From the NCBI RefSeq assembly GCF_030143245.1, contig NZ_JARJNS010000001.1, forward strand, positions 310,001 to 374,000: a stretch of DNA of 64,000 nt. Direction: 5' to 3'. Below are positions 1 through 64,000 of this stretch, piece after piece (the stretch's first letter is position 1; each line of letters starts with the position of its first letter). This stretch comes from Rhabdaerophilum sp. SD176. GTDB taxonomy: Bacteria > Pseudomonadota > Alphaproteobacteria > Rhizobiales > Beijerinckiaceae. The notes beneath the pieces were generated by a model that searched no databases, had not been told where the DNA came from, and worked only from the letters and a program-made list of their open reading frames with translations. The position numbers were made by a program, and so were the translations under genes.

Positions 1-843
1 ATGGAGGCCGCGCGGCAGACGCCAGGTCTGACCTTGTCCGACGCGCAGTTCCGAAGCTTCCAGGCCTCCGAAGACGGCGTGGTCATCGAGATGGAGGACG
101 GCTCGAGCCATGAAAGCCGCCTGCTTGTCGGCGCGGATGGCCAGAATTCGAAGACGCGCGAGGCAGCCGGCATGGCCTTCCGCACCAAGGATTACCCGCA
201 GACCGCCCTCACCTGCCGGCTGCGGCATCCGAAGGATCACGAGGATATCTCCACCGAATTCCACACCCGCGAGGGGCCGTTCACCTTCGTCCCTTCCGGC
301 GACGGTGTCTCGGCCCTCGTCTGGATCATGCGGCCCGACAAGGCCGAGAACATGCTCGCCCTGTCGCGCGAGCGGCTGGCAGAGATCATCACCCGCCGGT
401 CCTCGTCCTTCCTCGGCCCGGTGGAGATCATCAGCGCCATCGGCGCGGTGCCGATGCGCAAACGCGTGGCCGAGAGGCTCGTGTCCGGCCGCGTGGCGTT
501 GATCGGCGAGGCTGCGCATGCTTTCCCGCCCATCGGCGCGCAGGGGCTCAATCTCGGCCTGAAGGATGTGGAATCGCTCGTCCGGCGCCTGGTCGCCGCG
601 CATCGCGAGGGTGACGACCTTGCGGCAGCCCTGCCGCTCTACGCGCAGGATCGCAAGCTGGACATGGATATGCGGGCCACCGGCGTCGACCTGATGAACA
701 GCGCCCTGATTGCCGATTTCCTGCCGCTGGACATCACCCGGGCGCTGGCCCTGACCGCGCTGAAGCAGGTCGCCCCGCTTCGCCAGCTCGCCATGCGGAT
801 CGGCAGCTGGACGCCGCCCTTCAGCCAGAAGCGCAGCGCCTGA
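1..843 (+). CDS. UbiH/UbiF/COQ6-family FAD-dependent hydroxylase, 5' end missing
   Basis: This is the C-terminal part of a flavin-dependent aromatic hydroxylase of the type that hydroxylates the ubiquinone ring. What remains is about 280 residues. The second FAD motif (GADG at about residues 44-47) and the third region (LIGEAAHAFPP followed by GAQGLN, about 167-184) are visible. The N-terminal GxGxxG dinucleotide fold, about 100-120 residues, lies before the window. The ATG at base 1 is therefore probably an internal methionine. In most members the third motif reads GDAAH; here the Asp is Glu. A ubiquinone-pathway role is inferred from the family; substrate position cannot be told. It ends 3 bp before the stop of the convergent AEC permease gene. 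Confidence 0.8.
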   Translation: MEAARQTPGLTLSDAQFRSFQASEDGVVIEMEDGSSHESRLLVGADGQNSKTREAAGMAFRTKDYPQTALTCRLRHPKDHEDISTEFHTREGPFTFVPSGDGVSALVWIMRPDKAENMLALSRERLAEIITRRSSSFLGPVEIISAIGAVPMRKRVAERLVSGRVALIGEAAHAFPPIGAQGLNLGLKDVESLVRRLVAAHREGDDLAAALPLYAQDRKLDMDMRATGVDLMNSALIADFLPLDITRALALTALKQVAPLRQLAMRIGSWTPPFSQKRSA

Positions 844-846
844 CGT

Positions 847-1800
847 TCAGAGCACCGGCAGGCGGTTCTCGGCGATCAGCCAGAGCAGCCCCGTCACCGT
901 GACGATCGAGACAAGCGTGCCTACCAGCACGCCCGACGAAGCGCGCTCGACATAGGTTTCGTATTGCCGCGCCATGACGAAGACGTTGAGCGCCGGCGGC
1001 AGGGCGGCCATCAGCGTGGCGGTGAGGATCCAGACGCGGTCGAACCCGCCGATCAGGCTCAGCACCACGAAAACAAGGGTCGGATGCAGGATCAGCTTGA
1101 CGAAAAGATGCGCCGGCATTTCCCGCGGGATCGTGGTGAGCGGGCGCAACGCTACCGTCACCCCGAGCGCGAACAGCGCGACCGGCGCCGCCGCGCCCTT
1201 GAGCAGGACCAGCATCGTATCGACGGCCTGCGGCGGCTGCCATTTGAAATAGGCGGCGATCACGCCCGCAAAAGTGGCGACATTGAACGGATGGGTGAAA
1301 ATCCGGATCGCGATCAGCCGCGTCGTCGCCCAGAAGCGGATCTTCTCGCCACCGCCAAGCGCCATCAGGAATGGCACGATCGTGAAAAGCAGCATCGAAT
1401 CGAACACGAAGATCAGCGCCGTCGGCACCGAGGAGCCGGGCCCCAAAGCGGCAAGCGTCAGGCCCGGACCCATATAGCCGACATTCGAATAGGCGCCGAA
1501 CACGCCCTGGATGGTCGATTCGCGGATATTCCCGCGTGAAGCAAAGATCCCGATCCCGAAGGACAGGAAAAACGCGAGATAGGTGCAGAAGGTCGTCGTC
1601 GCGATAAAGCGCCAGTTCGTCAGCTGCTCGAACGGCGTCGCGCCGATCAGCTTGAAGAAAAGCGGCGGCAGCGCGATATAGACAATGAAGAAATTCATCC
1701 AGGCCAGCCCGCTTTCCGCGATCTTCATGAACCGGCCACAGGCAAAGCCGAGCAGGATCAGGCCGAAGAACGGGAAGGCAAGGGAAACGACGGGGCTCAT
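847..1800 (-). CDS. AEC (auxin efflux carrier) family transporter
   Basis: This is a 317-residue integral membrane protein made almost entirely of hydrophobic segments (about ten), separated by a short central polar loop. That is the layout of the AEC/AbgT-unrelated 'auxin efflux carrier' family of bacterial permeases, which export or take up small organic acids such as malate or malonate. Length and the start, an ATG that opens directly into the first membrane segment, fit the family. It is transcribed divergently from the acyltransferase gene and converges on the hydroxylase. Nothing nearby indicates the substrate. Confidence 0.85.
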   Translation of the reverse strand: MSPVVSLAFPFFGLILLGFACGRFMKIAESGLAWMNFFIVYIALPPLFFKLIGATPFEQLTNWRFIATTTFCTYLAFFLSFGIGIFASRGNIRESTIQGVFGAYSNVGYMGPGLTLAALGPGSSVPTALIFVFDSMLLFTIVPFLMALGGGEKIRFWATTRLIAIRIFTHPFNVATFAGVIAAYFKWQPPQAVDTMLVLLKGAAAPVALFALGVTVALRPLTTIPREMPAHLFVKLILHPTLVFVVLSLIGGFDRVWILTATLMAALPPALNVFVMARQYETYVERASSGVLVGTLVSIVTVTGLLWLIAENRLPVL

Positions 1801-1925
1801 GCGGGAGGGCGAGACCTTGGGTCCTTGACGATCAGGGACGGTTCCGGGAAGAAGCCCTCGATAGCACCTTCATCCCCGCTGTCCAATCCTCCGGATGGCC
1901 AACCGGCCCGTGATCAGGAACCCCG

Positions 1926-2816
1926 TTGACGACACCTCCACTCCCCCCCGCCCGCGCGATGCGGTTCCGGCTCGAGGCCCTCGGCTTCCGGGCGATGGCC
2001 GGGCTGATCCACGCGCTGGGCCCGGACCGGGCCAGCGCGCTGTCCGGCGCGCTGTGGCGGAAGGCGGCGCCGTTCAACAAGCGTCATGACCGCGCCCGCG
2101 AACAGATGGCCGCCAGCCTGCCCGAAATCGACGCTGCGACGCGGGAGCGCCTTCTCGACGCGATGTGGGACAATCTCGGCCGCACCACGGCGGAGGCCTT
2201 TCATATCGGCGCGCTGACCGCCGATCTCGACCGCTTCCGCATCGGCGAGGAAACGCGCGCGGCCGTGGCGGCGGCGAAGTCACGCGGGGCCGTTTTCGTC
2301 TCGCTCCACCAGGGCAACTGGGAGTTGGCCGCCCCCCTGCTCCACCGGCTGGGCCTGCCGGTGGCCGGCGTCTACCAGCGCTTGCAGAACCCCTATGTCG
2401 AAGCCGAGGCCTCGAAGCTGCGCCTGCCCTTTTACCAGCTCGGGCTGCATTCCAAGGGCCATGACACGGCCCGCCACCTGCTGCGCATGGTCGGACAGGG
2501 CGGTACGGTGACCATCATGGCCGACCTGCGGGACCTGACCGGCCTCGCCGTGCCCTTCTTCGGCCGACCCGCCCCCTCAACGCTGTTTCCGGCCCTGCTG
2601 GCGCGGGGCCGGGATGTGCCGCTCTATGCCGGGATGGTCCTGCGGGAAAAAGGCGCGACCTTCCAGGTCCGCACGGTCGAGATCCCCGTTGCCCGGAGCG
2701 GCGACCGCGATGCCGACCTGCTGGAAACAACCGCGCGGATCCAGGCCTGTTTCGAGCAATCCATCCGCGAGCGACCCGAACAATGGATGTGGGGCCATCG
2801 CCGCTGGGCGAAATGA
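1926..2816 (+). CDS. Lipid A / lysophospholipid acyltransferase, LpxL (HtrB)-like
   Basis: This is a 296-residue member of the LpxL/HtrB acyltransferase superfamily, which transfers an acyl chain from acyl-ACP to lipid A precursors or related lipids at the inner membrane. The catalytic HX4E motif is clear (H128-QGNW-E133). Near the C-terminus is the usual RPEQW-x-WGHRRW type ending. The reading frame opens at a TTG (1926) with an AGGA-type ribosome site about 7 nt upstream. The first ATG (1959) has only a C-rich stretch before it, so TTG is preferred. The exact acceptor is uncertain, and several paralogues of this family normally coexist in Hyphomicrobiales. Confidence 0.82.
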   Translation: MTTPPLPPARAMRFRLEALGFRAMAGLIHALGPDRASALSGALWRKAAPFNKRHDRAREQMAASLPEIDAATRERLLDAMWDNLGRTTAEAFHIGALTADLDRFRIGEETRAAVAAAKSRGAVFVSLHQGNWELAAPLLHRLGLPVAGVYQRLQNPYVEAEASKLRLPFYQLGLHSKGHDTARHLLRMVGQGGTVTIMADLRDLTGLAVPFFGRPAPSTLFPALLARGRDVPLYAGMVLREKGATFQVRTVEIPVARSGDRDADLLETTARIQACFEQSIRERPEQWMWGHRRWAK

Positions 2817-2860
2817 GGCGGGCATCTTGAGAGGCCGGGAAAAAGAACTATCATAAGGCG

Positions 2861-3193
2861 ATGAAATCGCGTCAGGCCAAGTTCACGATCGGACAGGTTG
2901 TCAAGCACCGGATCTTTCCGTTCCGGGGCGTGATCTTCGATGTCGATCCCGAATTCGCCAATACCGAGGAATGGTGGCTCGCCATTCCCGAGGACATGCG
3001 GCCGCGCAAGGACCAGCCCTTCTATCATCTCTTCGCCGAGAACGAGGAAAACGAGTACATCGCCTATGTCTCGGAGCAGAACCTGCTGCCGGACGAATCC
3101 GGCCGGCCTTTGCGCCACCCGCAGATCGAGGAAATGTTCGAGCCGGGCATGGACGGGCAATTCGCCGTCAAGCGCAACGCGATGATGAACTGA
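2861..3193 (+). CDS. hspQ: Heat shock protein HspQ (YccV-like hemimethylated-DNA-binding domain)
   Basis: At 110 residues this matches the HspQ family, a small beta-barrel protein. In enterobacteria it binds hemimethylated oriC DNA and acts as a specificity enhancer for Lon. Recognisable blocks are FxIGQVVKHRxFPFRGVIFDVDPEF near the start, the WW-x6-P segment, PFYHLFAE at about residues 58-65 and the YVSEQNLLPD stretch. It is monocistronic and followed after 20 bp by a strong hairpin terminator. lon itself lies in the same window at 61.5 kb, so a functional link is possible but is inferred from E. coli-type knowledge only. Confidence 0.92.
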   Translation: MKSRQAKFTIGQVVKHRIFPFRGVIFDVDPEFANTEEWWLAIPEDMRPRKDQPFYHLFAENEENEYIAYVSEQNLLPDESGRPLRHPQIEEMFEPGMDGQFAVKRNAMMN

Positions 3194-3213
3194 GCCGGAG
3201 CACGCCAGCGCAC

Positions 3214-3241
3214 AAAAAACCCCGGCCAGACCGGGGTTTTT
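3214..3241. terminator. Bidirectional intrinsic terminator
   Basis: The stem CCCCGG/CCGGGG (3220-3225 with 3231-3236) has a CCAGA loop. It is preceded by six A and followed by five T, so the hairpin has a U-tract in both directions. It sits between the convergent hspQ and IalB-family genes and should end both transcripts. Confidence 0.9.
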
Positions 3242-3264
3242 CGTTTCTGGACCGTAGGCCCCGT

Positions 3265-3993
3265 TTACTGCTTGGGCGCCTGCTGGCGCTGGCGGAGCAA
3301 TTCCTCGCCGCGGCGCTTCAGGTCGTCGGCATTGCCACCGGCCGGAGCCTGCTGCGGTTGGGCACCCTGCTGCTGCATGCGCTGGAGCGTCTCCTGATCG
3401 ATGCCGGCGCTGTCATAGGCCTTGGCGAAACCGGCGAGCGGAACCTCGAAATTCACTTCCTGGCCGATCTGGTTCTGCATGTCGATGCGCAACGTCGTGG
3501 CCTTCTTCAGACCGGTAATCGTGGCCTCGTTCAGCTCGCCCTCGACGAAGCAGCCCTGCGGCAGGCAGATCTGGAACCGCGCATTGACCGGCTGCGTGCC
3601 TTCTGCCGAGAACCGGATGCCCGGCTGGATCAGGAAGGTGAGCGGCACGAGAATCCGCACGAAGCGGCGCGGCTCTTCCTTGATCGAATAGACTGCTACC
3701 GCCATGACCGGCTGGTTGTTCTCGGCGACGAAGTCACGCGTCGTATAGCAGATCGTCTTGTTGACGGAGGGGTCAAGCCCGCAGACCTTGAGCCAGTCGG
3801 CCTGGTCCGGCGCAGCCTTCAGCGGAACCTTCACGGCCGGCGGTGCAGCCGGCGCGGCAGGAGCGGCGGGCTGTGCCGGAGCCGGCTGGGCCGGACGCGG
3901 AGCCTGGGCCGATGCCGGCAGGCTTGCGAGCCCCGCCAGGGCCATCGCCGCGAGGCTGGCAGACCGGGCCATGTTGCTCATCGATACCATCAT
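3265..3993 (-). CDS. Invasion-associated locus B (IalB) family exported protein
   Basis: This is a 242-residue protein with an N-terminal signal peptide (hydrophobic SLAAMALAGLASLPASAQA, cleavage near residue 30). A Pro/Ala-rich linker of about 30 residues follows, then an IalB domain. The domain shows the family's paired cysteines (VCGLD...TICYTTRD, and later ICLPQGCFVEGEL) and the W-x2-VC opening. The extreme C-terminus is Gln-rich. IalB was described in Bartonella as an erythrocyte-invasion factor, but homologues are widespread in free-living Hyphomicrobiales, so a general periplasmic role is more likely. An AAGGA ribosome site lies upstream of the ATG. Confidence 0.85.
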   Translation of the reverse strand: MMVSMSNMARSASLAAMALAGLASLPASAQAPRPAQPAPAQPAAPAAPAAPPAVKVPLKAAPDQADWLKVCGLDPSVNKTICYTTRDFVAENNQPVMAVAVYSIKEEPRRFVRILVPLTFLIQPGIRFSAEGTQPVNARFQICLPQGCFVEGELNEATITGLKKATTLRIDMQNQIGQEVNFEVPLAGFAKAYDSAGIDQETLQRMQQQGAQPQQAPAGGNADDLKRRGEELLRQRQQAPKQ

Positions 3994-4065
3994 TGTCCCA
4001 TCCTTATCCGGGCTCGAATTCTCTCGCGCTCTCTAAGCGCCTTTCGGGCCTTTCCGCAAGTGCAC

Positions 4066-4096
4066 GTATAGCGCAAGCCACGGGCTTGAAGCGCAA
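4066..4096 (-). promoter_or_regulatory. Candidate promoter for the IalB-family gene
   Basis: On the minus strand a CTATAC -10-like hexamer (4066-4071) lies about 70 bp before the ATG. Upstream are TTGCGC (spacing 19) or CTTCAA (spacing 14). The -10 is good but neither -35 spacing is ideal. The rest of the 294-bp gap to the next gene (3994-4287) shows no other clear feature. Confidence 0.3.
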
Positions 4097-4287
4097 AACA
4101 AGGGCGTGCCGCTCAGGCCCGGGCCAGCGCACCGGCGGAAAGACCCTCGGCTGATCGGCCCGGATTGCGGCTGAAGATGGGCGATCCCGGCAATCTCCCC
4201 CGCCTGAGCCATGGTTTGGCGGCGCGCAGGGTCAGAATCCGCCGCTTCCCCATGGCGATGCGCGCTGGGGCTGCTATTTTCCCACCC

Positions 4288-6141
4288 ATGGACACGCGGC
4301 GAATCATTCCCGGATCAGGCGCGCATACGGGCGCGCGCGGCCTGTTATGCGCACTCGTTGCCTGCGCCCTCGCGGCCCTTTGCTTCATTCCGCCTGCCCG
4401 CGCCGAGGAGGCTCCCCATCGCCACGGCCTCGCGATGCATGGCGAGCCCGCATTGCCCCCGGGCTTTGCGCATCTGCCCTATGCCAATCCCGCTGCACCC
4501 AAGGGCGGCGCGCTCCGCCTCGGCCTCGCCGGCTCGTTCGACTCGCTCAATACCATGGCGATCAAGGGCAATGCGCCGCAGGCGATGGTTCCCTATATCG
4601 TGCAACCGCTGATGATGCGTTCGGCCGACGAGCCCTTCACGCTTTACGGCCTGCTGGCGGAAACCGTCGCGGTGCCACCAGACCGCCGTTTCGTCGAGTT
4701 CCGCCTGAATCCGGCAGCGCGCTTCTCGGATGGCCGGCCGGTCACCTCGGCCGATGTCCTTTTCTCGTGGGACCTGTTCACCACGCGTGGTCGGCCGAAT
4801 TACCGCACCAACAAGACCAAGGTCGCGAAGGTCGAGACGCCGGATGCCCGCACCATCCGCTTCACTTTCCATTCCGCCGGCGATCAGGAATTGCCGCTGA
4901 TCCTCGCGATGATGCCGGTGCTTGCCGCCCATGCGACCGATCCTGAGAAGTTCGAGAATATGGGCTTCACGCCCTTTCTCGGCTCGGGCCCCTACCGGCT
5001 TGACGAGGTCGATCCCGGCACCCGCGTCAGCCTGAAGCGTCGGCAGGATTACTGGGCAAAGGACCTGCCTGTCCATCGCGGGCTCTACAATTTCGATACG
5101 ATCAGCCTGGAATTCTTCCGCGATTCCAACACCCTGTTCGAAGCCTTCAAGACCGGCCTGCTCGACCTGCGCATCGAGACCGACCCGACGAAATGGCGCG
5201 AGGGCTATGCCATTCCCGCTGTCGAGGACGGGCGAATCCTGCGCGAGACGGTGCCGATCCGCGCCCCCAAGGGCATGACGGGCTTCATCTTCAACACGCG
5301 CCGCCCCGTTTTCACTGACCGGCGTATCCGCGAGGGGCTGTTCCATCTGTTCGATTTCGAATGGCTGAACCGCAACCTCTTTGCCGGCATCTACCGCCGC
5401 ACCGGCAGCTTCTTCGACGAGAGCGAATTGTCCTTCCGCTCCGGCCCGGTCGATGCCCGCGAGGCGGCGATCCTCGGCGCCGCGCTCGATACGCTGCCGC
5501 CGGCAATCCGGAACGGCACGTGGCGCCCCCCGGTCATGGATGGCTCCGGCCGGGACAGGCAGGTCATGCGCAAGGCGGTCGAACGGCTGAACGAGGCCGG
5601 CTATGCGATCCGCGACGGGCGGATGGTCCAGCGAGAGACCGGGCAGCCGCTGACCTTCGAGGTCATGGTCACCACGCGCGAGAAGGAGCGGATCGCCCTC
5701 GCCTTTGCCGATACGCTCAAGCAGGTCGGCATCTTCCCCACAATCCGGCTGGTCGATTCCAGCCAGTACTGGTCGCGTGTCCGACAATTCCAGTTTGACA
5801 TGATCATCGAGGGCTATGTCGTCGGCCCCTCGCCGGGGCAGGAGCAGGGTAACCGCTGGTCGAGCCGCGCCGCCGAGACGCCGGGTACGCTGAACTGGGC
5901 CGGCGTCCGCTCGCCGGATATCGACCGCGTCATCGCCAGCCTGCTGGCGGCCCGCAGCCGCGAGGATTTCGTGGCGTCGGTGCGCGCGCTCGACCGGCTG
6001 CTGGTGGCCGGCCACTACGTCCTGCCGCTCTACCATGTCTCCGATCGCTGGGTGGCGCGCTGGAAGCACATTTCCCGACCGGCAACCACGGCCGCCTACG
6101 ACTTCCTGCACGACAGCTTTTGGTTAACGCCGAATCACTAG
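4288..6141 (+). CDS. Extracellular solute-binding protein, YejA-like (SBP_bac_5)
   Basis: This is a periplasmic binding protein of the peptide/oligopeptide class (family 5), closest in style to YejA, the binding protein of the YejABEF importer for microcin C-type peptides. The reading frame is open from 4165. I start at 4288 because a signal peptide (LLCALVACALAALCFIPPARA) follows that ATG; upstream residues are Arg-rich and unlike coding leader. The mature part begins HGLAMHGEPALPPGF, typical for YejA. Length is about 617 residues, normal for the family. No yejB, yejE or yejF permease or ATPase gene is adjacent, so it is an orphan or works with a transporter encoded elsewhere. Confidence 0.85.
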   Translation: MDTRRIIPGSGAHTGARGLLCALVACALAALCFIPPARAEEAPHRHGLAMHGEPALPPGFAHLPYANPAAPKGGALRLGLAGSFDSLNTMAIKGNAPQAMVPYIVQPLMMRSADEPFTLYGLLAETVAVPPDRRFVEFRLNPAARFSDGRPVTSADVLFSWDLFTTRGRPNYRTNKTKVAKVETPDARTIRFTFHSAGDQELPLILAMMPVLAAHATDPEKFENMGFTPFLGSGPYRLDEVDPGTRVSLKRRQDYWAKDLPVHRGLYNFDTISLEFFRDSNTLFEAFKTGLLDLRIETDPTKWREGYAIPAVEDGRILRETVPIRAPKGMTGFIFNTRRPVFTDRRIREGLFHLFDFEWLNRNLFAGIYRRTGSFFDESELSFRSGPVDAREAAILGAALDTLPPAIRNGTWRPPVMDGSGRDRQVMRKAVERLNEAGYAIRDGRMVQRETGQPLTFEVMVTTREKERIALAFADTLKQVGIFPTIRLVDSSQYWSRVRQFQFDMIIEGYVVGPSPGQEQGNRWSSRAAETPGTLNWAGVRSPDIDRVIASLLAARSREDFVASVRALDRLLVAGHYVLPLYHVSDRWVARWKHISRPATTAAYDFLHDSFWLTPNH

Positions 6142-6193
6142 ACTGACTTGGCACGTTTTTCGAAGAGCGTCCCCAGACGCCCGGAGCCCCGGC

Positions 6194-7381
6194 ATGGACC
6201 GCACGACTGAACCCGCGCTGCTGCCCCCCTGGAATGACATCACCCTGCCTTCCCTGCTGATCCGGCAGGCGGCGGAGGAACCGGATGCCGTCTTCTGGAG
6301 CGACTGCCCCGGGCGCGAAGCCTGGAACGGAGTTGAGCCGCGCCATCTCACCGCCGCCAATGCGCTGGCCTGCACGCGGTTCCTCGCGGCGCAACTCTCC
6401 ACCCTCGGCGTGCAGCGCGGCGACACGGTGCTGCTCCTGCTCGCCAATATCGTCGAATTCCCGATGGCGGTCATGGCCTGCGCCATGGCCGGCGCGGTGC
6501 CACTCATCATGCCGGTTGACGAGAAGATCGAGACGCTCCGGGCCGCCGCCGAGAAGCTTGGCGTAACAACCATCCTCACTGTGGCGCTGGTCGGTGACGT
6601 GGCGATCGGCGACAAGGCCCGCCAGGTCGCGGCAAAGGTGCTGACCATCCGCTGCGTTGCCGGCTTCGGGTTCGACCTGCCCGATGGCGTGGTGTCGCTC
6701 GAAGGCTGGTCTGACGAGGATATCATGCCGGCCGAACCGCTGGAGCCTGCCCCCGGCGATATCGCCCTCGTCACCATGATGCGGGCCGAAGGGCTGCTGG
6801 TGCCGGCGCGGCGCAGCCATGCCCAGCTCATTGCTGAAGCGCTCGCCGTTCAGGCCAGCCTCGGAGGGGCAGATTTCGGCACGCTCGTCAGCCTGCTCCA
6901 TCCCGGCAGCGCAGGCAGTTTCGCCGGCAGCCACGGGCTGTCCCTCGTTTCGGGTCGCCCGCTGGGCCTGGTGGGGCCCTATGCCCGCGAAGCCCTGCGC
7001 GGCCAGTTGAACCATGCGGAAGCGCCGTTGCTGCTGGTGCCCGGCCATTTCTTCACACGCGGCGAGGCTGCAGCCTTCGAGGCGCTGGAAAGCATTCCGA
7101 TGATCGCCTTCTCCCGGCGCGGCGATACCGAGGCGCTGGCACCCCTGCCGGCCAAGGCCCTGGCCCGGATCATCGCCGTCGACGAGCGCGCCATTCTGGC
7201 CCTGCCCTCCGATGCCGCTGCGGTCGAAACGCTCGCAGCCGGCCAGCCTGCCCATCCGCACAAGGGCCTTCTGCCGTCGAGCGCGCTCTGGCTCGGCACC
7301 ACGGAAAGCGGCGACTGGCTCGGCTTCGGCGCCGCCCGGATCGGCGAGCCGGCTTCCGGTTCGGCCAGCCAGGCGGCCTGA
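6194..7381 (+). CDS. AMP-dependent synthetase/ligase-like protein lacking catalytic motifs
   Basis: This is a 395-residue protein whose first half looks like the N-terminal lobe of acyl-CoA synthetases: QAAEEPDAVFW, LGVQRGDTVLLLLANIVEFPMAVMACAMAGAVPLI. At the place where the nucleotide-binding loop (YTSGTTGxPKG) should follow 'GDIALV' the sequence is TMMRAEGLLVPARRSHAQL (about residues 194-212). The later YGxTE, GD and lysine motifs of the C-terminal lobe are absent, and the protein ends 100-150 residues short of typical ligases. It is therefore probably a non-catalytic relative. It lies 52 bp after the YejA-like gene and converges on mfd. No function is assigned. Confidence 0.65.
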   Translation: MDRTTEPALLPPWNDITLPSLLIRQAAEEPDAVFWSDCPGREAWNGVEPRHLTAANALACTRFLAAQLSTLGVQRGDTVLLLLANIVEFPMAVMACAMAGAVPLIMPVDEKIETLRAAAEKLGVTTILTVALVGDVAIGDKARQVAAKVLTIRCVAGFGFDLPDGVVSLEGWSDEDIMPAEPLEPAPGDIALVTMMRAEGLLVPARRSHAQLIAEALAVQASLGGADFGTLVSLLHPGSAGSFAGSHGLSLVSGRPLGLVGPYAREALRGQLNHAEAPLLLVPGHFFTRGEAAAFEALESIPMIAFSRRGDTEALAPLPAKALARIIAVDERAILALPSDAAAVETLAAGQPAHPHKGLLPSSALWLGTTESGDWLGFGAARIGEPASGSASQAA

Positions 7382-7402
7382 AGGTTTCGGGCCGCCTGAG
7401 CC

Positions 7403-10400
7403 CTATTTGCGCTTCTCGGCGATGCGGGCAATGTCCTGCATCAGTTTGCGCGTCGCTTCCAGCCGCACCACCGGATCCTCGAACGCGCCGGCAAAGACGA
7501 TCTTCATGTCCGGCCGGACCTTCGCCGTCGTGCCCTTTTCCGCGACATACTGGACGAGGCCGTTCGGATTGGCGAAGGCATTGTCCCTGAAGGCGATGAT
7601 GATGCCCTTCGGCCCGGCATCAACCTTCTCGACATGGGCGCGGCGGCAGAGCAGCTTGATCGCGACGATCTTCATCAGCTGGCCGATTTCCGGCGGCAGC
7701 GGGCCGAACCGGTCGATCAGTTCTGCGGCGAATCCCTCGATATCGCCGTCATTCTCTACCTGCGAAAGCCGACGATAGAGCGCCATGCGCAGGTCGAGAT
7801 CGGCGATGTAATCCTCCGGAATGAGCACCGGCGTGCCGATGGCGATGGTCGGCGACCACGCCTCCTCTTCCGGCAACTCGATCCCCGCCTTGAGGGCGGC
7901 CACCGCCTCTTCCAACATCTGCTGGTAGAGTTCGTAGCCGACTTCCTTGATATGGCCGGATTGCTCGTCGCCCAGCAGGTTGCCGGCGCCGCGGATATCG
8001 AGATCGTGGCTGGCAAGCTGGAATCCGGCCCCCAGCGTATCTAGCGAATGCAAGACCTTGAGCCGGCGCTCGGCATTGGCGGTCAGGGTGCGGTTGACCG
8101 GCAGCGTGAACAGCGCATAGGCCCGCGTCTTCGACCGTCCGACGCGCCCGCGCAACTGGTAGAGCTGGGACAGGCCGAACATGTCGGCGCGATGCACGAT
8201 CAGGGTGTTGGCGGCGGGAATATCGAGACCGGATTCGACAATCGTGGTCGAAAGCAGCACGTCGAACTTGCCGTCATAGAAATCGCTCATCACGGATTCG
8301 AGATCTGTAGCGGACATCTGGCCATGGCCGATGCCGACCCGCACTTCCGGCACATCCTTCTCGAGGAAGGCCTTCACCTCGGCGAGATCGTCGATCCGCG
8401 GCACGACATAGAAGGATTGCCCGCCGCGATAGCGCTCGCGCAACAGCGCCTCGCGCACGACCAGCGGGTCGAACGGAGTGACGAAACTGCGCACGGCCAG
8501 CCGGTCAACCGGCGGCGTGGCGATGATCGAGAGTTCGCGCACGCCGGTCATGGCCAGTTGCAGCGTCCGGGGGATCGGCGTCGCGGACAGCGTCAGCACA
8601 TGGACCTCGGCGCGCAGTTCTTTCAGCCGCTCCTTTTGGGCCACGCCGAAATGCTGCTCCTCGTCAATGATGACAAGACCGAGATCCTTGAAATGGTTGC
8701 CCTTTCCGAGCAGGGCATGGGTGCCGACCAGGATATCCACCGTGCCGTTGGCCATTTCCTCGCGGGTCTTCTTCAGGTCCGCCGCAGTCACCAGCCGCGA
8801 AGCCTGCGCGATCCGCAGCGGCAGGCCGGCAAAACGGTTCTGGAACGTGCGGAAATGCTGCCGCGCGAGCAGGGTTGTCGGCACGATCACCGCGACCTGC
8901 TTGCCCGACATCGCCACCACGAAGGCGGCACGCAACGCGACTTCGGTCTTCCCGAACCCGACATCGCCGCAGACCAGCCGGTCCATCGGCCGGCCCGAGC
9001 CGAGATCGTCGATCACGGCATCAATGGCATTCTGCTGGTCCTCGGTCTCGTCGAAGGGGAACCGCGCGACGAATTCCTCGTAGAGCCCTTCCGGCGGCAC
9101 CAGCCGCGGCGCCTCGCGCGTGAGCCGCTGCGCCGCGATCTTGATCAGCCCCCGCGCCATGTCGCGGATGCGCTGCTTCAGCTTCGCCTTGCGGGCCTGC
9201 CAGGCGCCGCCCCCCAGCCGGTCGAGCGTGGCATCGGTATCCTCCGAGCCATAGCGCGTCAGCAGCTCGATATTCTCGACCGGCAGGAACAGCTTGTCCC
9301 CGCCCGCATAATGGATCTCGAGGCAATCATGCGGTGCGCCGGCCGCGGTGATCGTCTTCAGCCCGATGAATCGCCCGATGCCGTGATCGACATGGACCAC
9401 GACATCGCCAGCCTTCAGGCTGGTGAGTTCGGTGATGAAGTCCTTCGCGCGCTTCTTGCTGCGCTTCGGCCGCGTCAGCCTTTCGCCGAGCAGGTCCTCC
9501 TCGGAGAGCAACACGAAATCCGGTGTCTCGAAACCTTCCTGCAAGGCAATGGTGAGGAGCCCGGCTTCGCCCTCCGGCAGATCCTTGAGATCGTTCAGCG
9601 ATCCGAGCACCCGCTGCTTCGCGAGGCCATGATCGGCCAGCACGCCGCCCAGCCGGTCCCGTGCGCCGTCGCTGCCGGCAGCGAAAACGATCCGGCGGCC
9701 ATCCTTTGCCCGCGCCAGCGCGTGGTCCACCGCTGCCTGGAAGACATTCGCTTCCGGATTGGTGCGTTCCGGCGCGAAATCCCGCCCGCGATGCGTCCGG
9801 GCGGAAAAGATCGTCTTGCCCCCGGCCGATTCCATGGTGAAGGGCGAAACCTCGATCGCCGCGCCGCGCAACGTCTGCCATTCCTCGCGGCTGCGATAGA
9901 GCAGGCCCGGCGGCAGCGGGCGATAGGGCACGGAATGTCCGTCTTCCTGCGTTGAACGGCGCGCCTCGTAATAATCCTCGATCTGGCTCAGCCGCTCCTG
10001 CGCCGCGCCATCGGCCTGTGCGTCAAGCACGAAGACCGTGCCGGGCAGATAGGCCTCGATCGGATCGAGCCCCGCATGGAACAGCGGCAGCCAATGCTCC
10101 ATCCCGATATGCTTGCGACCTTCGCTGATATGCTCGTAAAGCGTGTCGCCGCGCAGATTGGCGCCGAATTGCGTCAGATATCCCTGCCGGAACCGCTTGA
10201 TCGCCTCGGATGTGAGCTGGAACTCGCTCATCGGCACCATTTCCAGCGCGCGGAGCTGGGCGGAAGAGCGCTGCGTCTCCGGGTCGAAACTGCGGATGGA
10301 TTCCAGCGTGTCGCCGAAAAAGTCGAGCCGGACCGGCTCGGCAAAACCCGGCGGGAAAAGATCGACAATCCCGCCGCGCAGCGCATATTCGCCGACATCG

Positions 10401-10918
10401 CGCACGGTGGAACTGCGCTGGTAGCCATTCGCCTCCAGCCAGCCCGTGATCTCGCCGAGATCGATGGCATTGCCTGGCGCAGCCGAAAAGCTCTGCCGGG
10501 CCACGAAAGCTGCCGGCGGCAGCTTCTGCAGCACGGCATTGACCGTGGTGACGAGCACGCGCGGCCGCGCGCCTCCGCGCGAACGGACGAGCCGCGCCAG
10601 GCATTCCATGCGCCGCGCGACAAGGCTCGCATTCGGCGAGGCGCGGTCATAGGGTTGGCAATCCCAGGCCGGGAGCGAGAGCACCTCGATTTCCGGTGCA
10701 AAAGCCTGCAGGGCGCCCTGCACTTCCGCCTGCCGCAGCCCGTCCCGGGCAACGAAGGTCATCAGCGCGGGCGCCTCGATGCCGCGGGCGAAGCGCAGGC
10801 GCGCCAGTTCGGCCAGAACCAGCCCAGCCGCGCCATCCGCCACATCCGCAAGCAGGACAGGCGAAGCCTTCTGGAGGGCATGGTCGAGGCCAGCCTGGAC
10901 GAGCGGTGGAAACAGCAT
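7403..10918 (-). CDS. mfd: Transcription-repair coupling factor Mfd
   Basis: Mfd displaces RNA polymerase stalled at DNA lesions and recruits UvrA. The 1171-residue protein has the full family layout. It carries an N-terminal UvrB-homology region (about 1-400), the RNAP-interaction domain (VDHGIGRFIGL, about 510-520), and RecG-like translocase domains with Walker A GDVGFGKT (about 651-658) and Walker B DEEQ (about 752-755). The C-terminal TRCF domain is also present. The frame opens at a TTG (10927); the ATG three codons later (10918) is preferred. It lies 52 bp downstream of sdhE on the same strand, and the two may be cotranscribed. Confidence 0.96.
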   Translation of the reverse strand: MLFPPLVQAGLDHALQKASPVLLADVADGAAGLVLAELARLRFARGIEAPALMTFVARDGLRQAEVQGALQAFAPEIEVLSLPAWDCQPYDRASPNASLVARRMECLARLVRSRGGARPRVLVTTVNAVLQKLPPAAFVARQSFSAAPGNAIDLGEITGWLEANGYQRSSTVRDVGEYALRGGIVDLFPPGFAEPVRLDFFGDTLESIRSFDPETQRSSAQLRALEMVPMSEFQLTSEAIKRFRQGYLTQFGANLRGDTLYEHISEGRKHIGMEHWLPLFHAGLDPIEAYLPGTVFVLDAQADGAAQERLSQIEDYYEARRSTQEDGHSVPYRPLPPGLLYRSREEWQTLRGAAIEVSPFTMESAGGKTIFSARTHRGRDFAPERTNPEANVFQAAVDHALARAKDGRRIVFAAGSDGARDRLGGVLADHGLAKQRVLGSLNDLKDLPEGEAGLLTIALQEGFETPDFVLLSEEDLLGERLTRPKRSKKRAKDFITELTSLKAGDVVVHVDHGIGRFIGLKTITAAGAPHDCLEIHYAGGDKLFLPVENIELLTRYGSEDTDATLDRLGGGAWQARKAKLKQRIRDMARGLIKIAAQRLTREAPRLVPPEGLYEEFVARFPFDETEDQQNAIDAVIDDLGSGRPMDRLVCGDVGFGKTEVALRAAFVVAMSGKQVAVIVPTTLLARQHFRTFQNRFAGLPLRIAQASRLVTAADLKKTREEMANGTVDILVGTHALLGKGNHFKDLGLVIIDEEQHFGVAQKERLKELRAEVHVLTLSATPIPRTLQLAMTGVRELSIIATPPVDRLAVRSFVTPFDPLVVREALLRERYRGGQSFYVVPRIDDLAEVKAFLEKDVPEVRVGIGHGQMSATDLESVMSDFYDGKFDVLLSTTIVESGLDIPAANTLIVHRADMFGLSQLYQLRGRVGRSKTRAYALFTLPVNRTLTANAERRLKVLHSLDTLGAGFQLASHDLDIRGAGNLLGDEQSGHIKEVGYELYQQMLEEAVAALKAGIELPEEEAWSPTIAIGTPVLIPEDYIADLDLRMALYRRLSQVENDGDIEGFAAELIDRFGPLPPEIGQLMKIVAIKLLCRRAHVEKVDAGPKGIIIAFRDNAFANPNGLVQYVAEKGTTAKVRPDMKIVFAGAFEDPVVRLEATRKLMQDIARIAEKRK

Positions 10919-10970
10919 ACGAATCAACTCGATAGGATCGGGCGCCGGAAGGGTATGCCCTCAGTGCCGG

Positions 10971-11267
10971 TCAGAGATCGATCGGCTTGTCATGGGTGTG
11001 ATACGCCTTCAGGCCCCGGAAGACCGGCGTATCGTAATTCTCTGGCACCGGTTCGCCCTGCGCGATCCACGAGAAAAGATCGCGGTCGGGCACCTCGATC
11101 AGCGCCTCGAACAGGTCCATCTCGCCCTCGGTCAGCGTCTCGATGACGGATTCGGCATAGCGGCCCATCAGCAGGTCCATCTCGCGCGTGCCGCGATGCC
11201 AGGCACGGAACAGCAGACGCTTGCGGCGCGGTTCGAGGCCCGCAGTGGAACGGGAAAGGCCGGTCAT
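10971..11267 (-). CDS. sdhE: FAD assembly factor SdhE (succinate dehydrogenase assembly factor 2 family)
   Basis: This is a 98-residue, five-helix-type small protein. It carries the signature RGTREMDLLMG, in which the RGxxE motif is the one needed for covalent flavinylation of the succinate dehydrogenase flavoprotein subunit SdhA. Other conserved pieces are RRKRLLFRAWHR at the start, LFEALIEVPDRDLFSWI in the middle and GLKAYH near the C-terminus. The start is the ATG at 11267; the open frame extends upstream but adds non-conserved residues. It is divergent from recG, as is common in Alphaproteobacteria, where mfd, sdhE and recG are neighbours. Confidence 0.93.
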   Translation of the reverse strand: MTGLSRSTAGLEPRRKRLLFRAWHRGTREMDLLMGRYAESVIETLTEGEMDLFEALIEVPDRDLFSWIAQGEPVPENYDTPVFRGLKAYHTHDKPIDL

Positions 11268-11424
11268 GGCGGCTCCGGGAGGGTTCGGTCGGAAAACACC
11301 GTCCGAATGAAGGGGGAAGCCAGGCGAAGTCAAGCCGTTTCCGCAGGGCTGCGACGGCATGGGCCGGGCCGCCCCCTTCTCGCCGGTCCTTGGCCCCGGC
11401 ACCGCCTTGGTCTATCGGAAAGGG

Positions 11425-13527
11425 ATGCGCCCGAAGGAACTCGATCCCTATTTCAGCCTGGTCACGCGGCTTCCGGGCATCGGCCCGAAACTGGCGCCGC
11501 TCTATGATACGCTGCTCCGCCGGAACGGACAGCCGGCGCGCCTGCTGGATCTGGCACTGCATCTGCCGGTGGATCTGATCGACCGTTCGCTTTCCCCTTC
11601 GATCCGCGCCATGCCGAACGAGGGCATCGTTACTTTCCAGGCGGTCGTCGAGGCCCACAAGCCGCCCCCGCCCGGGCGCGCCCGGGCGCCCTTCCGTGTG
11701 ATCGTCGGCGACGAGACCGGCGATGTCACGCTTGTCTTCTTCCGGCTGCCGAAAGCGCAGATCGAACAGATGCTGCCTATCGGCGCCAGCCGGGTGATTT
11801 CCGGCCGGGTCGAGCTGTTCGACGGGCTCCGCCAGATCGCCCATCCCGACCGGATCCTGCCGCCGGATCGCTTCTCGCCGGACACCGCCTTCGAGCCGGT
11901 CTATCCGCTGACGGAGGGCCTTTCCTCGAAGCGCGTGCAGAATGCTGCTTTGGCCGCGCTGGAACGCCTGCCTGCCCTGCAGGAATGGCACGATCCCTCA
12001 CTCGCCGGGCGCTTCGGCTGGCCGGCCTTCCGCGAGGCTCTGCAAGCCCTGCACCAGCCACGCCAGCCGGCGGATCTCGACCCGCAGAGCCTCGCCTATC
12101 GCCGCCTCGCCTATGACGAGTTCCTCGCCGGCCAGCTTGCCCTGCAGATGGTGCGCGCCCGCCAGCGGGGCCCGCGCGGGCGGGCGCTGAGAGGCGATGG
12201 CCGCCTGCGCGAGCGTATCCTCGCCGCCCTGCCCTATGCGCTGACCGGCGCGCAGAGCCGCGCCCTTGCCGAGATCGAGGCCGATCTCGCCGAGCCCGAG
12301 CGGATGCTCCGCCTGCTCCAGGGCGATGTCGGCGCCGGCAAGACCATCGTCGCACTGCTCGCTATGGCGATGGCGGTCGAGGCCGGCGCGCAGGCAGCCA
12401 TGATGGCACCGACGGAAATCCTCGCCCGCCAGCACGCCGAGCGCCTCGCCCCTCTGGCTGACGCCGCCGGGATCCGCCTCGCCCTGTTGACCGGCCGGGC
12501 CGGCAGCGCCGAAAGGCAGGCCGTTCTGGCCGGGCTCGCCTCCGGGACGATCCAGATCGTCGTCGGCACCCATGCCCTGTTCCAGGACGATGTCGCCTTC
12601 GCCGATCTCGGCCTCGCGATTGTCGACGAGCAGCACCGTTTCGGCGTCCATCAGCGCCTTGCCCTCGCACGGAAGGGCGAGGCAGTCGACCTGCTGGTCA
12701 TGACCGCCACCCCGATCCCGCGGACGCTCGTCCTCGGCTATTTCGGCGATCTCGATGTCTCGGTGCTCGACGAGAAGCCGCCGGGCCGCAAGCCAATCGA
12801 CACGCGCCTCGTCAGCCAGGACCGGCTGGCCGAGATGGTCGGCGGCATCGGCCGCGCCATTTCCGGCGGCGCGCGCGTCTACTGGGTCTGCCCGCTGGTC
12901 GGCGAAAGCGAGAAGCTCGATCTTGCCGCTGCCGAGGAGCGTTTCGAGGATCTTGACCGCCATTTCCCCGGCAAGGTCGGGCTGGTTCACGGCAAGATGC
13001 CAGGCGCCTCGAAGGACGAGACCCTTGCCCGCTTCGCCCGGGGCGATCTTTCCGTTCTCGTCGCCACCACGGTGATCGAGGTCGGCGTCGATGTGCCCGA
13101 GGCGACGATCATGGTGATCGAGGAGGCGCAGCGCTTCGGCCTCGCCCAGCTGCACCAGTTGCGCGGCCGCGTGGGTCGCGGAGGCGATAAATCGACCACG
13201 ATCCTGCTCTATCGCGGGCCGCTCTCGGAAACCGCGCGCGCCCGGCTGGAAATCCTCCGTCAGACCGAGGACGGCTTCCGGATCGCCGAAGAGGACCTCC
13301 GCCTGCGCGGCGAGGGCGATGTCCTCGGCACCCGGCAATCCGGCGTGCCAGGCTTCCGGATCGGCCGGCTCGATCTCCATCAGGACTTGCTGAAGATGGC
13401 CCGCGATGACGCCATCCTTGCCTTGCAGCGCGATCCCGGGCTCGACACACCGCGCGGCGCCGCGTTGCGGATGCTGCTCTACCTGTTCGAACGTGACGAG
13501 GCGATCCGCCTGATGAATGCGGGCTGA
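11425..13527 (+). CDS. recG: ATP-dependent DNA helicase RecG
   Basis: RecG remodels stalled replication forks and Holliday junctions. From the ATG at 11425 the protein has 700 residues. An N-terminal wedge/OB domain (about 60-150) is followed by helicase motor domains. These have Walker A GDVGAGKT (300-307), APTEILARQHAE (motif Ia), Walker B DEQH (401-404), TATPIPRTL (motif III) and the C-terminal HQLRGRVGRG block. The frame could start at 11359, but those 22 residues are not family-like. recG is divergent from sdhE and ends only 6 bp from the convergent DUF502 gene. Confidence 0.95.
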   Translation: MRPKELDPYFSLVTRLPGIGPKLAPLYDTLLRRNGQPARLLDLALHLPVDLIDRSLSPSIRAMPNEGIVTFQAVVEAHKPPPPGRARAPFRVIVGDETGDVTLVFFRLPKAQIEQMLPIGASRVISGRVELFDGLRQIAHPDRILPPDRFSPDTAFEPVYPLTEGLSSKRVQNAALAALERLPALQEWHDPSLAGRFGWPAFREALQALHQPRQPADLDPQSLAYRRLAYDEFLAGQLALQMVRARQRGPRGRALRGDGRLRERILAALPYALTGAQSRALAEIEADLAEPERMLRLLQGDVGAGKTIVALLAMAMAVEAGAQAAMMAPTEILARQHAERLAPLADAAGIRLALLTGRAGSAERQAVLAGLASGTIQIVVGTHALFQDDVAFADLGLAIVDEQHRFGVHQRLALARKGEAVDLLVMTATPIPRTLVLGYFGDLDVSVLDEKPPGRKPIDTRLVSQDRLAEMVGGIGRAISGGARVYWVCPLVGESEKLDLAAAEERFEDLDRHFPGKVGLVHGKMPGASKDETLARFARGDLSVLVATTVIEVGVDVPEATIMVIEEAQRFGLAQLHQLRGRVGRGGDKSTTILLYRGPLSETARARLEILRQTEDGFRIAEEDLRLRGEGDVLGTRQSGVPGFRIGRLDLHQDLLKMARDDAILALQRDPGLDTPRGAALRMLLYLFERDEAIRLMNAG

Positions 13528-13533
13528 GCCGGC

Positions 13534-14301
13534 TCAGGACGCTTCGGGCGGCGGCAGCGTCGGCGGCTTCTTCCGGCGACCCGAAGCCTTCAGACGTTCC
13601 ACGGCCTCGATCGCTGCATTGCGCGGCTCCTCGTCGCCGGGCCGCAGCAGGCCGAGCGACATCACGATCTTTGCAGCATCATCGACCGAAATCGGCACCT
13701 CGACCACGCGGCTCTTGGCGACATAGAAGAAAAAGCCCGTTGTCGGGTTGGGCGCGCAGGGCAGGAAAACCGAGATGAATTCCTCTTCCGGTGGCAGGCC
13801 ACCTTCGATATCGGGAATCGGCGGCGTGGAGAGAAACACGATCGACCAGCAGCCCGGTGCCGGATATTCAACCAGCCCGACGGTGCGGAACGACGTGCCG
13901 CTCTGCGAGAAGATCGTCTCGAAAATCTGCTTCGTCGAGCGGTAGAGCCCGCGCACGACCGGCATTCGGGCCAGCAACGTCTCGCCGAAATCCAGTAGCG
14001 TCCGGCCGACAAGGTTGGCGGTGAGAAAGCCCAGCATTGTCAAGCCGATGACGAGCACCAGGATCCCGAAACCGGGAATCGCGAAGGGCAGATAGGTTTC
14101 CGGCAGATAGATCTGCGGAATGATCGGCTTCACCCAGCCATCGACCCAGTTGATGATCCAGAACGACAGATAGATGGTGATGACGACCGGGCCGCTGACG
14201 ACGATCCCGGTGAGGAAATAGTTCCGCAAGCGCTGACCCGCAGTCAGCCTCTTGGCGCTGCTCGACAACGGCGCGTCAGGGTCAGGCATCAATCCGCTCA
14301 T
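13534..14301 (-). CDS. DUF502 family inner-membrane protein
   Basis: This is a 255-residue protein of the DUF502 (COG2928) family. It has a short Arg/Lys-containing N-terminus and two membrane segments (about residues 28-50, YFLTGIVVSGPVVITIYLSF, and about 70-95). A conserved cytoplasmic or periplasmic domain follows, with the family blocks RSTKQIFETIF and VFLPCAPNPTTGFFFYV. The biochemical role of the family is unknown; distant homologues include the plant LCV (like-COV) proteins of vascular patterning. It follows lpxB after 17 bp on the same strand, so it is probably the last gene of the envelope cluster. Confidence 0.88.
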   Translation of the reverse strand: MSGLMPDPDAPLSSSAKRLTAGQRLRNYFLTGIVVSGPVVITIYLSFWIINWVDGWVKPIIPQIYLPETYLPFAIPGFGILVLVIGLTMLGFLTANLVGRTLLDFGETLLARMPVVRGLYRSTKQIFETIFSQSGTSFRTVGLVEYPAPGCWSIVFLSTPPIPDIEGGLPPEEEFISVFLPCAPNPTTGFFFYVAKSRVVEVPISVDDAAKIVMSLGLLRPGDEEPRNAAIEAVERLKASGRRKKPPTLPPPEAS

Positions 14302-14318
14302 GGCTCATCGCTTCCGGC

Positions 14319-15488
14319 TCATGTCTTGCGACGTTTCGCCATCACGTCAAGCACAAGCCGTGCCGCTTTCTCGCTCGGGCCTGCCCCGTCATCGCGCATG
14401 CGCTGCTCCAGCCGGGCGAAAGCCTCGATCTGCGCGGCCCGGGCGGGCGTTTCATCGACAAGCGCCAGCACAGCCGGTGCCAACCGGGCGGCCATGGCCT
14501 CCTCCTGCAGGAATTCCGGCACTGCCCGCTCGTCGAGAATCAGATTGGGCAGGATCACCGACGGCACCTTGATGAGGCGCCGGGCGATGAAGGCTTCCCA
14601 TGCCGCCACGCGGTAGGCCGCAACCGTGGGGATGCCGGCCAGCGCAAGTTCGAGGGTCACCGTGCCGGAAGCCGCGAGCGCAACCCGCGCCTCCCGGAAG
14701 GCCGCACGTTTGGCCACGTCATCGGCGATGACCTCGATCGGCAGGTTGGCTGCTTCGATCCGGCGGCGCACCTCCGGCTCGAGGCGCTTCAATGTCGGCA
14801 GCACCCAGCGCAAACCTGGCCGCTGCCTCAATGAATCGCGGACTGTCTCAAGAAAGACCGGCAGGAGGTGGTGCAATTCCGCATGTCGTGAACCCGGCAG
14901 CAGCAGTGCCAGCGCCCGCCCTGCATCCGCCCGCACGGCAGCCTCCGTTTCATCCCGCGGACGGTATTCGCCGAGCCGTTCGATCAGCGGATGCCCGACA
15001 TAATGGCCGACAGGGCCGCCGAGCCGCGCCAGAGCCGCCGGCTCGAAAGGCAGCAGGCAGAGAATGTCGTCGATATAGGGTTTCATGGCCGGCGCGCGGC
15101 CAGGCCGCCAGGCCCAGACGCTCGGGCACACCCAATGGACAATCGGGATGGCCGGCGCCCCGGCCCGGACGCGGCGCGCGACACGCTTGCAGAAATCCGG
15201 GGAATCGATGGTCAGAACGAGATCCGGCTTCCAGGCGATGATGCTCTCCGCCGTCTCGCGGATCCGCCGCATCAGAAGCGGCAGCCGCCGGATGACGGGG
15301 CCGAGCCCCATCACCGCGATATCCGCCTGATCGAAAAGGCTTTCCAGCCCGGCCGCCTTGAGCACCGGCCCACCAACGCCCCGCGCCTCGACCGGAATAC
15401 CGCGCTCCGCCAGCGCCTTCAGCAGGCTGGCGCCCAGCTCATCCCCCGAAGCCTCGCCGGCGACGATGGCGATGCGCAACGGCGCCAT
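14319..15488 (-). CDS. lpxB: Lipid-A-disaccharide synthase LpxB
   Basis: LpxB joins UDP-2,3-diacylglucosamine and lipid X to give the lipid A disaccharide. It is 389 residues from the ATG at 15488, a normal length. Family marks include IAIVAGEASGDELGASL at the start, GVGGP, HWVCPSVWAWRPGR (about 120-133), LPFEP and LLPGSRHAEL. The GT19 C-terminal ALAASGTVTLELALAG is also clear. The frame is open to a TTG that overlaps the lpxA stop, so close coupling to lpxA is likely. lpxI, which usually sits between lpxA and lpxB in this group, is absent. Confidence 0.95.
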   Translation of the reverse strand: MAPLRIAIVAGEASGDELGASLLKALAERGIPVEARGVGGPVLKAAGLESLFDQADIAVMGLGPVIRRLPLLMRRIRETAESIIAWKPDLVLTIDSPDFCKRVARRVRAGAPAIPIVHWVCPSVWAWRPGRAPAMKPYIDDILCLLPFEPAALARLGGPVGHYVGHPLIERLGEYRPRDETEAAVRADAGRALALLLPGSRHAELHHLLPVFLETVRDSLRQRPGLRWVLPTLKRLEPEVRRRIEAANLPIEVIADDVAKRAAFREARVALAASGTVTLELALAGIPTVAAYRVAAWEAFIARRLIKVPSVILPNLILDERAVPEFLQEEAMAARLAPAVLALVDETPARAAQIEAFARLEQRMRDDGAGPSEKAARLVLDVMAKRRKT

Positions 15489-15493
15489 CGGGC

Positions 15494-16309
15494 TCAACTG
15501 GCCGGCTCGTTCGTCCGGACATCCCGCGGCGTGCAGATCGAGCGATCGCCACCCTCGCGGATGAAATCGAGAATCTCATGCACGAGGGGATGCGCATCGA
15601 ACTCGCTCGCCACATCCTCGACGCGCTCCTTCAGTGTGCCTTCCGGTGCGAAAAGCAGGCGATAGGCCCGCCTGAGTTCATGAACCTGTTCGAGCGAGAA
15701 GCCGCGCCGCTTCAGGCCAACGATGTTGAGGCCCGAAAGCATGGCAGCCCGGCTTTCACCGACAGCCATGCCATAGGGGATCACGTCATTCCCGACGCCG
15801 GACATCGCGCCGACAAAGGCATGGTCGCCCAGCCGCACGAACTGGTGCACGCCCGCCCCGCCGCCGATGATGACATAATCACCGACGCGGCAATGTCCGG
15901 CCAGCATCACATTATTGGAGAAGATGACATGGTTGCCGACAATGCAATCATGCGCGACATGGCTGTAGGCGAGGAAGGTGCAGTTATCGCCAACCTTGGT
16001 CAGCGATCCGCCACCGCCCGTGCCGGGATTCATCGTCACGCCCTCGCGGATCGTGCATCGGGCCCCGATCTCCAGCCGCGTGATCTCGCCCTTGAACTTG
16101 AGGTCCTGCGGCTCATGACCGAGGGAGGCAAACGGGAAGACCCGCGTGCCGGCGCCGATGGTCGTATGCCCGGCAATCGCCACATGGCTCTTCAGTTCGA
16201 CGCCATCGCCAAGTTCGACATGCGGCCCCACCACACAGAACGGGCCGATCTTGACATCGGCACCGAGCTTTGCGGCAGGATCGATGATCGAGGAAGGATG
16301 AATGCTCAC
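15494..16309 (-). CDS. lpxA: UDP-N-acetylglucosamine acyltransferase LpxA
   Basis: LpxA transfers a 3-hydroxyacyl chain to UDP-GlcNAc, the first step of lipid A synthesis. The 271-residue protein opens with a left-handed beta-helix of hexapeptide repeats (AKLGADVKIGPFCVVGPHVELGDG and onward; catalytic His in AYSHVAHDC). It ends in the helical C-terminal domain. The start codon is GTG, preceded by a GAGGAG ribosome site about 11 nt upstream; no ATG fits. It lies 15 bp downstream of fabZ in the lpxD-fabZ-lpxA-lpxB run. Confidence 0.95.
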   Translation of the reverse strand: MSIHPSSIIDPAAKLGADVKIGPFCVVGPHVELGDGVELKSHVAIAGHTTIGAGTRVFPFASLGHEPQDLKFKGEITRLEIGARCTIREGVTMNPGTGGGGSLTKVGDNCTFLAYSHVAHDCIVGNHVIFSNNVMLAGHCRVGDYVIIGGGAGVHQFVRLGDHAFVGAMSGVGNDVIPYGMAVGESRAAMLSGLNIVGLKRRGFSLEQVHELRRAYRLLFAPEGTLKERVEDVASEFDAHPLVHEILDFIREGGDRSICTPRDVRTNEPAS

Positions 16310-16324
16310 GAAACCCGGTACTCC

Positions 16325-16810
16325 TCAGTCAATCACGATCATGGCGCCGAGTTCGGCTTCAGCCACAAGCTGGCCTTCTACCTTGGCCTCGCCCTTGAAC
16401 CACCACATATTGCGCCGGCGATTGAGCCGCGTCATGTGATATTCGAGCCGGTCGCCCGGGACGACGGGCTTGCGGAACTTGCACTTGTCGACGGTCATGA
16501 AATAGACGACCTTCGCCCGGCCGCCGGCCTCGCCGGAAGCAACGCAGGCCGCCCCGGCCGTCTGGGCCATCCCTTCGACGATCAGAACCCCCGGCATGAC
16601 CGGCTGACCCGGAAAATGGCCGAGAAAATGCGGTTCGTTGAACGTCACGTTCTTCACACCGACGATCTTCGCCGTTCCTTCCATATAGGTGATCTTGTCC
16701 ACCATCAGGAAGGGATAGCGATGCGGCAGGCATTCCATCAGCTTGAGGATGTCCAGCGTCTGGATCTCGCGCGGCTGGGCCCCGTCGGCAGGCACGGCAA
16801 TCTCGCTCAT
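16325..16810 (-). CDS. fabZ: 3-hydroxyacyl-ACP dehydratase FabZ
   Basis: FabZ dehydrates 3-hydroxyacyl-ACP in fatty acid elongation and competes with LpxA and LpxD for the same substrate, which explains its place between them. The protein is 161 residues. The hot-dog-fold motif [17 protein letters not shown] contains the catalytic His. [22 protein letters not shown] (split here by eye at PVMPG) carries the catalytic Glu. The C-terminal [14 protein letters not shown] strand is normal. The N-terminus is about 15 residues longer than in E. coli, common in Alphaproteobacteria. Confidence 0.95.
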
Positions 16811-16868
16811 CAGTCAATTCTCCGGTCATCAAACCGCGGGCGGCCCTGAGGCCGTTCACACCGCGTCC

Positions 16869-17933
16869 TTAGTCCTGGCCGGACTTCTGTCCCTTATCGG
16901 GGCGCGATGCAAGCTTGCCGAGCGTGGCAACCTCACGAAAATGCTGCTTGGCGGGTTTGGCCGGGATGCCGAAAAACTTCTGCCCGGCCGGAATATCCGT
17001 CATCACGCCGGATTTCGCTCCGACCTGCGCCGCCATGCCGATCTTGAGATGGCCCGCCACCCCCACCTGCCCGGCGAGGACGACATAATCCTGCAGAACG
17101 GTCGAGCCGGAAATGCCGACCTGCCCGACAATCACGCAATGCCGGCCGATCTGAACATTATGGCCAATCTGGACGAGATTATCGATTTTCGTCCCCTCGC
17201 CGATGATCGTGTCCCGGTTTGCGCCGCGATCGATCGTCGTGTTGGCGCCGATATCGACATCGTCCTGCAGGATGACGCGGCCGATCTGCGGCACCTTGAG
17301 ATGTCCCTGCGGGCCCATCGCGAAGCCGAACCCGTCCTGCCCGATCCGGGCGCCGGCATGGATGATGACGCGGTTGCCGATCAGCGAATGAACGATCGTG
17401 GCGGAAGGCCCGATGGCGCAATCCCGCCCGATCCGCACACCCGGGCCGATCACCGCATTGGCGGCGATGATCGTGCCACGGCCAATCTCCGCGCCAGCGC
17501 CGATCACCACACCGGGATCGACAACAACGCCGGATTCAAGCTTCGCATCGGGATGCACGAAGCAACCGGGCGCCACGCCACGGCTGTTGAAGATCGGCTG
17601 CGGTCGCTGCGCCGCCGGAAACATCAGCGCCGCTGCCTTCGCGAAGGCGCGATACGGCTCAGGCGTGACAAGGGCCACGCAACCGGCAGCCAGCGAATCG
17701 GCAAAGCGCGGCGAGATCAAGCAGGCAGAAGCCCGCGTCTCGGCGGCAAAACGGGCATAGGAGGGGTTATCGAGGAAGGCAAGGGCCCCGGTTTCGGCGC
17801 TTTCGAGCGGAGCGATACCGGTCAGCGCACTGTCCGGATCACCGCCGCCGGCCAGCTTGGCCCCTGTCGCTTCCGACAGCTGGCGCGGTGTAACCGGTGC
17901 GGGTGAGGAAAAGAACTGGACGCTCGACATCAT
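16869..17933 (-). CDS. lpxD: UDP-3-O-(3-hydroxyacyl)glucosamine N-acyltransferase LpxD
   Basis: LpxD adds the N-linked 3-hydroxyacyl chain in the third step of lipid A synthesis. The protein is 354 residues. The N-terminal uridine-binding domain (about 1-105) is followed by a long hexapeptide-repeat beta-helix and a short C-terminal helix. The catalytic His is expected in the [11 protein letters not shown] segment. The ATG comes only 4 nt after a GC-rich hairpin that separates it from the bamA stop. No ordinary ribosome site is visible apart from bases inside that hairpin (see the separate entry). Confidence 0.95.
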
Positions 17934-17957
17934 GAAAAGGCGGGCCGGAGCCCGCCT
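17934..17957 (-). promoter_or_regulatory. Hairpin with U-tract directly before the lpxD start
   Basis: The perfect 8-bp stem AGGCGGGC/GCCCGCCT (17950-17957 with 17938-17945 read on the minus strand; loop TCCG) runs into TTTC and then the lpxD ATG. It lies in the 30-bp space between bamA and lpxD. The shape is that of an intrinsic terminator or attenuator that would also cover the lpxD ribosome site. Whether it terminates part of the bamA transcripts, or masks or positions translation, cannot be told from sequence. Confidence 0.6.
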
Positions 17958-17963
17958 GTTTCC

Positions 17964-20423
17964 TCAGAACCGGGCGCCGCCGGAGAACCGGAACGCCTGA
18001 AGGCGGTCGCCGGCAGGACCACGCACCCGCGTGAGCGCATAGGCATAGTCGATCCGGATCGGGCCGAGCGGCGAGTTCCAGAGCACGCCGGCACCAATCG
18101 ACGAGCGGATCTTCGATTCGTCCCGGACATCCAAGCATTCCGACTGGAAGCGGGTATTGCCCGGGTCAACGCACTGCGAGCCCGGCGTCCCATTGACTTC
18201 GAATACACGGCGCCCCTTGTATCCGAACAGGGTACCGGCATCGGCGAAGACCGCGCCGCGCAGGCCGAATTCCTTGGGAATGCCGAAGATCGGGAAGGTA
18301 ACTTCCGCCGTCGCACCGAAATAGGTCGTGCCGCCAACCGAATTGGCCGACGAGTCGCCGCTCCGGTCACGCGGGCCGATACCCGAAGGCGCGAAGCCGC
18401 GGACAAGGTCCGGACCCATGTAGAAATGGTCAAGAACACGGAGCCGCTGGTCACCATAAGCGAACATGTGGCCGCCCTGCAGCTTGACCATACCGATCAC
18501 GTCGTCCCAGAGCGTCTGGTAATAACGGGCCGACGCGACGGCGCGGACGAAGCGGGAATCGCCGCCGAGGCCGGCAATTTCCGGCTTCAGTTCAGCGAAA
18601 GTGCCCTGCGTCGGGTTCTGGTTGTTGTCCAGCGTGTTGTAGGCGAGTGTCAGGCCGACGAGCGAGGTTACCGTGCTGCCACGCGCTTCCTTGATCGCCA
18701 CCGAGGCTTCGCCATCCGAGACGCAGGTATTGGACAGGGCCGGCGCGAAGGGCAAGCCATCGCAGTTATTGTACGGATAGGTTGCCGAGTTCGGGATCTT
18801 GATCCGCTGCTGATAAAGCGAATAGCGCGCGCCAATCGAGATTTCCTCGGTCAGCGGAATGCCGGCACGCAGCGTGAAACCGGTATTCCGCGCCTGATAG
18901 CGCGAGAAACTGGTCACATCGTTAAACTTCGTAAAGATGTCGAAGCCTGCCGCGATACGCTGGCCAAGGAAGAACGGCTCGGTGAAGGAAAACTCGCCGC
19001 CGCGCGACTTCTGCCCGTTCGAGACCGAGATGCGGACAAACTGGCCGCGTCCCTGGAAGTTGGTTTCCTGCAACGACGCTTCGGCGAGGAAGCCTTCCGA
19101 AGTCGAGTAGCCGCCGGCGATCGAGAAGCTGCCTGTCGCCTGGTCCTCGACATCGACATTGACGATCACGCGATCCGGTGCAGAGCCCGGCTCGTTGGTG
19201 ATCCGGATCGTCTTGAAGAACCCGAGATTCCGCAGCCGGCGTTCGGCACGGTCAATGGCCGCCTTGTTGTAGGCATCGCCCTCGCCAATATCGAATTCGC
19301 GGCGGACCACGTAGTCCCGCGTGCGGGTGTTGCCGCGCACGACGATCCGCTCGACATAGACGCGTGGCCCCTGCTCGACCGAGTAGACAATCTTCACGGT
19401 ACGGGAAGCCGGGTCACGATCGCCGCGCGGACGAACCTGCGCGAAAGCGTAGCCACGCTGGGCGACTTCGCGGCTGATCGCGTCGACGGATTTCTCGACT
19501 TCCTCGGCATTGTAGGTCTGGCCGGCTCGGGTGCGGACCGAGCTGCGCAGACGCTGCGTATCGACATCGGCGATCTGCGATTCGACCTCGGCACTGGCCA
19601 CGGTGTACCGATCGCCCTCTTCCATCACGATCGTGATGACGTAGCCTTTCCGCGCGGCGTCGAGTTGGGCGTCTGACGAGATGATGCGGAAATCGGCATA
19701 ACCGTTCTTCAGGTAGAAGCGGCGGATCGCCTCGAGATCGGCCGCGATGCGGTCCGGATCATAGATGTCCGTGCTCTTGAGGAAGCTGAGGAAATTCGAC
19801 TCGGTCGTCTGCATGACGCCCTTGAGCTTCCAGTTCGAGAACGCCTGGTTGCCCTGGAAAACGATCGCCGTAACGCCAGTCTTGTCGCCTTCACGGATCG
19901 AGAAGGTCACATCGATCCGGCCATCGGCCTGCGTGGTAACCTGCGCGTTCACATCGGCGGCGGCACGGCCCTGCCGGGCATAGATCTCGCGAATGCGCGC
20001 GACGTCCTGGTCAACCATCGACTGGCTGAACGGCCCGCGTGAACGCGTCTGGACCTCGCCGACAAGAATTTCGGTCTTTACCTTGGAATTGCCCACGAAA
20101 GTGACGCGGTTGATGAGCGAGTTCTCGACGACCTGCACGACGATGCCGTTGCCGGCACGACGGATGCGGACATCCGAGAAGAGGCCTGTCGCGAAGAGAT
20201 CCTTGATGCCCTGGTCGATTCGGGCGGGCGTGTAGCTTTCGCCCGGGGCCAGCGTCAGGAAGGAACGAATCGTCTCCGTCTCGACCCGCTTGTTGCCCTG
20301 CACCGAGATCGACTGCGCCGCAGCGGGAGAAACCGCCGAGAAAGCAATGAACAAGGCTGCGAAGGCGAGGAGGACACGCCGAACGACCGCATTCATGCTG
20401 CTGCCAACAGAAAAACCAGACAT
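17964..20423 (-). CDS. bamA: Outer membrane protein assembly factor BamA
   Basis: BamA is the essential Omp85 pore of the beta-barrel assembly machine in the outer membrane. A signal peptide (LLAFAALFIAFSAVSPAAAQ) precedes five POTRA repeats. The first begins SISVQGNKRVETETI; RIVVRGNTRTRDYVVRREF marks the fifth. The 16-strand barrel follows, with VRGF (lid-lock) in the GPDLVRGFAPSGIGPRD block and a C-terminal aromatic residue. Two starts are plausible: 20423 (used, 819 residues) and 20396; the frame is open further upstream. The gene sits between rseP and lpxD, the normal alphaproteobacterial order. Confidence 0.95.
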   Translation of the reverse strand: MSGFSVGSSMNAVVRRVLLAFAALFIAFSAVSPAAAQSISVQGNKRVETETIRSFLTLAPGESYTPARIDQGIKDLFATGLFSDVRIRRAGNGIVVQVVENSLINRVTFVGNSKVKTEILVGEVQTRSRGPFSQSMVDQDVARIREIYARQGRAAADVNAQVTTQADGRIDVTFSIREGDKTGVTAIVFQGNQAFSNWKLKGVMQTTESNFLSFLKSTDIYDPDRIAADLEAIRRFYLKNGYADFRIISSDAQLDAARKGYVITIVMEEGDRYTVASAEVESQIADVDTQRLRSSVRTRAGQTYNAEEVEKSVDAISREVAQRGYAFAQVRPRGDRDPASRTVKIVYSVEQGPRVYVERIVVRGNTRTRDYVVRREFDIGEGDAYNKAAIDRAERRLRNLGFFKTIRITNEPGSAPDRVIVNVDVEDQATGSFSIAGGYSTSEGFLAEASLQETNFQGRGQFVRISVSNGQKSRGGEFSFTEPFFLGQRIAAGFDIFTKFNDVTSFSRYQARNTGFTLRAGIPLTEEISIGARYSLYQQRIKIPNSATYPYNNCDGLPFAPALSNTCVSDGEASVAIKEARGSTVTSLVGLTLAYNTLDNNQNPTQGTFAELKPEIAGLGGDSRFVRAVASARYYQTLWDDVIGMVKLQGGHMFAYGDQRLRVLDHFYMGPDLVRGFAPSGIGPRDRSGDSSANSVGGTTYFGATAEVTFPIFGIPKEFGLRGAVFADAGTLFGYKGRRVFEVNGTPGSQCVDPGNTRFQSECLDVRDESKIRSSIGAGVLWNSPLGPIRIDYAYALTRVRGPAGDRLQAFRFSGGARF

Positions 20424-20525
20424 CCCGTCCACTACCCCAATTCTTCGACCGCCCCCGCAGAAACGCCTGAAAACGCCCGCGAAAAGAACGGCATGTACCG
20501 CAGGATACATCACCACCGGTCTTTG

Positions 20526-20553
20526 CTTCTAGCCAATCATCCCGGCAATGCAA
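20526..20553 (-). promoter_or_regulatory. Candidate bamA promoter
   Basis: On the minus strand TTGCAT (20548-20553) and TAGAAG (20526-20531) are separated by 16 bp, about 100 bp before the bamA start. The 232-bp rseP-bamA gap also contains a hairpin that could end the rseP transcript. A separate promoter for bamA and the lpx genes is therefore reasonable, but the hexamers are imperfect. Confidence 0.3.
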
Positions 20554-20595
20554 CCGAGAAGACCAGCTTGGTTACGATTTCCTAACCGGCGTGGT

Positions 20596-20620
20596 CGCGG
20601 CGCAACGCTTTCGCGCCGCG
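20596..20620 (-). terminator. GC-rich hairpin after rseP, possible weak terminator
   Basis: CGCGGCGC pairs with GCGCCGCG (20596-20603 and 20613-20620) around a 9-nt loop, 35 bp beyond the rseP stop. There is no good U-tract, so if it terminates it does so weakly. Confidence 0.35.
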
Positions 20621-20655
20621 CCGTGATTCGTGCCGGGGAACTGTGCCAAACGCGC

Positions 20656-21807
20656 TCAGAAAGCAAGTCCTGTCAGATGGATGATGTCGTTCCATGTCGA
20701 GAACAGCATCAGCATGATGACCAGCGCGAAGCCCAGCCGGAAGCTGATTTCCTGCGCCCGAGGGCTGATCGGCCGGCCAAAGGTTGCCTCGATCGCATAG
20801 AAGACGAGATGGCCGCCATCGAGCATCGGCACCGGCAGAAGGTTGATCAGGCCGATCGAGATTGACAGGATTCCCGCCAGCATGAAGAGCGGCCCGAGGC
20901 CTGATTCCGCGACCTTGCCCGAGATATAGGCGATCCGCGTGGGGCCGCTGAGCTGGTCGGCCTTCTCGCGCCCGGCGAAGAGCCCGGCCACATAGGCACC
21001 GGTGCGGTCGATCACGAAGACGATCTCCTGCACCGCAGTCTGGGCGGCCTCGACCGGCCCGAATTTCTTCAGGAAATGGTGCTCGGCATCGCGCGAGCCG
21101 ACAAAGCCCATCACCGGCCGGCGATCCGTGCCGAGAATGGTCTTGCGGGAATAGATGGTCGGCGTGCCGACGAGTTCGATCTCACGCGATTCGCGCTGGA
21201 CCAGGAAGGTCAGCGTATCGCCCTCGCTCACCGACACCCGGCGGGCGACGTCATCGAAGCTCTGGACCTTGCGTCCATTGATCGAGAGGACCCGGTCGCC
21301 GGGCTTGAACCCGGCGGCCGCGGCCGGGGAATTCTCGTTCACGCCGGCAATGATCGGCTCGACCAGCGTCCGGCCCAGCAGCATGAAGCAGCTGGTGAAG
21401 ATCACGAAGGCCAGCAGGAAATTCGCCAGCGGCCCCGCAGCGACGATTGCGGCGCGGGCCGCAACGGATTTGTGCGGAAAGGCATCCTGCCGGTCTGCCT
21501 CGGTCATGGCAGCGGCAGCCTCATGGTCGGGCGCGGAGGCAGCATTCGCATCTCCCTTGAACCGGACATAGCCACCAAGCGGGATGGCCGAGAGTGCCCA
21601 TTCCGTGCCCTTGCGGTCATAGAACCGGGCGACGCGCGGGCCGAAGCCGAGGGAGAATGTCTCCACCTTCACGCCGAGCCAGCGGCCGACGAGGAAATGC
21701 CCCATCTCGTGCACGAAGACCACGAGGGCCAGCACGAAGAGAAACGGCAGGAGATAGCCGAGAAACGCCGAAAACCAGGTCAATCCAACACCGAGAACGT
21801 CAGGCAA
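20656..21807 (-). CDS. rseP: Site-2 intramembrane zinc metalloprotease RseP (MmpA-type)
   Basis: RseP cleaves membrane-anchored anti-sigma factors and remnant signal peptides within the inner membrane. The protein has 383 residues. The zinc motif HEMGH (33-37) lies in the first membrane helix. One PDZ domain (about 155-200, NSPAAAAGFKPGDRVLSING) follows, and the second metal motif MLDGGHLVFY lies near 333. The frame opens at a TTG with AGAGG 6 nt upstream. No ATG occurs before the active-site helix, so TTG is probably the real start. In relatives dxr lies just upstream; here the next gene is cdsA. Confidence 0.93.
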   Translation of the reverse strand: MPDVLGVGLTWFSAFLGYLLPFLFVLALVVFVHEMGHFLVGRWLGVKVETFSLGFGPRVARFYDRKGTEWALSAIPLGGYVRFKGDANAASAPDHEAAAAMTEADRQDAFPHKSVAARAAIVAAGPLANFLLAFVIFTSCFMLLGRTLVEPIIAGVNENSPAAAAGFKPGDRVLSINGRKVQSFDDVARRVSVSEGDTLTFLVQRESREIELVGTPTIYSRKTILGTDRRPVMGFVGSRDAEHHFLKKFGPVEAAQTAVQEIVFVIDRTGAYVAGLFAGREKADQLSGPTRIAYISGKVAESGLGPLFMLAGILSISIGLINLLPVPMLDGGHLVFYAIEATFGRPISPRAQEISFRLGFALVIMLMLFSTWNDIIHLTGLAF

Positions 21808-21934
21808 GGGGCACCTCTGAACACTGGCGAACGGCCAGAAAAGCTTAATAATCTGTTAACAGGGGTGCCATCCCGTTGCGGCAAACACAAGGCAACTGCG
21901 AAGCCTTTCGTGCGCCATGGTTAAGCGCAGGCGC

Positions 21935-22612
21935 CTACCATTCGAGCAACCCGGATGCCGCAGCGGAAAACCCGGCATGGAGGATGCCGATCAGGGCCGC
22001 CACTGCCGCCGCCACAAGGAACCCGTCGAGCCTGTCCATGAACCCGCCATGGCCGGGAATGAGCTGGCCCGAATCCTTGACCGCGAAATGGCGCTTGAAC
22101 GCTGATTCGAACAGGTCGCCGCCCACCGAGGCCAGCGAGAGCAGGGCTGCAAGCCCGGCATGGATCCACCCAACGTTCAGCCCGGCCAAAGCGAGCAGGG
22201 CAAGGCCGGCCACCGTGCCGCCCGCAACCCCGCCGATCATGCCGGACCAGGTCTTTTTCGGCGAGATCCGCGGGGCCAGTTTCGGCCCGCCGAAGGTGCG
22301 CCCGGCGAAATAGGCCAGCACATCCGTGGCCCAGACAATCGCGAACAGGAAGAGCACGGCCACGAAACCGAGGCGGTCATCGCTCCTGAGCAGCCACATC
22401 GAGACGAAGAGCGCCAGTGCATAGGCGATGCCGGAAACGGCCCAGACCAGCCGACCCGGCTTGCTCCAGACGATCTTGAGCCACTCGACCAGCACCAGCC
22501 CGGCCAGCGTGCCCCAGACAATCACGAAAACGGCGCCGCCCCACCAGGCACTGGCCAGCGCCATGCCCGCAAGGATGACAGCGGAGACGACCCGCAATCC
22601 CAGCTCACCCAT
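21935..22612 (-). CDS. cdsA: Phosphatidate cytidylyltransferase CdsA
   Basis: CdsA makes CDP-diacylglycerol, the precursor of all major phospholipids. At 225 residues it is shorter than the E. coli enzyme (285), mainly by lacking N-terminal helices. It has about seven membrane segments. The family signature is complete at about residues 170-196: SAFKRHFAVKDSGQLIPGHG, then GGFMDRLD, with the metal-binding Asp residues. It lies 50 bp after uppS. The short form is common in Hyphomicrobiales. Confidence 0.92.
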   Translation of the reverse strand: MGELGLRVVSAVILAGMALASAWWGGAVFVIVWGTLAGLVLVEWLKIVWSKPGRLVWAVSGIAYALALFVSMWLLRSDDRLGFVAVLFLFAIVWATDVLAYFAGRTFGGPKLAPRISPKKTWSGMIGGVAGGTVAGLALLALAGLNVGWIHAGLAALLSLASVGGDLFESAFKRHFAVKDSGQLIPGHGGFMDRLDGFLVAAAVAALIGILHAGFSAAASGLLEW

Positions 22613-22662
22613 ATGCCGCCCCGCCTCCCCGCTGCGACCGCCCTGCCCGGCTTTTTCTTTTT

Positions 22663-23424
22663 CTAGATCCCGCCGAAGCGGCGCTGCCGCTGGCTGAATT
22701 CCCGCAAGGCAGCATCCAGCGCGGCCGCATCGAAATCCGGCCAGAGCGCGGGCGTGAAGACCAGTTCGGTATAGGCACTCTGCCAGAGCAGGAAATTCGA
22801 GATGCGCTGTTCGCCGCTGGTCCGGATCAGCAGATCGGGATCGGGAATGCCGCTCGTGTCAAGCGCGGCGGAAACCGTCGCCTCGGTGATCGCCGAGGGT
22901 TCGAGCCGACCGGCCGCAACCTCGGCTGCGAGATGCCGCGCCGCCCGCACCAGTTCGGCGCGCGCGCCGTAATTGAAGGCGATGACGAGGGTGAGCCCGG
23001 TATTCGCAGCGGTCGTATCCTGCGCCTCATTGAGTATCCGAAGGATATCCGGCGCCAGCCCCTCGCGCTCGCCGATCACCCGGATCCGGACATTCTGCCG
23101 GTTGAGCGTCGCCAGATCGCTGCGGACAAAGAACCGGAGCAGGCGCATCAGTTCGCCGACTTCCTCGGCGGGCCGTGTCCAGTTCTCGGTCGAGAAGGAG
23201 AACAGGGTAAGAAAGGCAATGTTGCGCTCGATGCAGGCCTTGACGAGGCGGCGGACCGCCTCGAGCCCGGCCCGGTGCCCGGCGAGCCGGGGCAGGCCCT
23301 GCCGCGTCGCCCAGCGGCCATTGCCATCCATGATCAGCGCGAGATGCGTGACGCCGAAATGACCCGGTGCGCCCTCGGCCGGCTGGCCTGGTTCCGTGGC
23401 CAATGGGTTGAGGGACCCCGGCAT
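22663..23424 (-). CDS. uppS: Undecaprenyl diphosphate synthase UppS (isoprenyl transferase)
   Basis: UppS condenses eight isopentenyl diphosphates onto farnesyl diphosphate in cis to form the lipid carrier for peptidoglycan and O-antigen. From the ATG at 23424 the protein has 253 residues; a strong AGGAGG ribosome site lies 11 nt upstream. The frame is open to 23520, but without conserved residues. Active-site Asp33 is in LALIMDGNGRWAT. FSTENWTRPAEEV and the C-terminal IRTSGEQRISNFLLWQSAYTE (key residues R, E, S, N) are standard. Confidence 0.95.
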   Translation of the reverse strand: MPGSLNPLATEPGQPAEGAPGHFGVTHLALIMDGNGRWATRQGLPRLAGHRAGLEAVRRLVKACIERNIAFLTLFSFSTENWTRPAEEVGELMRLLRFFVRSDLATLNRQNVRIRVIGEREGLAPDILRILNEAQDTTAANTGLTLVIAFNYGARAELVRAARHLAAEVAAGRLEPSAITEATVSAALDTSGIPDPDLLIRTSGEQRISNFLLWQSAYTELVFTPALWPDFDAAALDAALREFSQRQRRFGGI

Positions 23425-23538
23425 GGCGCAGCTATCCTCCTGAGGATCCGGGCAACGGCGGCAGGCTCGCCATCCGGCCCGTTGGGCGAAGACAGAATAC
23501 GAAGCGCAGCGGGAATGCAACCCGCCAGCAGGCTCCCG

Positions 23539-24096
23539 TCACACCTGCATGATTTCCTTTTCCTTCTGGACCAGCAGGGCATCGATTTCCTGGATGGTCT
23601 GGTCGGTCGCCTTCTGGACCTGGTCGGCATGGCGGGCCGACTCGTCCTCGCTCATCTTGCCGTCCTTCTCGAGCTTCTTGAGCCCGTCCAATGCGTCGCG
23701 GCGGACATGGCGGGCAGCGATCCGGGCATTTTCGGTGTATTTGTGCGCCACCTTGACCATTTCCTTGCGGCGCTGCTCGTTGAGCTCGGGAATCCGGAGG
23801 CGGATGGTCTGCCCCTCCGTCTGCGGATTCAGGCCGAGCGACGATTCGCGGATGGCCTTTTCGACGGGGCCGACCATGCTGCGATCCCAGACCGCGACCG
23901 ACAGAAGGCGCGGCTCCGGCACGCTGACCGTGGCGACCTGGGCCAGCAGCATCCGGGCGCCATAGGCTTCGACTTCCACCGGATCGAGGATATTGGGCGA
24001 GGCCCGGCCCGTCCGCAGCGAGGCCAGGTCATTCTTCAACGCCTGAACGGAACCGGTCATGCGCCGTTTCACATCCTGAAGATCAAATCCGCTCAT
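23539..24096 (-). CDS. frr: Ribosome recycling factor Frr
   Basis: Frr, together with EF-G, splits the post-termination ribosome. At 185 residues it is exactly the family length. It opens with [20 protein letters not shown] and has [20 protein letters not shown], then the hinge region and the C-terminal helix [25 protein letters not shown]. An AGGAGGAG ribosome site precedes the ATG. It lies 113 bp from pyrH, with two hairpins in the gap. Confidence 0.96.
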
Positions 24097-24117
24097 GTGA
24101 AGCTCCTCCTGGGGTTT

Positions 24118-24169
24118 GCGCGGCGCGCGCCGCGCGGCCCTTTTGCTGTGTCGCTTCCTTGTCGGAAGC
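24118..24169 (-). promoter_or_regulatory. Two hairpins between pyrH and frr
   Basis: Reading from pyrH, the first hairpin is GCTTCC/GGAAGC (24153-24158 with 24164-24169). The second is a very GC-rich stem, GCGCGGC/GCCGCGC (24118-24124 with 24129-24135), just before the frr ribosome site. Neither has a clean U-tract. They may lower read-through from pyrH or shape the frr leader. Confidence 0.35.
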
Positions 24170-24209
24170 AGGGATAAAGATCAAGCCGGCTATGCCGGAA
24201 ACACCGCGC

Positions 24210-24938
24210 TCAGAACGTGACGAGGGTGAAACGCCCCGCGCCTTTCAGCACCGAAGCGATCGAACCGCGCTCCTGGATCGCGAAAACCGCGATCGGAAGG
24301 CGCGCATCCCGGGCCAGCGCGAAGGCCGCCGTATCCATCACCTTGAGATCGTTGCGGATCACCTCGTCGAAACTGACCTTCTCGTAGCGCTTCGCTGCCG
24401 GGTCCTTGCGCGGATCAGCCGTGTAGACGCCATCGACCTGCGTCGCCTTCAGCAGCACGTCGCATTCCAGCTCCGCCGCCCGCAGGGCCCCTCCGGTATC
24501 GGTGGTGAAGAACGGATTGCCGGTGCCGCCGGCCAGCAGCACGATGCGGCCTTTGGTCAGGTGGTCCATGGCCTGCTGCCGGGTGTAGGTCTCGACGACC
24601 GAGGGCATCGCCACGCCGGACATGGCGCGGGCCGGTGCGCCGAGCGCGGTGAGCTGGGCTTCCAGCGCGATGACATTCATCACGGTGCCGAGCATACCCA
24701 TGGAATCCGCAGCCGGGCGGGAAAGGCCCATGCCGTGCATCTGCGCGCCACGGAAGATATTGCCACCGCCAACGACCACGGCAATCTCGACGCCGAGTTC
24801 GACCGCCTCGATCAGATCCTCGGCGATCTGCCGAACCGTCGGCTGATGGATGCCGAAAGCCTCGGACCCCATCATGGCCTCGCCCGACAACTTCACCAGG
24901 GCCCGCTTGAAGACCGGTACGCCGCCTCGTTCCGTCAT
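24210..24938 (-). CDS. pyrH: UMP kinase PyrH
   Basis: PyrH phosphorylates UMP to UDP and is allosterically controlled by GTP and UTP. From the ATG at 24938 (GAGGAG site upstream) the protein has 242 residues, the usual size. ALVKLSGEAMMG at the start, VVVGGGNIFRG (about 57-67), the ALFATGNPF-like segment VLLAGGTGNPFFTTDTGGALRA and DGVYTADPRKDPAAKRY are diagnostic of the amino acid kinase fold. The frame is open upstream to 24998, but those residues are not conserved. It is preceded by a strong terminator after tsf. Confidence 0.96.
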   Translation of the reverse strand: MTERGGVPVFKRALVKLSGEAMMGSEAFGIHQPTVRQIAEDLIEAVELGVEIAVVVGGGNIFRGAQMHGMGLSRPAADSMGMLGTVMNVIALEAQLTALGAPARAMSGVAMPSVVETYTRQQAMDHLTKGRIVLLAGGTGNPFFTTDTGGALRAAELECDVLLKATQVDGVYTADPRKDPAAKRYEKVSFDEVIRNDLKVMDTAAFALARDARLPIAVFAIQERGSIASVLKGAGRFTLVTF

Positions 24939-24968
24939 CGTCTGCTCCTCATATTGGGCACGTTGAGG

Positions 24969-24988
24969 CTCCCGGACCTGCCCGGGAG
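24969..24988 (-). promoter_or_regulatory. Inverted repeat in the pyrH leader
   Basis: CTCCCGG (24969-24975) and CCGGGAG (24982-24988) form a perfect 7-bp stem with a 6-nt loop. It lies 31 bp before the pyrH ATG and just downstream of the tsf terminator. It has no U-tract and could be a leader structure or an operator half-site pair. Confidence 0.35.
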
Positions 24989-25001
24989 GCACTCTCATGG
25001 A

Positions 25002-25023
25002 AAAGGCGGCTCGCGCCGCCTTT
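25002..25023. terminator. Intrinsic terminator between tsf and pyrH
   Basis: AAAGGCGGC and GCCGCCTTT form a perfect 9-bp stem around the tetraloop TCGC (25011-25014). On the minus strand the stem ends in TTTTCC. It follows the tsf stop by about 37 bp, so tsf transcripts should end here and pyrH should have its own promoter. Confidence 0.8.
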
Positions 25024-25060
25024 GGTCTTTGCTGGCTTTGGCAGCATCGCTGCCGGCAAC

Positions 25061-25990
25061 TTACGCGTTTCCGCCAGCCGCCGCAGCCACCTCGGCCGCG
25101 AAATCAGAGGTTTCTTTCTCGATCCCCTCGCCGAGGCCAAAGCGCAGGTAGCCCTTGAGCACGATCGGCGCGCCGGCAGCCTTGGCGGCCTCGTTGACGG
25201 CCTGAGCCACGGTCTTCGACGAATCATGGACGAAGGGCTGGTCCACCAGGGTGACTTCCTTGAAGAAGGTCTTGATGCCCGATTCGACAATCTTCTCGAT
25301 CACCGCTTCAGGCTTGCCGCTGGAGCGGGCCTTGTCGGCCAGCACGGCGCGCTCGCGCTCGACAATCGCCGGATCGATCGAGTTGCCATCGAGGCCCTGC
25401 GGGTTGGTGGCGGCGATATGCATCGCCACCTGCCGGCCAATGGCCTGCAGCGCCTCGGCATTGCCCGACGATTCGAGCGCGACGAGCACGCCGATCTTGC
25501 CGAGGCCGTCGCCGACCGAGTTGTGCATGTACGACGCAACCACGCCCTGCGAAACGTTGAGCAGGCCGACGCGGCGAAGCGTCATGTTCTCGCCCACGGT
25601 CGCCACGGCATTGGCGACGGCTTCCTGCACGGTGCCGCCGGCCGGATGCGCGGCGTTCTTCAGCGCCTCGACATCGCCATTACCCCCGAGGGCAACGCCA
25701 GCCACCGAGCGCACCAGCTCCTGGAACTGCTCGTTCCGGGCCACGAAATCGGTTTCGGAATTGACTTCCACCACCACACCGCGTGTGCCGGACACCGCGA
25801 TGCCGACAAGGCCTTCAGCCGCCACGCGGCCAGCCTTCTTGGCGGCCTTGGCAAGGCCCTTCTTGCGCAGCCAGTCGACCGCAGCCTCGATATCGCCGCC
25901 GGTCTCCGTCAACGCAGCCTTGCAATCCATCATGCCTGCGCCCGTCGCCTGACGCAGTTCGCTCACCATACTCGCGGTAATCGCCGCCAT
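25061..25990 (-). CDS. tsf: Translation elongation factor Ts
   Basis: EF-Ts is the nucleotide exchange factor of EF-Tu. The protein has 309 residues from the ATG at 25990. It contains the UBA-like N-terminal domain with [20 protein letters not shown] (EF-Tu contact), the core with the [10 protein letters not shown] motif (written [10 protein letters not shown]), and the C-terminal module [23 protein letters not shown]. The open frame extends 21 codons further upstream without conservation. It follows rpsB, separated by 161 bp that include a large hairpin. Confidence 0.97.
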
Positions 25991-26113
25991 GGCCGGTCCC
26001 TTTCCTGTGCTTGAATTCTCAGCAAGAGGCCGCAACCCACGGCTGCGGCCCATGAAATCGGATCACCCTGCGCGGCTTGTGCCACAACACGGTGACAAAA
26101 CATCCCGCCGGAA

Positions 26114-26139
26114 GCCGGCCCCGCAAGACGGGAGCCGGC
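26114..26139 (-). terminator. Long hairpin between rpsB and tsf
   Basis: The arms GCCGGCCCCG and CGGGAGCCGGC (26114-26123 and 26129-26139, one bulged A) close a 5-nt loop, 12 bp after the rpsB stop. A partial U-run (TGTTTTGT) lies 12 bp beyond it. The hairpin is probably a partial terminator setting the rpsB:tsf ratio, or an mRNA-stabilising structure. Confidence 0.45.
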
Positions 26140-26151
26140 ACCCGGCCGGCA

Positions 26152-27144
26152 TCACGCCGCGAGGGCGCGCGCCGTGTCGAGCCAGCCTTCGCGGCCGGCA
26201 CGGCCATTCAGCTTCAGCGCGGCATCCAGCGCGGCAAGATCGGCTTCCGACATGGCAGCGAGCTGCCAGAAATGGAAGATGCCATATTCGTTGAGCTTGG
26301 TCGAAAGCTGCGGGCCGACACCGCCCAGCTTCGACAGGTCGTCCGGCGCCCCCTGCGGCGCCGAGAGGCGCACGAAGCCCTCGCCGGTTGCTGCCGACGG
26401 CAGGTCCTCGGCAACCGGAACTTCCGACGCCCCGAGATCGATCCCGAGCGAGGACTGGCTGCGCGAGATGCCGTCAACGGCGGCGCGGGCCACGAGTTCG
26501 CAATAGAGCGCGAGGGCGCGGCCGGCATCGTCATTCGCCGGGATCGGGAAGGTCACGCCGTCCGGATCGCAATTGGTATCGACAATCGCCACAACCGGGA
26601 TGTTGAGGCGGTTGGCTTCCTGGATGGCCAGCTGTTCCTTGTTCGTGTCGATCACGAAGAGGAGGTCCGGCGTGCCGCCCATATCCTTGATGCCGCCGAG
26701 CGCGCGCGTGAGCTTTTCCTGCTCGCGGCTGAGCATCAGGCGCTCCTTCTTGGTCAGGCCGACGGCGCCGCCCGCCAGGATCTCGTCAACCTTGCGCAGG
26801 CGCTGGATCGAGTTCGAGATCGTCTTCCAGTTGGTCAGCATGCCGCCGAGCCAGCGCGAATTCACATAATACTGGGCCGAGGCCTTGGCAGCCTGCGCGA
26901 TCGGCTCCTGGGCCTGGCGCTTGGTGCCGACCAGCAGGATGCGGCCGCCGCGGGCAACCGTGTCCGAAATCGTCTCGAGCGCGCGATACAGCATCGGCAC
27001 GGTCTGAGCGAGATCGATGATATGGATATTGTTGCGGGTGCCGAAAATGTACGGGGCCATTTTCGGGTTCCAGCGATGCGACTGGTGACCAAAATGCGCG
27101 CCAGCTTCAAGCAGCTGACGCATAGAGAAATCGGGTAGCGCCAT
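26152..27144 (-). CDS. rpsB: 30S ribosomal protein S2 with C-terminal extension
   Basis: S2 bridges the head and body of the small ribosomal subunit. The protein has 330 residues from the ATG at 27144, against about 240 in E. coli. The S2 core runs from [20 protein letters not shown] through [19 protein letters not shown] to about residue 230. An extension follows, ending in a compact domain (268-330) that starts [21 protein letters not shown] and resembles a helix-hairpin-helix module. Extended S2 proteins are known in Alphaproteobacteria. The same module ends NuoE in this window. The frame is open 79 codons further upstream, but the conserved N-terminus fixes the start. Confidence 0.96.
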
Positions 27145-27310
27145 GGTTCTTCTCCGGTTGGGCCGCCGCAGGGGTAAGAGCCGCCAGCCGGCGACACCGG
27201 ATCGATCGAAATCGACAGCCCTGCGTGAGGAATGATGCGCGCCTAATCGATATCCCGGAGAAATGCAAGCACCTTCCCGCATCGACCCTGCCGGAACGCG
27301 GGCCGATTGT

Positions 27311-30300
27311 TCAGTACGGTTTGATGTCCAGCACGCCGGGAATCGTCGAAAGCTGGGCCATATGCTCGCTTCCGAGGTCAAATCGGCCCTTCAGGCGCAA
27401 ATCCACCTCGCCGCCATCCGACAGCATGACCGTCAGCGAAACCTCGCCATCGCCGCCGCGGCGCAACATCCGGTCCAGGGCCGAAAGCGTCGCCTCGCCC
27501 CGCTCGCGCGCGCCCTGCGGATCGGCGAGGAAGACGCGGATGCCCTTCTGCGTGCGCTGGAGGGCACGCTCCAGCGGCTCCATGTCGAGCACCCGGAGGC
27601 GGAGATCCTCGCCATCCACCGAGCCGGCCAGCGTCAGGAAAAGGGCCGTTCCCGGCTCCAGAAGCGCGCGGTATTTGGCGAGCCCTTCGGAAAAGACCAT
27701 GGCCTCGAACTGCCCCGTCCGGTCAGAGAATTGCGCGATCCCGATCTTGTTGCCATTGCGGGTCCTTCGGACATCGACATCCAGCAGCGTCGCGGCCATC
27801 CGCGCATGGGTGGCGCCGTTCTTCACGGCCTGCTGGAACCGCGCGAAATCGGTCAGGCTCGCCCGGTCGAGCAGGGTCTCGAACTGGTCGAGCGGGTGCC
27901 CGCTCAGGAAGAACCCGACGGCCGAATGCTCTCGCCGGAGCCGTTCCGTCAGCGACAGCGGCTGCGCCTCCGGCAGGACGAGGCCCGTATCGGAATCCCC
28001 GCCGAACAGCCCGCCCTGCCCGCTGGCCAGCTCGGCCTGATGCGCCTGGGATTCGGCGACGATCGCTTCGAGCCCGGCCAGCAGGCGCCCGCGATTGGGC
28101 TCGAGCGTGTCGAACGCACCGGCCGCGATCAGCTGTTCGAGTGTGCGCTTGTTGACCAGCTTCGGGTCGACCCGCCGCGCGAAATCGGTGACGGAGCGGA
28201 AGGGCCGGTCGCCGCGCAACTCGACAAGCGCCCGCGCTGCCTCGACGCCGACGCCCTTGATTGCCGCCAGCGCATAGAGGATCGCCCCGCTCCGCACGCC
28301 GAATTTCACACCCGAGCGGTTGATATCCGGCGGCTCCACGCGAATGCCCAGCCGCTGCGCCTCGCGGCGGAACTCGGCCAGCTTGTCGGTATTCGACAGA
28401 TCGAGACTCATCGACGCCGCCAGGAACTCGACCGGGTGATTGGCCTTGAGCCAGGCTGTCTGGTAGGCGACGACGGCATAGGCGGCGGCATGGCTCTTGT
28501 TGAAGCCGTAATCCGCGAAGCGCGCGAGCAGGTCGAAGATCGAATCCGCATCGGCCTCCGCGACGCCGTTCTTCACCGCGCCCTCGACAAAGCGGGCGCG
28601 CTGGGCATCCATCTCCGCCTTGATCTTCTTGCCCATGGCGCGGCGGAGCATGTCGGCCTCGCCCAGCGAATAGCCGGACATGACCTTGGCGATCTGCATC
28701 ACCTGTTCCTGATAGACAATGACGCCACAGGTCTCCTCGAGGATCGGCTCCAGCAACGGATGGGCATAATCCGGCGCGCGCCGCCCATGCTTCACATCGC
28801 AATAGACCGGAATATTCGCCATCGGCCCCGGCCGATAAAGCGCCACCAGCGCGATGATGTCCTCGATCCTGTCGGGCTTCATGTCGACGAGGGCCCGTCG
28901 CATCCCGCCCGATTCCACCTGGAATACGCCGACCGTCTCCCCGCGAGAGAGCATGGCATAGCTCTTCGCATCGTCGAGCGGGATCTTCAGCAAGTCGACC
29001 GCGATGCCCTGCTCCGCCAGCAGGTCCACCGCACCTCGCAGGATCGTCAGCGTCTTCAGGCCGAGAAAGTCGAACTTCACCAGTCCGGCCGGCTCGACCC
29101 ATTTCATGTTGAACTGGGTGACGGGCATGTCGGATTTCGGGTCACGATAGAGCGGCACCAGCTCCTCGAGGGGCCGGTCACCGATCACGATGCCGGCCGC
29201 ATGGGTCGAGGCATGGCGATAGAGCCCCTCGAGCCTTTGCGCGATGCCCAGCATCCGCCCGACAGCCTCGTTCTCCTCCGCGGCCGCCCGCAGTTGCGGT
29301 TCCTCGGCGATCGCCTTTTCAAGCGTGATCGGATTGGCCGGATTCTGCGGCACGAGCTTGGTCAGCCGGTCCACCTCGCCATAGCGCAGGCCCAGCACGC
29401 GGCCGACATCACGCATCACCCCGCGCGCGAGCAGCGTGCCGAAGGTGATGATCTGCGCGACCCGTCCCTCGCCATACCGCCCGACGACGTAGCGGATCAC
29501 CTCGTCGCGGCGGTCCTGGCAGAAATCGATGTCGAAATCCGGCATCGACACACGTTCAGGGTTGAGGAACCGCTCGAAAAACAGGCCATAACGCAGAGGA
29601 TCGAGATCGGTGATGGTCAGCGAATACGCGACCAGCGAACCCGCCCCCGAGCCGCGCCCCGGCCCGACAGGAATGCCCTGCACCTTGGCCCATTTGATGA
29701 AATCGGCCACGATCAGGAAGTAGCCGGGATATTGCATCCGCTCGATGACGCCGAGCTCGAAGGCCAGCCGCTCCTCGTAATCCGCTACGGAAAGGCCGCC
29801 TGCCGGGCCATGTGCGGCCAGCCGGGCGCGAAGTCCTTCCTCGGCCTGCCGGCGCAGCTCCTGCGCTTCCGCCCCCTCCTCCGAGCCGGAGGTAAAGCGT
29901 GGCAGGATCGGTTTTCGCGTCCGTGGCCGGACATGGCAGCGCTGCGCGATCTCGACGCTGGCATCCAGCGCGGCCGGCAGATCGGCGAACAAAGCCATCA
30001 TCTCCGCGCGGGTCTTGAAGCGGTGCTCGGGCGTCAGCCGCGGCCGCTCGGCCTCGTCGACCGAATGCCCTCCGGCAATGCAGAGCAGCGCGTCATGCGC
30101 CTCGAAATCCTCGGCCTTGCCGAAATGCACGTTGTTGGCCGCAACGATCGGCAGCTTCTCGGTCTCGGCAAGATCGAGCAGCCTCTCCTCGATCCCGGCG
30201 GTTTCCCGCAGGCCGAACCGCTCGATCTCGAGATAGAGGCGGTCCGGAAAGAGCGTCCGCAGCGCCGAGAGGCGCGCCGCCGCCAGGTCGATCCCGCCCA

Positions 30301-30763
30301 GCCCGAAGGCCCGGTTGACCGGCCCGGCCGCGCCGCCTGTCAACGCGATCAGCCCACCGGTCCGGCCGCGCAGCCGCTCGAGCGGCAGATGCACGCCCTC
30401 ATGGGCGGGTGAATCGAGGAAGGCCCGGCTCGAAAGGGCCATCAGGTTGGCATAGCCCTCTTCCGAAGCGGCCAGCAGCACGAGCGCGCCACGCGCTTCG
30501 TCAAGATGGTTGGGCCGGTTCCGCACCGGCGGCCGGTCGGCGAAATCGACCAGCATCTCGATCCCGATGATCGGCTGGATTCCCAGGCCGACCATCTTCT
30601 CCGAAAATTCCAGCGCCCCGAACAGGTTGTTCGTGTCGGTCAGGGCCAGGGCGGGCATCCTGTCCGCCGCGGCAAGCTTGCCGAGATGGCCGATCTGCAG
30701 CGCCCCCTGCAGCAGCGAATAGGACGAATGCACATGCAGGTGGATAAAGCCCGGGCCCGACAC
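27311..30763 (-). CDS. dnaE: DNA polymerase III alpha subunit DnaE (DnaE1)
   Basis: This is the replicative polymerase catalytic subunit, 1150 residues. The PHP domain opens with [16 protein letters not shown] (7-22). The palm has [14 protein letters not shown] (368-380) and the metal-binding PDFDIDF (408-414). Fingers ([10 protein letters not shown] region), the beta-clamp/HhH region ([15 protein letters not shown]) and a C-terminal OB domain complete it. The start is GTG with a GGGGAGG ribosome site 6 nt before it. Length and continuous PHP mark it as DnaE1 rather than DnaE2/ImuC. A 33-codon ORF lies 16 bp upstream. Confidence 0.96.
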
Positions 30764-30779
30764 GGCAACCTCCCCTCTT

Positions 30780-30881
30780 TCAGATCAGCGGCCAGTTCGT
30801 CCCCACGCCCGACCAGGCCACCACCATAACGAAGAAAGCGCCAATCGACGCCAGTTCGATCAGGTCTTCCACAGCTCGCAT
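30780..30881 (-). CDS. Small membrane-type leader ORF upstream of dnaE (33 aa)
   Basis: The ORF has an ATG start, 33 codons and TGA. It begins MRAVEDLIEL, has one hydrophobic stretch (about 11-24, ASIGAFFVMVVAWS) and ends GTNWPLI. It starts about 27 nt after the predicted transcription start of the promoter at 30915-30943. GCAGGGGG lies about 6 nt before the ATG. Its stop is 16 bp from the dnaE GTG, so the two would be on one mRNA. I do not recognise a family. It could be a small inner-membrane protein or a regulatory leader peptide. Confidence 0.5.
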   Translation of the reverse strand: MRAVEDLIELASIGAFFVMVVAWSGVGTNWPLI

Positions 30882-30914
30882 CACAGCCCCCTGCTCTTGT
30901 GCGTTCTGTTTCTG

Positions 30915-30943
30915 TTCTAATTCATGGTTTGTTCCGGTGTCAA
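30915..30943 (-). promoter_or_regulatory. Sigma-70 type promoter for the dnaE transcript
   Basis: TTGACA (30938-30943, preceded by C as in the alphaproteobacterial CTTGAC) and TTAGAA (30915-30920) are exactly 17 bp apart. It is the best promoter match in the left half of the window and lies between lolD and the leader ORF of dnaE. Confidence 0.65.
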
Positions 30944-31007
30944 GGCCCCGGCGCACAGGGTCGTGTCTCGGCCTGCCCGCCCGCGAACCAGCGGCGGGAC
31001 CGTCGCC

Positions 31008-31697
31008 TCACGCCATGGGAACGATCTGCCCGCCACGCAGGGTGATCCGCCGGTCCATGCGGGCCGCGAGTTCAAGATTATGCGTCGCGACCAGAGCGGC
31101 AAGGCCCGACTGGCGCACGAGGGCCGCCAGGGTGGCGAAGACATGCTCGCCCGTACCGGGGTCGAGATTGCCGGTCGGCTCGTCGGCCAGCAGCAGCCGC
31201 GGCGTATTGGCCACCGCCCGCGCGATGGCGACGCGCTGCTGTTCGCCGCCGGAAAGTTCCGCCGGGCGATGGTCGAGACGGTGCGCGAGGCCGAGGAAAC
31301 TCAGGATTTCCGTCGCCCTGCTCTTCGCATCATCGACCGCAAGCCCGGCAATCCGCTGCGGCATGATGACATTCTCCAGCGCGGTGAACTCGCCGAGCAG
31401 GTGGTGGAACTGATAGACGAAGCCGATATCGGTCCGGCGCAGGCGCGTCCGGGCGCCGTCATCCAGCGCGGCGGTGGCGGTTTCGCCGATGAAGACCTCG
31501 CCGGAATCGGGCTTTTCGAGCAGCCCCGCCAGATGGAGCAAGGTGGACTTGCCTGAGCCCGACGGCGCAACGAGCGCAACCATCTCGCCGGGTTGCAGCG
31601 TCAGGTCGACACCGCCCAGCACGGGCACCACATTGTCGCCCTGGATATAGGCCCGGCTGACATTGGCCAGTTGGAGCGCGGGTGCGGACATGGTCAT
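31008..31697 (-). CDS. lolD: Lipoprotein-releasing ABC transporter ATPase LolD
   Basis: LolD powers extraction of lipoproteins from the inner membrane for transfer to the outer membrane. It has 229 residues: Walker [10 protein letters not shown] (about 44-52), the Q-loop FVYQFHHLL, signature [14 protein letters not shown], Walker [14 protein letters not shown] and the H-loop VATHNLELA. The ATGA overlap with the lolC stop means the two are translationally coupled. It has the MacB/LolD/FtsE-type ATPase size. The downstream neighbour is the dnaE unit, which has its own promoter. Confidence 0.94.
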
Positions 31698-32950
31698 TCC
31701 CCGCGCAGGGCGTCGACGGGATCGAGCCGGGCCGCCCGCCAGGCCGGATAGAGCGTCGCCAGCAACGACAGGGTGAGCGCCATGCCGACGATGGCCACCA
31801 CCTCGGCCGGCCGAACATCTGCCGGCAGGCGCGACAGGAAGTAGAGCTCCGGCGGGAAGATCGGCGAGCCCGAGAGATAGGAAACGAGCTGGCGCAGGCT
31901 CTCGACATTCCAGGCGATCGTGAGCCCCAGCAGGAAGCCGACAAAAGTGCCGCCAACGCCGATCGCTGCCCCCGTCATCATGAAGATCGCCAGGATCGAG
32001 CGACGTGTCGCGCCCATCGTCCGGAGGATCGCGATGCCCCGCGCCTTGTCCTTCACCAGCATGGTCAGGCCGGAAATGATATTGAGCGCCGCCACCAGCA
32101 CGATCATCGTCAGGATCAGGAACATCACGTTCCGCTCCACTTCAAGCGCGCCGAAGAAGGTCCGGTTGCGGAAGCGCCAGTCCGTCAGGGCGTGGGGCTT
32201 GCCGACAGCCTCCCGGATGGCAGGGTTCACATCATCCATCCGGTCGGGATTGTTCACGAAGACCTCGATCATCGCGACCTTGCCCTCGCTGTCGAAATAG
32301 AGCTGGGCTTCGGCGAGCGGCATGAAGATGAAACTTGCGTCGAATTCGCTCATTCCGACTTCGAAAATGGCGGCGATCTCGTAGGATTTCTGCCGCGGCG
32401 CCGAGCCGAACGGTGTCGAGGGGCCCTTGGGCGAGAGCAGGCGGATCTTGTCACCGATGCCGAGCCCGAGATAGCCGGCGAGACGCCGCCCGATCGCCAC
32501 CTTTTCCGAACCGTCAAGCCCGTCCAGCGAGCCGTCGATCACGTTCTTCGCAACGGATTCGAACTGCCTGAGATCGGCCTCGCGCACGCCGCGCACGAGA
32601 GCGCCGCTGGTGGCGGTGGGCGAAGCAGCGAGCACCTGCCCCTCGACGATCGGCGCAGCCAGGCGGACACCCTTCGCCGCACGGACGCGCTGGGCGATCG
32701 CCTCGTAATCCGACAATGCGTCGCCATAGGGCTGGATGAAGGCATGCCCGTTCACGCCGAGGATCTTGCTCATCAGTTCCTGGCGGAAGCCGTTCATCAC
32801 GGCCATGACCACGATCAGCGTGGCAACGCCGAGCATGATTCCGAGGAACGAGAAGCCCGCGATCACCGAGATGAAGCCGTCACGCCGCCGCGAGCGCAGG
32901 TAGCGCCACGCGATCACCCATTCGAACGACGAGAACAGGCGCTTGATCAC
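31694..32950 (-). CDS. Lipoprotein-releasing ABC transporter permease, LolC/LolE (LolF-type)
   Basis: This is a 418-residue permease with one N-terminal membrane helix, a large periplasmic domain (about 50-270) and three C-terminal helices: the LolC/LolE/FtsX layout. The N-terminus [32 protein letters not shown] is typical. Only one permease gene accompanies lolD, so a homodimer (a LolF-type arrangement known in groups lacking separate LolC and LolE) is likely. The start is GTG and overlaps the proS stop (GTGA), so proS, the permease gene and lolD form one operon. Confidence 0.93.
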
Positions 32951-34269
32951 GAGGCGATCCGCTCCACCGCATCTTCCGGCGACATCAGCACACGCTCGCC
33001 TGTGGCACGGCGCTTCAGCTCGACCTTGCCCTCGGCGAGCCCCTTGGGCCCGACGATGATCTGCCAGGGCAGGCCGATCAGGTCCGCCGTGGCGAATTTC
33101 CCGCCCGGCCGCTCGTCCGTGTCATCGACCAGCGCGCTGAGGCCACGCGCTTCCAGCGCCTGTTCCAGTGTGCCGCAGACCGTGTCGGTCGCGCTGTCGC
33201 CCGGCTTGAGGTTCAGGATCGCCGCGTTGAACGGCGCAATCGCATCCGGCCAGATGATGCCGGCCTCGTCATGGCTGGCCTCGATGATGGCCGGCACGAG
33301 CCGGGTCGGCCCGATGCCGTAGGAGCCCATATGGACCGGGCGTTCCACGCCATCCGGCCCGGCAACGACAGCGCGCATCGGCTCGCTGTATTTGGTGCCG
33401 AAATAGAAGATATGCCCCACTTCGATCCCGCGGGCGGAGACCTGCGAGGCCGCCGGCACCTGCGCGAAGGCAGCGGCATCATGCATCTCCTCGGTCGCGG
33501 CGTAGAGCGACGTCCATTTCGAGACGATTCCGGCCAGCTCATCGACCGAGTCGAAATTCGTATCGGCCGGCGGTACCGCGAAATCGAGATAATCCTTGTG
33601 GCAGAACACCGCGCTCTCGCCCGTCGAGGCGAGGATGATGAATTCATGGCTGAGATCGCCGCCGATCGGGCCGGTATCCGCGCGCATCGGGATGGATTTC
33701 AGCCCCATCCGTTCGAAGGTGCGCAGATAGGCCACGAACATGCGGTTATAGGCATGGCGCGCGGCGGCCTGGTCGATATCGAAGGAATAGGCGTCCTTCA
33801 TAAGGAATTCGCGGCTGCGCATCGTGCCGAAACGCGGACGGATCTCGTCGCGGAACTTCCACTGCAGGTGGTAGAGATTGAGCGGCAGGCTCTTGTAGGA
33901 GCGGACATAGCCCCGGAAGATCTCGGTGATCATTTCCTCGTTCGTCGGGCCGAACAGCATTTCGCGCTCATGGCGATCGGTGATGCGCAGCATCTCCTTG
34001 CCATAGGCGTCATAACGGCCGGATTCGCGCCAGAGATCGGCCGACTGGATCGTCGGCATCAGCAATTCGATTGCGCCGGAGCGGTTCTGCTCCTCGCGGA
34101 TCACCGCACAGATCTTGTTGAGAACCCGCAGGCCAAAGGGCAGCCACGCATAGATCCCGGCCGATTCCTGGCGGATCAGGCCAGCCCGCAAGGCCAGCCG
34201 GTGCGAGACGATCTCGGCTTCCTTGGGAGTTTCACGCAGGATGGGCAGGAAATAGCGGGAAAGACGCAT
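32947..34269 (-). CDS. proS: Prolyl-tRNA synthetase
   Basis: This class II aminoacyl-tRNA synthetase charges tRNA-Pro. The protein has 440 residues and is the short form typical of Alphaproteobacteria, which lacks the about 180-residue editing insertion of the E. coli enzyme. Class II motifs can be seen: motif 2 around [30 protein letters not shown], and motif 3 [16 protein letters not shown]. The C-terminal anticodon-binding domain begins near QIIVGPKGL. Editing of Ala-tRNA-Pro would need a separate ProXp-type protein. It is followed directly by the lol genes. Confidence 0.96.
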
Positions 34270-34657
34270 GACGGCTCCGGTATGCTGGCGGCGCGGCAGG
34301 AACCCTCCCGCGCGAGTCAGCTTCTGTCATAATTCGGCGGCCTTGCAAATGCTTGTCCCGCCTGAACAACGCACCCTCGCGATGTGGCAGAACGATGGCC
34401 CGCTTCCCGGAAACGAGGGCCAGGGCTCCCGCGACCAAAAGGCCCTGGCGAATGTCATGGAAACGATACACATTCGTGAACCAGAATGCTGCAGCGCATG
34501 ATGACAGGCTTGAAAACATCTTTTAAACACATTCCCAGACAGGCAAGGCGCCCGCCAATCTTCGGATCGGTGAGGAAGAACCAGAAGCAATAAAGCCTCA
34601 CAGGGTGGCGTCGAAAGGCGATATCCGGCCGTCCAAAAACGAAAAAACAAAGTTTCA
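34270..34657. other. Non-coding gap between proS and DUF1467
   Basis: About 390 bp carry no convincing gene on either strand; the short frames present lack conserved sequence or ribosome sites. A possible minus-strand promoter for proS is TTGCCT (34541-34546) with TAAAAG (34520-34525), but its spacing is only 15 bp. Base composition is lower in GC than the flanking genes. A small RNA cannot be excluded from sequence alone. Confidence 0.4.
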
Positions 34658-34681
34658 AGCAGAGCTGAGGCTCTGCTTTTT
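34658..34681. terminator. Intrinsic terminator after the DUF1467 gene
   Basis: AGCAGAGC and GCTCTGCT (34658-34665 and 34670-34677) form a perfect 8-bp stem with loop TGAG. A T-run lies on the plus side and A/T-rich sequence on the other. It follows the DUF1467 stop by about 75 bp. Confidence 0.75.
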
Positions 34682-34750
34682 TGTTTTTCGTCAGGGGGAT
34701 AGCACCCTTCGCGCCCTCACGGCTTCGCCCTGCCCTCGCTGCCCGCCGCC

Positions 34751-34978
34751 TTAAAGCAGCGGCAGCAGCAGATAGGTGAAAATCAGGAAGACCACTGCCG
34801 CGACACAGGAATTGACCAGCACGATCTTGCGGATATTCGTGCTTGCCGGTGCGCCCGGCTCGGTGCCCGGCGTGACTTCGCCGGCTTCTACCTGTGATCG
34901 CACGCCCAGCGGCAGGACGGCGAACAAGGTGGTCCACCAGATGACGAAATAAATCGCGATCCCGCTGCCCATGCTCAT
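34751..34978 (-). CDS. DUF1467 family small membrane protein
   Basis: This is a 75-residue protein with two membrane helices: GIAIYFVIWWTTLFAVLPLG (5-24) and VLVNSCVAAVVFLIFTYLLL. Between them is a short polar loop with EVTPGTEPGAPA. This matches DUF1467, which in Alphaproteobacteria regularly sits between mce and proS. The role is unknown. It follows mce after 60 bp and precedes a terminator, so it closes the transcription unit that contains rnj and mce. Confidence 0.88.
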   Translation of the reverse strand: MSMGSGIAIYFVIWWTTLFAVLPLGVRSQVEAGEVTPGTEPGAPASTNIRKIVLVNSCVAAVVFLIFTYLLLPLL

Positions 34979-35038
34979 GATGACAATCTCCTTGGCAACA
35001 ACCTAGCGCCGGAAGTCATTTCCGCCAGCCCGGGCCGC

Positions 35039-35449
35039 TCAGCCCCGCACTTCTTCCAGCTCGGTCAGCGTGCCCACGAAATCCTTGGGATGCAGGAACA
35101 GAACCGGGTTGCCATGCGCTCCGATCTTCGGCTCGCCATCCCCGAGCACCCGCGCCCCGGCCGCGACAAGCCTGTCACGCGCGGCGCGGATATCGCTGAC
35201 CTCGTAGCAGAGATGGTGGATACCGCCATCCGGATTGCGCTCGAGGAATTTCGCGATTGGCGATTGCGGGCCGAGCGGCTCGAGAAACTCGATCTTCGTA
35301 TTCGGCAACTCGACAAAGACCACCCGAACGCCATGCTCCGGCAGGTCCTGCGGCGCCGAAAGCGTGGCCCCGAGAACCTCACGATAGGTGGCGCAGGCGG
35401 CCCCGAGATCCCGCACGGCAATAGCGACATGGTTCAGACGACCGATCAT
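35039..35449 (-). CDS. mce: Methylmalonyl-CoA epimerase
   Basis: This enzyme interconverts the 2R and 2S forms of methylmalonyl-CoA in propionyl-CoA breakdown. The protein has 136 residues of vicinal-oxygen-chelate (glyoxalase) fold. Metal-binding His is in LNHVAIAVRDL (5-15). A second appears in GGIHHLCYEV, and Glu in FVELPNTKIEFLEPLG and LTELEEV. It lies 6 bp downstream of rnj and upstream of DUF1467. The cofactor-dependent mutase genes are not in this window. Confidence 0.93.
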   Translation of the reverse strand: MIGRLNHVAIAVRDLGAACATYREVLGATLSAPQDLPEHGVRVVFVELPNTKIEFLEPLGPQSPIAKFLERNPDGGIHHLCYEVSDIRAARDRLVAAGARVLGDGEPKIGAHGNPVLFLHPKDFVGTLTELEEVRG

Positions 35450-35455
35450 GACGCG

Positions 35456-37120
35456 TCAGACCTCCAGAACGAGTACCTTGGTGACGGGCTTCTTGCCCCA
35501 GATTTCAGCGATTCCCGCGCGCACCCCGCGCTCGATTGCCGTCCGGACCGAGTCGACATCGCGCCGCCGCGCCTTGGGCAGGGTCCGGAAATTCTCATCC
35601 ACGAGGTCGCGGACATGCTCGAGGAAGGTCTCGCCCTCGTCATCCTGCACCGGCAGGCCCACCAGTTCGACCTGGGGATCCGCCGCCATCTGCCCGCGTT
35701 CATCGATCGCGATGGCAATGGCCACCATGCCGACATAGGCGAGCTTGCGCCGCTCCGGCACGGTGGGGTCAGCCAGCGGGATAACAAGCTCGCCATCCTT
35801 GGCCAGCCGGCCATTCGGCACCTGGTCGATCACGTTCGGCTCGTCCGGCGCGAGGCGGACCATATCGCCGTTGAAGGCCCGGAGCACCTGCTTCACGCCA
35901 AGTTCCCGCGCAAAATCACGATGCATGCTCAGATGCAGCGCCTCGCCATGCGCCGGAATGGCGATCTTCGGCCGGACCCATCCATACATGCGCCGAAGCT
36001 CGTCGCGCCGGGGATGGCCGGAAACATGGACCAGGCCGTCACGATCGGTGATGATCTTCACGCCCATCTTCGCGAGGGCATTGACGATCTTCCCGACGGA
36101 TTTCTCATTGCCCGGAATGGTTCGCGAGGAAAAGATCACGGTATCGCCAGCATCGAGGCTGATGTCCGGGTGCTCACCTTCGGCCACACGAGCCAAAGCC
36201 GCCCGGTTCTCACCCTGGCTTCCGGTGAGCAGGATCACGCATTTGTCGCGTGCGAGGCTACGGTAACGCTCTGCCCCCCGGAACGGCGCGACGCCCTCGA
36301 GCATGCCGAGTTCGGTGGCGATATCGGCCACGCGGTCCATCGCCCGGCCGACCAGGATGACCTCGCGCCCGGCTTCCGCCGCGGCCTCGGCCACGGCGCG
36401 GATGCGGGCGACATTCGAGGCGAAGGTCGTCACGGCCACGCGGCCGCGCGCCGCGAGGATCAACTCGCGCAGCCCGACCTGCACATCCGCCTCCGATGGC
36501 GAAATGCCATCACGCGTGACGTTCGTCGAATCGCAGACCAGCGCGAGAACGCCTTCGTCGCCGATCTCCGTCAGCCTTTGCCCATCGGTTGGCAGGCCGA
36601 TGATCGGCGTCTCGTCGATCTTCCAGTCGCCCGTATGCAACACGGTGCCGAGCGGCGTCCGGATGGCCAGAGCCATCGATTCAGGGATCGAATGCGCGAC
36701 CGGAATCGTTTCGATATCGAACGGGCCGAGCGTGAACCGTGTCACCTGCGGAATGCCCCGGACAGGGATGCGCGGCGCGCCGGGCTCGGAGAGCCGCCGC
36801 GCCTCCAGCAGGTTCGCGGCGAATGGCGTCATGTAGACCGGGCACCCGAAGCGCGGCCAGAGATCGGCCAGCCCGCCGAAATGATCTTCATGGGCATGAG
36901 TAATGATGATTCCGAGGAGATTTTTCTTCTCGGCCTCGATGAAGGCGGGATCGGGATAGAGCAGATCCACCCCCGGCAGGTCATCGCCAGCAAAAGCGAC
37001 GCCGCAATCGACCATGATCCATTGCCGCCGTTTCGCCGGGCCGAACCCGTACAGCGCCATGTTCATGCCGATTTCGCCGAGCCCGCCCAGCGGCACAAAG
37101 ACCAGTTCGTCCGATTTCAT
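35456..37120 (-). CDS. rnj: Ribonuclease J
   Basis: RNase J has 5'-3' exonuclease and endonuclease activities in mRNA and rRNA processing. The 554-residue protein has the metallo-beta-lactamase/beta-CASP architecture. It shows LGGLGEIGMNMALYG at the start, the zinc motif THAHEDH (74-80), VAHSIPES, a beta-CASP insertion, the HVSGHPRRDEL segment and the C-terminal domain. Alphaproteobacteria carry one RNase J alongside RNase E. It overlaps the birA stop by 4 nt (ATGA), so the two are coupled. Confidence 0.95.
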   Translation of the reverse strand: MKSDELVFVPLGGLGEIGMNMALYGFGPAKRRQWIMVDCGVAFAGDDLPGVDLLYPDPAFIEAEKKNLLGIIITHAHEDHFGGLADLWPRFGCPVYMTPFAANLLEARRLSEPGAPRIPVRGIPQVTRFTLGPFDIETIPVAHSIPESMALAIRTPLGTVLHTGDWKIDETPIIGLPTDGQRLTEIGDEGVLALVCDSTNVTRDGISPSEADVQVGLRELILAARGRVAVTTFASNVARIRAVAEAAAEAGREVILVGRAMDRVADIATELGMLEGVAPFRGAERYRSLARDKCVILLTGSQGENRAALARVAEGEHPDISLDAGDTVIFSSRTIPGNEKSVGKIVNALAKMGVKIITDRDGLVHVSGHPRRDELRRMYGWVRPKIAIPAHGEALHLSMHRDFARELGVKQVLRAFNGDMVRLAPDEPNVIDQVPNGRLAKDGELVIPLADPTVPERRKLAYVGMVAIAIAIDERGQMAADPQVELVGLPVQDDEGETFLEHVRDLVDENFRTLPKARRRDVDSVRTAIERGVRAGIAEIWGKKPVTKVLVLEV

Positions 37121-37911
37121 CCCAGAGTCCTTAACGCGGTTTGCGGATCGGCCGGCGTTTCCGCGAGAAAGACATCGCCGACCATCACGGCCTCGACCGC
37201 ACGGCCCGTGTCTAGCAGGAGATGGCCATCCGGGTCGAGGCCGGCAAAAGTGCCATGCCGCTCGCCTGCTGGCAGGCGCACCCGCAGCTTCGTGCCATTC
37301 GGCAAAGCATGCCGGAGCCAGCCCTCGCGAATGGCCGCGAAACCGTTGCCGGCATCGAACAGAGCCAGATTCTCGGCAATCCGGTCAGACAGAGCCGCAA
37401 AAACCGTCGGCACCTGTGCGCCCGGAGCATGATCAGCCAGGGCGGTGACCGGGTAATCCGCAAGGTCAGGCCGGTGGCGGATATTCGCGCCCATCCCGAT
37501 CACGATGCCGGTCCGCCCACCGCGGAGCGACAGCCCCTCCAGCAGGATGCCCGCCGCCTTGGCCCCGGCGATCTGCACGTCATTCGGCCATTTGAGATGG
37601 ACGACCGGGCGCAGGGCGGGAGAGACCCGGCAGAAGGCCTCGGCCAGGCTCAGCCCAGCTACGAAGCCGACAAGCGGCGCACGGGCCGGCGGGCATGGCG
37701 CCGCCAGTGCCAGACTCGCATAGAGATTGCCGGGCGGTGAAACCCAATCCCGGCCATGGCGCCCGCGTCCGGCCTGCTGCTGGCCTGCAACGAACCAATG
37801 GCGGTCTCCGCCCTCCAGCAGGCAGGCCATAGCCAGATCATTGGTCGAGGTCACAACCTCGCGGCATTCAAGACTGAACCCGGCCTTGCGCGCCGCCGCG
37901 CCGAGTTCCAT
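37117..37911 (-). CDS. birA: Biotin--[acetyl-CoA-carboxylase] ligase BirA (monofunctional)
   Basis: BirA attaches biotin to acetyl-CoA carboxylase and related carboxylases. It has 264 residues starting 2 bp after the nuoN stop (ATG 37911). The biotinyl-AMP loop GRGRHGR (48-54) and the catalytic KWPND (107-111) are present, as is the small C-terminal SH3-like domain. There is no N-terminal helix-turn-helix, so it should not act as the biotin repressor. The position between nuoN and rnj is the usual alphaproteobacterial order. Confidence 0.94.
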   Translation of the reverse strand: MELGAAARKAGFSLECREVVTSTNDLAMACLLEGGDRHWFVAGQQQAGRGRHGRDWVSPPGNLYASLALAAPCPPARAPLVGFVAGLSLAEAFCRVSPALRPVVHLKWPNDVQIAGAKAAGILLEGLSLRGGRTGIVIGMGANIRHRPDLADYPVTALADHAPGAQVPTVFAALSDRIAENLALFDAGNGFAAIREGWLRHALPNGTKLRVRLPAGERHGTFAGLDPDGHLLLDTGRAVEAVMVGDVFLAETPADPQTALRTLG

Positions 37912-37913
37912 GC

Positions 37914-39359
37914 TCAGAAGAGGGACCGCGCCGCCGCCTCGGCGACGGAGCGGACGGGGCCGGCGACAACAGCGAACAGGATCACAAACGCCGCCGAGGC
38001 CCACATCACCGCCCGGATTTCGAGGCCGGCATGCCGGAAGGCCGGCGCAGGCTCGTCGAAATACATCACCTTGATGATCCGCAGGTAATAGAAGGCGGAG
38101 ACCACACTGGCGAGGATGCCGATCACCGACAGGGCAAAGAGCTTCGCCTGAATGGCGGCAGCGAAGACATAGAACTTGCCGAAGAACCCGGCCAAGGGCG
38201 GGATGCCGATAAGGGAGAACAGCAATGCCGCCATGACGAAGGCGAGGCCCGGGCTGGTGCGCGAGGCGCCAGCCAGATCGCTCACCAGTTCCATCCGCGC
38301 CCCGGTCTGGCCCTGCATGGCGAGGATCACGGCAAAGACGCCGATCGTCATGGCGAGATAGATCACCATGAAGATCACGACGCCCTCGACGCCCTGCACC
38401 GTGCCCGCCGCGAGGCCGACCAGCGCATAGCCCATATTCCCGATCGAGGAATAGGCCATCAGCCGCTTGATGTTGTTCTGCCCGATCGCCGCGAAGGCGC
38501 CGAGACCCATCGAGGCAATGGCCGCGAAGGCGATGATCGGTTGCCAGTCCTTCAGGATCGGCAGGAAGGCATCGATCAGGATGCGTGTGGTCATCGCGAC
38601 GGCCGCCATTTTCGGCGCCGTGGCAAAAAAGGCCGCGACCGGCGTCGGCGCGCCCTCATAGACATCCGGCGTCCACATATGGAACGGCACGACGCTCATC
38701 TTGAAGGCAAGGCCGGCCACGATGAAGACGAGGCCGATCATCACGCCCGAGCCATGCCCGCCCGTCACCGCCTTGGCGATGGTCGGGAAGGTCACCGAGC
38801 CGGTGAAACCATAGACGAGGCTCATTCCGTAGAGCAGCATCCCCGAGGACAGGGCTCCGAGAACGAAGTATTTCAGGCCGGCTTCGGAAGCCTTGGCATT
38901 GTCGCGATGGATCGCCGCAACGACATAGAGCGCCAGACTCTGCAATTCGACGCCGAGATAGAGCGAGATCAGCTCGTTGGCGGAGCACATCATCATCATC
39001 CCGATCGTCGAGAGCAGGATGAGGATTGTATATTCGAACCGGGCGACCTTCTCTTCCGCGAAAAAGCGGTTGGAGAGGATGATCGCCACCAGCGCGCCGA
39101 TCAGCGTCAGGATCTTCATCACCCGCGCGAAGACATCGACGACAAAGGCATCGTTGAAGGTCGAGAGCCGCGCCGGACCCTGATCGATCAGGATCAGGCC
39201 GGCCAGCACCAGCGCCGCCATCGCGATCCGGTCGATCAGCGTCTTTGCACCGTCACCCCGGATTGAACCAAGGAGGACGAGCGCGAGCGCGGCGACAGCC
39301 AGCACGATCTCCGGCAGAGCCGGGCCAAAGGCCGGAACAGGGGAAATCACCTGATTCAT
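37914..39359 (-). CDS. nuoN: NADH-quinone oxidoreductase subunit N
   Basis: NuoN is an antiporter-like proton-pumping subunit of complex I in the inner membrane. It has 481 residues and about 14 membrane helices. The discontinuous-helix region with conserved Lys and His is recognisable (AFKMSVVPFHMWTPDVYEGAP at about 215-235). From the ATG at 39359 the N-terminus matches the family. It follows nuoM by 16 bp and is the last nuo gene; birA follows at once. Confidence 0.96.
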   Translation of the reverse strand: MNQVISPVPAFGPALPEIVLAVAALALVLLGSIRGDGAKTLIDRIAMAALVLAGLILIDQGPARLSTFNDAFVVDVFARVMKILTLIGALVAIILSNRFFAEEKVARFEYTILILLSTIGMMMMCSANELISLYLGVELQSLALYVVAAIHRDNAKASEAGLKYFVLGALSSGMLLYGMSLVYGFTGSVTFPTIAKAVTGGHGSGVMIGLVFIVAGLAFKMSVVPFHMWTPDVYEGAPTPVAAFFATAPKMAAVAMTTRILIDAFLPILKDWQPIIAFAAIASMGLGAFAAIGQNNIKRLMAYSSIGNMGYALVGLAAGTVQGVEGVVIFMVIYLAMTIGVFAVILAMQGQTGARMELVSDLAGASRTSPGLAFVMAALLFSLIGIPPLAGFFGKFYVFAAAIQAKLFALSVIGILASVVSAFYYLRIIKVMYFDEPAPAFRHAGLEIRAVMWASAAFVILFAVVAGPVRSVAEAAARSLF

Positions 39360-39375
39360 GGAAGCCCCCTCCTCC

Positions 39376-40878
39376 TTATTGCGCCAGAACGGCGAGCTTG
39401 CCGCCGAGCCCGGCCTGGACCGCGGCAAGAATGCCGTCAACCGAGGCCTGGCTCATGGACAGGATGGCGTTCGGCTGGACGCCGAAATAAATGACGAGCA
39501 CGGCCAGCGGCACGAGCAGCGCCAGTTCGCGCCGGTCGAGATCGGGGATCGCCTCCAGCGAATGCTTCTCGAGCTTGCCGTAGACGACGCGGGCGAAGAG
39601 CCAGAGCGCATAGCAGGCCGAGAAGATCACGCCGGTCGTCGCCAGCACGGCCACCCAGGTATTGGCCTTGTAGGAACCGAGTAGCGTCAGGAATTCCCCG
39701 ACAAAGCCGCTGGTACCCGGCAGGCCGACATTGGCCATGGTGAAAAGCAGGAAGACCAGCGCATAGAGCGGCATCCGGTTGACCAGCCCGCCATAGGCCG
39801 CGATCTCGCGGGTATGCAGACGGTCATAGACAACACCGACACAAAGGAAGAGCGCGCCGGAAACCAGCCCATGGCTGACCATCTGGAAGACCGCGCCCTG
39901 CACACCCTGCGCATTCAGCGTGAAGAGGCCCATCGTCACGAAGCCCATATGCGCCACGGAGGAATAGGCGATCAGCTTCTTGATATCCTCCTGCATCATC
40001 GCGACGAGGCTCGTATAGATGATGGCCACGACCGAGAGCGCGAAGACAAGATTGGCGAAATAGAGGCTCGCCTCCGGGAACATCGGCAGCGAGAACCGGA
40101 TGAACCCGTAGCCGCCCATCTTCAGCAGGATGCCCGCCAGGATGACCGAGCCGGCCGTCGGCGCTTCCACATGCGCATCGGGCAGCCAGGTATGGACCGG
40201 CCACATCGGCATCTTCACCGCGAACGAGGCGAAGAAGGCCAGCCACAGCCAGTACTGCATGCCCGACGGGAACTTGTAGGCCAGCAGCTTCACGATATCC
40301 GTCGAGCCTGCCGTCCAGTACATCGCCATGATGGCCAGCAGCATCAGCACCGAGCCGAGCAGCGTGTAGAGGAAGAACTTGAAGCTCGCATAGATGCGCC
40401 GCGCACCGCCCCAGATGCCGATGATCAGGAACATGGGGATCAGCCCGGCCTCGAAGAACACATAGAACAGCACGAGATCCAGGCTGACGAAGACACCGAT
40501 CATCAGCGTCTCGAGCAGCAGGAACAGCGCGAAATACTCCTTCACGCGGGTCCGGATCGAATGGAATGACGCCGCGATGCAGAAGGGCATCAGGAAGGTC
40601 GTCAGGATGACGAAGGGCATCGCCACGCCATCAACGCCGAGCTGATAGACGATCTGCTCGCCGAGCCATTCCTTGCGCTCGATCAGCTGGAAACCGGCCT
40701 TGGTCGCATCGAACCGCGCCAGCGCCACAAGGCTGAGCAGGAAGGTGACGATCGTCGTCCAGAAGGCGCCCCAGCGCGCATTGCGCAGGCCCGCCTCGTC
40801 ATCCTTCTGCAGGAGGACGAAGCCCGCCCCGACCAGTGGCAGGACGAGCAGCCCGGAGAGAATGCCGAAGCCGAACAT
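39376..40878 (-). CDS. nuoM: NADH-quinone oxidoreductase subunit M
   Basis: NuoM is the second antiporter-like subunit. It has 500 residues and 14 helices. The proton-channel segment [20 protein letters not shown] with Lys, and the later [15 protein letters not shown], are both standard. The start codon shares one base with the nuoL stop (TGATG), which shows translational coupling. Confidence 0.96.
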
Positions 40879-42971
40879 CAGTGTGTTCCCCCTGCGAACA
40901 GATACCAGGTCACGAAGCCGGCCACCCCGAGCAGCATCGCGAAGGCATAATGGTAGACATAGCCGGTCTGCAGCTTGACCACCCGGCCGGTCACGCGGAG
41001 CACCAAGGCCGAGACGCCATCCGGGCCGAACCCGTCAATGACGACGCCATCGCCCTTCTTCCAGAGGAAATGGCCGAGGCGGCGCGCCGGCCGCACGAAG
41101 ATCAGGTCATAGAGCTCGTCGAAATACCACTTGTTGAGCAGGAAGCGATAAACGACATCGTGCCGCGCCGCGATCTTGCCGGGCATGTCCGTCCACTTGA
41201 TGTAGAACGCCCAGGCCAGCGCGAAGCCCAGCACCATCATCGCGAATGGCGTCCAGGGCACCCAGCGCGGCAGCTTGGCCGGATCATGCATGTCGTGCAG
41301 GGTGTGGTTGCCGGCCGCGGTGAAGATCGCGTTCTTCCAGAACGGGCCATTGGCATCCGACAGGAAGGCGTGGACCAGCGGGAACCCGGCCAGGATCGCC
41401 CCTGCCGCCAGGATGCCCAAAGGCACCAGCATCACCATCGGGCTCTCATGCGCATGGTCGTAGGTGTGGTGATCCGCCCGCGTCTTGCCCATGAAGGTCA
41501 TGAAGAACAGGCGCCACGAATAGAACGAGGTCATGAAGGCCGCGATCACCACGCAGACGAAGGCATAGACATGCCCTGGCGTGTGGGCGACATAGGCCGC
41601 CTCGATGATCGCATCCTTCGAATAGAAGCCGGCTGTAAAGGGAAAGCCCGTCAGCGCGATCGTGCCGATGCCCATCATCGCCGCTGTGAACGGGATCTTC
41701 TTCGAAAGCCCGCCCATCTTCCGGATGTCCTGCTCGTGATGCATGGCATGGATCACCGACCCTGCCCCGAGGAAAAGCAGCGCCTTGAAGAAGGCATGCG
41801 TGAAAAGATGGTAGATCCCGGCAGAATAGACGCCGACGCCAAGCGCCACGAACATGTAGCCGAGCTGCGAACAGGTCGAATAGGCGATCACGCGCTTGAT
41901 GTCGTTCTGCACCAGCCCGACCGTGGCGGCAAAGAAGGCCGTCGTCGCGCCCACGATCAGCACCACGCTCTGCGCGAACGGGGCATGCTCGAAGATCGGC
42001 GACAGCCGGGCCACCATGAAGACGCCGGCCGTGACCATGGTCGCGGCATGGATCAGCGCGGAAACCGGGGTCGGCCCCTCCATCGCGTCCGGCAGCCAGG
42101 TATGGAGCAGGAACTGCGCCGACTTGCCCATCGCGCCCATGAAGAGAAGCAGGGCGGCCAGTTCGAGTGCTTTCACCTCGTAGCCGAGGAACTTGACCAG
42201 CGCCTTTTCCTGGCCGGCCACGCCGGCGAAGATCGGGTCGAAGGTCACCGCGCCGAAGATCCAGAAGACGAGGAAGATCCCGAGCGCGAAGCCGAAATCG
42301 CCGACGCGGTTGACAATGAACGCCTTCATCGCAGCGTCATTGGCGCTCTTCTTCTTGTACCAGAAGCCGATCAGCAGGTAGCTCGCGAGACCCACGCCTT
42401 CCCAGCCGAAGAACATCTGGACGAGGTTGTCGGACGTCACCAGCATCAGCATGGCGAAGGTGAAGAGCGAGAGATAGGCGAAGAAACGCGGCCGGGCCGG
42501 ATCCTCGTGCATGTAGCCGATCGAGTAGAGATGGACGAGCGTCGAGACACTGGTCACCACCACCAGCATCACCGCCGTCAGCGTATCGACACGCAGGGCC
42601 CAGTCGACCATGAAGCTGCCGACATGGATCCACTCCGCCACGGTGACGCGCACCGGCGCGCCCGAGCCGAGCGCGACCTGGAAGAACATCACCCAGGCGA
42701 GCAGGCAGGAAACAGCGAGAAACCCGGTCGTGATGATCTCGGCGAAGCGCGAGACGGGCTCCGCATGCGGCGAGGGTTCCGGCGCATGATGGTCGTCATG
42801 GCCATGATCATCATGTCCATGATGCCCGTGCGCCGCATGGCCATCGCCGGAATGATCCGCATTGCCGAAGGCCAGCACCTCCGCCTCGCGGGCCGGGCGA
42901 TGGGCCAGAAGGCTGGCAATCCCCGCGATGAGGAAGCCGAGCAGCGGCAGGAAGACGATTGCGTGCGCCAT
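40878..42971 (-). CDS. nuoL: NADH-quinone oxidoreductase subunit L with His-rich loop
   Basis: NuoL is the distal proton-pumping subunit and carries the long lateral helix. The protein has 697 residues, longer than the E. coli one (613). Standard blocks are [19 protein letters not shown] and [20 protein letters not shown]. The extra length includes a very His/Asp-rich segment at residues 40-69 (thirteen His in 30), between the first membrane helix and the next. Such loops can bind metal ions, and in this place it would face the aqueous side. The rest of the protein is conventional. Confidence 0.95.
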
Positions 42972-42978
42972 GGCTTGC

Positions 42979-43284
42979 TCAGCCCTTCATCACATTGATG
43001 TCTTCAACCGCGATGGTGCCGCGGTTGCGGAAATAGACGACGAGGATGGCAAGGCCGATCGCCGCTTCCGCCGCGGCGACCGTCAGCACCAGCAGCGCGA
43101 AAACCTGTCCTGTCAGATCGCCGAGATGGGTCGAGAAGGCGACGAGGTTGATGTTCACCGCCAGCAGGATGAGTTCGATCGACATCAGGATGACGATCAC
43201 GTTCTTCCGGTTCATGAAGATCCCGAACGCGCCGAGCGTGAACAGCATCGCTGCCACGACGAGATAATGCGACAATCCGATCAT
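42979..43284 (-). CDS. nuoK: NADH-quinone oxidoreductase subunit K
   Basis: NuoK is a three-helix membrane subunit of complex I carrying the two buried Glu residues of the E-channel ([18 protein letters not shown] and [14 protein letters not shown]). At 101 residues it is the normal size. Start ATG 43284 lies 1 bp after the nuoJ stop. Confidence 0.96.
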
Positions 43285-43285
43285 C

Positions 43286-43960
43286 CTAGCCCCCGATTCC
43301 CGGCTGATCCTGGCCCGCCGCATCGCGGCGCATCACGCCCGATGTGGTAACCCCCTGCCCCGGCGCGACCGAGACGACGGCCATCGCCGTCGCCTTGCCG
43401 CGCGCATTCTGCGCCATCACATCCTGCCGCTTGACGCCGACCCGCTCGCGCAAGGTCAGCACGATCGCCCCGATCATCGCGACCAGCAGGATCAGGCCTG
43501 CCGCCTGGAAGAAATAGACATATTCGGTGTAGAGCACGCGCCCCAGCGCCCGGGCATTCATCGCGTCGATCGGTTGTGCCGCTGCGGCCTTGCGCATGTT
43601 CAGCGCTTCCGGCGCGAGCTGCCAGGTGCCGACGACCAGCGCGATCTCGATGAAGAAGATCAGCGAAATCACGGTACCAAGCGGCAGATATTGCAGGAAG
43701 CCCTGCCGCAATTCGGCGAAATCGACGTCGAGCATCATCACGACGAACAGGAACAGCACCGCCACCGCGCCGACATAGACGACGATGAGGATCATCGCGA
43801 GGAATTCCGCTCCCATGAGCAGGAACAGGCCGGCCGCGTTGAAGAAGGCGAGGATCAGGAACAGCACGGCATGGACCGGGTTCCGCGACGAGACGACCAT
43901 CACCGCCGAGGCGATCAGCAGCCCGGAGAAGAGGTAGAAGAAGAGGGTCACGACATTCAT
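43286..43960 (-). CDS. nuoJ: NADH-quinone oxidoreductase subunit J
   Basis: NuoJ is a five-helix membrane subunit. It has 224 residues from the ATG at 43960. [49 protein letters not shown] (quoted here only as the position 30-80 block) contains the helix-3 pi-bulge region with the conserved [11 protein letters not shown]-terminal tail of about 40 residues after helix 5 is polar and poorly conserved. Confidence 0.95.
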
Positions 43961-43973
43961 GGCTGCGGCTCCC

Positions 43974-44462
43974 TCAGCGATACGGCGCGTCGATGGCGAT
44001 GTTCCGCGCGATCTCGCGCTCCCACCGCGCGCCGTTCGCGAGCAGCTTGTCCTTGTTGTAGAACAGCTCCTCACGGGTCTCGGTCGCGAATTCGAAATTC
44101 GGCCCCTCGACAATCGCATCGACCGGGCAGGCTTCCTGGCAGAAGCCGCAATAGATGCATTTCGTCATGTCGATATCGTAGCGCGTCGTCCGGCGGGTGC
44201 CGTCATTGCGGCGCGGGCCGGCCTCGATCGTGATGGCCTGGGCCGGGCAGATCGCCTCGCAGAGCTTGCAGGCAATGCAGCGCTCCTCGCCGTTGGGATA
44301 CCGGCGCAGCGCGTGCTCGCCCCGGAAGCGCGGCGAAACCTGCCCCTTCTCGAACGGGTAGTTGAGCGTCGGCTTCGGCTTGAAGAAATAGCGCATCGTC
44401 AGGAAGAACGCCGAAACGAACTCCTTCAGCAGCAGCCCCCTGGCAGCTTGAGCGAATGACAT
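43974..44462 (-). CDS. nuoI: NADH-quinone oxidoreductase subunit I
   Basis: NuoI carries clusters N6a and N6b of the peripheral arm, with two 4Fe-4S ferredoxin motifs: [12 protein letters not shown] and [12 protein letters not shown], each followed by the fourth Cys pattern with Pro. The protein has 162 residues. Start ATG 44462 has GAGAGGAG upstream; the frame is open nine codons earlier. The N-terminal amphipathic helix ([15 protein letters not shown]) anchors it to the membrane. A 72-residue membrane ORF separates it from nuoH. Confidence 0.96.
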
Positions 44463-44476
44463 CGCCGAGGCTCCTC

Positions 44477-44695
44477 TCACTCTGTCCATTTGACGGCGAG
44501 CATGTAGCCGACCACCGCGAAAACCAGCGGCAGGCCGAGAAAGCTCGTCAGCTTCAGTTGATCGATCGCGTCGAAAGCGCGCTGCTGGATATGCGGCGGC
44601 TTTCCCACCGAATAACGGCGCAGCAGGATGACCTGCAGCATCGCGAAGGCGAGGCCGAGCAAGGCGCCTGTGATCGTTCCGAGCATGATCATCAT
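44477..44695 (-). CDS. Small two-helix membrane protein inside the nuo operon (between nuoH and nuoI)
   Basis: This is a 72-residue ORF with two hydrophobic segments, [20 protein letters not shown] (4-23) and [20 protein letters not shown] basic/polar loop joins them ([21 protein letters not shown]). It fits exactly into the operon, with gaps of 10 and 14 bp to nuoH and nuoI. GC content is like its neighbours. I do not recognise a family. It may be an accessory or assembly factor of complex I, but this is inferred only from its place. Confidence 0.65.
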
Positions 44696-44705
44696 CGCGC
44701 CGCCC

Positions 44706-45878
44706 TCACCGGTACCAGCCGGTCAGCTGGAGAACGCCTGCCACGATCACCACGGCTGCGAGGCTGAGCGGCAGGAACACCTTCCAGCCCAGCCGCATCA
44801 GCTGATCGTAGCGGTAGCGCGGCACCATGGCCTTGACCATGGCGAACATGAAGAACACCGCAGAAACCTTGATCACGAACCACACCACGCCCGGCACCCA
44901 GGTAAAGGGCGCAATATCGAGCGGCGGCGTCCAGCCTCCGAGGAACAGGATCGCCGTCAGCGAGCACATGGTCATGATCGCCACGTATTCGCCGAGCATG
45001 AACAGCAGATACGGCGTCGAGGCATATTCCGACATGAAGCCGGCCACGAGTTCGGATTCCGCTTCCGGAAGGTCGAAGGGCGGGCGGTTCGTCTCGGCCA
45101 GGGCAGAGATGAAGAAGATCACGAACATCGGGAAGAGCGGGATGAAGAACCAGTTCAGGAACGTCATCCACGGCACGCCGAGCATATGCGCGATACCGGC
45201 ATTCTGCTGCGCCAGAACGATATCGGTCAGGTTGAGCGAACCGACGATCATCAGCACCGTGATGATGACGAAGCCGATCGAGACCTCGTAGGACACCATC
45301 TGCGCCGCCGAACGCAGGGCACCGAGGAATGGATATTTCGAGTTCGAGGCCCAGCCGCCGATGATGATCCCGTAGACGCCGAGCGAGGAAATCGCGAAGA
45401 TATAGAGGATCCCGACATTGATATCGGCGATCGCCCAGCCGGCATTGACCGGGATCACCGCCCAGGCCGCAAGCGCCAGTACGCAGGTCAGCAGCGGTGC
45501 CAGCAGGAACAGGGCCTTGTCCGCCCCGGCCGGAACAACCGGCTCCTTCAGCACGAATTTCAGGAAATCCGCGAAGCTCTGCAGCAGGCCCCAGGGCCCG
45601 ACCACGTTCGGGCCGCGCCGCAACTGAACCGCTGCCCAGATCTTGCGGTCGGCCAGCAGGATGTAAGCGATGAAGATCAGCAGGCCGGCCAGCAGGAGCA
45701 GGCTTTTGCCGACGATGATCAGCGCCGGGATGAACCAGGTGGTCTGCAACACGAGGTAGCGCAGCACCAGGAAGCCCAAATAAATCGCGGCCAGCGCACC
45801 GATGGTGCCGAGCCCCATCAGGATCAGCGGGACCCAGTTGGTCTTCTTCTTGGCAGGATTGGGAGCGATATCGACCAT
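44706..45878 (-). CDS. nuoH: NADH-quinone oxidoreductase subunit H
   Basis: NuoH forms the quinone chamber with NuoB and NuoD. It has 390 residues and eight or more helices, with the conserved [24 protein letters not shown] segment (key residues RRGPN, LQ, D, K), the [20 protein letters not shown] loop and [15 protein letters not shown]. The N-terminal extension of about 20 residues is polar with a KKK run. It follows nuoG after 9 bp. Confidence 0.97.
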
Positions 45879-45887
45879 GGGATCCTC

Positions 45888-47947
<2,060 letters not shown>

Positions 47948-47951
<4 letters not shown>

Positions 47952-48316
47952 GCGTAGACCTCTGCAAATGCCAGATGATACTGGCCGCCATCACTGACGA
48001 CTTTAGTCGTTTTCGTCCCAAACAAGATCGACAACAATGCGAAAACGAGCACGATGAAAACAGTCGTGATCAACAACACCACCGTCATCTTTGTAATTCT
48101 GGAAGTTAAGCCTGCCCACGCTCTATAAAATCTAACATTTTTATACGAAAAAACTGCAAAGGCGACATACGCCACCACTGCGCAAACCACTGCGCCAATA
48201 TTTCCAAGAAATACAAAACCGATGGCCCCGCCAATGGAAGCAGGAATTGCAAACAGGACCAAATACCATACGTCCTTATACTCTTGATAGCGAAAGAAGT
48301 TTTGGACATTACGCAT
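47948..48316 (-). CDS. Low-GC three-helix membrane protein between nuoF and nuoG
   Basis: This is a 122-residue ORF with three hydrophobic segments (about 17-38, 42-62, 80-104). The N-terminus is polar and aromatic ([16 protein letters not shown]), and after the third helix there is a short tail ([13 protein letters not shown]). Hand counts of single lines give about 42% GC (48001-48060) and 37% (48121-48180), against about 65% around it. This suggests recent acquisition. It begins 4 bp after nuoF and overlaps nuoG by 4 nt, so it is fitted into the operon. I recognise no family. Confidence 0.7.
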
Positions 48317-48320
48317 CGAC

Positions 48321-49622
48321 TCACTCCGCCGCAACGCGCACAGGCTCGCTGTGCGGGTTTGCCGAATACTGGTCGATCTTCTTCTCGATCTCGTGTCGGA
48401 AATGCCGGATCAGGCCCTGGATCGGCCAGGCCGCGGCATCGCCGAGCGCGCAGATCGTATGGCCCTCGATGCGCGTCGACACGTCGAGCAGCATGTCGAT
48501 CTCGCTCTTCTGCGCCCGGCCCTCGGCCATGCGCATCATCACGCGCGCCATCCAGCCCGTGCCCTCGCGGCAGGGCGTGCACTGGCCGCAGCTCTCGTGC
48601 TTGTAGAAATGCGAGATCCGGGCAATCGCGCGGACAATGTCGGTCGACTTGTCCATGACGATCACCGCCGCCGTGCCGAGGCCGGATTTCAGCCCGCGCA
48701 GGGTGTCGAAATCCATCGGCGCGTCGATGATCTGTTCGGCCGGGACGCAAGGCACCGAGGAGCCGCCGGGGATCACCGCCAGCAGATTGTCCCAGCCGCC
48801 GCGGATGCCACCGCAATGCGTGTCGATCAGCTCGCGGAAGGGAACCCCCATCGCTTCCTCGACATTGCACGGCGTATTCACATGGCCGGACACGCAGAAC
48901 AGCTTGGTGCCGACATTGTTCGGCCGGCCGATGCTGTTGAACCAGCTCGCCCCGCGCCGCAGGATCGTGCCGGCCACCGCGATCGACTCGACATTGTTCA
49001 CTGTGGTCGGGCAGCCATAAAGGCCCATATTGGCCGGGAAGGGCGGCTTCAGCCGCGGCTGGCCCTTCTTGCCCTCGAGGCTTTCGAGCAGCGCCGTTTC
49101 CTCGCCGCAGATATAGGCGCCTGCCCCGTGATGGACATAGATGTCGAACGGGTAGCCATGGACATTGTCCTTGCCGACCAGCTTCGCCTCATAGGCCTCG
49201 TCCACCGCCTTCTGCAGGGCGATCCGCTCGGCAATATATTCGCCGCGGATATAGATATAGGCCGCATGCGCCGCCATCGCGAAGGAGGCAATCAGGCAAC
49301 CCTCGATCAGGAGATGCGGGTCATGCCGCATGATCTCGCGGTCCTTGCAGGTGCCCGGCTCGGATTCGTCGGCATTGACAACGAGATAATGCGGGCGGCC
49401 ATCGTTGACCTTCGGCATGAAGGACCATTTCATGCCCGTCGGGAAGCCGGCCCCACCGCGCCCGCGCAGGCCGGAAGCCTTCATCTCGTCGATCACCCAG
49501 TCCCGGCCCATGGCAAGGATATGCTTGGTGCCGTCCCAATTGCCGCGCTTCAGCGCGGCTTTCAGGCCCGGATCCTGCCGGCCGTAGAGATTGGTGAAGA
49601 TGCGGTCGCGATCATGAAGCAT
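48321..49622 (-). CDS. nuoF: NADH-quinone oxidoreductase subunit F
   Basis: NuoF binds NADH and FMN and carries cluster N3. It has 433 residues, with the FMN/NADH region [13 protein letters not shown] and [19 protein letters not shown], and the 4Fe-4S ligands in [11 protein letters not shown] near 350-360 plus the later Cys. N-terminal YGRQDPGL is typical of the alphaproteobacterial protein. A 244-residue ORF lies between it and nuoE. Confidence 0.97.
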
Positions 49623-49625
49623 GCG

Positions 49626-50360
49626 CTACATCCGGTTGGGGTTTGACAGAACGGGACGGACAACCGCCCCGGAACGCGTTTCGACCGGCGCGACGAGCAT
49701 GGCATCGTCACGCCAGTAATCATGGGCAAGGTCGATCTTGCTGAAATCGACCCGGTCGAGCTGGTAGGTCACGCGGGTCGCCACGAACCAGCGCGCCTCG
49801 GGAAGCTGCCCAAACCGGAAGCCTCCGGCCATGTCGCATTGCGTCACACGGACCGCTTCCTTGTGCGCATCCACCAGCGCCGCAGCATCCTCGAACCGGT
49901 TGCCCGCACGGAACACGCTGATCCATTCGCGAAAATACGGCGTATCCGGCACCAGGAACACCTCGCTGCCCGCGCAGCGGACCAGGCGGCCATTCGGGCG
50001 GCGGAGGAACCCCTCCCCGGCAATGGTCGCGGTGCCGCCGGCGCGGAAGGCAAGATGATCCGCCGGGGAATAGGCGACAGCCTTGGGTACGCGCTGCGCA
50101 CAGGCAGCGCCGAACAGGGCCACAGCCACAAGGGCAAGGAAACGCGGCGCGCGGCCAGAAGCCGGCGCCCGGAAAAGGGACAGGGAAATCATTGCGGCAA
50201 CACCTAGAGAAACAACGAATAAAATATTGATTTCAAAAAGATAGAACGCGGCCACGCAAAATGCGGCCGCCATCCCCCGGGCAAAATCGCCCGATCCCGG
50301 GACCAGAAGAACCTGTCCGGAAATCCGAGATGTCAGATCGGCTGCCCGATCACATGCCAT
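49626..50360 (-). CDS. Exported or membrane-anchored hypothetical protein between nuoE and nuoF
   Basis: This is a 244-residue ORF whose N-terminal third has two hydrophobic stretches (about 30-60 and 73-87). The second ends LVAVALFGAACAQ, so an inner start at Met57 would give a lipoprotein-like signal with Cys87. The C-terminal domain (about 90-240) is soluble, with FLRRPNGRLVRCAGSEVFLVPDT and a C-x-MAGGF region. GC is normal. Spacing is 12 bp from nuoE and 3 bp to nuoF. I recognise no family; function is unknown. Confidence 0.65.
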   Translation of the reverse strand: MACDRAADLTSRISGQVLLVPGSGDFARGMAAAFCVAAFYLFEINILFVVSLGVAAMISLSLFRAPASGRAPRFLALVAVALFGAACAQRVPKAVAYSPADHLAFRAGGTATIAGEGFLRRPNGRLVRCAGSEVFLVPDTPYFREWISVFRAGNRFEDAAALVDAHKEAVRVTQCDMAGGFRFGQLPEARWFVATRVTYQLDRVDFSKIDLAHDYWRDDAMLVAPVETRSGAVVRPVLSNPNRM

Positions 50361-50372
50361 CTGCCCTGCCCT

Positions 50373-51512
50373 TCATTCCGCCGGCTTGTCGCCGGCAGCG
50401 TTGGTGGGTCGCCAGCCACTCGCCAGCTTCTTCGACTGGCCGATCCAGTCATCCCGCTTCGCACGCCCCTTGAACCCCTCGAGATTCTGGTCAACCCAGG
50501 CGAGGTTCTGATCGGTCCAGCCGGCGATCTGATCGAAATGGTAGACGCCCATGCGGTTGAGCATCGCCGCCAGCTTCGGCCCGACGCCCCAGATCAGCTC
50601 AAGATCGTCAGCCTTGCCGCCCCGGGCCTTTTTCAGCAGCTCGGGCTTGAACTCATCGCCGACTGGCGCCGGTTCCTCAGCCTTGGCTGCGGGCTTGGCG
50701 GGTGCGGCTTTCGCAGGGGCCGGCTTGGCCTCGACCTTGGCTGCCGGTGCAGCGGCGGGAGCGGGCGCGACCGGAGCCGGAGCGGGAGCTGCAGCGGCTA
50801 CCTTCGCCGCCTCGGCAGCCTTCGCAGCCTCTTCCTTCGCCGCCTTCTGCGCGGCAGCGCGCTCGTCGAAAGCCTTCTTCCAGCTGCCCACCGCCGAGCC
50901 GTCATAGAGGGCGGGGTCAAGCAGCGTCTTGATCGAATCCTTGGGCTCCGACGCCTTCCGGCCATTCTGCGGGCCCACCTTGACCGGCTTGCCGGCAGCA
51001 AGGTCATCCAGCAGCTTGCCGAGCGATTCCTGCGTCAGATCCTCGAAATAATCGTCGTTGATCTGCACCATCGGCGCATTCGTGCAGGCGCCGAGGCATT
51101 CCACCTCGAGCCAGGAGAACTTGCCATCGGCCGAGACATGGCGCTCCTCGCCGATCCGCGCCTTGAGGGTCTTCTTGAGATCCTCCGCGCCCATGCAATG
51201 GCAGGGCACCGTGCCGCAGAGCTGGACAAAATAGGTGCCGACCGGCTCGAGATTGAACATCGTGTAGAAGGTCGCCACTTCCATCACACGGATCGGCGGC
51301 ATGGCGAGCACCTCGGCCACATGCTCGATCGCGGCCTTGGGCAGCCAGCCATTGGCCTGTTTCTGCGCCTGCCAGAGCAGCGGGATGACGGCGGAAGCCT
51401 GCCGGCCCGGCGGATATTTGGCGATCTGGGCCTTCACCCATTCCCGGTTGCTGGCGTCGAACGCGAAGGAAGCCGGTTGGACGGCATCGGGAGCAAGGCG
51501 GCGTACAGACAT
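50373..51512 (-). CDS. nuoE: NADH-quinone oxidoreductase subunit E with long C-terminal extension
   Basis: NuoE carries the N1a 2Fe-2S cluster. The N-terminal 200 residues are standard thioredoxin-fold NuoE: CGTVPCHC (first two ligands) and ECLGACTNAPMVQI (the other two). A long Ala/Pro/Lys-rich linker follows (about 215-300), then a domain at 302-379 starting DDLELIWGVGPKLAAMLNRMG, like the tail of RpsB in this window. Total is 379 residues against about 166 in E. coli. A 140-bp gap upstream contains a TAGAAT hexamer (51534-51539), a weak hint of an internal promoter. Confidence 0.95.
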   Translation of the reverse strand: MSVRRLAPDAVQPASFAFDASNREWVKAQIAKYPPGRQASAVIPLLWQAQKQANGWLPKAAIEHVAEVLAMPPIRVMEVATFYTMFNLEPVGTYFVQLCGTVPCHCMGAEDLKKTLKARIGEERHVSADGKFSWLEVECLGACTNAPMVQINDDYFEDLTQESLGKLLDDLAAGKPVKVGPQNGRKASEPKDSIKTLLDPALYDGSAVGSWKKAFDERAAAQKAAKEEAAKAAEAAKVAAAAPAPAPVAPAPAAAPAAKVEAKPAPAKAAPAKPAAKAEEPAPVGDEFKPELLKKARGGKADDLELIWGVGPKLAAMLNRMGVYHFDQIAGWTDQNLAWVDQNLEGFKGRAKRDDWIGQSKKLASGWRPTNAAGDKPAE

Positions 51513-51652
51513 GGTTCTTCCTCGAACGCGCGGATTCTATCGCGGCGCAGCGAATGACCGGGTCTTACCACCCTTGGCGTGAGGGGCAAGACTGGAAACG
51601 CTAAAAACAAAGATGCAAGGCGACCAAGCGGACAGTGATCCACACCGCCCGC

Positions 51653-52021
51653 TCAGAAACACAGCGAATCCCGGCGCAGGGCGCGGTTCTGGTCCCGGTT
51701 GATGCGCATCAGGCAGGTGCGCAATTCGCCTGAGCGTTGCACCAGCACCACGAAATCCATGCTCCGCTCGGAGGTTCGCTGGATCGCCTTGACCTCGAAA
51801 CCCTGCCGGACCAGCACATCCAGCGTGACGACCGGCTGGTTCGGCAGCGGCGTGCCTGGCAGCCGCGGATTCTGCCCCGGTGGAGCCGGGGGGGTGGGCC
51901 GCTGCGTTGGCGGCGGCCTGACGAAGGGGTCGGGGGCCGGAGCCTGCTGGGCGAGAACCGGAACAGCGAAAGCCGGGGCTGTCGCCAGCAGGAGAAGCAG
52001 CCGGCGCGCCGCGGCCCTCAC
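51653..52021 (-). CDS. Small exported protein of unknown function after nuoD
   Basis: The frame starts at a GTG that overlaps the nuoD stop (GTGA). It gives 122 residues: a signal peptide ([18 protein letters not shown]), a Pro-rich spacer (about 25-65) and a small C-terminal domain with two Cys (TCLMRIN and the final CF). The C-terminal part has a QGFEVKAIQ...[15 protein letters not shown] pattern. I do not recognise the family. Coupling to nuoD says it is made with complex I, but a periplasmic product is unexpected there. Confidence 0.7.
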
Positions 52022-53211
52022 CGGTCGACTTCCCCGAACACGATGTCGAGCGAGCCGAGAATGGCCGAGACATCGGCCAGCATATGGCCCTTGCACATGA
52101 AATCCATCGCCGAGAGATGCGCGAAGCCCGGCGCCTTCAGCTTGCAGCGATAGGGCTTGTTGGTGCCGTCGGCGACGAGATAGACGCCGAACTCACCCTT
52201 CGGCGCCTCGACAGCGGCGTAAACCTCGCCGGCCGGCACATGGTAGCCCTCGGTATAGAGCTTGAAATGATGGATCAGCGCTTCCATCGAGCGCTTCATC
52301 TCCCCGCGTTTCGGCGGCACGATCTTGCCGTCGAGCGAGGAAATCGCCGTGCGGCCATCCGGCCCGCGCAGCTTCGCGATGCATTGCTTCATGATGCGGA
52401 CAGACTGCCGCATCTCTTCCATGCGGATGCAGTAGCGGTCGTAATTGTCGCCGTTCTTGCCGATCGGAATGTCGAATTCCATCTCCGAATAGCATTCATA
52501 GGGCATGGAGCGGCGCAGGTCCCAGGCAGCGCCCGAACCGCGGACCATCACGCCCGAAAAGCCCCATTTCCAGCAATCCTCGAGATTGACGATGCCGATA
52601 TCGACATTGCGCTGCTTGAAGATGCGGTTATCGGTCAAAAGCCCTTCGAGATCGTCGCAGAGCTTGAGGAAAGGATCGCAGAAGGCCTCGATATCGTCGA
52701 TCAGGTCCTTCGGCAGGTCCTGGTGCACGCCGCCCGGCCGCACATAGGCCGCATGCATGCGCGCGCCGCAGGCCCGCTCGTAGAAGATCATCAGCTTTTC
52801 GCGCTCTTCGAAGCCCCAGAGCGGCGGCGTGAGCGCGCCGACATCCATCGCCTGCGTGGTGATGTTGAGCAGGTGGCTGAGAAGACGTCCGATTTCCGAA
52901 TAGAGCACGCGGATCAACTGGCCGCGCTTCGGCACGGTGATGCCCAGCAGCCGCTCCACCGCCATGGCGAAGGCATGCTCCTGGTTCATCGGCGCGACAT
53001 AGTCGAGCCGGTCGAAATAGGGCACCGCCTGCAGGTAGGTCTTGTGCTCGATCAGCTTTTCGGTGCCGCGATGCAGCAGGCCGATATGCGGATCGGTGCG
53101 GGTCACCACCTCGCCGTCCAGCTCCAGCACGAGGCGCAGCACGCCATGCGCGGCCGGGTGCTGCGGGCCGAAATTGATGGTGAAATTCCGCATGTTCGGT
53201 TGTTCGGTCAT
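52018..53211 (-). CDS. nuoD: NADH-quinone oxidoreductase subunit D
   Basis: NuoD is the 49-kDa-type subunit that forms the quinone site with NuoB. It has 397 residues, beginning [26 protein letters not shown] with the quinone-binding HPAAH motif. [12 protein letters not shown] (written as [10 protein letters not shown]) and the C-terminal [16 protein letters not shown] are standard. It is a separate gene from nuoC, 10 bp downstream of it. Confidence 0.97.
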
Positions 53212-53221
53212 CGCCAGCCTC

Positions 53222-53824
53222 TCAAGCCTTCGCCTTCTCGTCGCCCGGGAGCACGTAATCGGTGCCCTCCCATGGCGACAGGAAATCGAAATTGCGGAAT
53301 TCCTGGTTGAGCTTCACCGGCTCGTAGACCACGCGCTTCTCCTGGTCGTCGTATCGCACCTCGACGAAGCCGGTCAGCGGGAAATCCTTGCGCAGCGGAT
53401 AGCCCTGGAAGCCATAGTCGGTCAGCAGGCGGCGCAGATCCGGATGGTCGGCGAACAGGATGCCATACATGTCGTAGGCCTCGCGCTCGAACCAGTTGGC
53501 ACCGGGATAGAGGCTGACGATGGACGGGACCGGCGTCGCCTCGTCCGTCTGCACCTTGATGCGGATGCGGCGGACATGGCGCGGCGACATCAGGTGGTAG
53601 ACCACATCGAAGCGGTTCTCGCGGCCCGGATAATCCACGCCGCAAAGGTCCGTGAAGTTGAGAAAGGCGCAATCCGGGTCATCATGCAGGAAGCGCAGGA
53701 CCTCGAGGATCGCGCCGGCCTCGGCATGCAGGGTGAGTTCGCCAAGCGCGATCTCGTGTCCGGTCACCTTGCCCGGCAGGGCCTTCCCGATATGGGCGGC
53801 GAGAATTTCAAGTGCTTCGGACAT
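53222..53824 (-). CDS. nuoC: NADH-quinone oxidoreductase subunit C
   Basis: NuoC is the 30-kDa-type subunit of the connecting module. It has 200 residues. [21 protein letters not shown] and the signature [47 protein letters not shown] (cited by key residues ERE-YDM-GI-F-GHP-type) are complete. The unfused nuoC is the alphaproteobacterial state. The low-GC ORF precedes it by 17 bp. Confidence 0.97.
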
Positions 53825-53841
53825 GCCCGCTCTCCGTTGCT

Positions 53842-54387
53842 TTAGTTCTTGTACTCAAAATCGAACCGAAGCGAACCCTTGGCCGAGCTGCGAACGGTGA
53901 AATTCAACTTCGATACAGCTTCAACAATCTGGCGTCCGCGCTCGTCACATTTCGTTGTCGCCCTATCGAGCCCTGCGTCAACCATACTGCGGCAGCGTGT
54001 GGCAAGCCATTCCGCATCGCCCGCATAGGTTTCAGCTCTGCGCTTTACCTCGTCACAATTTTCGCCGCACTTTACCGAGTAATGCCACTTGGATATTGCG
54101 CCTGCCGTGAAGAAAACTGTAGATGGCCTTCGGTCAATAACGCAATGCAACACTTGCTCACCCTTGAGCGGCTTTTCTGTAATAATAGCGTTTAGTTTTA
54201 AGCCAATTCCACATTGTTTTTGTGCCCAGCTTTCCAAATCAACAAGGTCGGCAAGGACCGCTTTGACAAGGTAACGCGAGGATGAAAGGGCTACTCGTTC
54301 CTTGTTGCTGAGTTTTATCCTCGCATCGGCATATCCCGAGGATAGGACCATCAAGATACCGACCGAAACAAGGCAGCGCCAAATCAT
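53842..54387 (-). CDS. Low-GC exported hypothetical protein between nuoB and nuoC
   Basis: This is a 181-residue ORF with a signal peptide ([20 protein letters not shown]) and a Cys-containing soluble domain. The domain has C at [25 protein letters not shown] and TKCDE, that is six cysteines, suggesting disulfides in the periplasm. GC is about 35% in 54181-54240 and 52-58% elsewhere, well under the nuo genes. Its ATG overlaps the nuoB stop by 4 nt. It looks like a foreign gene fitted into the operon; I recognise no family. Confidence 0.7.
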
Positions 54388-54962
54388 CGCTCGATCGTCG
54401 CCGTCCGGCGGATCTTCTTCTGCAGCAGCATCACGCCGTAAAGCAGCGCCTCGGCCGTCGGCGGGCAGCCCGGCACGTAGATATCCACTGGCACCACGCG
54501 GTCGCAGCCGCGCACCACGCTGTAGCTGTAATGGTAATAGCCGCCGCCATTGGCGCAGGAGCCCATCGAGATGACGTAGCGTGGCTCCGGCATCTGGTCG
54601 TAGACCTTGCGGAGCGCGGGCGCCATCTTGTTGGTCAGCGTGCCGGCGACGATCATCACGTCGGACTGGCGCGGCGAGGCGCGCGGCGCGAAGCCGAAGC
54701 GCTCGACATCATAGCGCGGCATCGAGAGCTGCATCATTTCCACAGCGCAGCAAGCGAGGCCGAACGTCATCCACATCAGCGAACCCGTCCGCGCCCAGGC
54801 GATCAGGTCATCCGTTGCGGTGACGAGGAAGCCCTTGTCGGCCAGTTCGTTGTTGATCTCGACGAAGAACGGGTCGGTCGCGCCGACCGGCTTGCCGGTA
54901 TTCGGGTCGAGAATGCCCTTCGGAGCGGGGGCGACGAGCGTGTTCATGGTCCCGGAATTCAT
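54384..54962 (-). CDS. nuoB: NADH-quinone oxidoreductase subunit B
   Basis: NuoB holds cluster N2, the last iron-sulfur centre before quinone. It has 192 residues from the ATG at 54962, 4 bp after nuoA. Ligands are in LACCAVEMM (two adjacent Cys), [10 protein letters not shown] and [32 protein letters not shown] is the normal middle block. A later ATG (54947) is also possible, and the frame is open upstream into nuoA. Confidence 0.96.
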
Positions 54963-54966
54963 GGCA

Positions 54967-55332
54967 TCAATCCCATTCCAGCGCGCCTTTGCGCCACTCA
55001 TAGACGAAGCCGACCGTCAGCACGCCGAGAAACACCATCATCGACCAGAACCCGAAGGCGCCGATATCCTTCAGGGCCACGGCCCAGGGGAACAGGAACG
55101 CCACTTCGAGGTCGAAGATGATGAAGAGAATGGCCACGAGGTAGAAGCGCACATCGAATTTCATGCGGGCATCGTCGAAAGCGTTGAAGCCGCATTCATA
55201 GGCCGAGACCTTTTCCGGGTCCGGGTTCTGGTAGGCCACCGCGAAGGGCGCGACGAGCAGGGCGATCCCGATCACCAGGGCAATGCCGATGAAGAGAACC
55301 AGCGGGAGATAATCGACGAGCAGTGTTTCCAT
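54967..55332 (-). CDS. nuoA: NADH-quinone oxidoreductase subunit A
   Basis: NuoA is a three-helix membrane subunit at the quinone end. It has 121 residues. The loop with [41 protein letters not shown] (block about 43-83, key residues ECG, R, D, E) is diagnostic. Start ATG 55332 is fixed by conservation, although the frame is open further. It is the first gene of the nuo operon. Confidence 0.97.
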
Positions 55333-55340
55333 GGCGCTTT

Positions 55341-55369
55341 GGATTAGTCGAGCCCGGCTTTTCGCGCAA
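55341..55369 (-). promoter_or_regulatory. Candidate nuo operon promoter with overlapping inverted repeat
   Basis: TTGCGC (55364-55369) and TAATCC (55341-55346) are 17 bp apart. The predicted start would be only a few bases before the nuoA ATG, which is unusually close. An imperfect inverted repeat (CTTTTCGC / GCGAAAG, 55358-55376) overlaps the -35. The rest of the 308-bp gap up to 55640 shows no gene or clear element, so the true promoter may lie further upstream. Confidence 0.3.
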
Positions 55370-55640
55370 GCGAAAGGGCGCCGCATCCGACGATTTGGCA
55401 ACAGGCTTGGGCTGTCCTCGCCGGCAGGCGGCGCACGGGAGCGGATCATGCGGCAAGGCGCAGGCTTTCTTGCAGCAATGCCCCGGCCCGAAGCGGCCAT
55501 GGCGCTGGAAAAGCACGGGCCCTTGGCTAGTCTTGGCCAGGCTCCGCAGCGCGATTCGCGGAGCGGGGCGTCCAACATTGCGGCCTGTTGCCGGGCAACC
55601 CTGCCCTCCCGGCCTGTCCAGGCCTTTCGGGGGGAAGATC

Positions 55641-56015
55641 ATGATGAAACGGGTTGCGAAGGGCCTGGCGGTTCTGGGCCTTGTGGCCATGGCCGCGATG
55701 CCGGCCTTTGCCAAGGGCCCCGGCGATTGCCGGGTCCAGGGCAAGGAAGGCACCTCGGGCGGCGGCTATAGCGGCAGCGCCTCGCTCACCCAGACCGGCG
55801 CCGAGACCTGGCGAATCGTCTGGAAGATCGGCTCGCAGACCTGGACCGGCTTCGGCATCGGCAATGGCGAGGTTGTGGCACTGAACTTCACCGGCGGCGG
55901 CCGGACCGGCGTGATGCTGCTCATCGCGAAGGAGGATGGCAACGGCTATGCGGCCGCGTGGGCTTATACCGGCGAGAAGGAAGTCGGCTACGAGGAATGG
56001 ACCAAGCGCCGGTAA
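55641..56015 (+). CDS. Small secreted protein, unknown family
   Basis: This is a 124-residue protein with a signal peptide (GLAVLGLVAMAAMPAFA). The Gly-rich, probably all-beta mature part has the pattern CRVQGKEGTSGGGYSGSASL, WRIVWKIGSQTWTGFGIGNG and TGVMLLIAKEDGNGYAAAW. GGGGGAAG lies just before the ATG. It stands alone between nuoA and the DMT permease, on the opposite strand. The alternation of Gly and aromatic residues resembles small lipid- or glycan-binding beta domains, but I do not assign a function. Confidence 0.75.
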   Translation: MMKRVAKGLAVLGLVAMAAMPAFAKGPGDCRVQGKEGTSGGGYSGSASLTQTGAETWRIVWKIGSQTWTGFGIGNGEVVALNFTGGGRTGVMLLIAKEDGNGYAAAWAYTGEKEVGYEEWTKRR

Positions 56016-56124
56016 GCCTGGAGCATTTTCCGACCAGGTGGATACCGGCTGGACGGAAGACAATGCGACAAGACAAGAAGCCGGAGCGGGCGATCTGATT
56101 CGGTCAGAGCGCAGACATTTCCCG

Positions 56125-56994
56125 TCAGCGGATCCGCCGGCTGACCGCAATGGTCGCGACGATGGCGGCGGCGAAAACCAGCGAGAGCGGCGTGATCCGC
56201 TCTCCCAGCAGCGGCGCGGCGGCCAGCATCGACAGGAAGGGTTGAGCCAGCTGCGTCTGGCTGACGCGCAGCGCACCACCGAGCTGCAACCCGCGATACC
56301 AGGCAAAGAAGCCGAGCCACATCGACACGATGGCGAGATAGGCGAAGCTGAGCCACGCCACCGGCGCCACCTCGCCCGGTGGCCAGGTCAGCACCGAAAC
56401 CGGGATGGTCAGCGGCAGGTAGAGCACCAGGATCCACGAGATCACGTGCTCCGGCGGCATCTCGCGCGACAGGCGGGCCCCCAGCACATAGCCGCAGCTG
56501 GCCGAGAGTACGGCGAGCAGCAGCAGACCATCGGCTGCGACGAAGCCGCCCTCGCCCGTCAGCCACGCATACAGCACGACCAGCAGGAAGCCGAGAACCG
56601 CCAGCGCCCAGAAGGCCGGCCGTGCGCGCTCGCGCATCCAGAGCGCCGTCAGCGCCGCCGTACCGAGCGGCAGGGCACCGGAAATCACGGCGGCATGGAC
56701 CGAATCGACATGCTGGACCGCGAGGCCAAGGAAGAGCGGGAAGCCGATCACGATCCCCGCCCCGGCCAGGATCAGCCGGAACGCCTGCACCCGGCTGGGC
56801 CAAGCCGCGCGGATGACCAGCAGATAGAGAATGGCCAGCATGCCGGCCGCTGCGGCACGACCGAAACTGATGAAGACCGGCGGGAGGCCGGGAAATGTCG
56901 GGGTCAGCGTGGCCAGCTTGGTCACCGGCGCTGTCAGCGCAAACAGCGCCACGCCGAGAAACCCGAGCAGGAAGCCCTTTTGGGAAGCAGTCAT
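56125..56994 (-). CDS. EamA/DMT-family transporter
   Basis: This is a 289-residue permease with ten membrane segments in two EamA repeats (about 1-140 and 150-289), the drug/metabolite transporter fold. PVFISFGRAAAAGMLA in the first half and PFLSMLAAAPLLGERI in the second are the typical repeat features. The substrate is unknown. It lies downstream of tRNA-Asp on the same strand (74 bp), so it may be read from the tRNA promoter or have its own. Confidence 0.88.
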   Translation of the reverse strand: MTASQKGFLLGFLGVALFALTAPVTKLATLTPTFPGLPPVFISFGRAAAAGMLAILYLLVIRAAWPSRVQAFRLILAGAGIVIGFPLFLGLAVQHVDSVHAAVISGALPLGTAALTALWMRERARPAFWALAVLGFLLVVLYAWLTGEGGFVAADGLLLLAVLSASCGYVLGARLSREMPPEHVISWILVLYLPLTIPVSVLTWPPGEVAPVAWLSFAYLAIVSMWLGFFAWYRGLQLGGALRVSQTQLAQPFLSMLAAAPLLGERITPLSLVFAAAIVATIAVSRRIR

Positions 56995-57068
56995 CGTCCC
57001 CTCGCGAGGTTGGCAAGATCCGGGTGGTGAAGGACCTGCCCCCTGTTCATGGAAGGGGAGGAGTGGGG

Positions 57069-57145
57069 TGGCGCGGGCGACGGGGCTCGAACCCGCGACC
57101 TCCGGCGTGACAGGCCGGCACTCTAACCGACTGAGCTACGCCCGC
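57069..57145 (-). tRNA. tRNA-Asp (anticodon GTC)
   Basis: A 77-nt cloverleaf with encoded CCA. Acceptor GCGGGCG pairs with CGCCCGC. The anticodon stem CCGGC/GCCGG holds loop CTGTCAC with GTC. The T arm contains GGTTCGAGCCC. The discriminator base is G, as expected for tRNA-Asp. Confidence 0.97.
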
Positions 57146-57186
57146 ATCCATTCCCGCATCGGGGGTGCCCCCCGACGAGGGCCGAA

Positions 57187-57216
57187 CGGTTACGCGATGG
57201 GCGGAGGACCTGTCAA
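57187..57216 (-). promoter_or_regulatory. Promoter of tRNA-Asp
   Basis: TTGACA (57211-57216, within CTTGACA) and TAACCG (57187-57192) are 18 bp apart. The start would lie about 35 bp before the tRNA 5' end. It lies between the ClpP-like gene and the tRNA. Confidence 0.6.
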
Positions 57217-57270
57217 GCACTCCGCACCGAATGTCGGAATCTTTTTGCGGAACCTGCGAAAGCCCGGAGA

Positions 57271-57981
57271 TCAGAGCGATGGCGCGCCGAGCCGGAACCG
57301 GCGCACTTCATTGCTCGAAAGGATGCGGATCTGGTCATGCGGGACCGATTCCGCGAGGCTGATCAGATCCTGGCTGCCGCCGACGCGCGAGACATATTGA
57401 CGGAGCGCGTTGACCTCGCTCGACCCGGCATAGATGCGCTCGCCCTGGGTCCTGCCGCCGGCCGGATCGGCCCGCCACATCCGGGCTGACATGCGGTGGA
57501 CACCGAGTCGTGCCCCTTCCGGAACCACGCGCTTCTTCGCGCCCATGAGCACATAGACACAGGCCGAGGCACAATGGCCGGGCACCACGCCAACCTGTCC
57601 GAAACCGGCCCGGCGACGCGCCTGGCGCTGGGCATCAAGCAGGGTCGGACGGCCGATCACCACGGCGGCGCCAGCATCATGGATCAGCGAGCCGAGCTGC
57701 AGGGCACTCTCGACATTGCCACCGGGCGAATTGAGGAAAACGATCGCATGGAGGCCGGGCCGCTGCAGTTCCTGCCGCAGGAAAGCAGCAAACTTGGCCG
57801 GTGCATCGCGGGTGATCTCGCCCTCGGCAATCACCGCGCGGCGGCATTCGCTGGCATTGCAGGCGCTATCCACCGGGATCGTCGCGAACTCCATCGCAAG
57901 GCCAGGCCCGGCCATCATCAGAGCGAAAAGACCGGCAAGGCCAAGCGGGCCGCGGCCTGGCATCAAAGACAGGAAACGCAT
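57271..57981 (-). CDS. Exported ClpP-fold protein (COG3904-like), copy 1
   Basis: This is a 236-residue protein with a signal peptide (GLAGLFALMMAGPGLA). The ClpP/crotonase-type domain has the oxyanion block FLNSPGGNVESA (82-93), candidate nucleophile Ser139 in GHCASACVYVLMGA, and candidate His162 in LGVHRMS. Spacing between Ser and His is like that in ClpP. Two Cys flank the Ser (CASAC). Such periplasmic ClpP-like proteins have no known ATPase partner. It lies between tRNA-Val and tRNA-Asp. A paralogue lies at 60.7-61.4 kb. Confidence 0.8.
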   Translation of the reverse strand: MRFLSLMPGRGPLGLAGLFALMMAGPGLAMEFATIPVDSACNASECRRAVIAEGEITRDAPAKFAAFLRQELQRPGLHAIVFLNSPGGNVESALQLGSLIHDAGAAVVIGRPTLLDAQRQARRRAGFGQVGVVPGHCASACVYVLMGAKKRVVPEGARLGVHRMSARMWRADPAGGRTQGERIYAGSSEVNALRQYVSRVGGSQDLISLAESVPHDQIRILSSNEVRRFRLGAPSL

Positions 57982-58177
57982 GGATCGAAATCCCCTCACG
58001 CAAACGCACTGTCGGAACAGGACAGCGCGGATATGGTGAAGGAACGAGGTTTCCGAAAGGTTCACGAAAAGGCAAGACCGCGCGACGTCGCAGCGCCGTG
58101 CGGCCGATAGGAAGATCGGTGGGGATATCTGCATGCCGGGCGCGTCTGGCCGGAAGCAATTGAGACAGCGGAGGCTG

Positions 58178-58253
58178 TGGTGGGCGATGAGAGACTCGAA
58201 CTCCCGACATCCTCGGTGTAAACGAGGCGCTCTACCAACTGAGCTAATCGCCC
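58178..58253 (-). tRNA. tRNA-Val (anticodon TAC)
   Basis: A 76-nt cloverleaf with encoded CCA. Acceptor GGGCGAT pairs with ATCGCCC. The anticodon stem CCTCG/CGAGG holds loop TTTACAC with TAC. The T arm has AGTTCGAGTCT and the discriminator is A. Confidence 0.97.
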
Positions 58254-58287
58254 TCGGGGCGTGAAGATGCCGCCGGATCAGCCCGGT

Positions 58288-58317
58288 GGGTAAACACCAT
58301 CCGCCCGGCAATGGCAA
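58288..58317 (-). promoter_or_regulatory. Promoter of tRNA-Val
   Basis: TTGCCA (58312-58317) and TTACCC (58288-58293) are 18 bp apart, with a start expected about 30 bp before the tRNA. Confidence 0.45.
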
Positions 58318-58490
58318 GCGGCCATCCCCCTCGGACGGCCGGCACAAGACCTCCGTCGAGGGCACTTGGCTTCCACCAATGGCGCAGGGCGCACTGGCAC
58401 CGCCTCTGATACAGGTCAAGGCAGCTCCTGCCGGCAGGCGGCAGGATGGCGGTCAGGCCCGGGCAACACGGGCTGGAGGAACCCCGGACG

Positions 58491-59231
58491 ATGCGCATCG
58501 CCCTGCTGGCCGATATCCATGGCAACCGCGAGGCGCTGGAAGCCGTGCTGCGCGCCCTCCCCTCCCACCGGATCGACGGCCTCGCCATCCTCGGCGATGT
58601 GGTCGGCTACGGGCCCGACCCGGCCTTTTGTGTGGAGCGCGTGGCCTCGTTGGTTGAGGCCGGGGCGATGATCGTGCTCGGCAACCACGATGCCGCGATC
58701 GAGGGCGATGCCAGCGACATGAACCGTATTGCCCGCGAGGCCATCGAATGGACGCGGACGCAGCTTGACCCCGGGCATGCCGCGCTGATCCGCACCTGGC
58801 CGGAAACCCGGCGCCTGGGCGATGCGCTCTTTGTGCATGCCAGCGCCCGCGCCCCGCGCGCCTGGGAATACATTACCGGGCCGGGCGAGGCGGAGCGCAG
58901 CCTGCGCGCCACCGATGCCGCGATCACACTGGTGGGGCATGTGCATCAGCCTTGCCTCTGGCGGCTCACGGGCCTCGGCGTGGCGATTGCGCATGAGCCC
59001 CTGCCTGGCGCGGAGATCCCGCTTTCGCGCCATTTTCCCTGGCTCGGCGTGGTCGGCGCGGTCGGCCAGCCGCGCGACGGCCAGACCGCCGCCGGCTACG
59101 CGATCCTCGATCTGAAGCGGCGGACCCTGCTCTTCGGACGCGTCGGCTACGACCACTACACCACTGTGCGGAAACTGCGCGAGTCCGGCCTGCCCGAGCC
59201 GCTGGCCGTCCGCCTCCTCCGGGGGCGATGA
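58491..59231 (+). CDS. Calcineurin-like metallophosphoesterase
   Basis: This is a 246-residue protein with all motifs of the two-metal phosphoesterase fold: DIHGN (8-12), GDVVGYGPDP (35-44), GNHD (64-67) and GHVHQP (149-154). It most resembles the YfcE/MJ0936-like group, which acts on phosphodiesters or on phosphoproteins. A GGAGGA ribosome site lies just upstream of the ATG at 58491. The last codons overlap the kinase start by 4 nt, so both are made together. This suggests, as inference, that it reverses phosphorylation by the kinase or acts on a product in the same pathway. Confidence 0.9.
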   Translation: MRIALLADIHGNREALEAVLRALPSHRIDGLAILGDVVGYGPDPAFCVERVASLVEAGAMIVLGNHDAAIEGDASDMNRIAREAIEWTRTQLDPGHAALIRTWPETRRLGDALFVHASARAPRAWEYITGPGEAERSLRATDAAITLVGHVHQPCLWRLTGLGVAIAHEPLPGAEIPLSRHFPWLGVVGAVGQPRDGQTAAGYAILDLKRRTLLFGRVGYDHYTTVRKLRESGLPEPLAVRLLRGR

Positions 59232-60682
59232 GGGGCGCCATGGGCAGGATGCAGCTGGAAACCGGCTCGACAATCGAGGGCTTCCTGATCGGCCGGAAGA
59301 TCCATCAGGGCGGCATGGCCGAGATCTGGGAGGTCACCCATCCGGACCATGCGATCCCGCTGGTGATGAAGATCCCGCTGATCCTCGACGGCGATGATCC
59401 CACCATGATCGTCGGCTTCGAGCAGGAGCAGATGATCCTGCCGCGGCTGAGCGGGCCGCATGTGCCCCGCTGCATCGCCCTCGGGGATTTCTCGGCCCAG
59501 CCCTTTATCGTCATGGAGCGCCTTGCCGGCGAGAGCCTGCTGCCGCGCTTCAAGGCCGCGCCCCTGACCGCCTCCGAGGTGCTGGCGACCGGCGCCGCCA
59601 TCGCGAAGGCTCTGGTCAGCCTGCACGGGCAGGATGTCGTCCATCTCGACATCAAGCCATCGAACATCATGTTCCGCCCCACCGGCGAGGCCGTTTTCAT
59701 CGATTTCGGCCTGTCACGCCATCTCCGGTTGCCGGATCTCCTCGCCGAGGAGTTCCGCGTGCCGATGGGCACCGCGCCCTATATCGCCCCGGAGCAGGTG
59801 CTGAAGATCCGCGAGGAGCCCCGGAGCGATCTCTTCGCCCTCGGCGCGATGCTCTATGCGCTGGCCACCGGCGAGCGTCCCTTCGGCAACCCCAAGCACA
59901 CGACGAAGGCCCTGCTGCGCCGGATGTACGAGGCCCCTACCCCGCCCCGCGTGCTGCGGCCCGACATCCCCTCCTGGCTGCAGGAAATCATCCTGCGCTG
60001 CCTCGAGGTGAAGCCGGACCGGCGCTATGCCTCCGCAGCGCAGCTTGCCTTCGAACTGAACCACCCCGAGCATGTGACGCTGACCGACCGCGCCACGCGC
60101 GAGAAGACGCATTGGCTCCGCAACCTGATGTCCGGCCGGCTGCTGCCGCCGCAGGCCCCGCCGCTGAGCCGCCTGGGGGCCTATCGGCACGCCTCGCAGG
60201 CGCCCATTCTGATGGCCGCGGTCGATCTCTCGCCCGAAGGCGAACCGCTGGCCGGGATCCTGCGGGAAACCGTCTCGCGCCTGCTGGTCACCGCACCGGA
60301 ATCCCGCCTCGCCTGCGTCAACGTGCTGCGCACGGCACGGATCGGCCTCGACACGCTGGTCGACGATGACGGCACCTCACTGCATGTCCGCCGGTTGGTC
60401 GAACTCAAACACTGGGCCGCCGATATGCGCCTGCCGCCGGAGCGCCTGACCTTCCATGTGCTGGAACATTCCGATCCCGCACAGGCCATGCTGGATTTCG
60501 CGCGCAACAATGCGGTCGACCATATGATCGTCGGCGCGCGCGGCTCGGGGGGCGTCCGGCGCTACATGGGCTCGGTCTCGACCAGCCTCGTCGCCGAGGC
60601 GCCCTGCTCGGTGACCGTGGTGCGCAACCGCCTTGCCCTGCCGGGAGAGAGCGACACCAGGTTCACCGAAGCCGGGGCGTGA
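59228..60682 (+). CDS. Serine/threonine protein kinase fused to a universal stress protein domain
   Basis: This is a 484-residue protein. The Hanks-type kinase domain (about 15-285) has a Gly loop HQGGMAEIWEV, Lys48 in LVMKIPL, the catalytic loop HLDIKPSN (139-146), DFG at 159-161 and APEQ (187-190). The C-terminal part (about 315-475) is a UspA-type domain ending VDHMIVGARGSGGVRR and SVSTSLVAEAPCSVTVVR, with the ATP-binding Gly pattern G-x2-G-x9-[ST]. No membrane segment is seen, so it is cytoplasmic. It is translationally coupled (ATGA) to the upstream phosphoesterase. The start could be the ATG at 59240. Confidence 0.92.
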   Translation: MRGAMGRMQLETGSTIEGFLIGRKIHQGGMAEIWEVTHPDHAIPLVMKIPLILDGDDPTMIVGFEQEQMILPRLSGPHVPRCIALGDFSAQPFIVMERLAGESLLPRFKAAPLTASEVLATGAAIAKALVSLHGQDVVHLDIKPSNIMFRPTGEAVFIDFGLSRHLRLPDLLAEEFRVPMGTAPYIAPEQVLKIREEPRSDLFALGAMLYALATGERPFGNPKHTTKALLRRMYEAPTPPRVLRPDIPSWLQEIILRCLEVKPDRRYASAAQLAFELNHPEHVTLTDRATREKTHWLRNLMSGRLLPPQAPPLSRLGAYRHASQAPILMAAVDLSPEGEPLAGILRETVSRLLVTAPESRLACVNVLRTARIGLDTLVDDDGTSLHVRRLVELKHWAADMRLPPERLTFHVLEHSDPAQAMLDFARNNAVDHMIVGARGSGGVRRYMGSVSTSLVAEAPCSVTVVRNRLALPGESDTRFTEAGA

Positions 60683-60695
60683 ACGGCCGGCGCCG

Positions 60696-61376
60696 TCAGC
60701 GCGCCGAGGTCGCGGTTTTCGCCAGCCGGAACTTGCCCATTTCGGCCGGGCTCAGCCAGTACATCGATTCCGACGGCGTCTTGTCCATCACCATCGAGAG
60801 AGACTGGTCGACGCCCATCTGCCTGAAATAGCGCGAATAGGCATCGCGGATCGCGTCATGCTGCAGGGTGCCGCTGACCACCGTGCGGGTGACCGGATCA
60901 CGCACTTCCGGCCCGGTATGGGCGCGGTGAACCCCCACGCGGGAGCCCGGCACGAAATAGCGGCTCTTGCCGCCGGCCAGCACCAGCACGCAGGCGGAGG
61001 CACAGACGCCCGATGTCAGGCCCGTGCTGCGCGTCACAGATCCGCCTGCCGGCCGGCCGACAATCACCGACATTTTGAGTTTGCGGATCATCAGCCCAAG
61101 GGCCGCCGCACCGGCATTGAAGCCGCCCGGGCTCTCGACCACAACGATGCTCGACAGCCGGTGCGATTTGGCGGCATTGGCAACGAAATCCGCGAAAATC
61201 AGGTGCTCGTTCTGCTGGATCGTGCCCGAAGCATGGATGATCTTCGGGCAGCCCGCCCCGCATCCGTCAAGTTCCGCCTCGACCAGCCGGTAGCTCATGG
61301 CCTGTGCGCCGGCACCAAGCCCGCCGAACAGCCCGGCCGCAATGACGGCCCGAACCGCCTGACTGATGATCCGCAT
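60696..61376 (-). CDS. Exported ClpP-fold protein (COG3904-like), copy 2
   Basis: This is a 226-residue relative of the protein at 57.3-58.0 kb. It has a signal peptide (AVIAAGLFGGLGAGAQA), the oxyanion block VESPGGFNAGA (80-90), candidate nucleophile Ser127 in GVCASACVLVLAGG and candidate His150 in VGVHRAH. A GGGGAGG ribosome site precedes the ATG at 61376. It converges on the kinase gene with a gap of 13 bp. The Ser and His positions and the CASAC motif are shared with copy 1, while overall sequence is divergent, so the duplication is old or they were acquired separately. Confidence 0.82.
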   Translation of the reverse strand: MRIISQAVRAVIAAGLFGGLGAGAQAMSYRLVEAELDGCGAGCPKIIHASGTIQQNEHLIFADFVANAAKSHRLSSIVVVESPGGFNAGAAALGLMIRKLKMSVIVGRPAGGSVTRSTGLTSGVCASACVLVLAGGKSRYFVPGSRVGVHRAHTGPEVRDPVTRTVVSGTLQHDAIRDAYSRYFRQMGVDQSLSMVMDKTPSESMYWLSPAEMGKFRLAKTATSAR

Positions 61377-61464
61377 GCCAACCTCCCCTTGCAGAACCGC
61401 AAAGGTGGCATGAAACCCTCGCCAGCCGCAAGCGACGCAACAGCGCGGGACCGACGCATGGAAA

Positions 61465-61489
61465 AGGCGCCCCGAAAACCGGGGCGCCT
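61465..61489 (-). terminator. Intrinsic terminator of lon
   Basis: AGGCGCCCCG and CGGGGCGCCT form a perfect 10-bp stem with a 5-nt loop (61475-61479). On the minus strand it is followed by TTTTCC. It lies 21 bp after the lon stop. Confidence 0.88.
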
Positions 61490-61510
61490 CGATCCTTGTC
61501 GGGCCAGGCC

Positions 61511-63952
61511 TCAATGGGCGCGGGCGGTGACGGCGGCGTCTTCCTTGGCCTTTGCAGCGGCCTTGGCTTCGGCTTCCTCGTCCCACTCGATCGCCTCAGG
61601 CTGCCGCACAAGCGCGCGCCTGACCACCTCGTCCATGCGAGAGACCGGGACGATCTCCAGCCCGTTCTTCACGTTGGACGGGATTTCCGCGAGGTCCTTC
61701 ACGTTGTCTTCGGGGATCAGCACCGTCTTCATGCCGCCCCGGAGGGCCGCGAGGAGCTTCTCCTTGAGCCCGCCGATCGGCAGGACACGGCCCCGCAGCG
61801 TGACTTCGCCGGTCATGGCGATGTCGCGCCGGACGGGAATGCCCGTCAGGACGGAGACAATCGCCGTGGCCATCGCGATGCCCGCCGACGGTCCATCCTT
61901 CGGCGTCGCGCCCTCCGGCACGTGCACATGGATGTCCTTCGTGTCGAAGAGCGGCGGCTTGATACCGAACTCGATACAGCGGCTGCGGACATAGGAGGCC
62001 GCCGCAGAGATCGATTCCTTCATCACGTCACGCAGGTTGCCCGTGACAGTCATCTTGCCCTTGCCGGGCATCATGACGCCTTCAATGGTCAGCAATTCGC
62101 CACCGACCTCGGTCCAGGCGAGGCCCGTGACTACGCCGACCTGATCTTCGGCCTCGACCTCGCCATAGCGATACTTGGCCGGGCCGAGATAGGATTCGAC
62201 CTTGGCCTCGTCGATGACGACCGCCTTGACCGGGTTGTCGGTGCCGGCTGCCAGCAGGATCTCCTTGACGGCCTTGCGGACGAGGTTGGAGATCTCGCGC
62301 TCGAGATTGCGGACGCCGCTTTCGCGGGTGTAGCGCCGCACCAGAAGCAGAAGGGCTTCGGGCGTGATGCTCCATTCCGAGGCATCGAGGCCGTGCTTCT
62401 TCAGCGAGTTCGGGATGAGATGCTTGCGGGCGATCTCGGCCTTCTCGTCTTCTGTATAGCCGGCGATGCGGATGATCTCCATCCGGTCCATCAGCGGGCC
62501 CGGAATGTTGAGCGTGTTCGCCGTCGTCACGAACATCACGTTCGACAGGTCATAATCGACCTCGAGATAATGGTCGTTGAACGTCGTGTTCTGCTCCGGA
62601 TCCAGCACTTCCAGCAGCGCCGAGGACGGATCACCCCGGAAATCCATGCCCATCTTGTCGATCTCGTCGAGCAGGAAGAGAGGGTTCGAGGTCTTCGTCT
62701 TGCGCAGGCTCTGGATGATCTTGCCCGGCATCGAGCCGATATAGGTCCGGCGATGGCCCCGGATCTCGGCCTCGTCCCGCACGCCGCCCAGGCTCATCCG
62801 GATGAATTCACGCCCGGTGGACTTGGCGATCGACTTGCCGAGCGAGGTCTTGCCGACACCCGGCGGGCCGACAAGGCACAGGATCGGCCCGGTCAGCTTG
62901 TTCGCGCGGCTCTGGACCGCGAGATACTCGACGATCCGGTCCTTGACCTTGTCGAGGCCGAAATGGTCGGCATCGAGGACTTCCTGAGCCAGCCGCAGGT
63001 CCTTCTTGACCTTCGACTTCTTGCCCCAGGGCAGCGAGAGCATCCAGTCGAGGTAGTTGCGCACAACGGTGGCTTCCGCCGACATCGGCGACATCTGCCG
63101 GAGCTTGCGCAATTCATGGTTCGACTTGTCGCGCGCCTCTTTCGAGAGCTTGGTCCGCGCGATCTTGTCCTCCAGTTCGGCCAGCTCGTCCTTGCCGTCC
63201 TCGTCGCCGAGTTCCTTCTGGATCGCCTTGATCTGCTCGTTGAGGTAATATTCGCGCTGGGTCTTCTCCATCTGGCGCTTGACGCGCGTGCGGATGCGCT
63301 TCTCGACCTGCAGGACCGAGATCTCGCTCTCCATCAGGCCGAGCACCTTCTCGAGGCGGCGCGCCACCTTGGTGATCTCCAGCACGGCCTGCTTGTCGGC
63401 GATCTTCACCGCGAGATGCGAGGCGACGGTATCCGCCAGCTTGGCATAATCCTCGATACCGGCAATGGTCGAGACCACATCCGGCGAGACCTTCTTGTTC
63501 AGCTTGGCATAGCCCTCGAACTCGCTGGTCACCGAGCGCGCGAGCGCCTCGATCTCCACCGGGTCGCTGTAATCCTCCTCGAGCACGGTCACTTCGGCTT
63601 CGAGGAAATTCTCGTTCGCGACGATATCGGCACGCCGGGCCCGGCTCACGCCTTCGACGAGCACCTTCACTGTGCCATCGGGCAGCTTGAGCAGCTGCAG
63701 CACCGTGGCAAGGCTGCCGATCTGGTAGATCTGGTCAGCCGCCGGGTCATCATCGGTGGCGTTGAACTGCGTCGCCAGCAGGATGTGGCGGTCGCTCCGC
63801 ATCACCTCTTCCAGCGCCTTGATCGATTTCTCGCGGCCGACAAAGAGCGGCACGATCATGTGCGGGAAAACGACAATATCCCGCAGCGGCAGCACCGGAA
63901 CAACTTCCGTGGAGCCCGGAACGGGGGTGGCACGCTTCTTGTCAGCGCTCAT
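61511..63952 (-). CDS. lon: ATP-dependent protease Lon
   Basis: Lon degrades misfolded and regulatory proteins in the cytoplasm. It has 813 residues. The N-terminal substrate-binding LON domain starts at VPVLPLRDIVVFPHM. The coiled region, the AAA+ module with Walker A GPPGVGKT (362-369) and Walker B FLLDEIDKMG, and the C-terminal protease with catalytic Ser689 (PKDGPSAGIA) and Lys732 (GLKEKLLAA) are all present. The last 20 residues are an Ala/Glu/Lys-rich tail. AGAGGA precedes the ATG. A strong terminator follows. HspQ, a Lon modulator in enterobacteria, is encoded elsewhere in the window. Confidence 0.97.
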   Translation of the reverse strand: MSADKKRATPVPGSTEVVPVLPLRDIVVFPHMIVPLFVGREKSIKALEEVMRSDRHILLATQFNATDDDPAADQIYQIGSLATVLQLLKLPDGTVKVLVEGVSRARRADIVANENFLEAEVTVLEEDYSDPVEIEALARSVTSEFEGYAKLNKKVSPDVVSTIAGIEDYAKLADTVASHLAVKIADKQAVLEITKVARRLEKVLGLMESEISVLQVEKRIRTRVKRQMEKTQREYYLNEQIKAIQKELGDEDGKDELAELEDKIARTKLSKEARDKSNHELRKLRQMSPMSAEATVVRNYLDWMLSLPWGKKSKVKKDLRLAQEVLDADHFGLDKVKDRIVEYLAVQSRANKLTGPILCLVGPPGVGKTSLGKSIAKSTGREFIRMSLGGVRDEAEIRGHRRTYIGSMPGKIIQSLRKTKTSNPLFLLDEIDKMGMDFRGDPSSALLEVLDPEQNTTFNDHYLEVDYDLSNVMFVTTANTLNIPGPLMDRMEIIRIAGYTEDEKAEIARKHLIPNSLKKHGLDASEWSITPEALLLLVRRYTRESGVRNLEREISNLVRKAVKEILLAAGTDNPVKAVVIDEAKVESYLGPAKYRYGEVEAEDQVGVVTGLAWTEVGGELLTIEGVMMPGKGKMTVTGNLRDVMKESISAAASYVRSRCIEFGIKPPLFDTKDIHVHVPEGATPKDGPSAGIAMATAIVSVLTGIPVRRDIAMTGEVTLRGRVLPIGGLKEKLLAALRGGMKTVLIPEDNVKDLAEIPSNVKNGLEIVPVSRMDEVVRRALVRQPEAIEWDEEAEAKAAAKAKEDAAVTARAH

Positions 63953-64000
63953 CGCTTGGTCCTCTGTTCAGGTCGCCCGCGCCGGACAGCCCTTGCGGGG

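Follow-up and report, generated by a model that had tools for sequence, protein, structure and literature searches.

In the window—the whole stretch of 64,000 nucleotides from Rhabdaerophilum sp. SD176 that we analysed—a gene for a calcineurin-like metallophosphoesterase (MPE) lies directly upstream of one for a Hanks-type Ser/Thr kinase fused to a universal stress protein (Usp) domain. This adjacency was kept in 43 of the 45 genomes in which we found the kinase-Usp gene, in all 80 named loci compared, and in the four plasmid records that carry the kinase, which recurrence supports the functional pairing put forward in the original prediction. An adjacency so conserved across distant bacteria suggests that the MPE may keep the kinase in check. 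The explanation that we prefer, and to which we give slightly less than an even chance, is that of a self-contained module of a kinase and an opposing hydrolase, in which the MPE would reverse the phosphorylation carried out by the kinase, and the kinase would be tolerated only in the company of the MPE.

The gene pair and its products

Table 1. Features of the MPE/kinase-Usp locus and its flanks (positions in the window).
Feature	Position	Strand	Details
MPE, calcineurin-like metallophosphoesterase	58491..59231	+	246 aa; first gene of the pair; Pfam Metallophos 6.6e-14
Hanks-type kinase-Usp fusion	59240..60682	+	480 aa counted from the conserved start
Kinase-Usp, alternative in-frame ATG	59228	+	ORF 59228-60682, 484 aa
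Kinase domain	59291..60034	+	Pkinase 3.1e-30; residues 22-269 of the 484-aa form
C-terminal Usp domain	60212..60625	+	PF00582 4.9e-14; residues 329-466 of the 484-aa form
Glycine loop of the Usp domain, shortened: GARGSGGVRRYMGSV	within 60212..60625	+	
Gene junction	59229..59242	+	MPE stop TGA 59229-59231; kinase ATG 59240-59242
tRNA-Val gene	58178-58253	-	upstream of the pair
ORF, 296 aa	60696-61586	-	downstream of the pair
ORF	57271-58419	-	other flank of the pair

Since the pair is bounded by the tRNA-Val gene and by an ORF of the opposite strand, the MPE and the kinase-Usp seem to stand as a separate unit (Table 1); a scan for sigma-70-like promoters, of a kind that proves little, returned none at the pair. 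The two minus-strand ORFs between which the pair lies are paralogues (31% identity over 220 columns, 1e-22); both contain a CASAC stretch and, by eye, look exported.

The original prediction had the two genes overlapping by 4 nt. Such an overlap does exist between the MPE stop and an ATG at 59228, and this arrangement is common to the window and the four nearest species (five of five); the conserved start of the kinase, however, is probably 59240, and the overlap probably an artefact of start-site choice. In the alignment the residue matching this second ATG is where the kinases of more distant relatives start (MGRMQ...), and directly before that ATG stands a Shine-Dalgarno-like GAGGGG that overlaps the MPE stop. 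When the spacing was counted from the start nearest the conserved position, a value of -4 nt was present in only 2 of 77 named pairs—three of the 80 named loci, whose MPE is partial, being omitted here and from the mirror-tree comparison—and any ATG or GTG at -4 or -1 in 8 of the 77. We accordingly rejected the overlap as a conserved coupling signal, although the tight spacing itself is kept, 53 of the 77 pairs falling between -11 and +4 nt.

The first product was rightly described as a metallophosphoesterase with all its metal motifs: in addition to the Pfam match, the metal-site residues D8, H10, D36, N65, H116, H150, and H152 are all present and unchanged in all 110 distinct relatives, with N65, H66, and D67 invariant in the alignment. 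The AlphaFold model (mean pLDDT 97) combines these bimetal-site residues with the calcineurin-like fold. The closest solved structure is 3rqz (Z 34.8, rmsd 2.0, 233 aligned residues; sequence match 1.2e-39), the closest characterised fold relative is SapH (Z 25.6), and farther off come the phosphatase domain of Pnkp (Z 17.4) along with PP5 and calcineurin (Z about 16). The PPP protein phosphatases carry the signature GDxVDRG, which motif was found in none of the 110 MPEs of the paired type, and the match to the ApaH NCBIfam model came to 30.9 bits against a cut-off of 176. Because that closest characterised relative is an Ap4A hydrolase, a protein-phosphatase activity of the MPE is something that we infer.

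A Ser/Thr kinase with a C-terminal Usp domain was likewise confirmed, as both profiles match within one ORF, the protein being judged soluble by eye and from the predicted model. In the window kinase Lys44, Glu63, Asp137, Asn142, and Asp155 are present (numbered from the 59240 start); Lys44, Asp137, and Asp155 are kept in 113 of 113 kinases, as expected of Hanks-type enzymes. The kinase part of the model is PknB-like (Z 28.6), in a comparison whose listed matches were dominated by kinases and which scarcely probed the Usp domain. The family is non-RD throughout: HRD was never encountered among the 113 kinases, of which 99 read HLD—the window kinase included—5 HFD, and 1 HHD, while 8 missed the search pattern, one of the latter being HLD and the other seven HHD with Ser in place of the metal-binding Asn. 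These seven (L124-L129 and L132) belong to one genus of large genomes, and their activity may be altered by the substitution. In three same-genus genomes (L010, L013, and L014) the stretch of the kinase from the catalytic Asn to the Asp of the DFG is lengthened by an insert, which reaches about 40 residues at most and is in part repeated in two of the kinases. In 111 of 112 kinases the activation loop contains PDL[LM]xx[EQ], or the Glu variant of this motif (PDLLAEE in the window), and in 80 of 111 no Ser or Thr stands between the PDL[LM] motif and the P+1 Gly-Thr/Ser, which scarcity would disfavour a control by activation-loop phosphorylation.

The sensing of nucleotides through the Usp domain, which the original prediction had also proposed, was weakened. 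The domain belongs to the Usp family by its profile match, but the canonical ATP-binding motif of that family, G-x2-G-x9-G[S/T], was found in none of the 113 kinase-Usp proteins; 60 of the 113 have G-x2-G-x8-G[S/T] instead. As a rule the glycine loop is short by one residue, and in the model this loop (residues 436-443) is predicted with low confidence. Four kinases of one genus (L133, L134, L135, and L137), from small genomes of 1.7-2.1 Mb, have no glycine loop at all, and there the pair is kept with the metal-site residues of the MPE intact. Two other Usps of the Rhabdaerophilum genome, when translated, also lack the canonical motif and are thus a poor control.

Within that genome (3.96 Mb, 99% complete) the window kinase is the sole match to PF00069, next to four Usp matches and nine Metallophos matches, each count including the window protein. 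The profile search of the genome found no PP2C of the PF13672 type; one SpoIIE-type PP2C is encoded elsewhere. Neither was there an ApaH above the cut-off, the sole match to that model being the window MPE itself, at 31 bits. On another contig some 2.8 kb separate a second MPE gene from a stand-alone Usp gene (L194, 3462-4226 and 6984-7520), which proximity we take as coincidence.

Conservation of the pair and its exceptions

A survey of the neighbourhoods of kinase-Usp genes established that the pair is far from unique to one genome. In the relatives panel (61 genomes; cut-offs of E<1e-100 for the kinase-Usp and E<1e-85 for the MPE) the kinase-Usp occurred in 22 genomes and the MPE in 24: 22 had both, none the kinase alone, 2 the MPE alone (G023 and G025), and 37 neither, with both genes present or both absent in 59 of the 61; the four same-genus genomes without the kinase-Usp were also without the MPE. 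The class panel (289 genomes; E<1e-60 for the kinase, E<1e-30 for the MPE) had the kinase in 7 genomes and the MPE in 8, all seven kinases lying directly after an MPE and the eighth MPE (G296) falling outside the paired clade. In the phylum panel (398 genomes; E<1e-140 for a full-length kinase, E<1e-75 for a close MPE) 23 genomes had the kinase, 23 the MPE, and 22 the two adjacent by coordinates. Single misses are possible in both of these larger panels because only four or five kinase candidates were scored per genome. Fisher tests of co-occurrence gave p = 2.6e-13 for the class panel and p = 6.8e-34 for the phylum panel, values that serve only as a guide among related genomes. With no genome counted twice, adjacency was found in 21 of 22 relatives, 5 of 5 new genomes of the class panel, and 17 of 18 new ones of the phylum panel; the other two of the 45 are a contig break (G018, where the MPE runs up against a contig end and the kinase starts 44 bases into a different contig) and one genome without the MPE. 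Eight more distant kinase loci (L023-L030), returned by the search of the relatives panel, had no MPE within the flanks examined.

Among named relatives, the best 80 of 560—a sample thereby biased to close relatives and rich in metagenome bins—all had the MPE upstream on the same strand; 57 were Alphaproteobacteria, 18 Betaproteobacteria, 4 Pseudomonadota of unstated class, and 1 Nitrospirota. In one of the four plasmid records the adjacency ran across the record start, and the plasmid-record label of close relatives reads "bifunctional serine/threonine-protein kinase/universal stress protein." No third conserved gene emerged among the neighbour families at the 80 named loci, each of which families, the pair and the antisense ORFs over it excluded, occurred in 15 loci at most; the remaining frequent cluster consisted of antisense ORFs over the pair (38 of 38 members). 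Since the ORF picking took some of those antisense ORFs, with the kinase being recovered at 51 of the 80 loci and the MPE cluster at 42, a weaker linkage could escape. The kinase and MPE distances correlate (r = 0.84, 77 pairs, mirror trees), which correlation shared species history alone could explain.

In a tree of 53 MPEs, 33 paired and 3 solitary ones form a single clade (support 99/98), in which the three without a kinase are nested at two separate places. Five long-branch or very distant MPEs were omitted from this final tree; when they were included, a distant long-branch MPE of the Rhabdaerophilum genome (L163) fell inside the paired group, and five further MPEs of that genome, without a profile match, entered no tree. 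The MPEs without an adjoining kinase are those of G521—where 4 of 45 kinase candidates were scored—G023, and G025. From their nesting, and if the pairing is ancestral in the clade, two losses of the kinase that spared the MPE are probable, though the numbers are small. The persistence of the MPE in those three genomes would mean that the enzyme either has a value independent of the kinase or is decaying there. Two solitary MPEs of the paired clade (L197, 4343-5098; L198, 3888-4628) belong to two genera of the same family, and the ORF beside each reads, by eye, as the large subunit of exodeoxyribonuclease VII. The reverse loss, with the MPE gone and the kinase kept, was observed only once, in G584 (L145), and that kinase is damaged: it aligns only from position 32 of the family profile and position 47 of Pkinase onward, its N-terminus with the glycine loop is lost, and a gene with an integrase core follows. 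Across the three panels no intact kinase-Usp was found without an MPE.

The phylum search also returned proteins, with open frames of about 500-670 codons, that carry an MPE domain at the C-terminus; of these we aligned 28 (L138-L143, L147, L152, L153, and L168-L187), mostly of one family. Their N-terminal domain of about 280 aa has a K, a D, an N, and a second D invariant in all 28, and the intervals between them (93, 5, and 13 residues) equal those in the window kinase. That domain gave no Pfam match above the cut-off in the five proteins scanned; a nine-sequence profile of it found nothing among PDB sequences up to E 10, and profile comparison showed no significant similarity to the kinases (E 0.87; 0.23 local). 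The attached MPEs form a separate clade in the MPE tree. A Rosetta-stone link between MPE and kinase through these proteins was not upheld; as a lead only, they are possibly a new, atypical kinase-MPE fusion.

The role of the hydrolase beside the kinase

Under the module that we prefer, the kinase would probably be active without phosphorylation of its activation loop, the enzyme being non-RD and the loop usually free of Ser and Thr; the Usp domain would serve regulation or assembly rather than as a canonical ATP sensor; and the MPE, made beside the kinase at a set ratio, would remove the phosphates that the kinase places on its targets or on itself. Because of that removal, the kinase would be tolerated only where the MPE is present, a dependence with which the pattern of losses and the tight adjacency fit. 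The loss argument itself comprises two losses in one direction and a single damaged case in the other, with the paired state assumed to be ancestral. That the substrate would be a phosphoprotein and that the two genes would be co-transcribed we infer. Against the module stand the SpoIIE-type PP2C elsewhere in the genome, an MPE lacking the PPP signature and having SapH as its nearest characterised fold relative, the seven kinases with Ser for the metal-binding Asn, and the three genomes in which the MPE occurs alone.

The reading that must be weighed most closely against this one is that the Usp domain or the kinase senses a nucleotide, for instance Ap4A or a cyclic dinucleotide, which the MPE hydrolyses, the two acting as receiver and eraser. 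SapH is an asymmetric Ap4A hydrolase/phosphodiesterase, for which reason we retain this possibility while regarding it as unlikely; the genome, moreover, contains no other match to the ApaH model, and the Usp domain of KdpD binds c-di-AMP (PMC8214093). The canonical motif is nevertheless missing from all 113 Usp domains, even if a nucleotide could still bind elsewhere; and were the MPE there only to clear a Usp ligand, the loss of the Usp loop should relax it, whereas the partners of the four loopless kinases keep every metal-site residue. With the active sites thus kept and the Usp loop non-canonical, we favour an opposition at the level of phosphoproteins over the clearance of a Usp ligand.

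Less probable still, and improbable in our estimation, is that both enzymes act in one pathway, for instance on a phosphorylated small molecule or on RNA, under a common regulation without mutual dependence. Many phosphoesters serve as substrates of MPE families, solitary MPEs do persist, and the phosphatase domain of Pnkp is among the fold relatives; yet simple co-regulation predicts neither the absence of an intact kinase without an MPE nor an order and spacing so tightly kept. We give very little credence to the idea that the kinase forms an anti-phage or selfish unit in which the MPE would be the safeguard. Kinase models of PADLOC do match (PD-T4-6, 3.4e-54) and the genomic context of the pair differs between genera, but the matches listed are to the kinase domain or lie near it, which any Hanks kinase would produce, and the MPE has none; the window neighbours are tRNA genes and an ORF that by eye reads as Lon, and the kinase tree places the Alphaproteobacteria and the Betaproteobacteria each on one side of a branch, which separation counts against a selfish unit. 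Finally, chance neighbours held together only by a short evolutionary time have next to no probability: some of the surveyed loci do come from close relatives, but the surveys of named loci and panels already contradict that notion, with an adjacency that spans Alpha- and Betaproteobacteria plus one Nitrospirota record while the other neighbours differ.

We also advance, with more reserve and as a doubtful though possible extension of the preferred module, that the paired MPEs would constitute a separate, dedicated family of protein phosphatases outside PP2C and PPP, having evolved as partners obligatory for the kinase-Usp, and that in genomes such as this one the module would be the entire Hanks-kinase equipment. 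If so, enzymes annotated only as "metallophosphoesterase family protein" would gain a testable function, and the two-gene system would be a simple model of bacterial Ser/Thr signalling—a sparse one, present in 7 of the 289 genomes of the class panel, that can still be a cell's only Hanks kinase system. The asymmetry of the losses leads to the prediction that the kinase would be harmful or unregulated without the MPE.

Comparison with known systems

While kinase-Usp fusions and kinase/PP2C operons are known, the pairing with an MPE is apparently undescribed: our searches found no report of it in the open-licence literature, going by titles and the openings of abstracts. Among MPEs, that of the window is alike over its full length to 3rqz, a metallophosphoesterase of Sphaerobacter thermophilus whose entry title names no activity. 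With the streptococcal SapH/Spr1479 (3qfm, 3qfn) it has the fold in common over 224 residues, but at 25% identity, and the Ap4A hydrolysis belongs to the PDB title of SapH. The PPP phosphatases (PP5 and calcineurin; PrpA and PrpB of E. coli) resemble it in the broad fold and differ by the signature that the paired-type MPEs lack.

Bacterial fusions of a Ser/Thr kinase to a Usp domain, like that in the window, were described in 2005 by Krupa and Srinivasan (PMC1262709); that text contains neither "metallophosph-" nor "phosphoesterase," whereas the window fusion has an MPE partner. In bacteria it is common for a kinase and its dedicated phosphatase to be encoded in one operon (PMC6213207, a text that has no word beginning with "metallophosph-"). 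The PrkC-PrpC and PknB-PstP pairs described there correspond to the window pair in that a Hanks kinase stands beside a dedicated phosphate-removing enzyme; in those systems, however, the partner is a PP2C, whereas the neighbour of the window kinase is a calcineurin-like MPE, and the kinase is a non-RD enzyme with a Usp domain.
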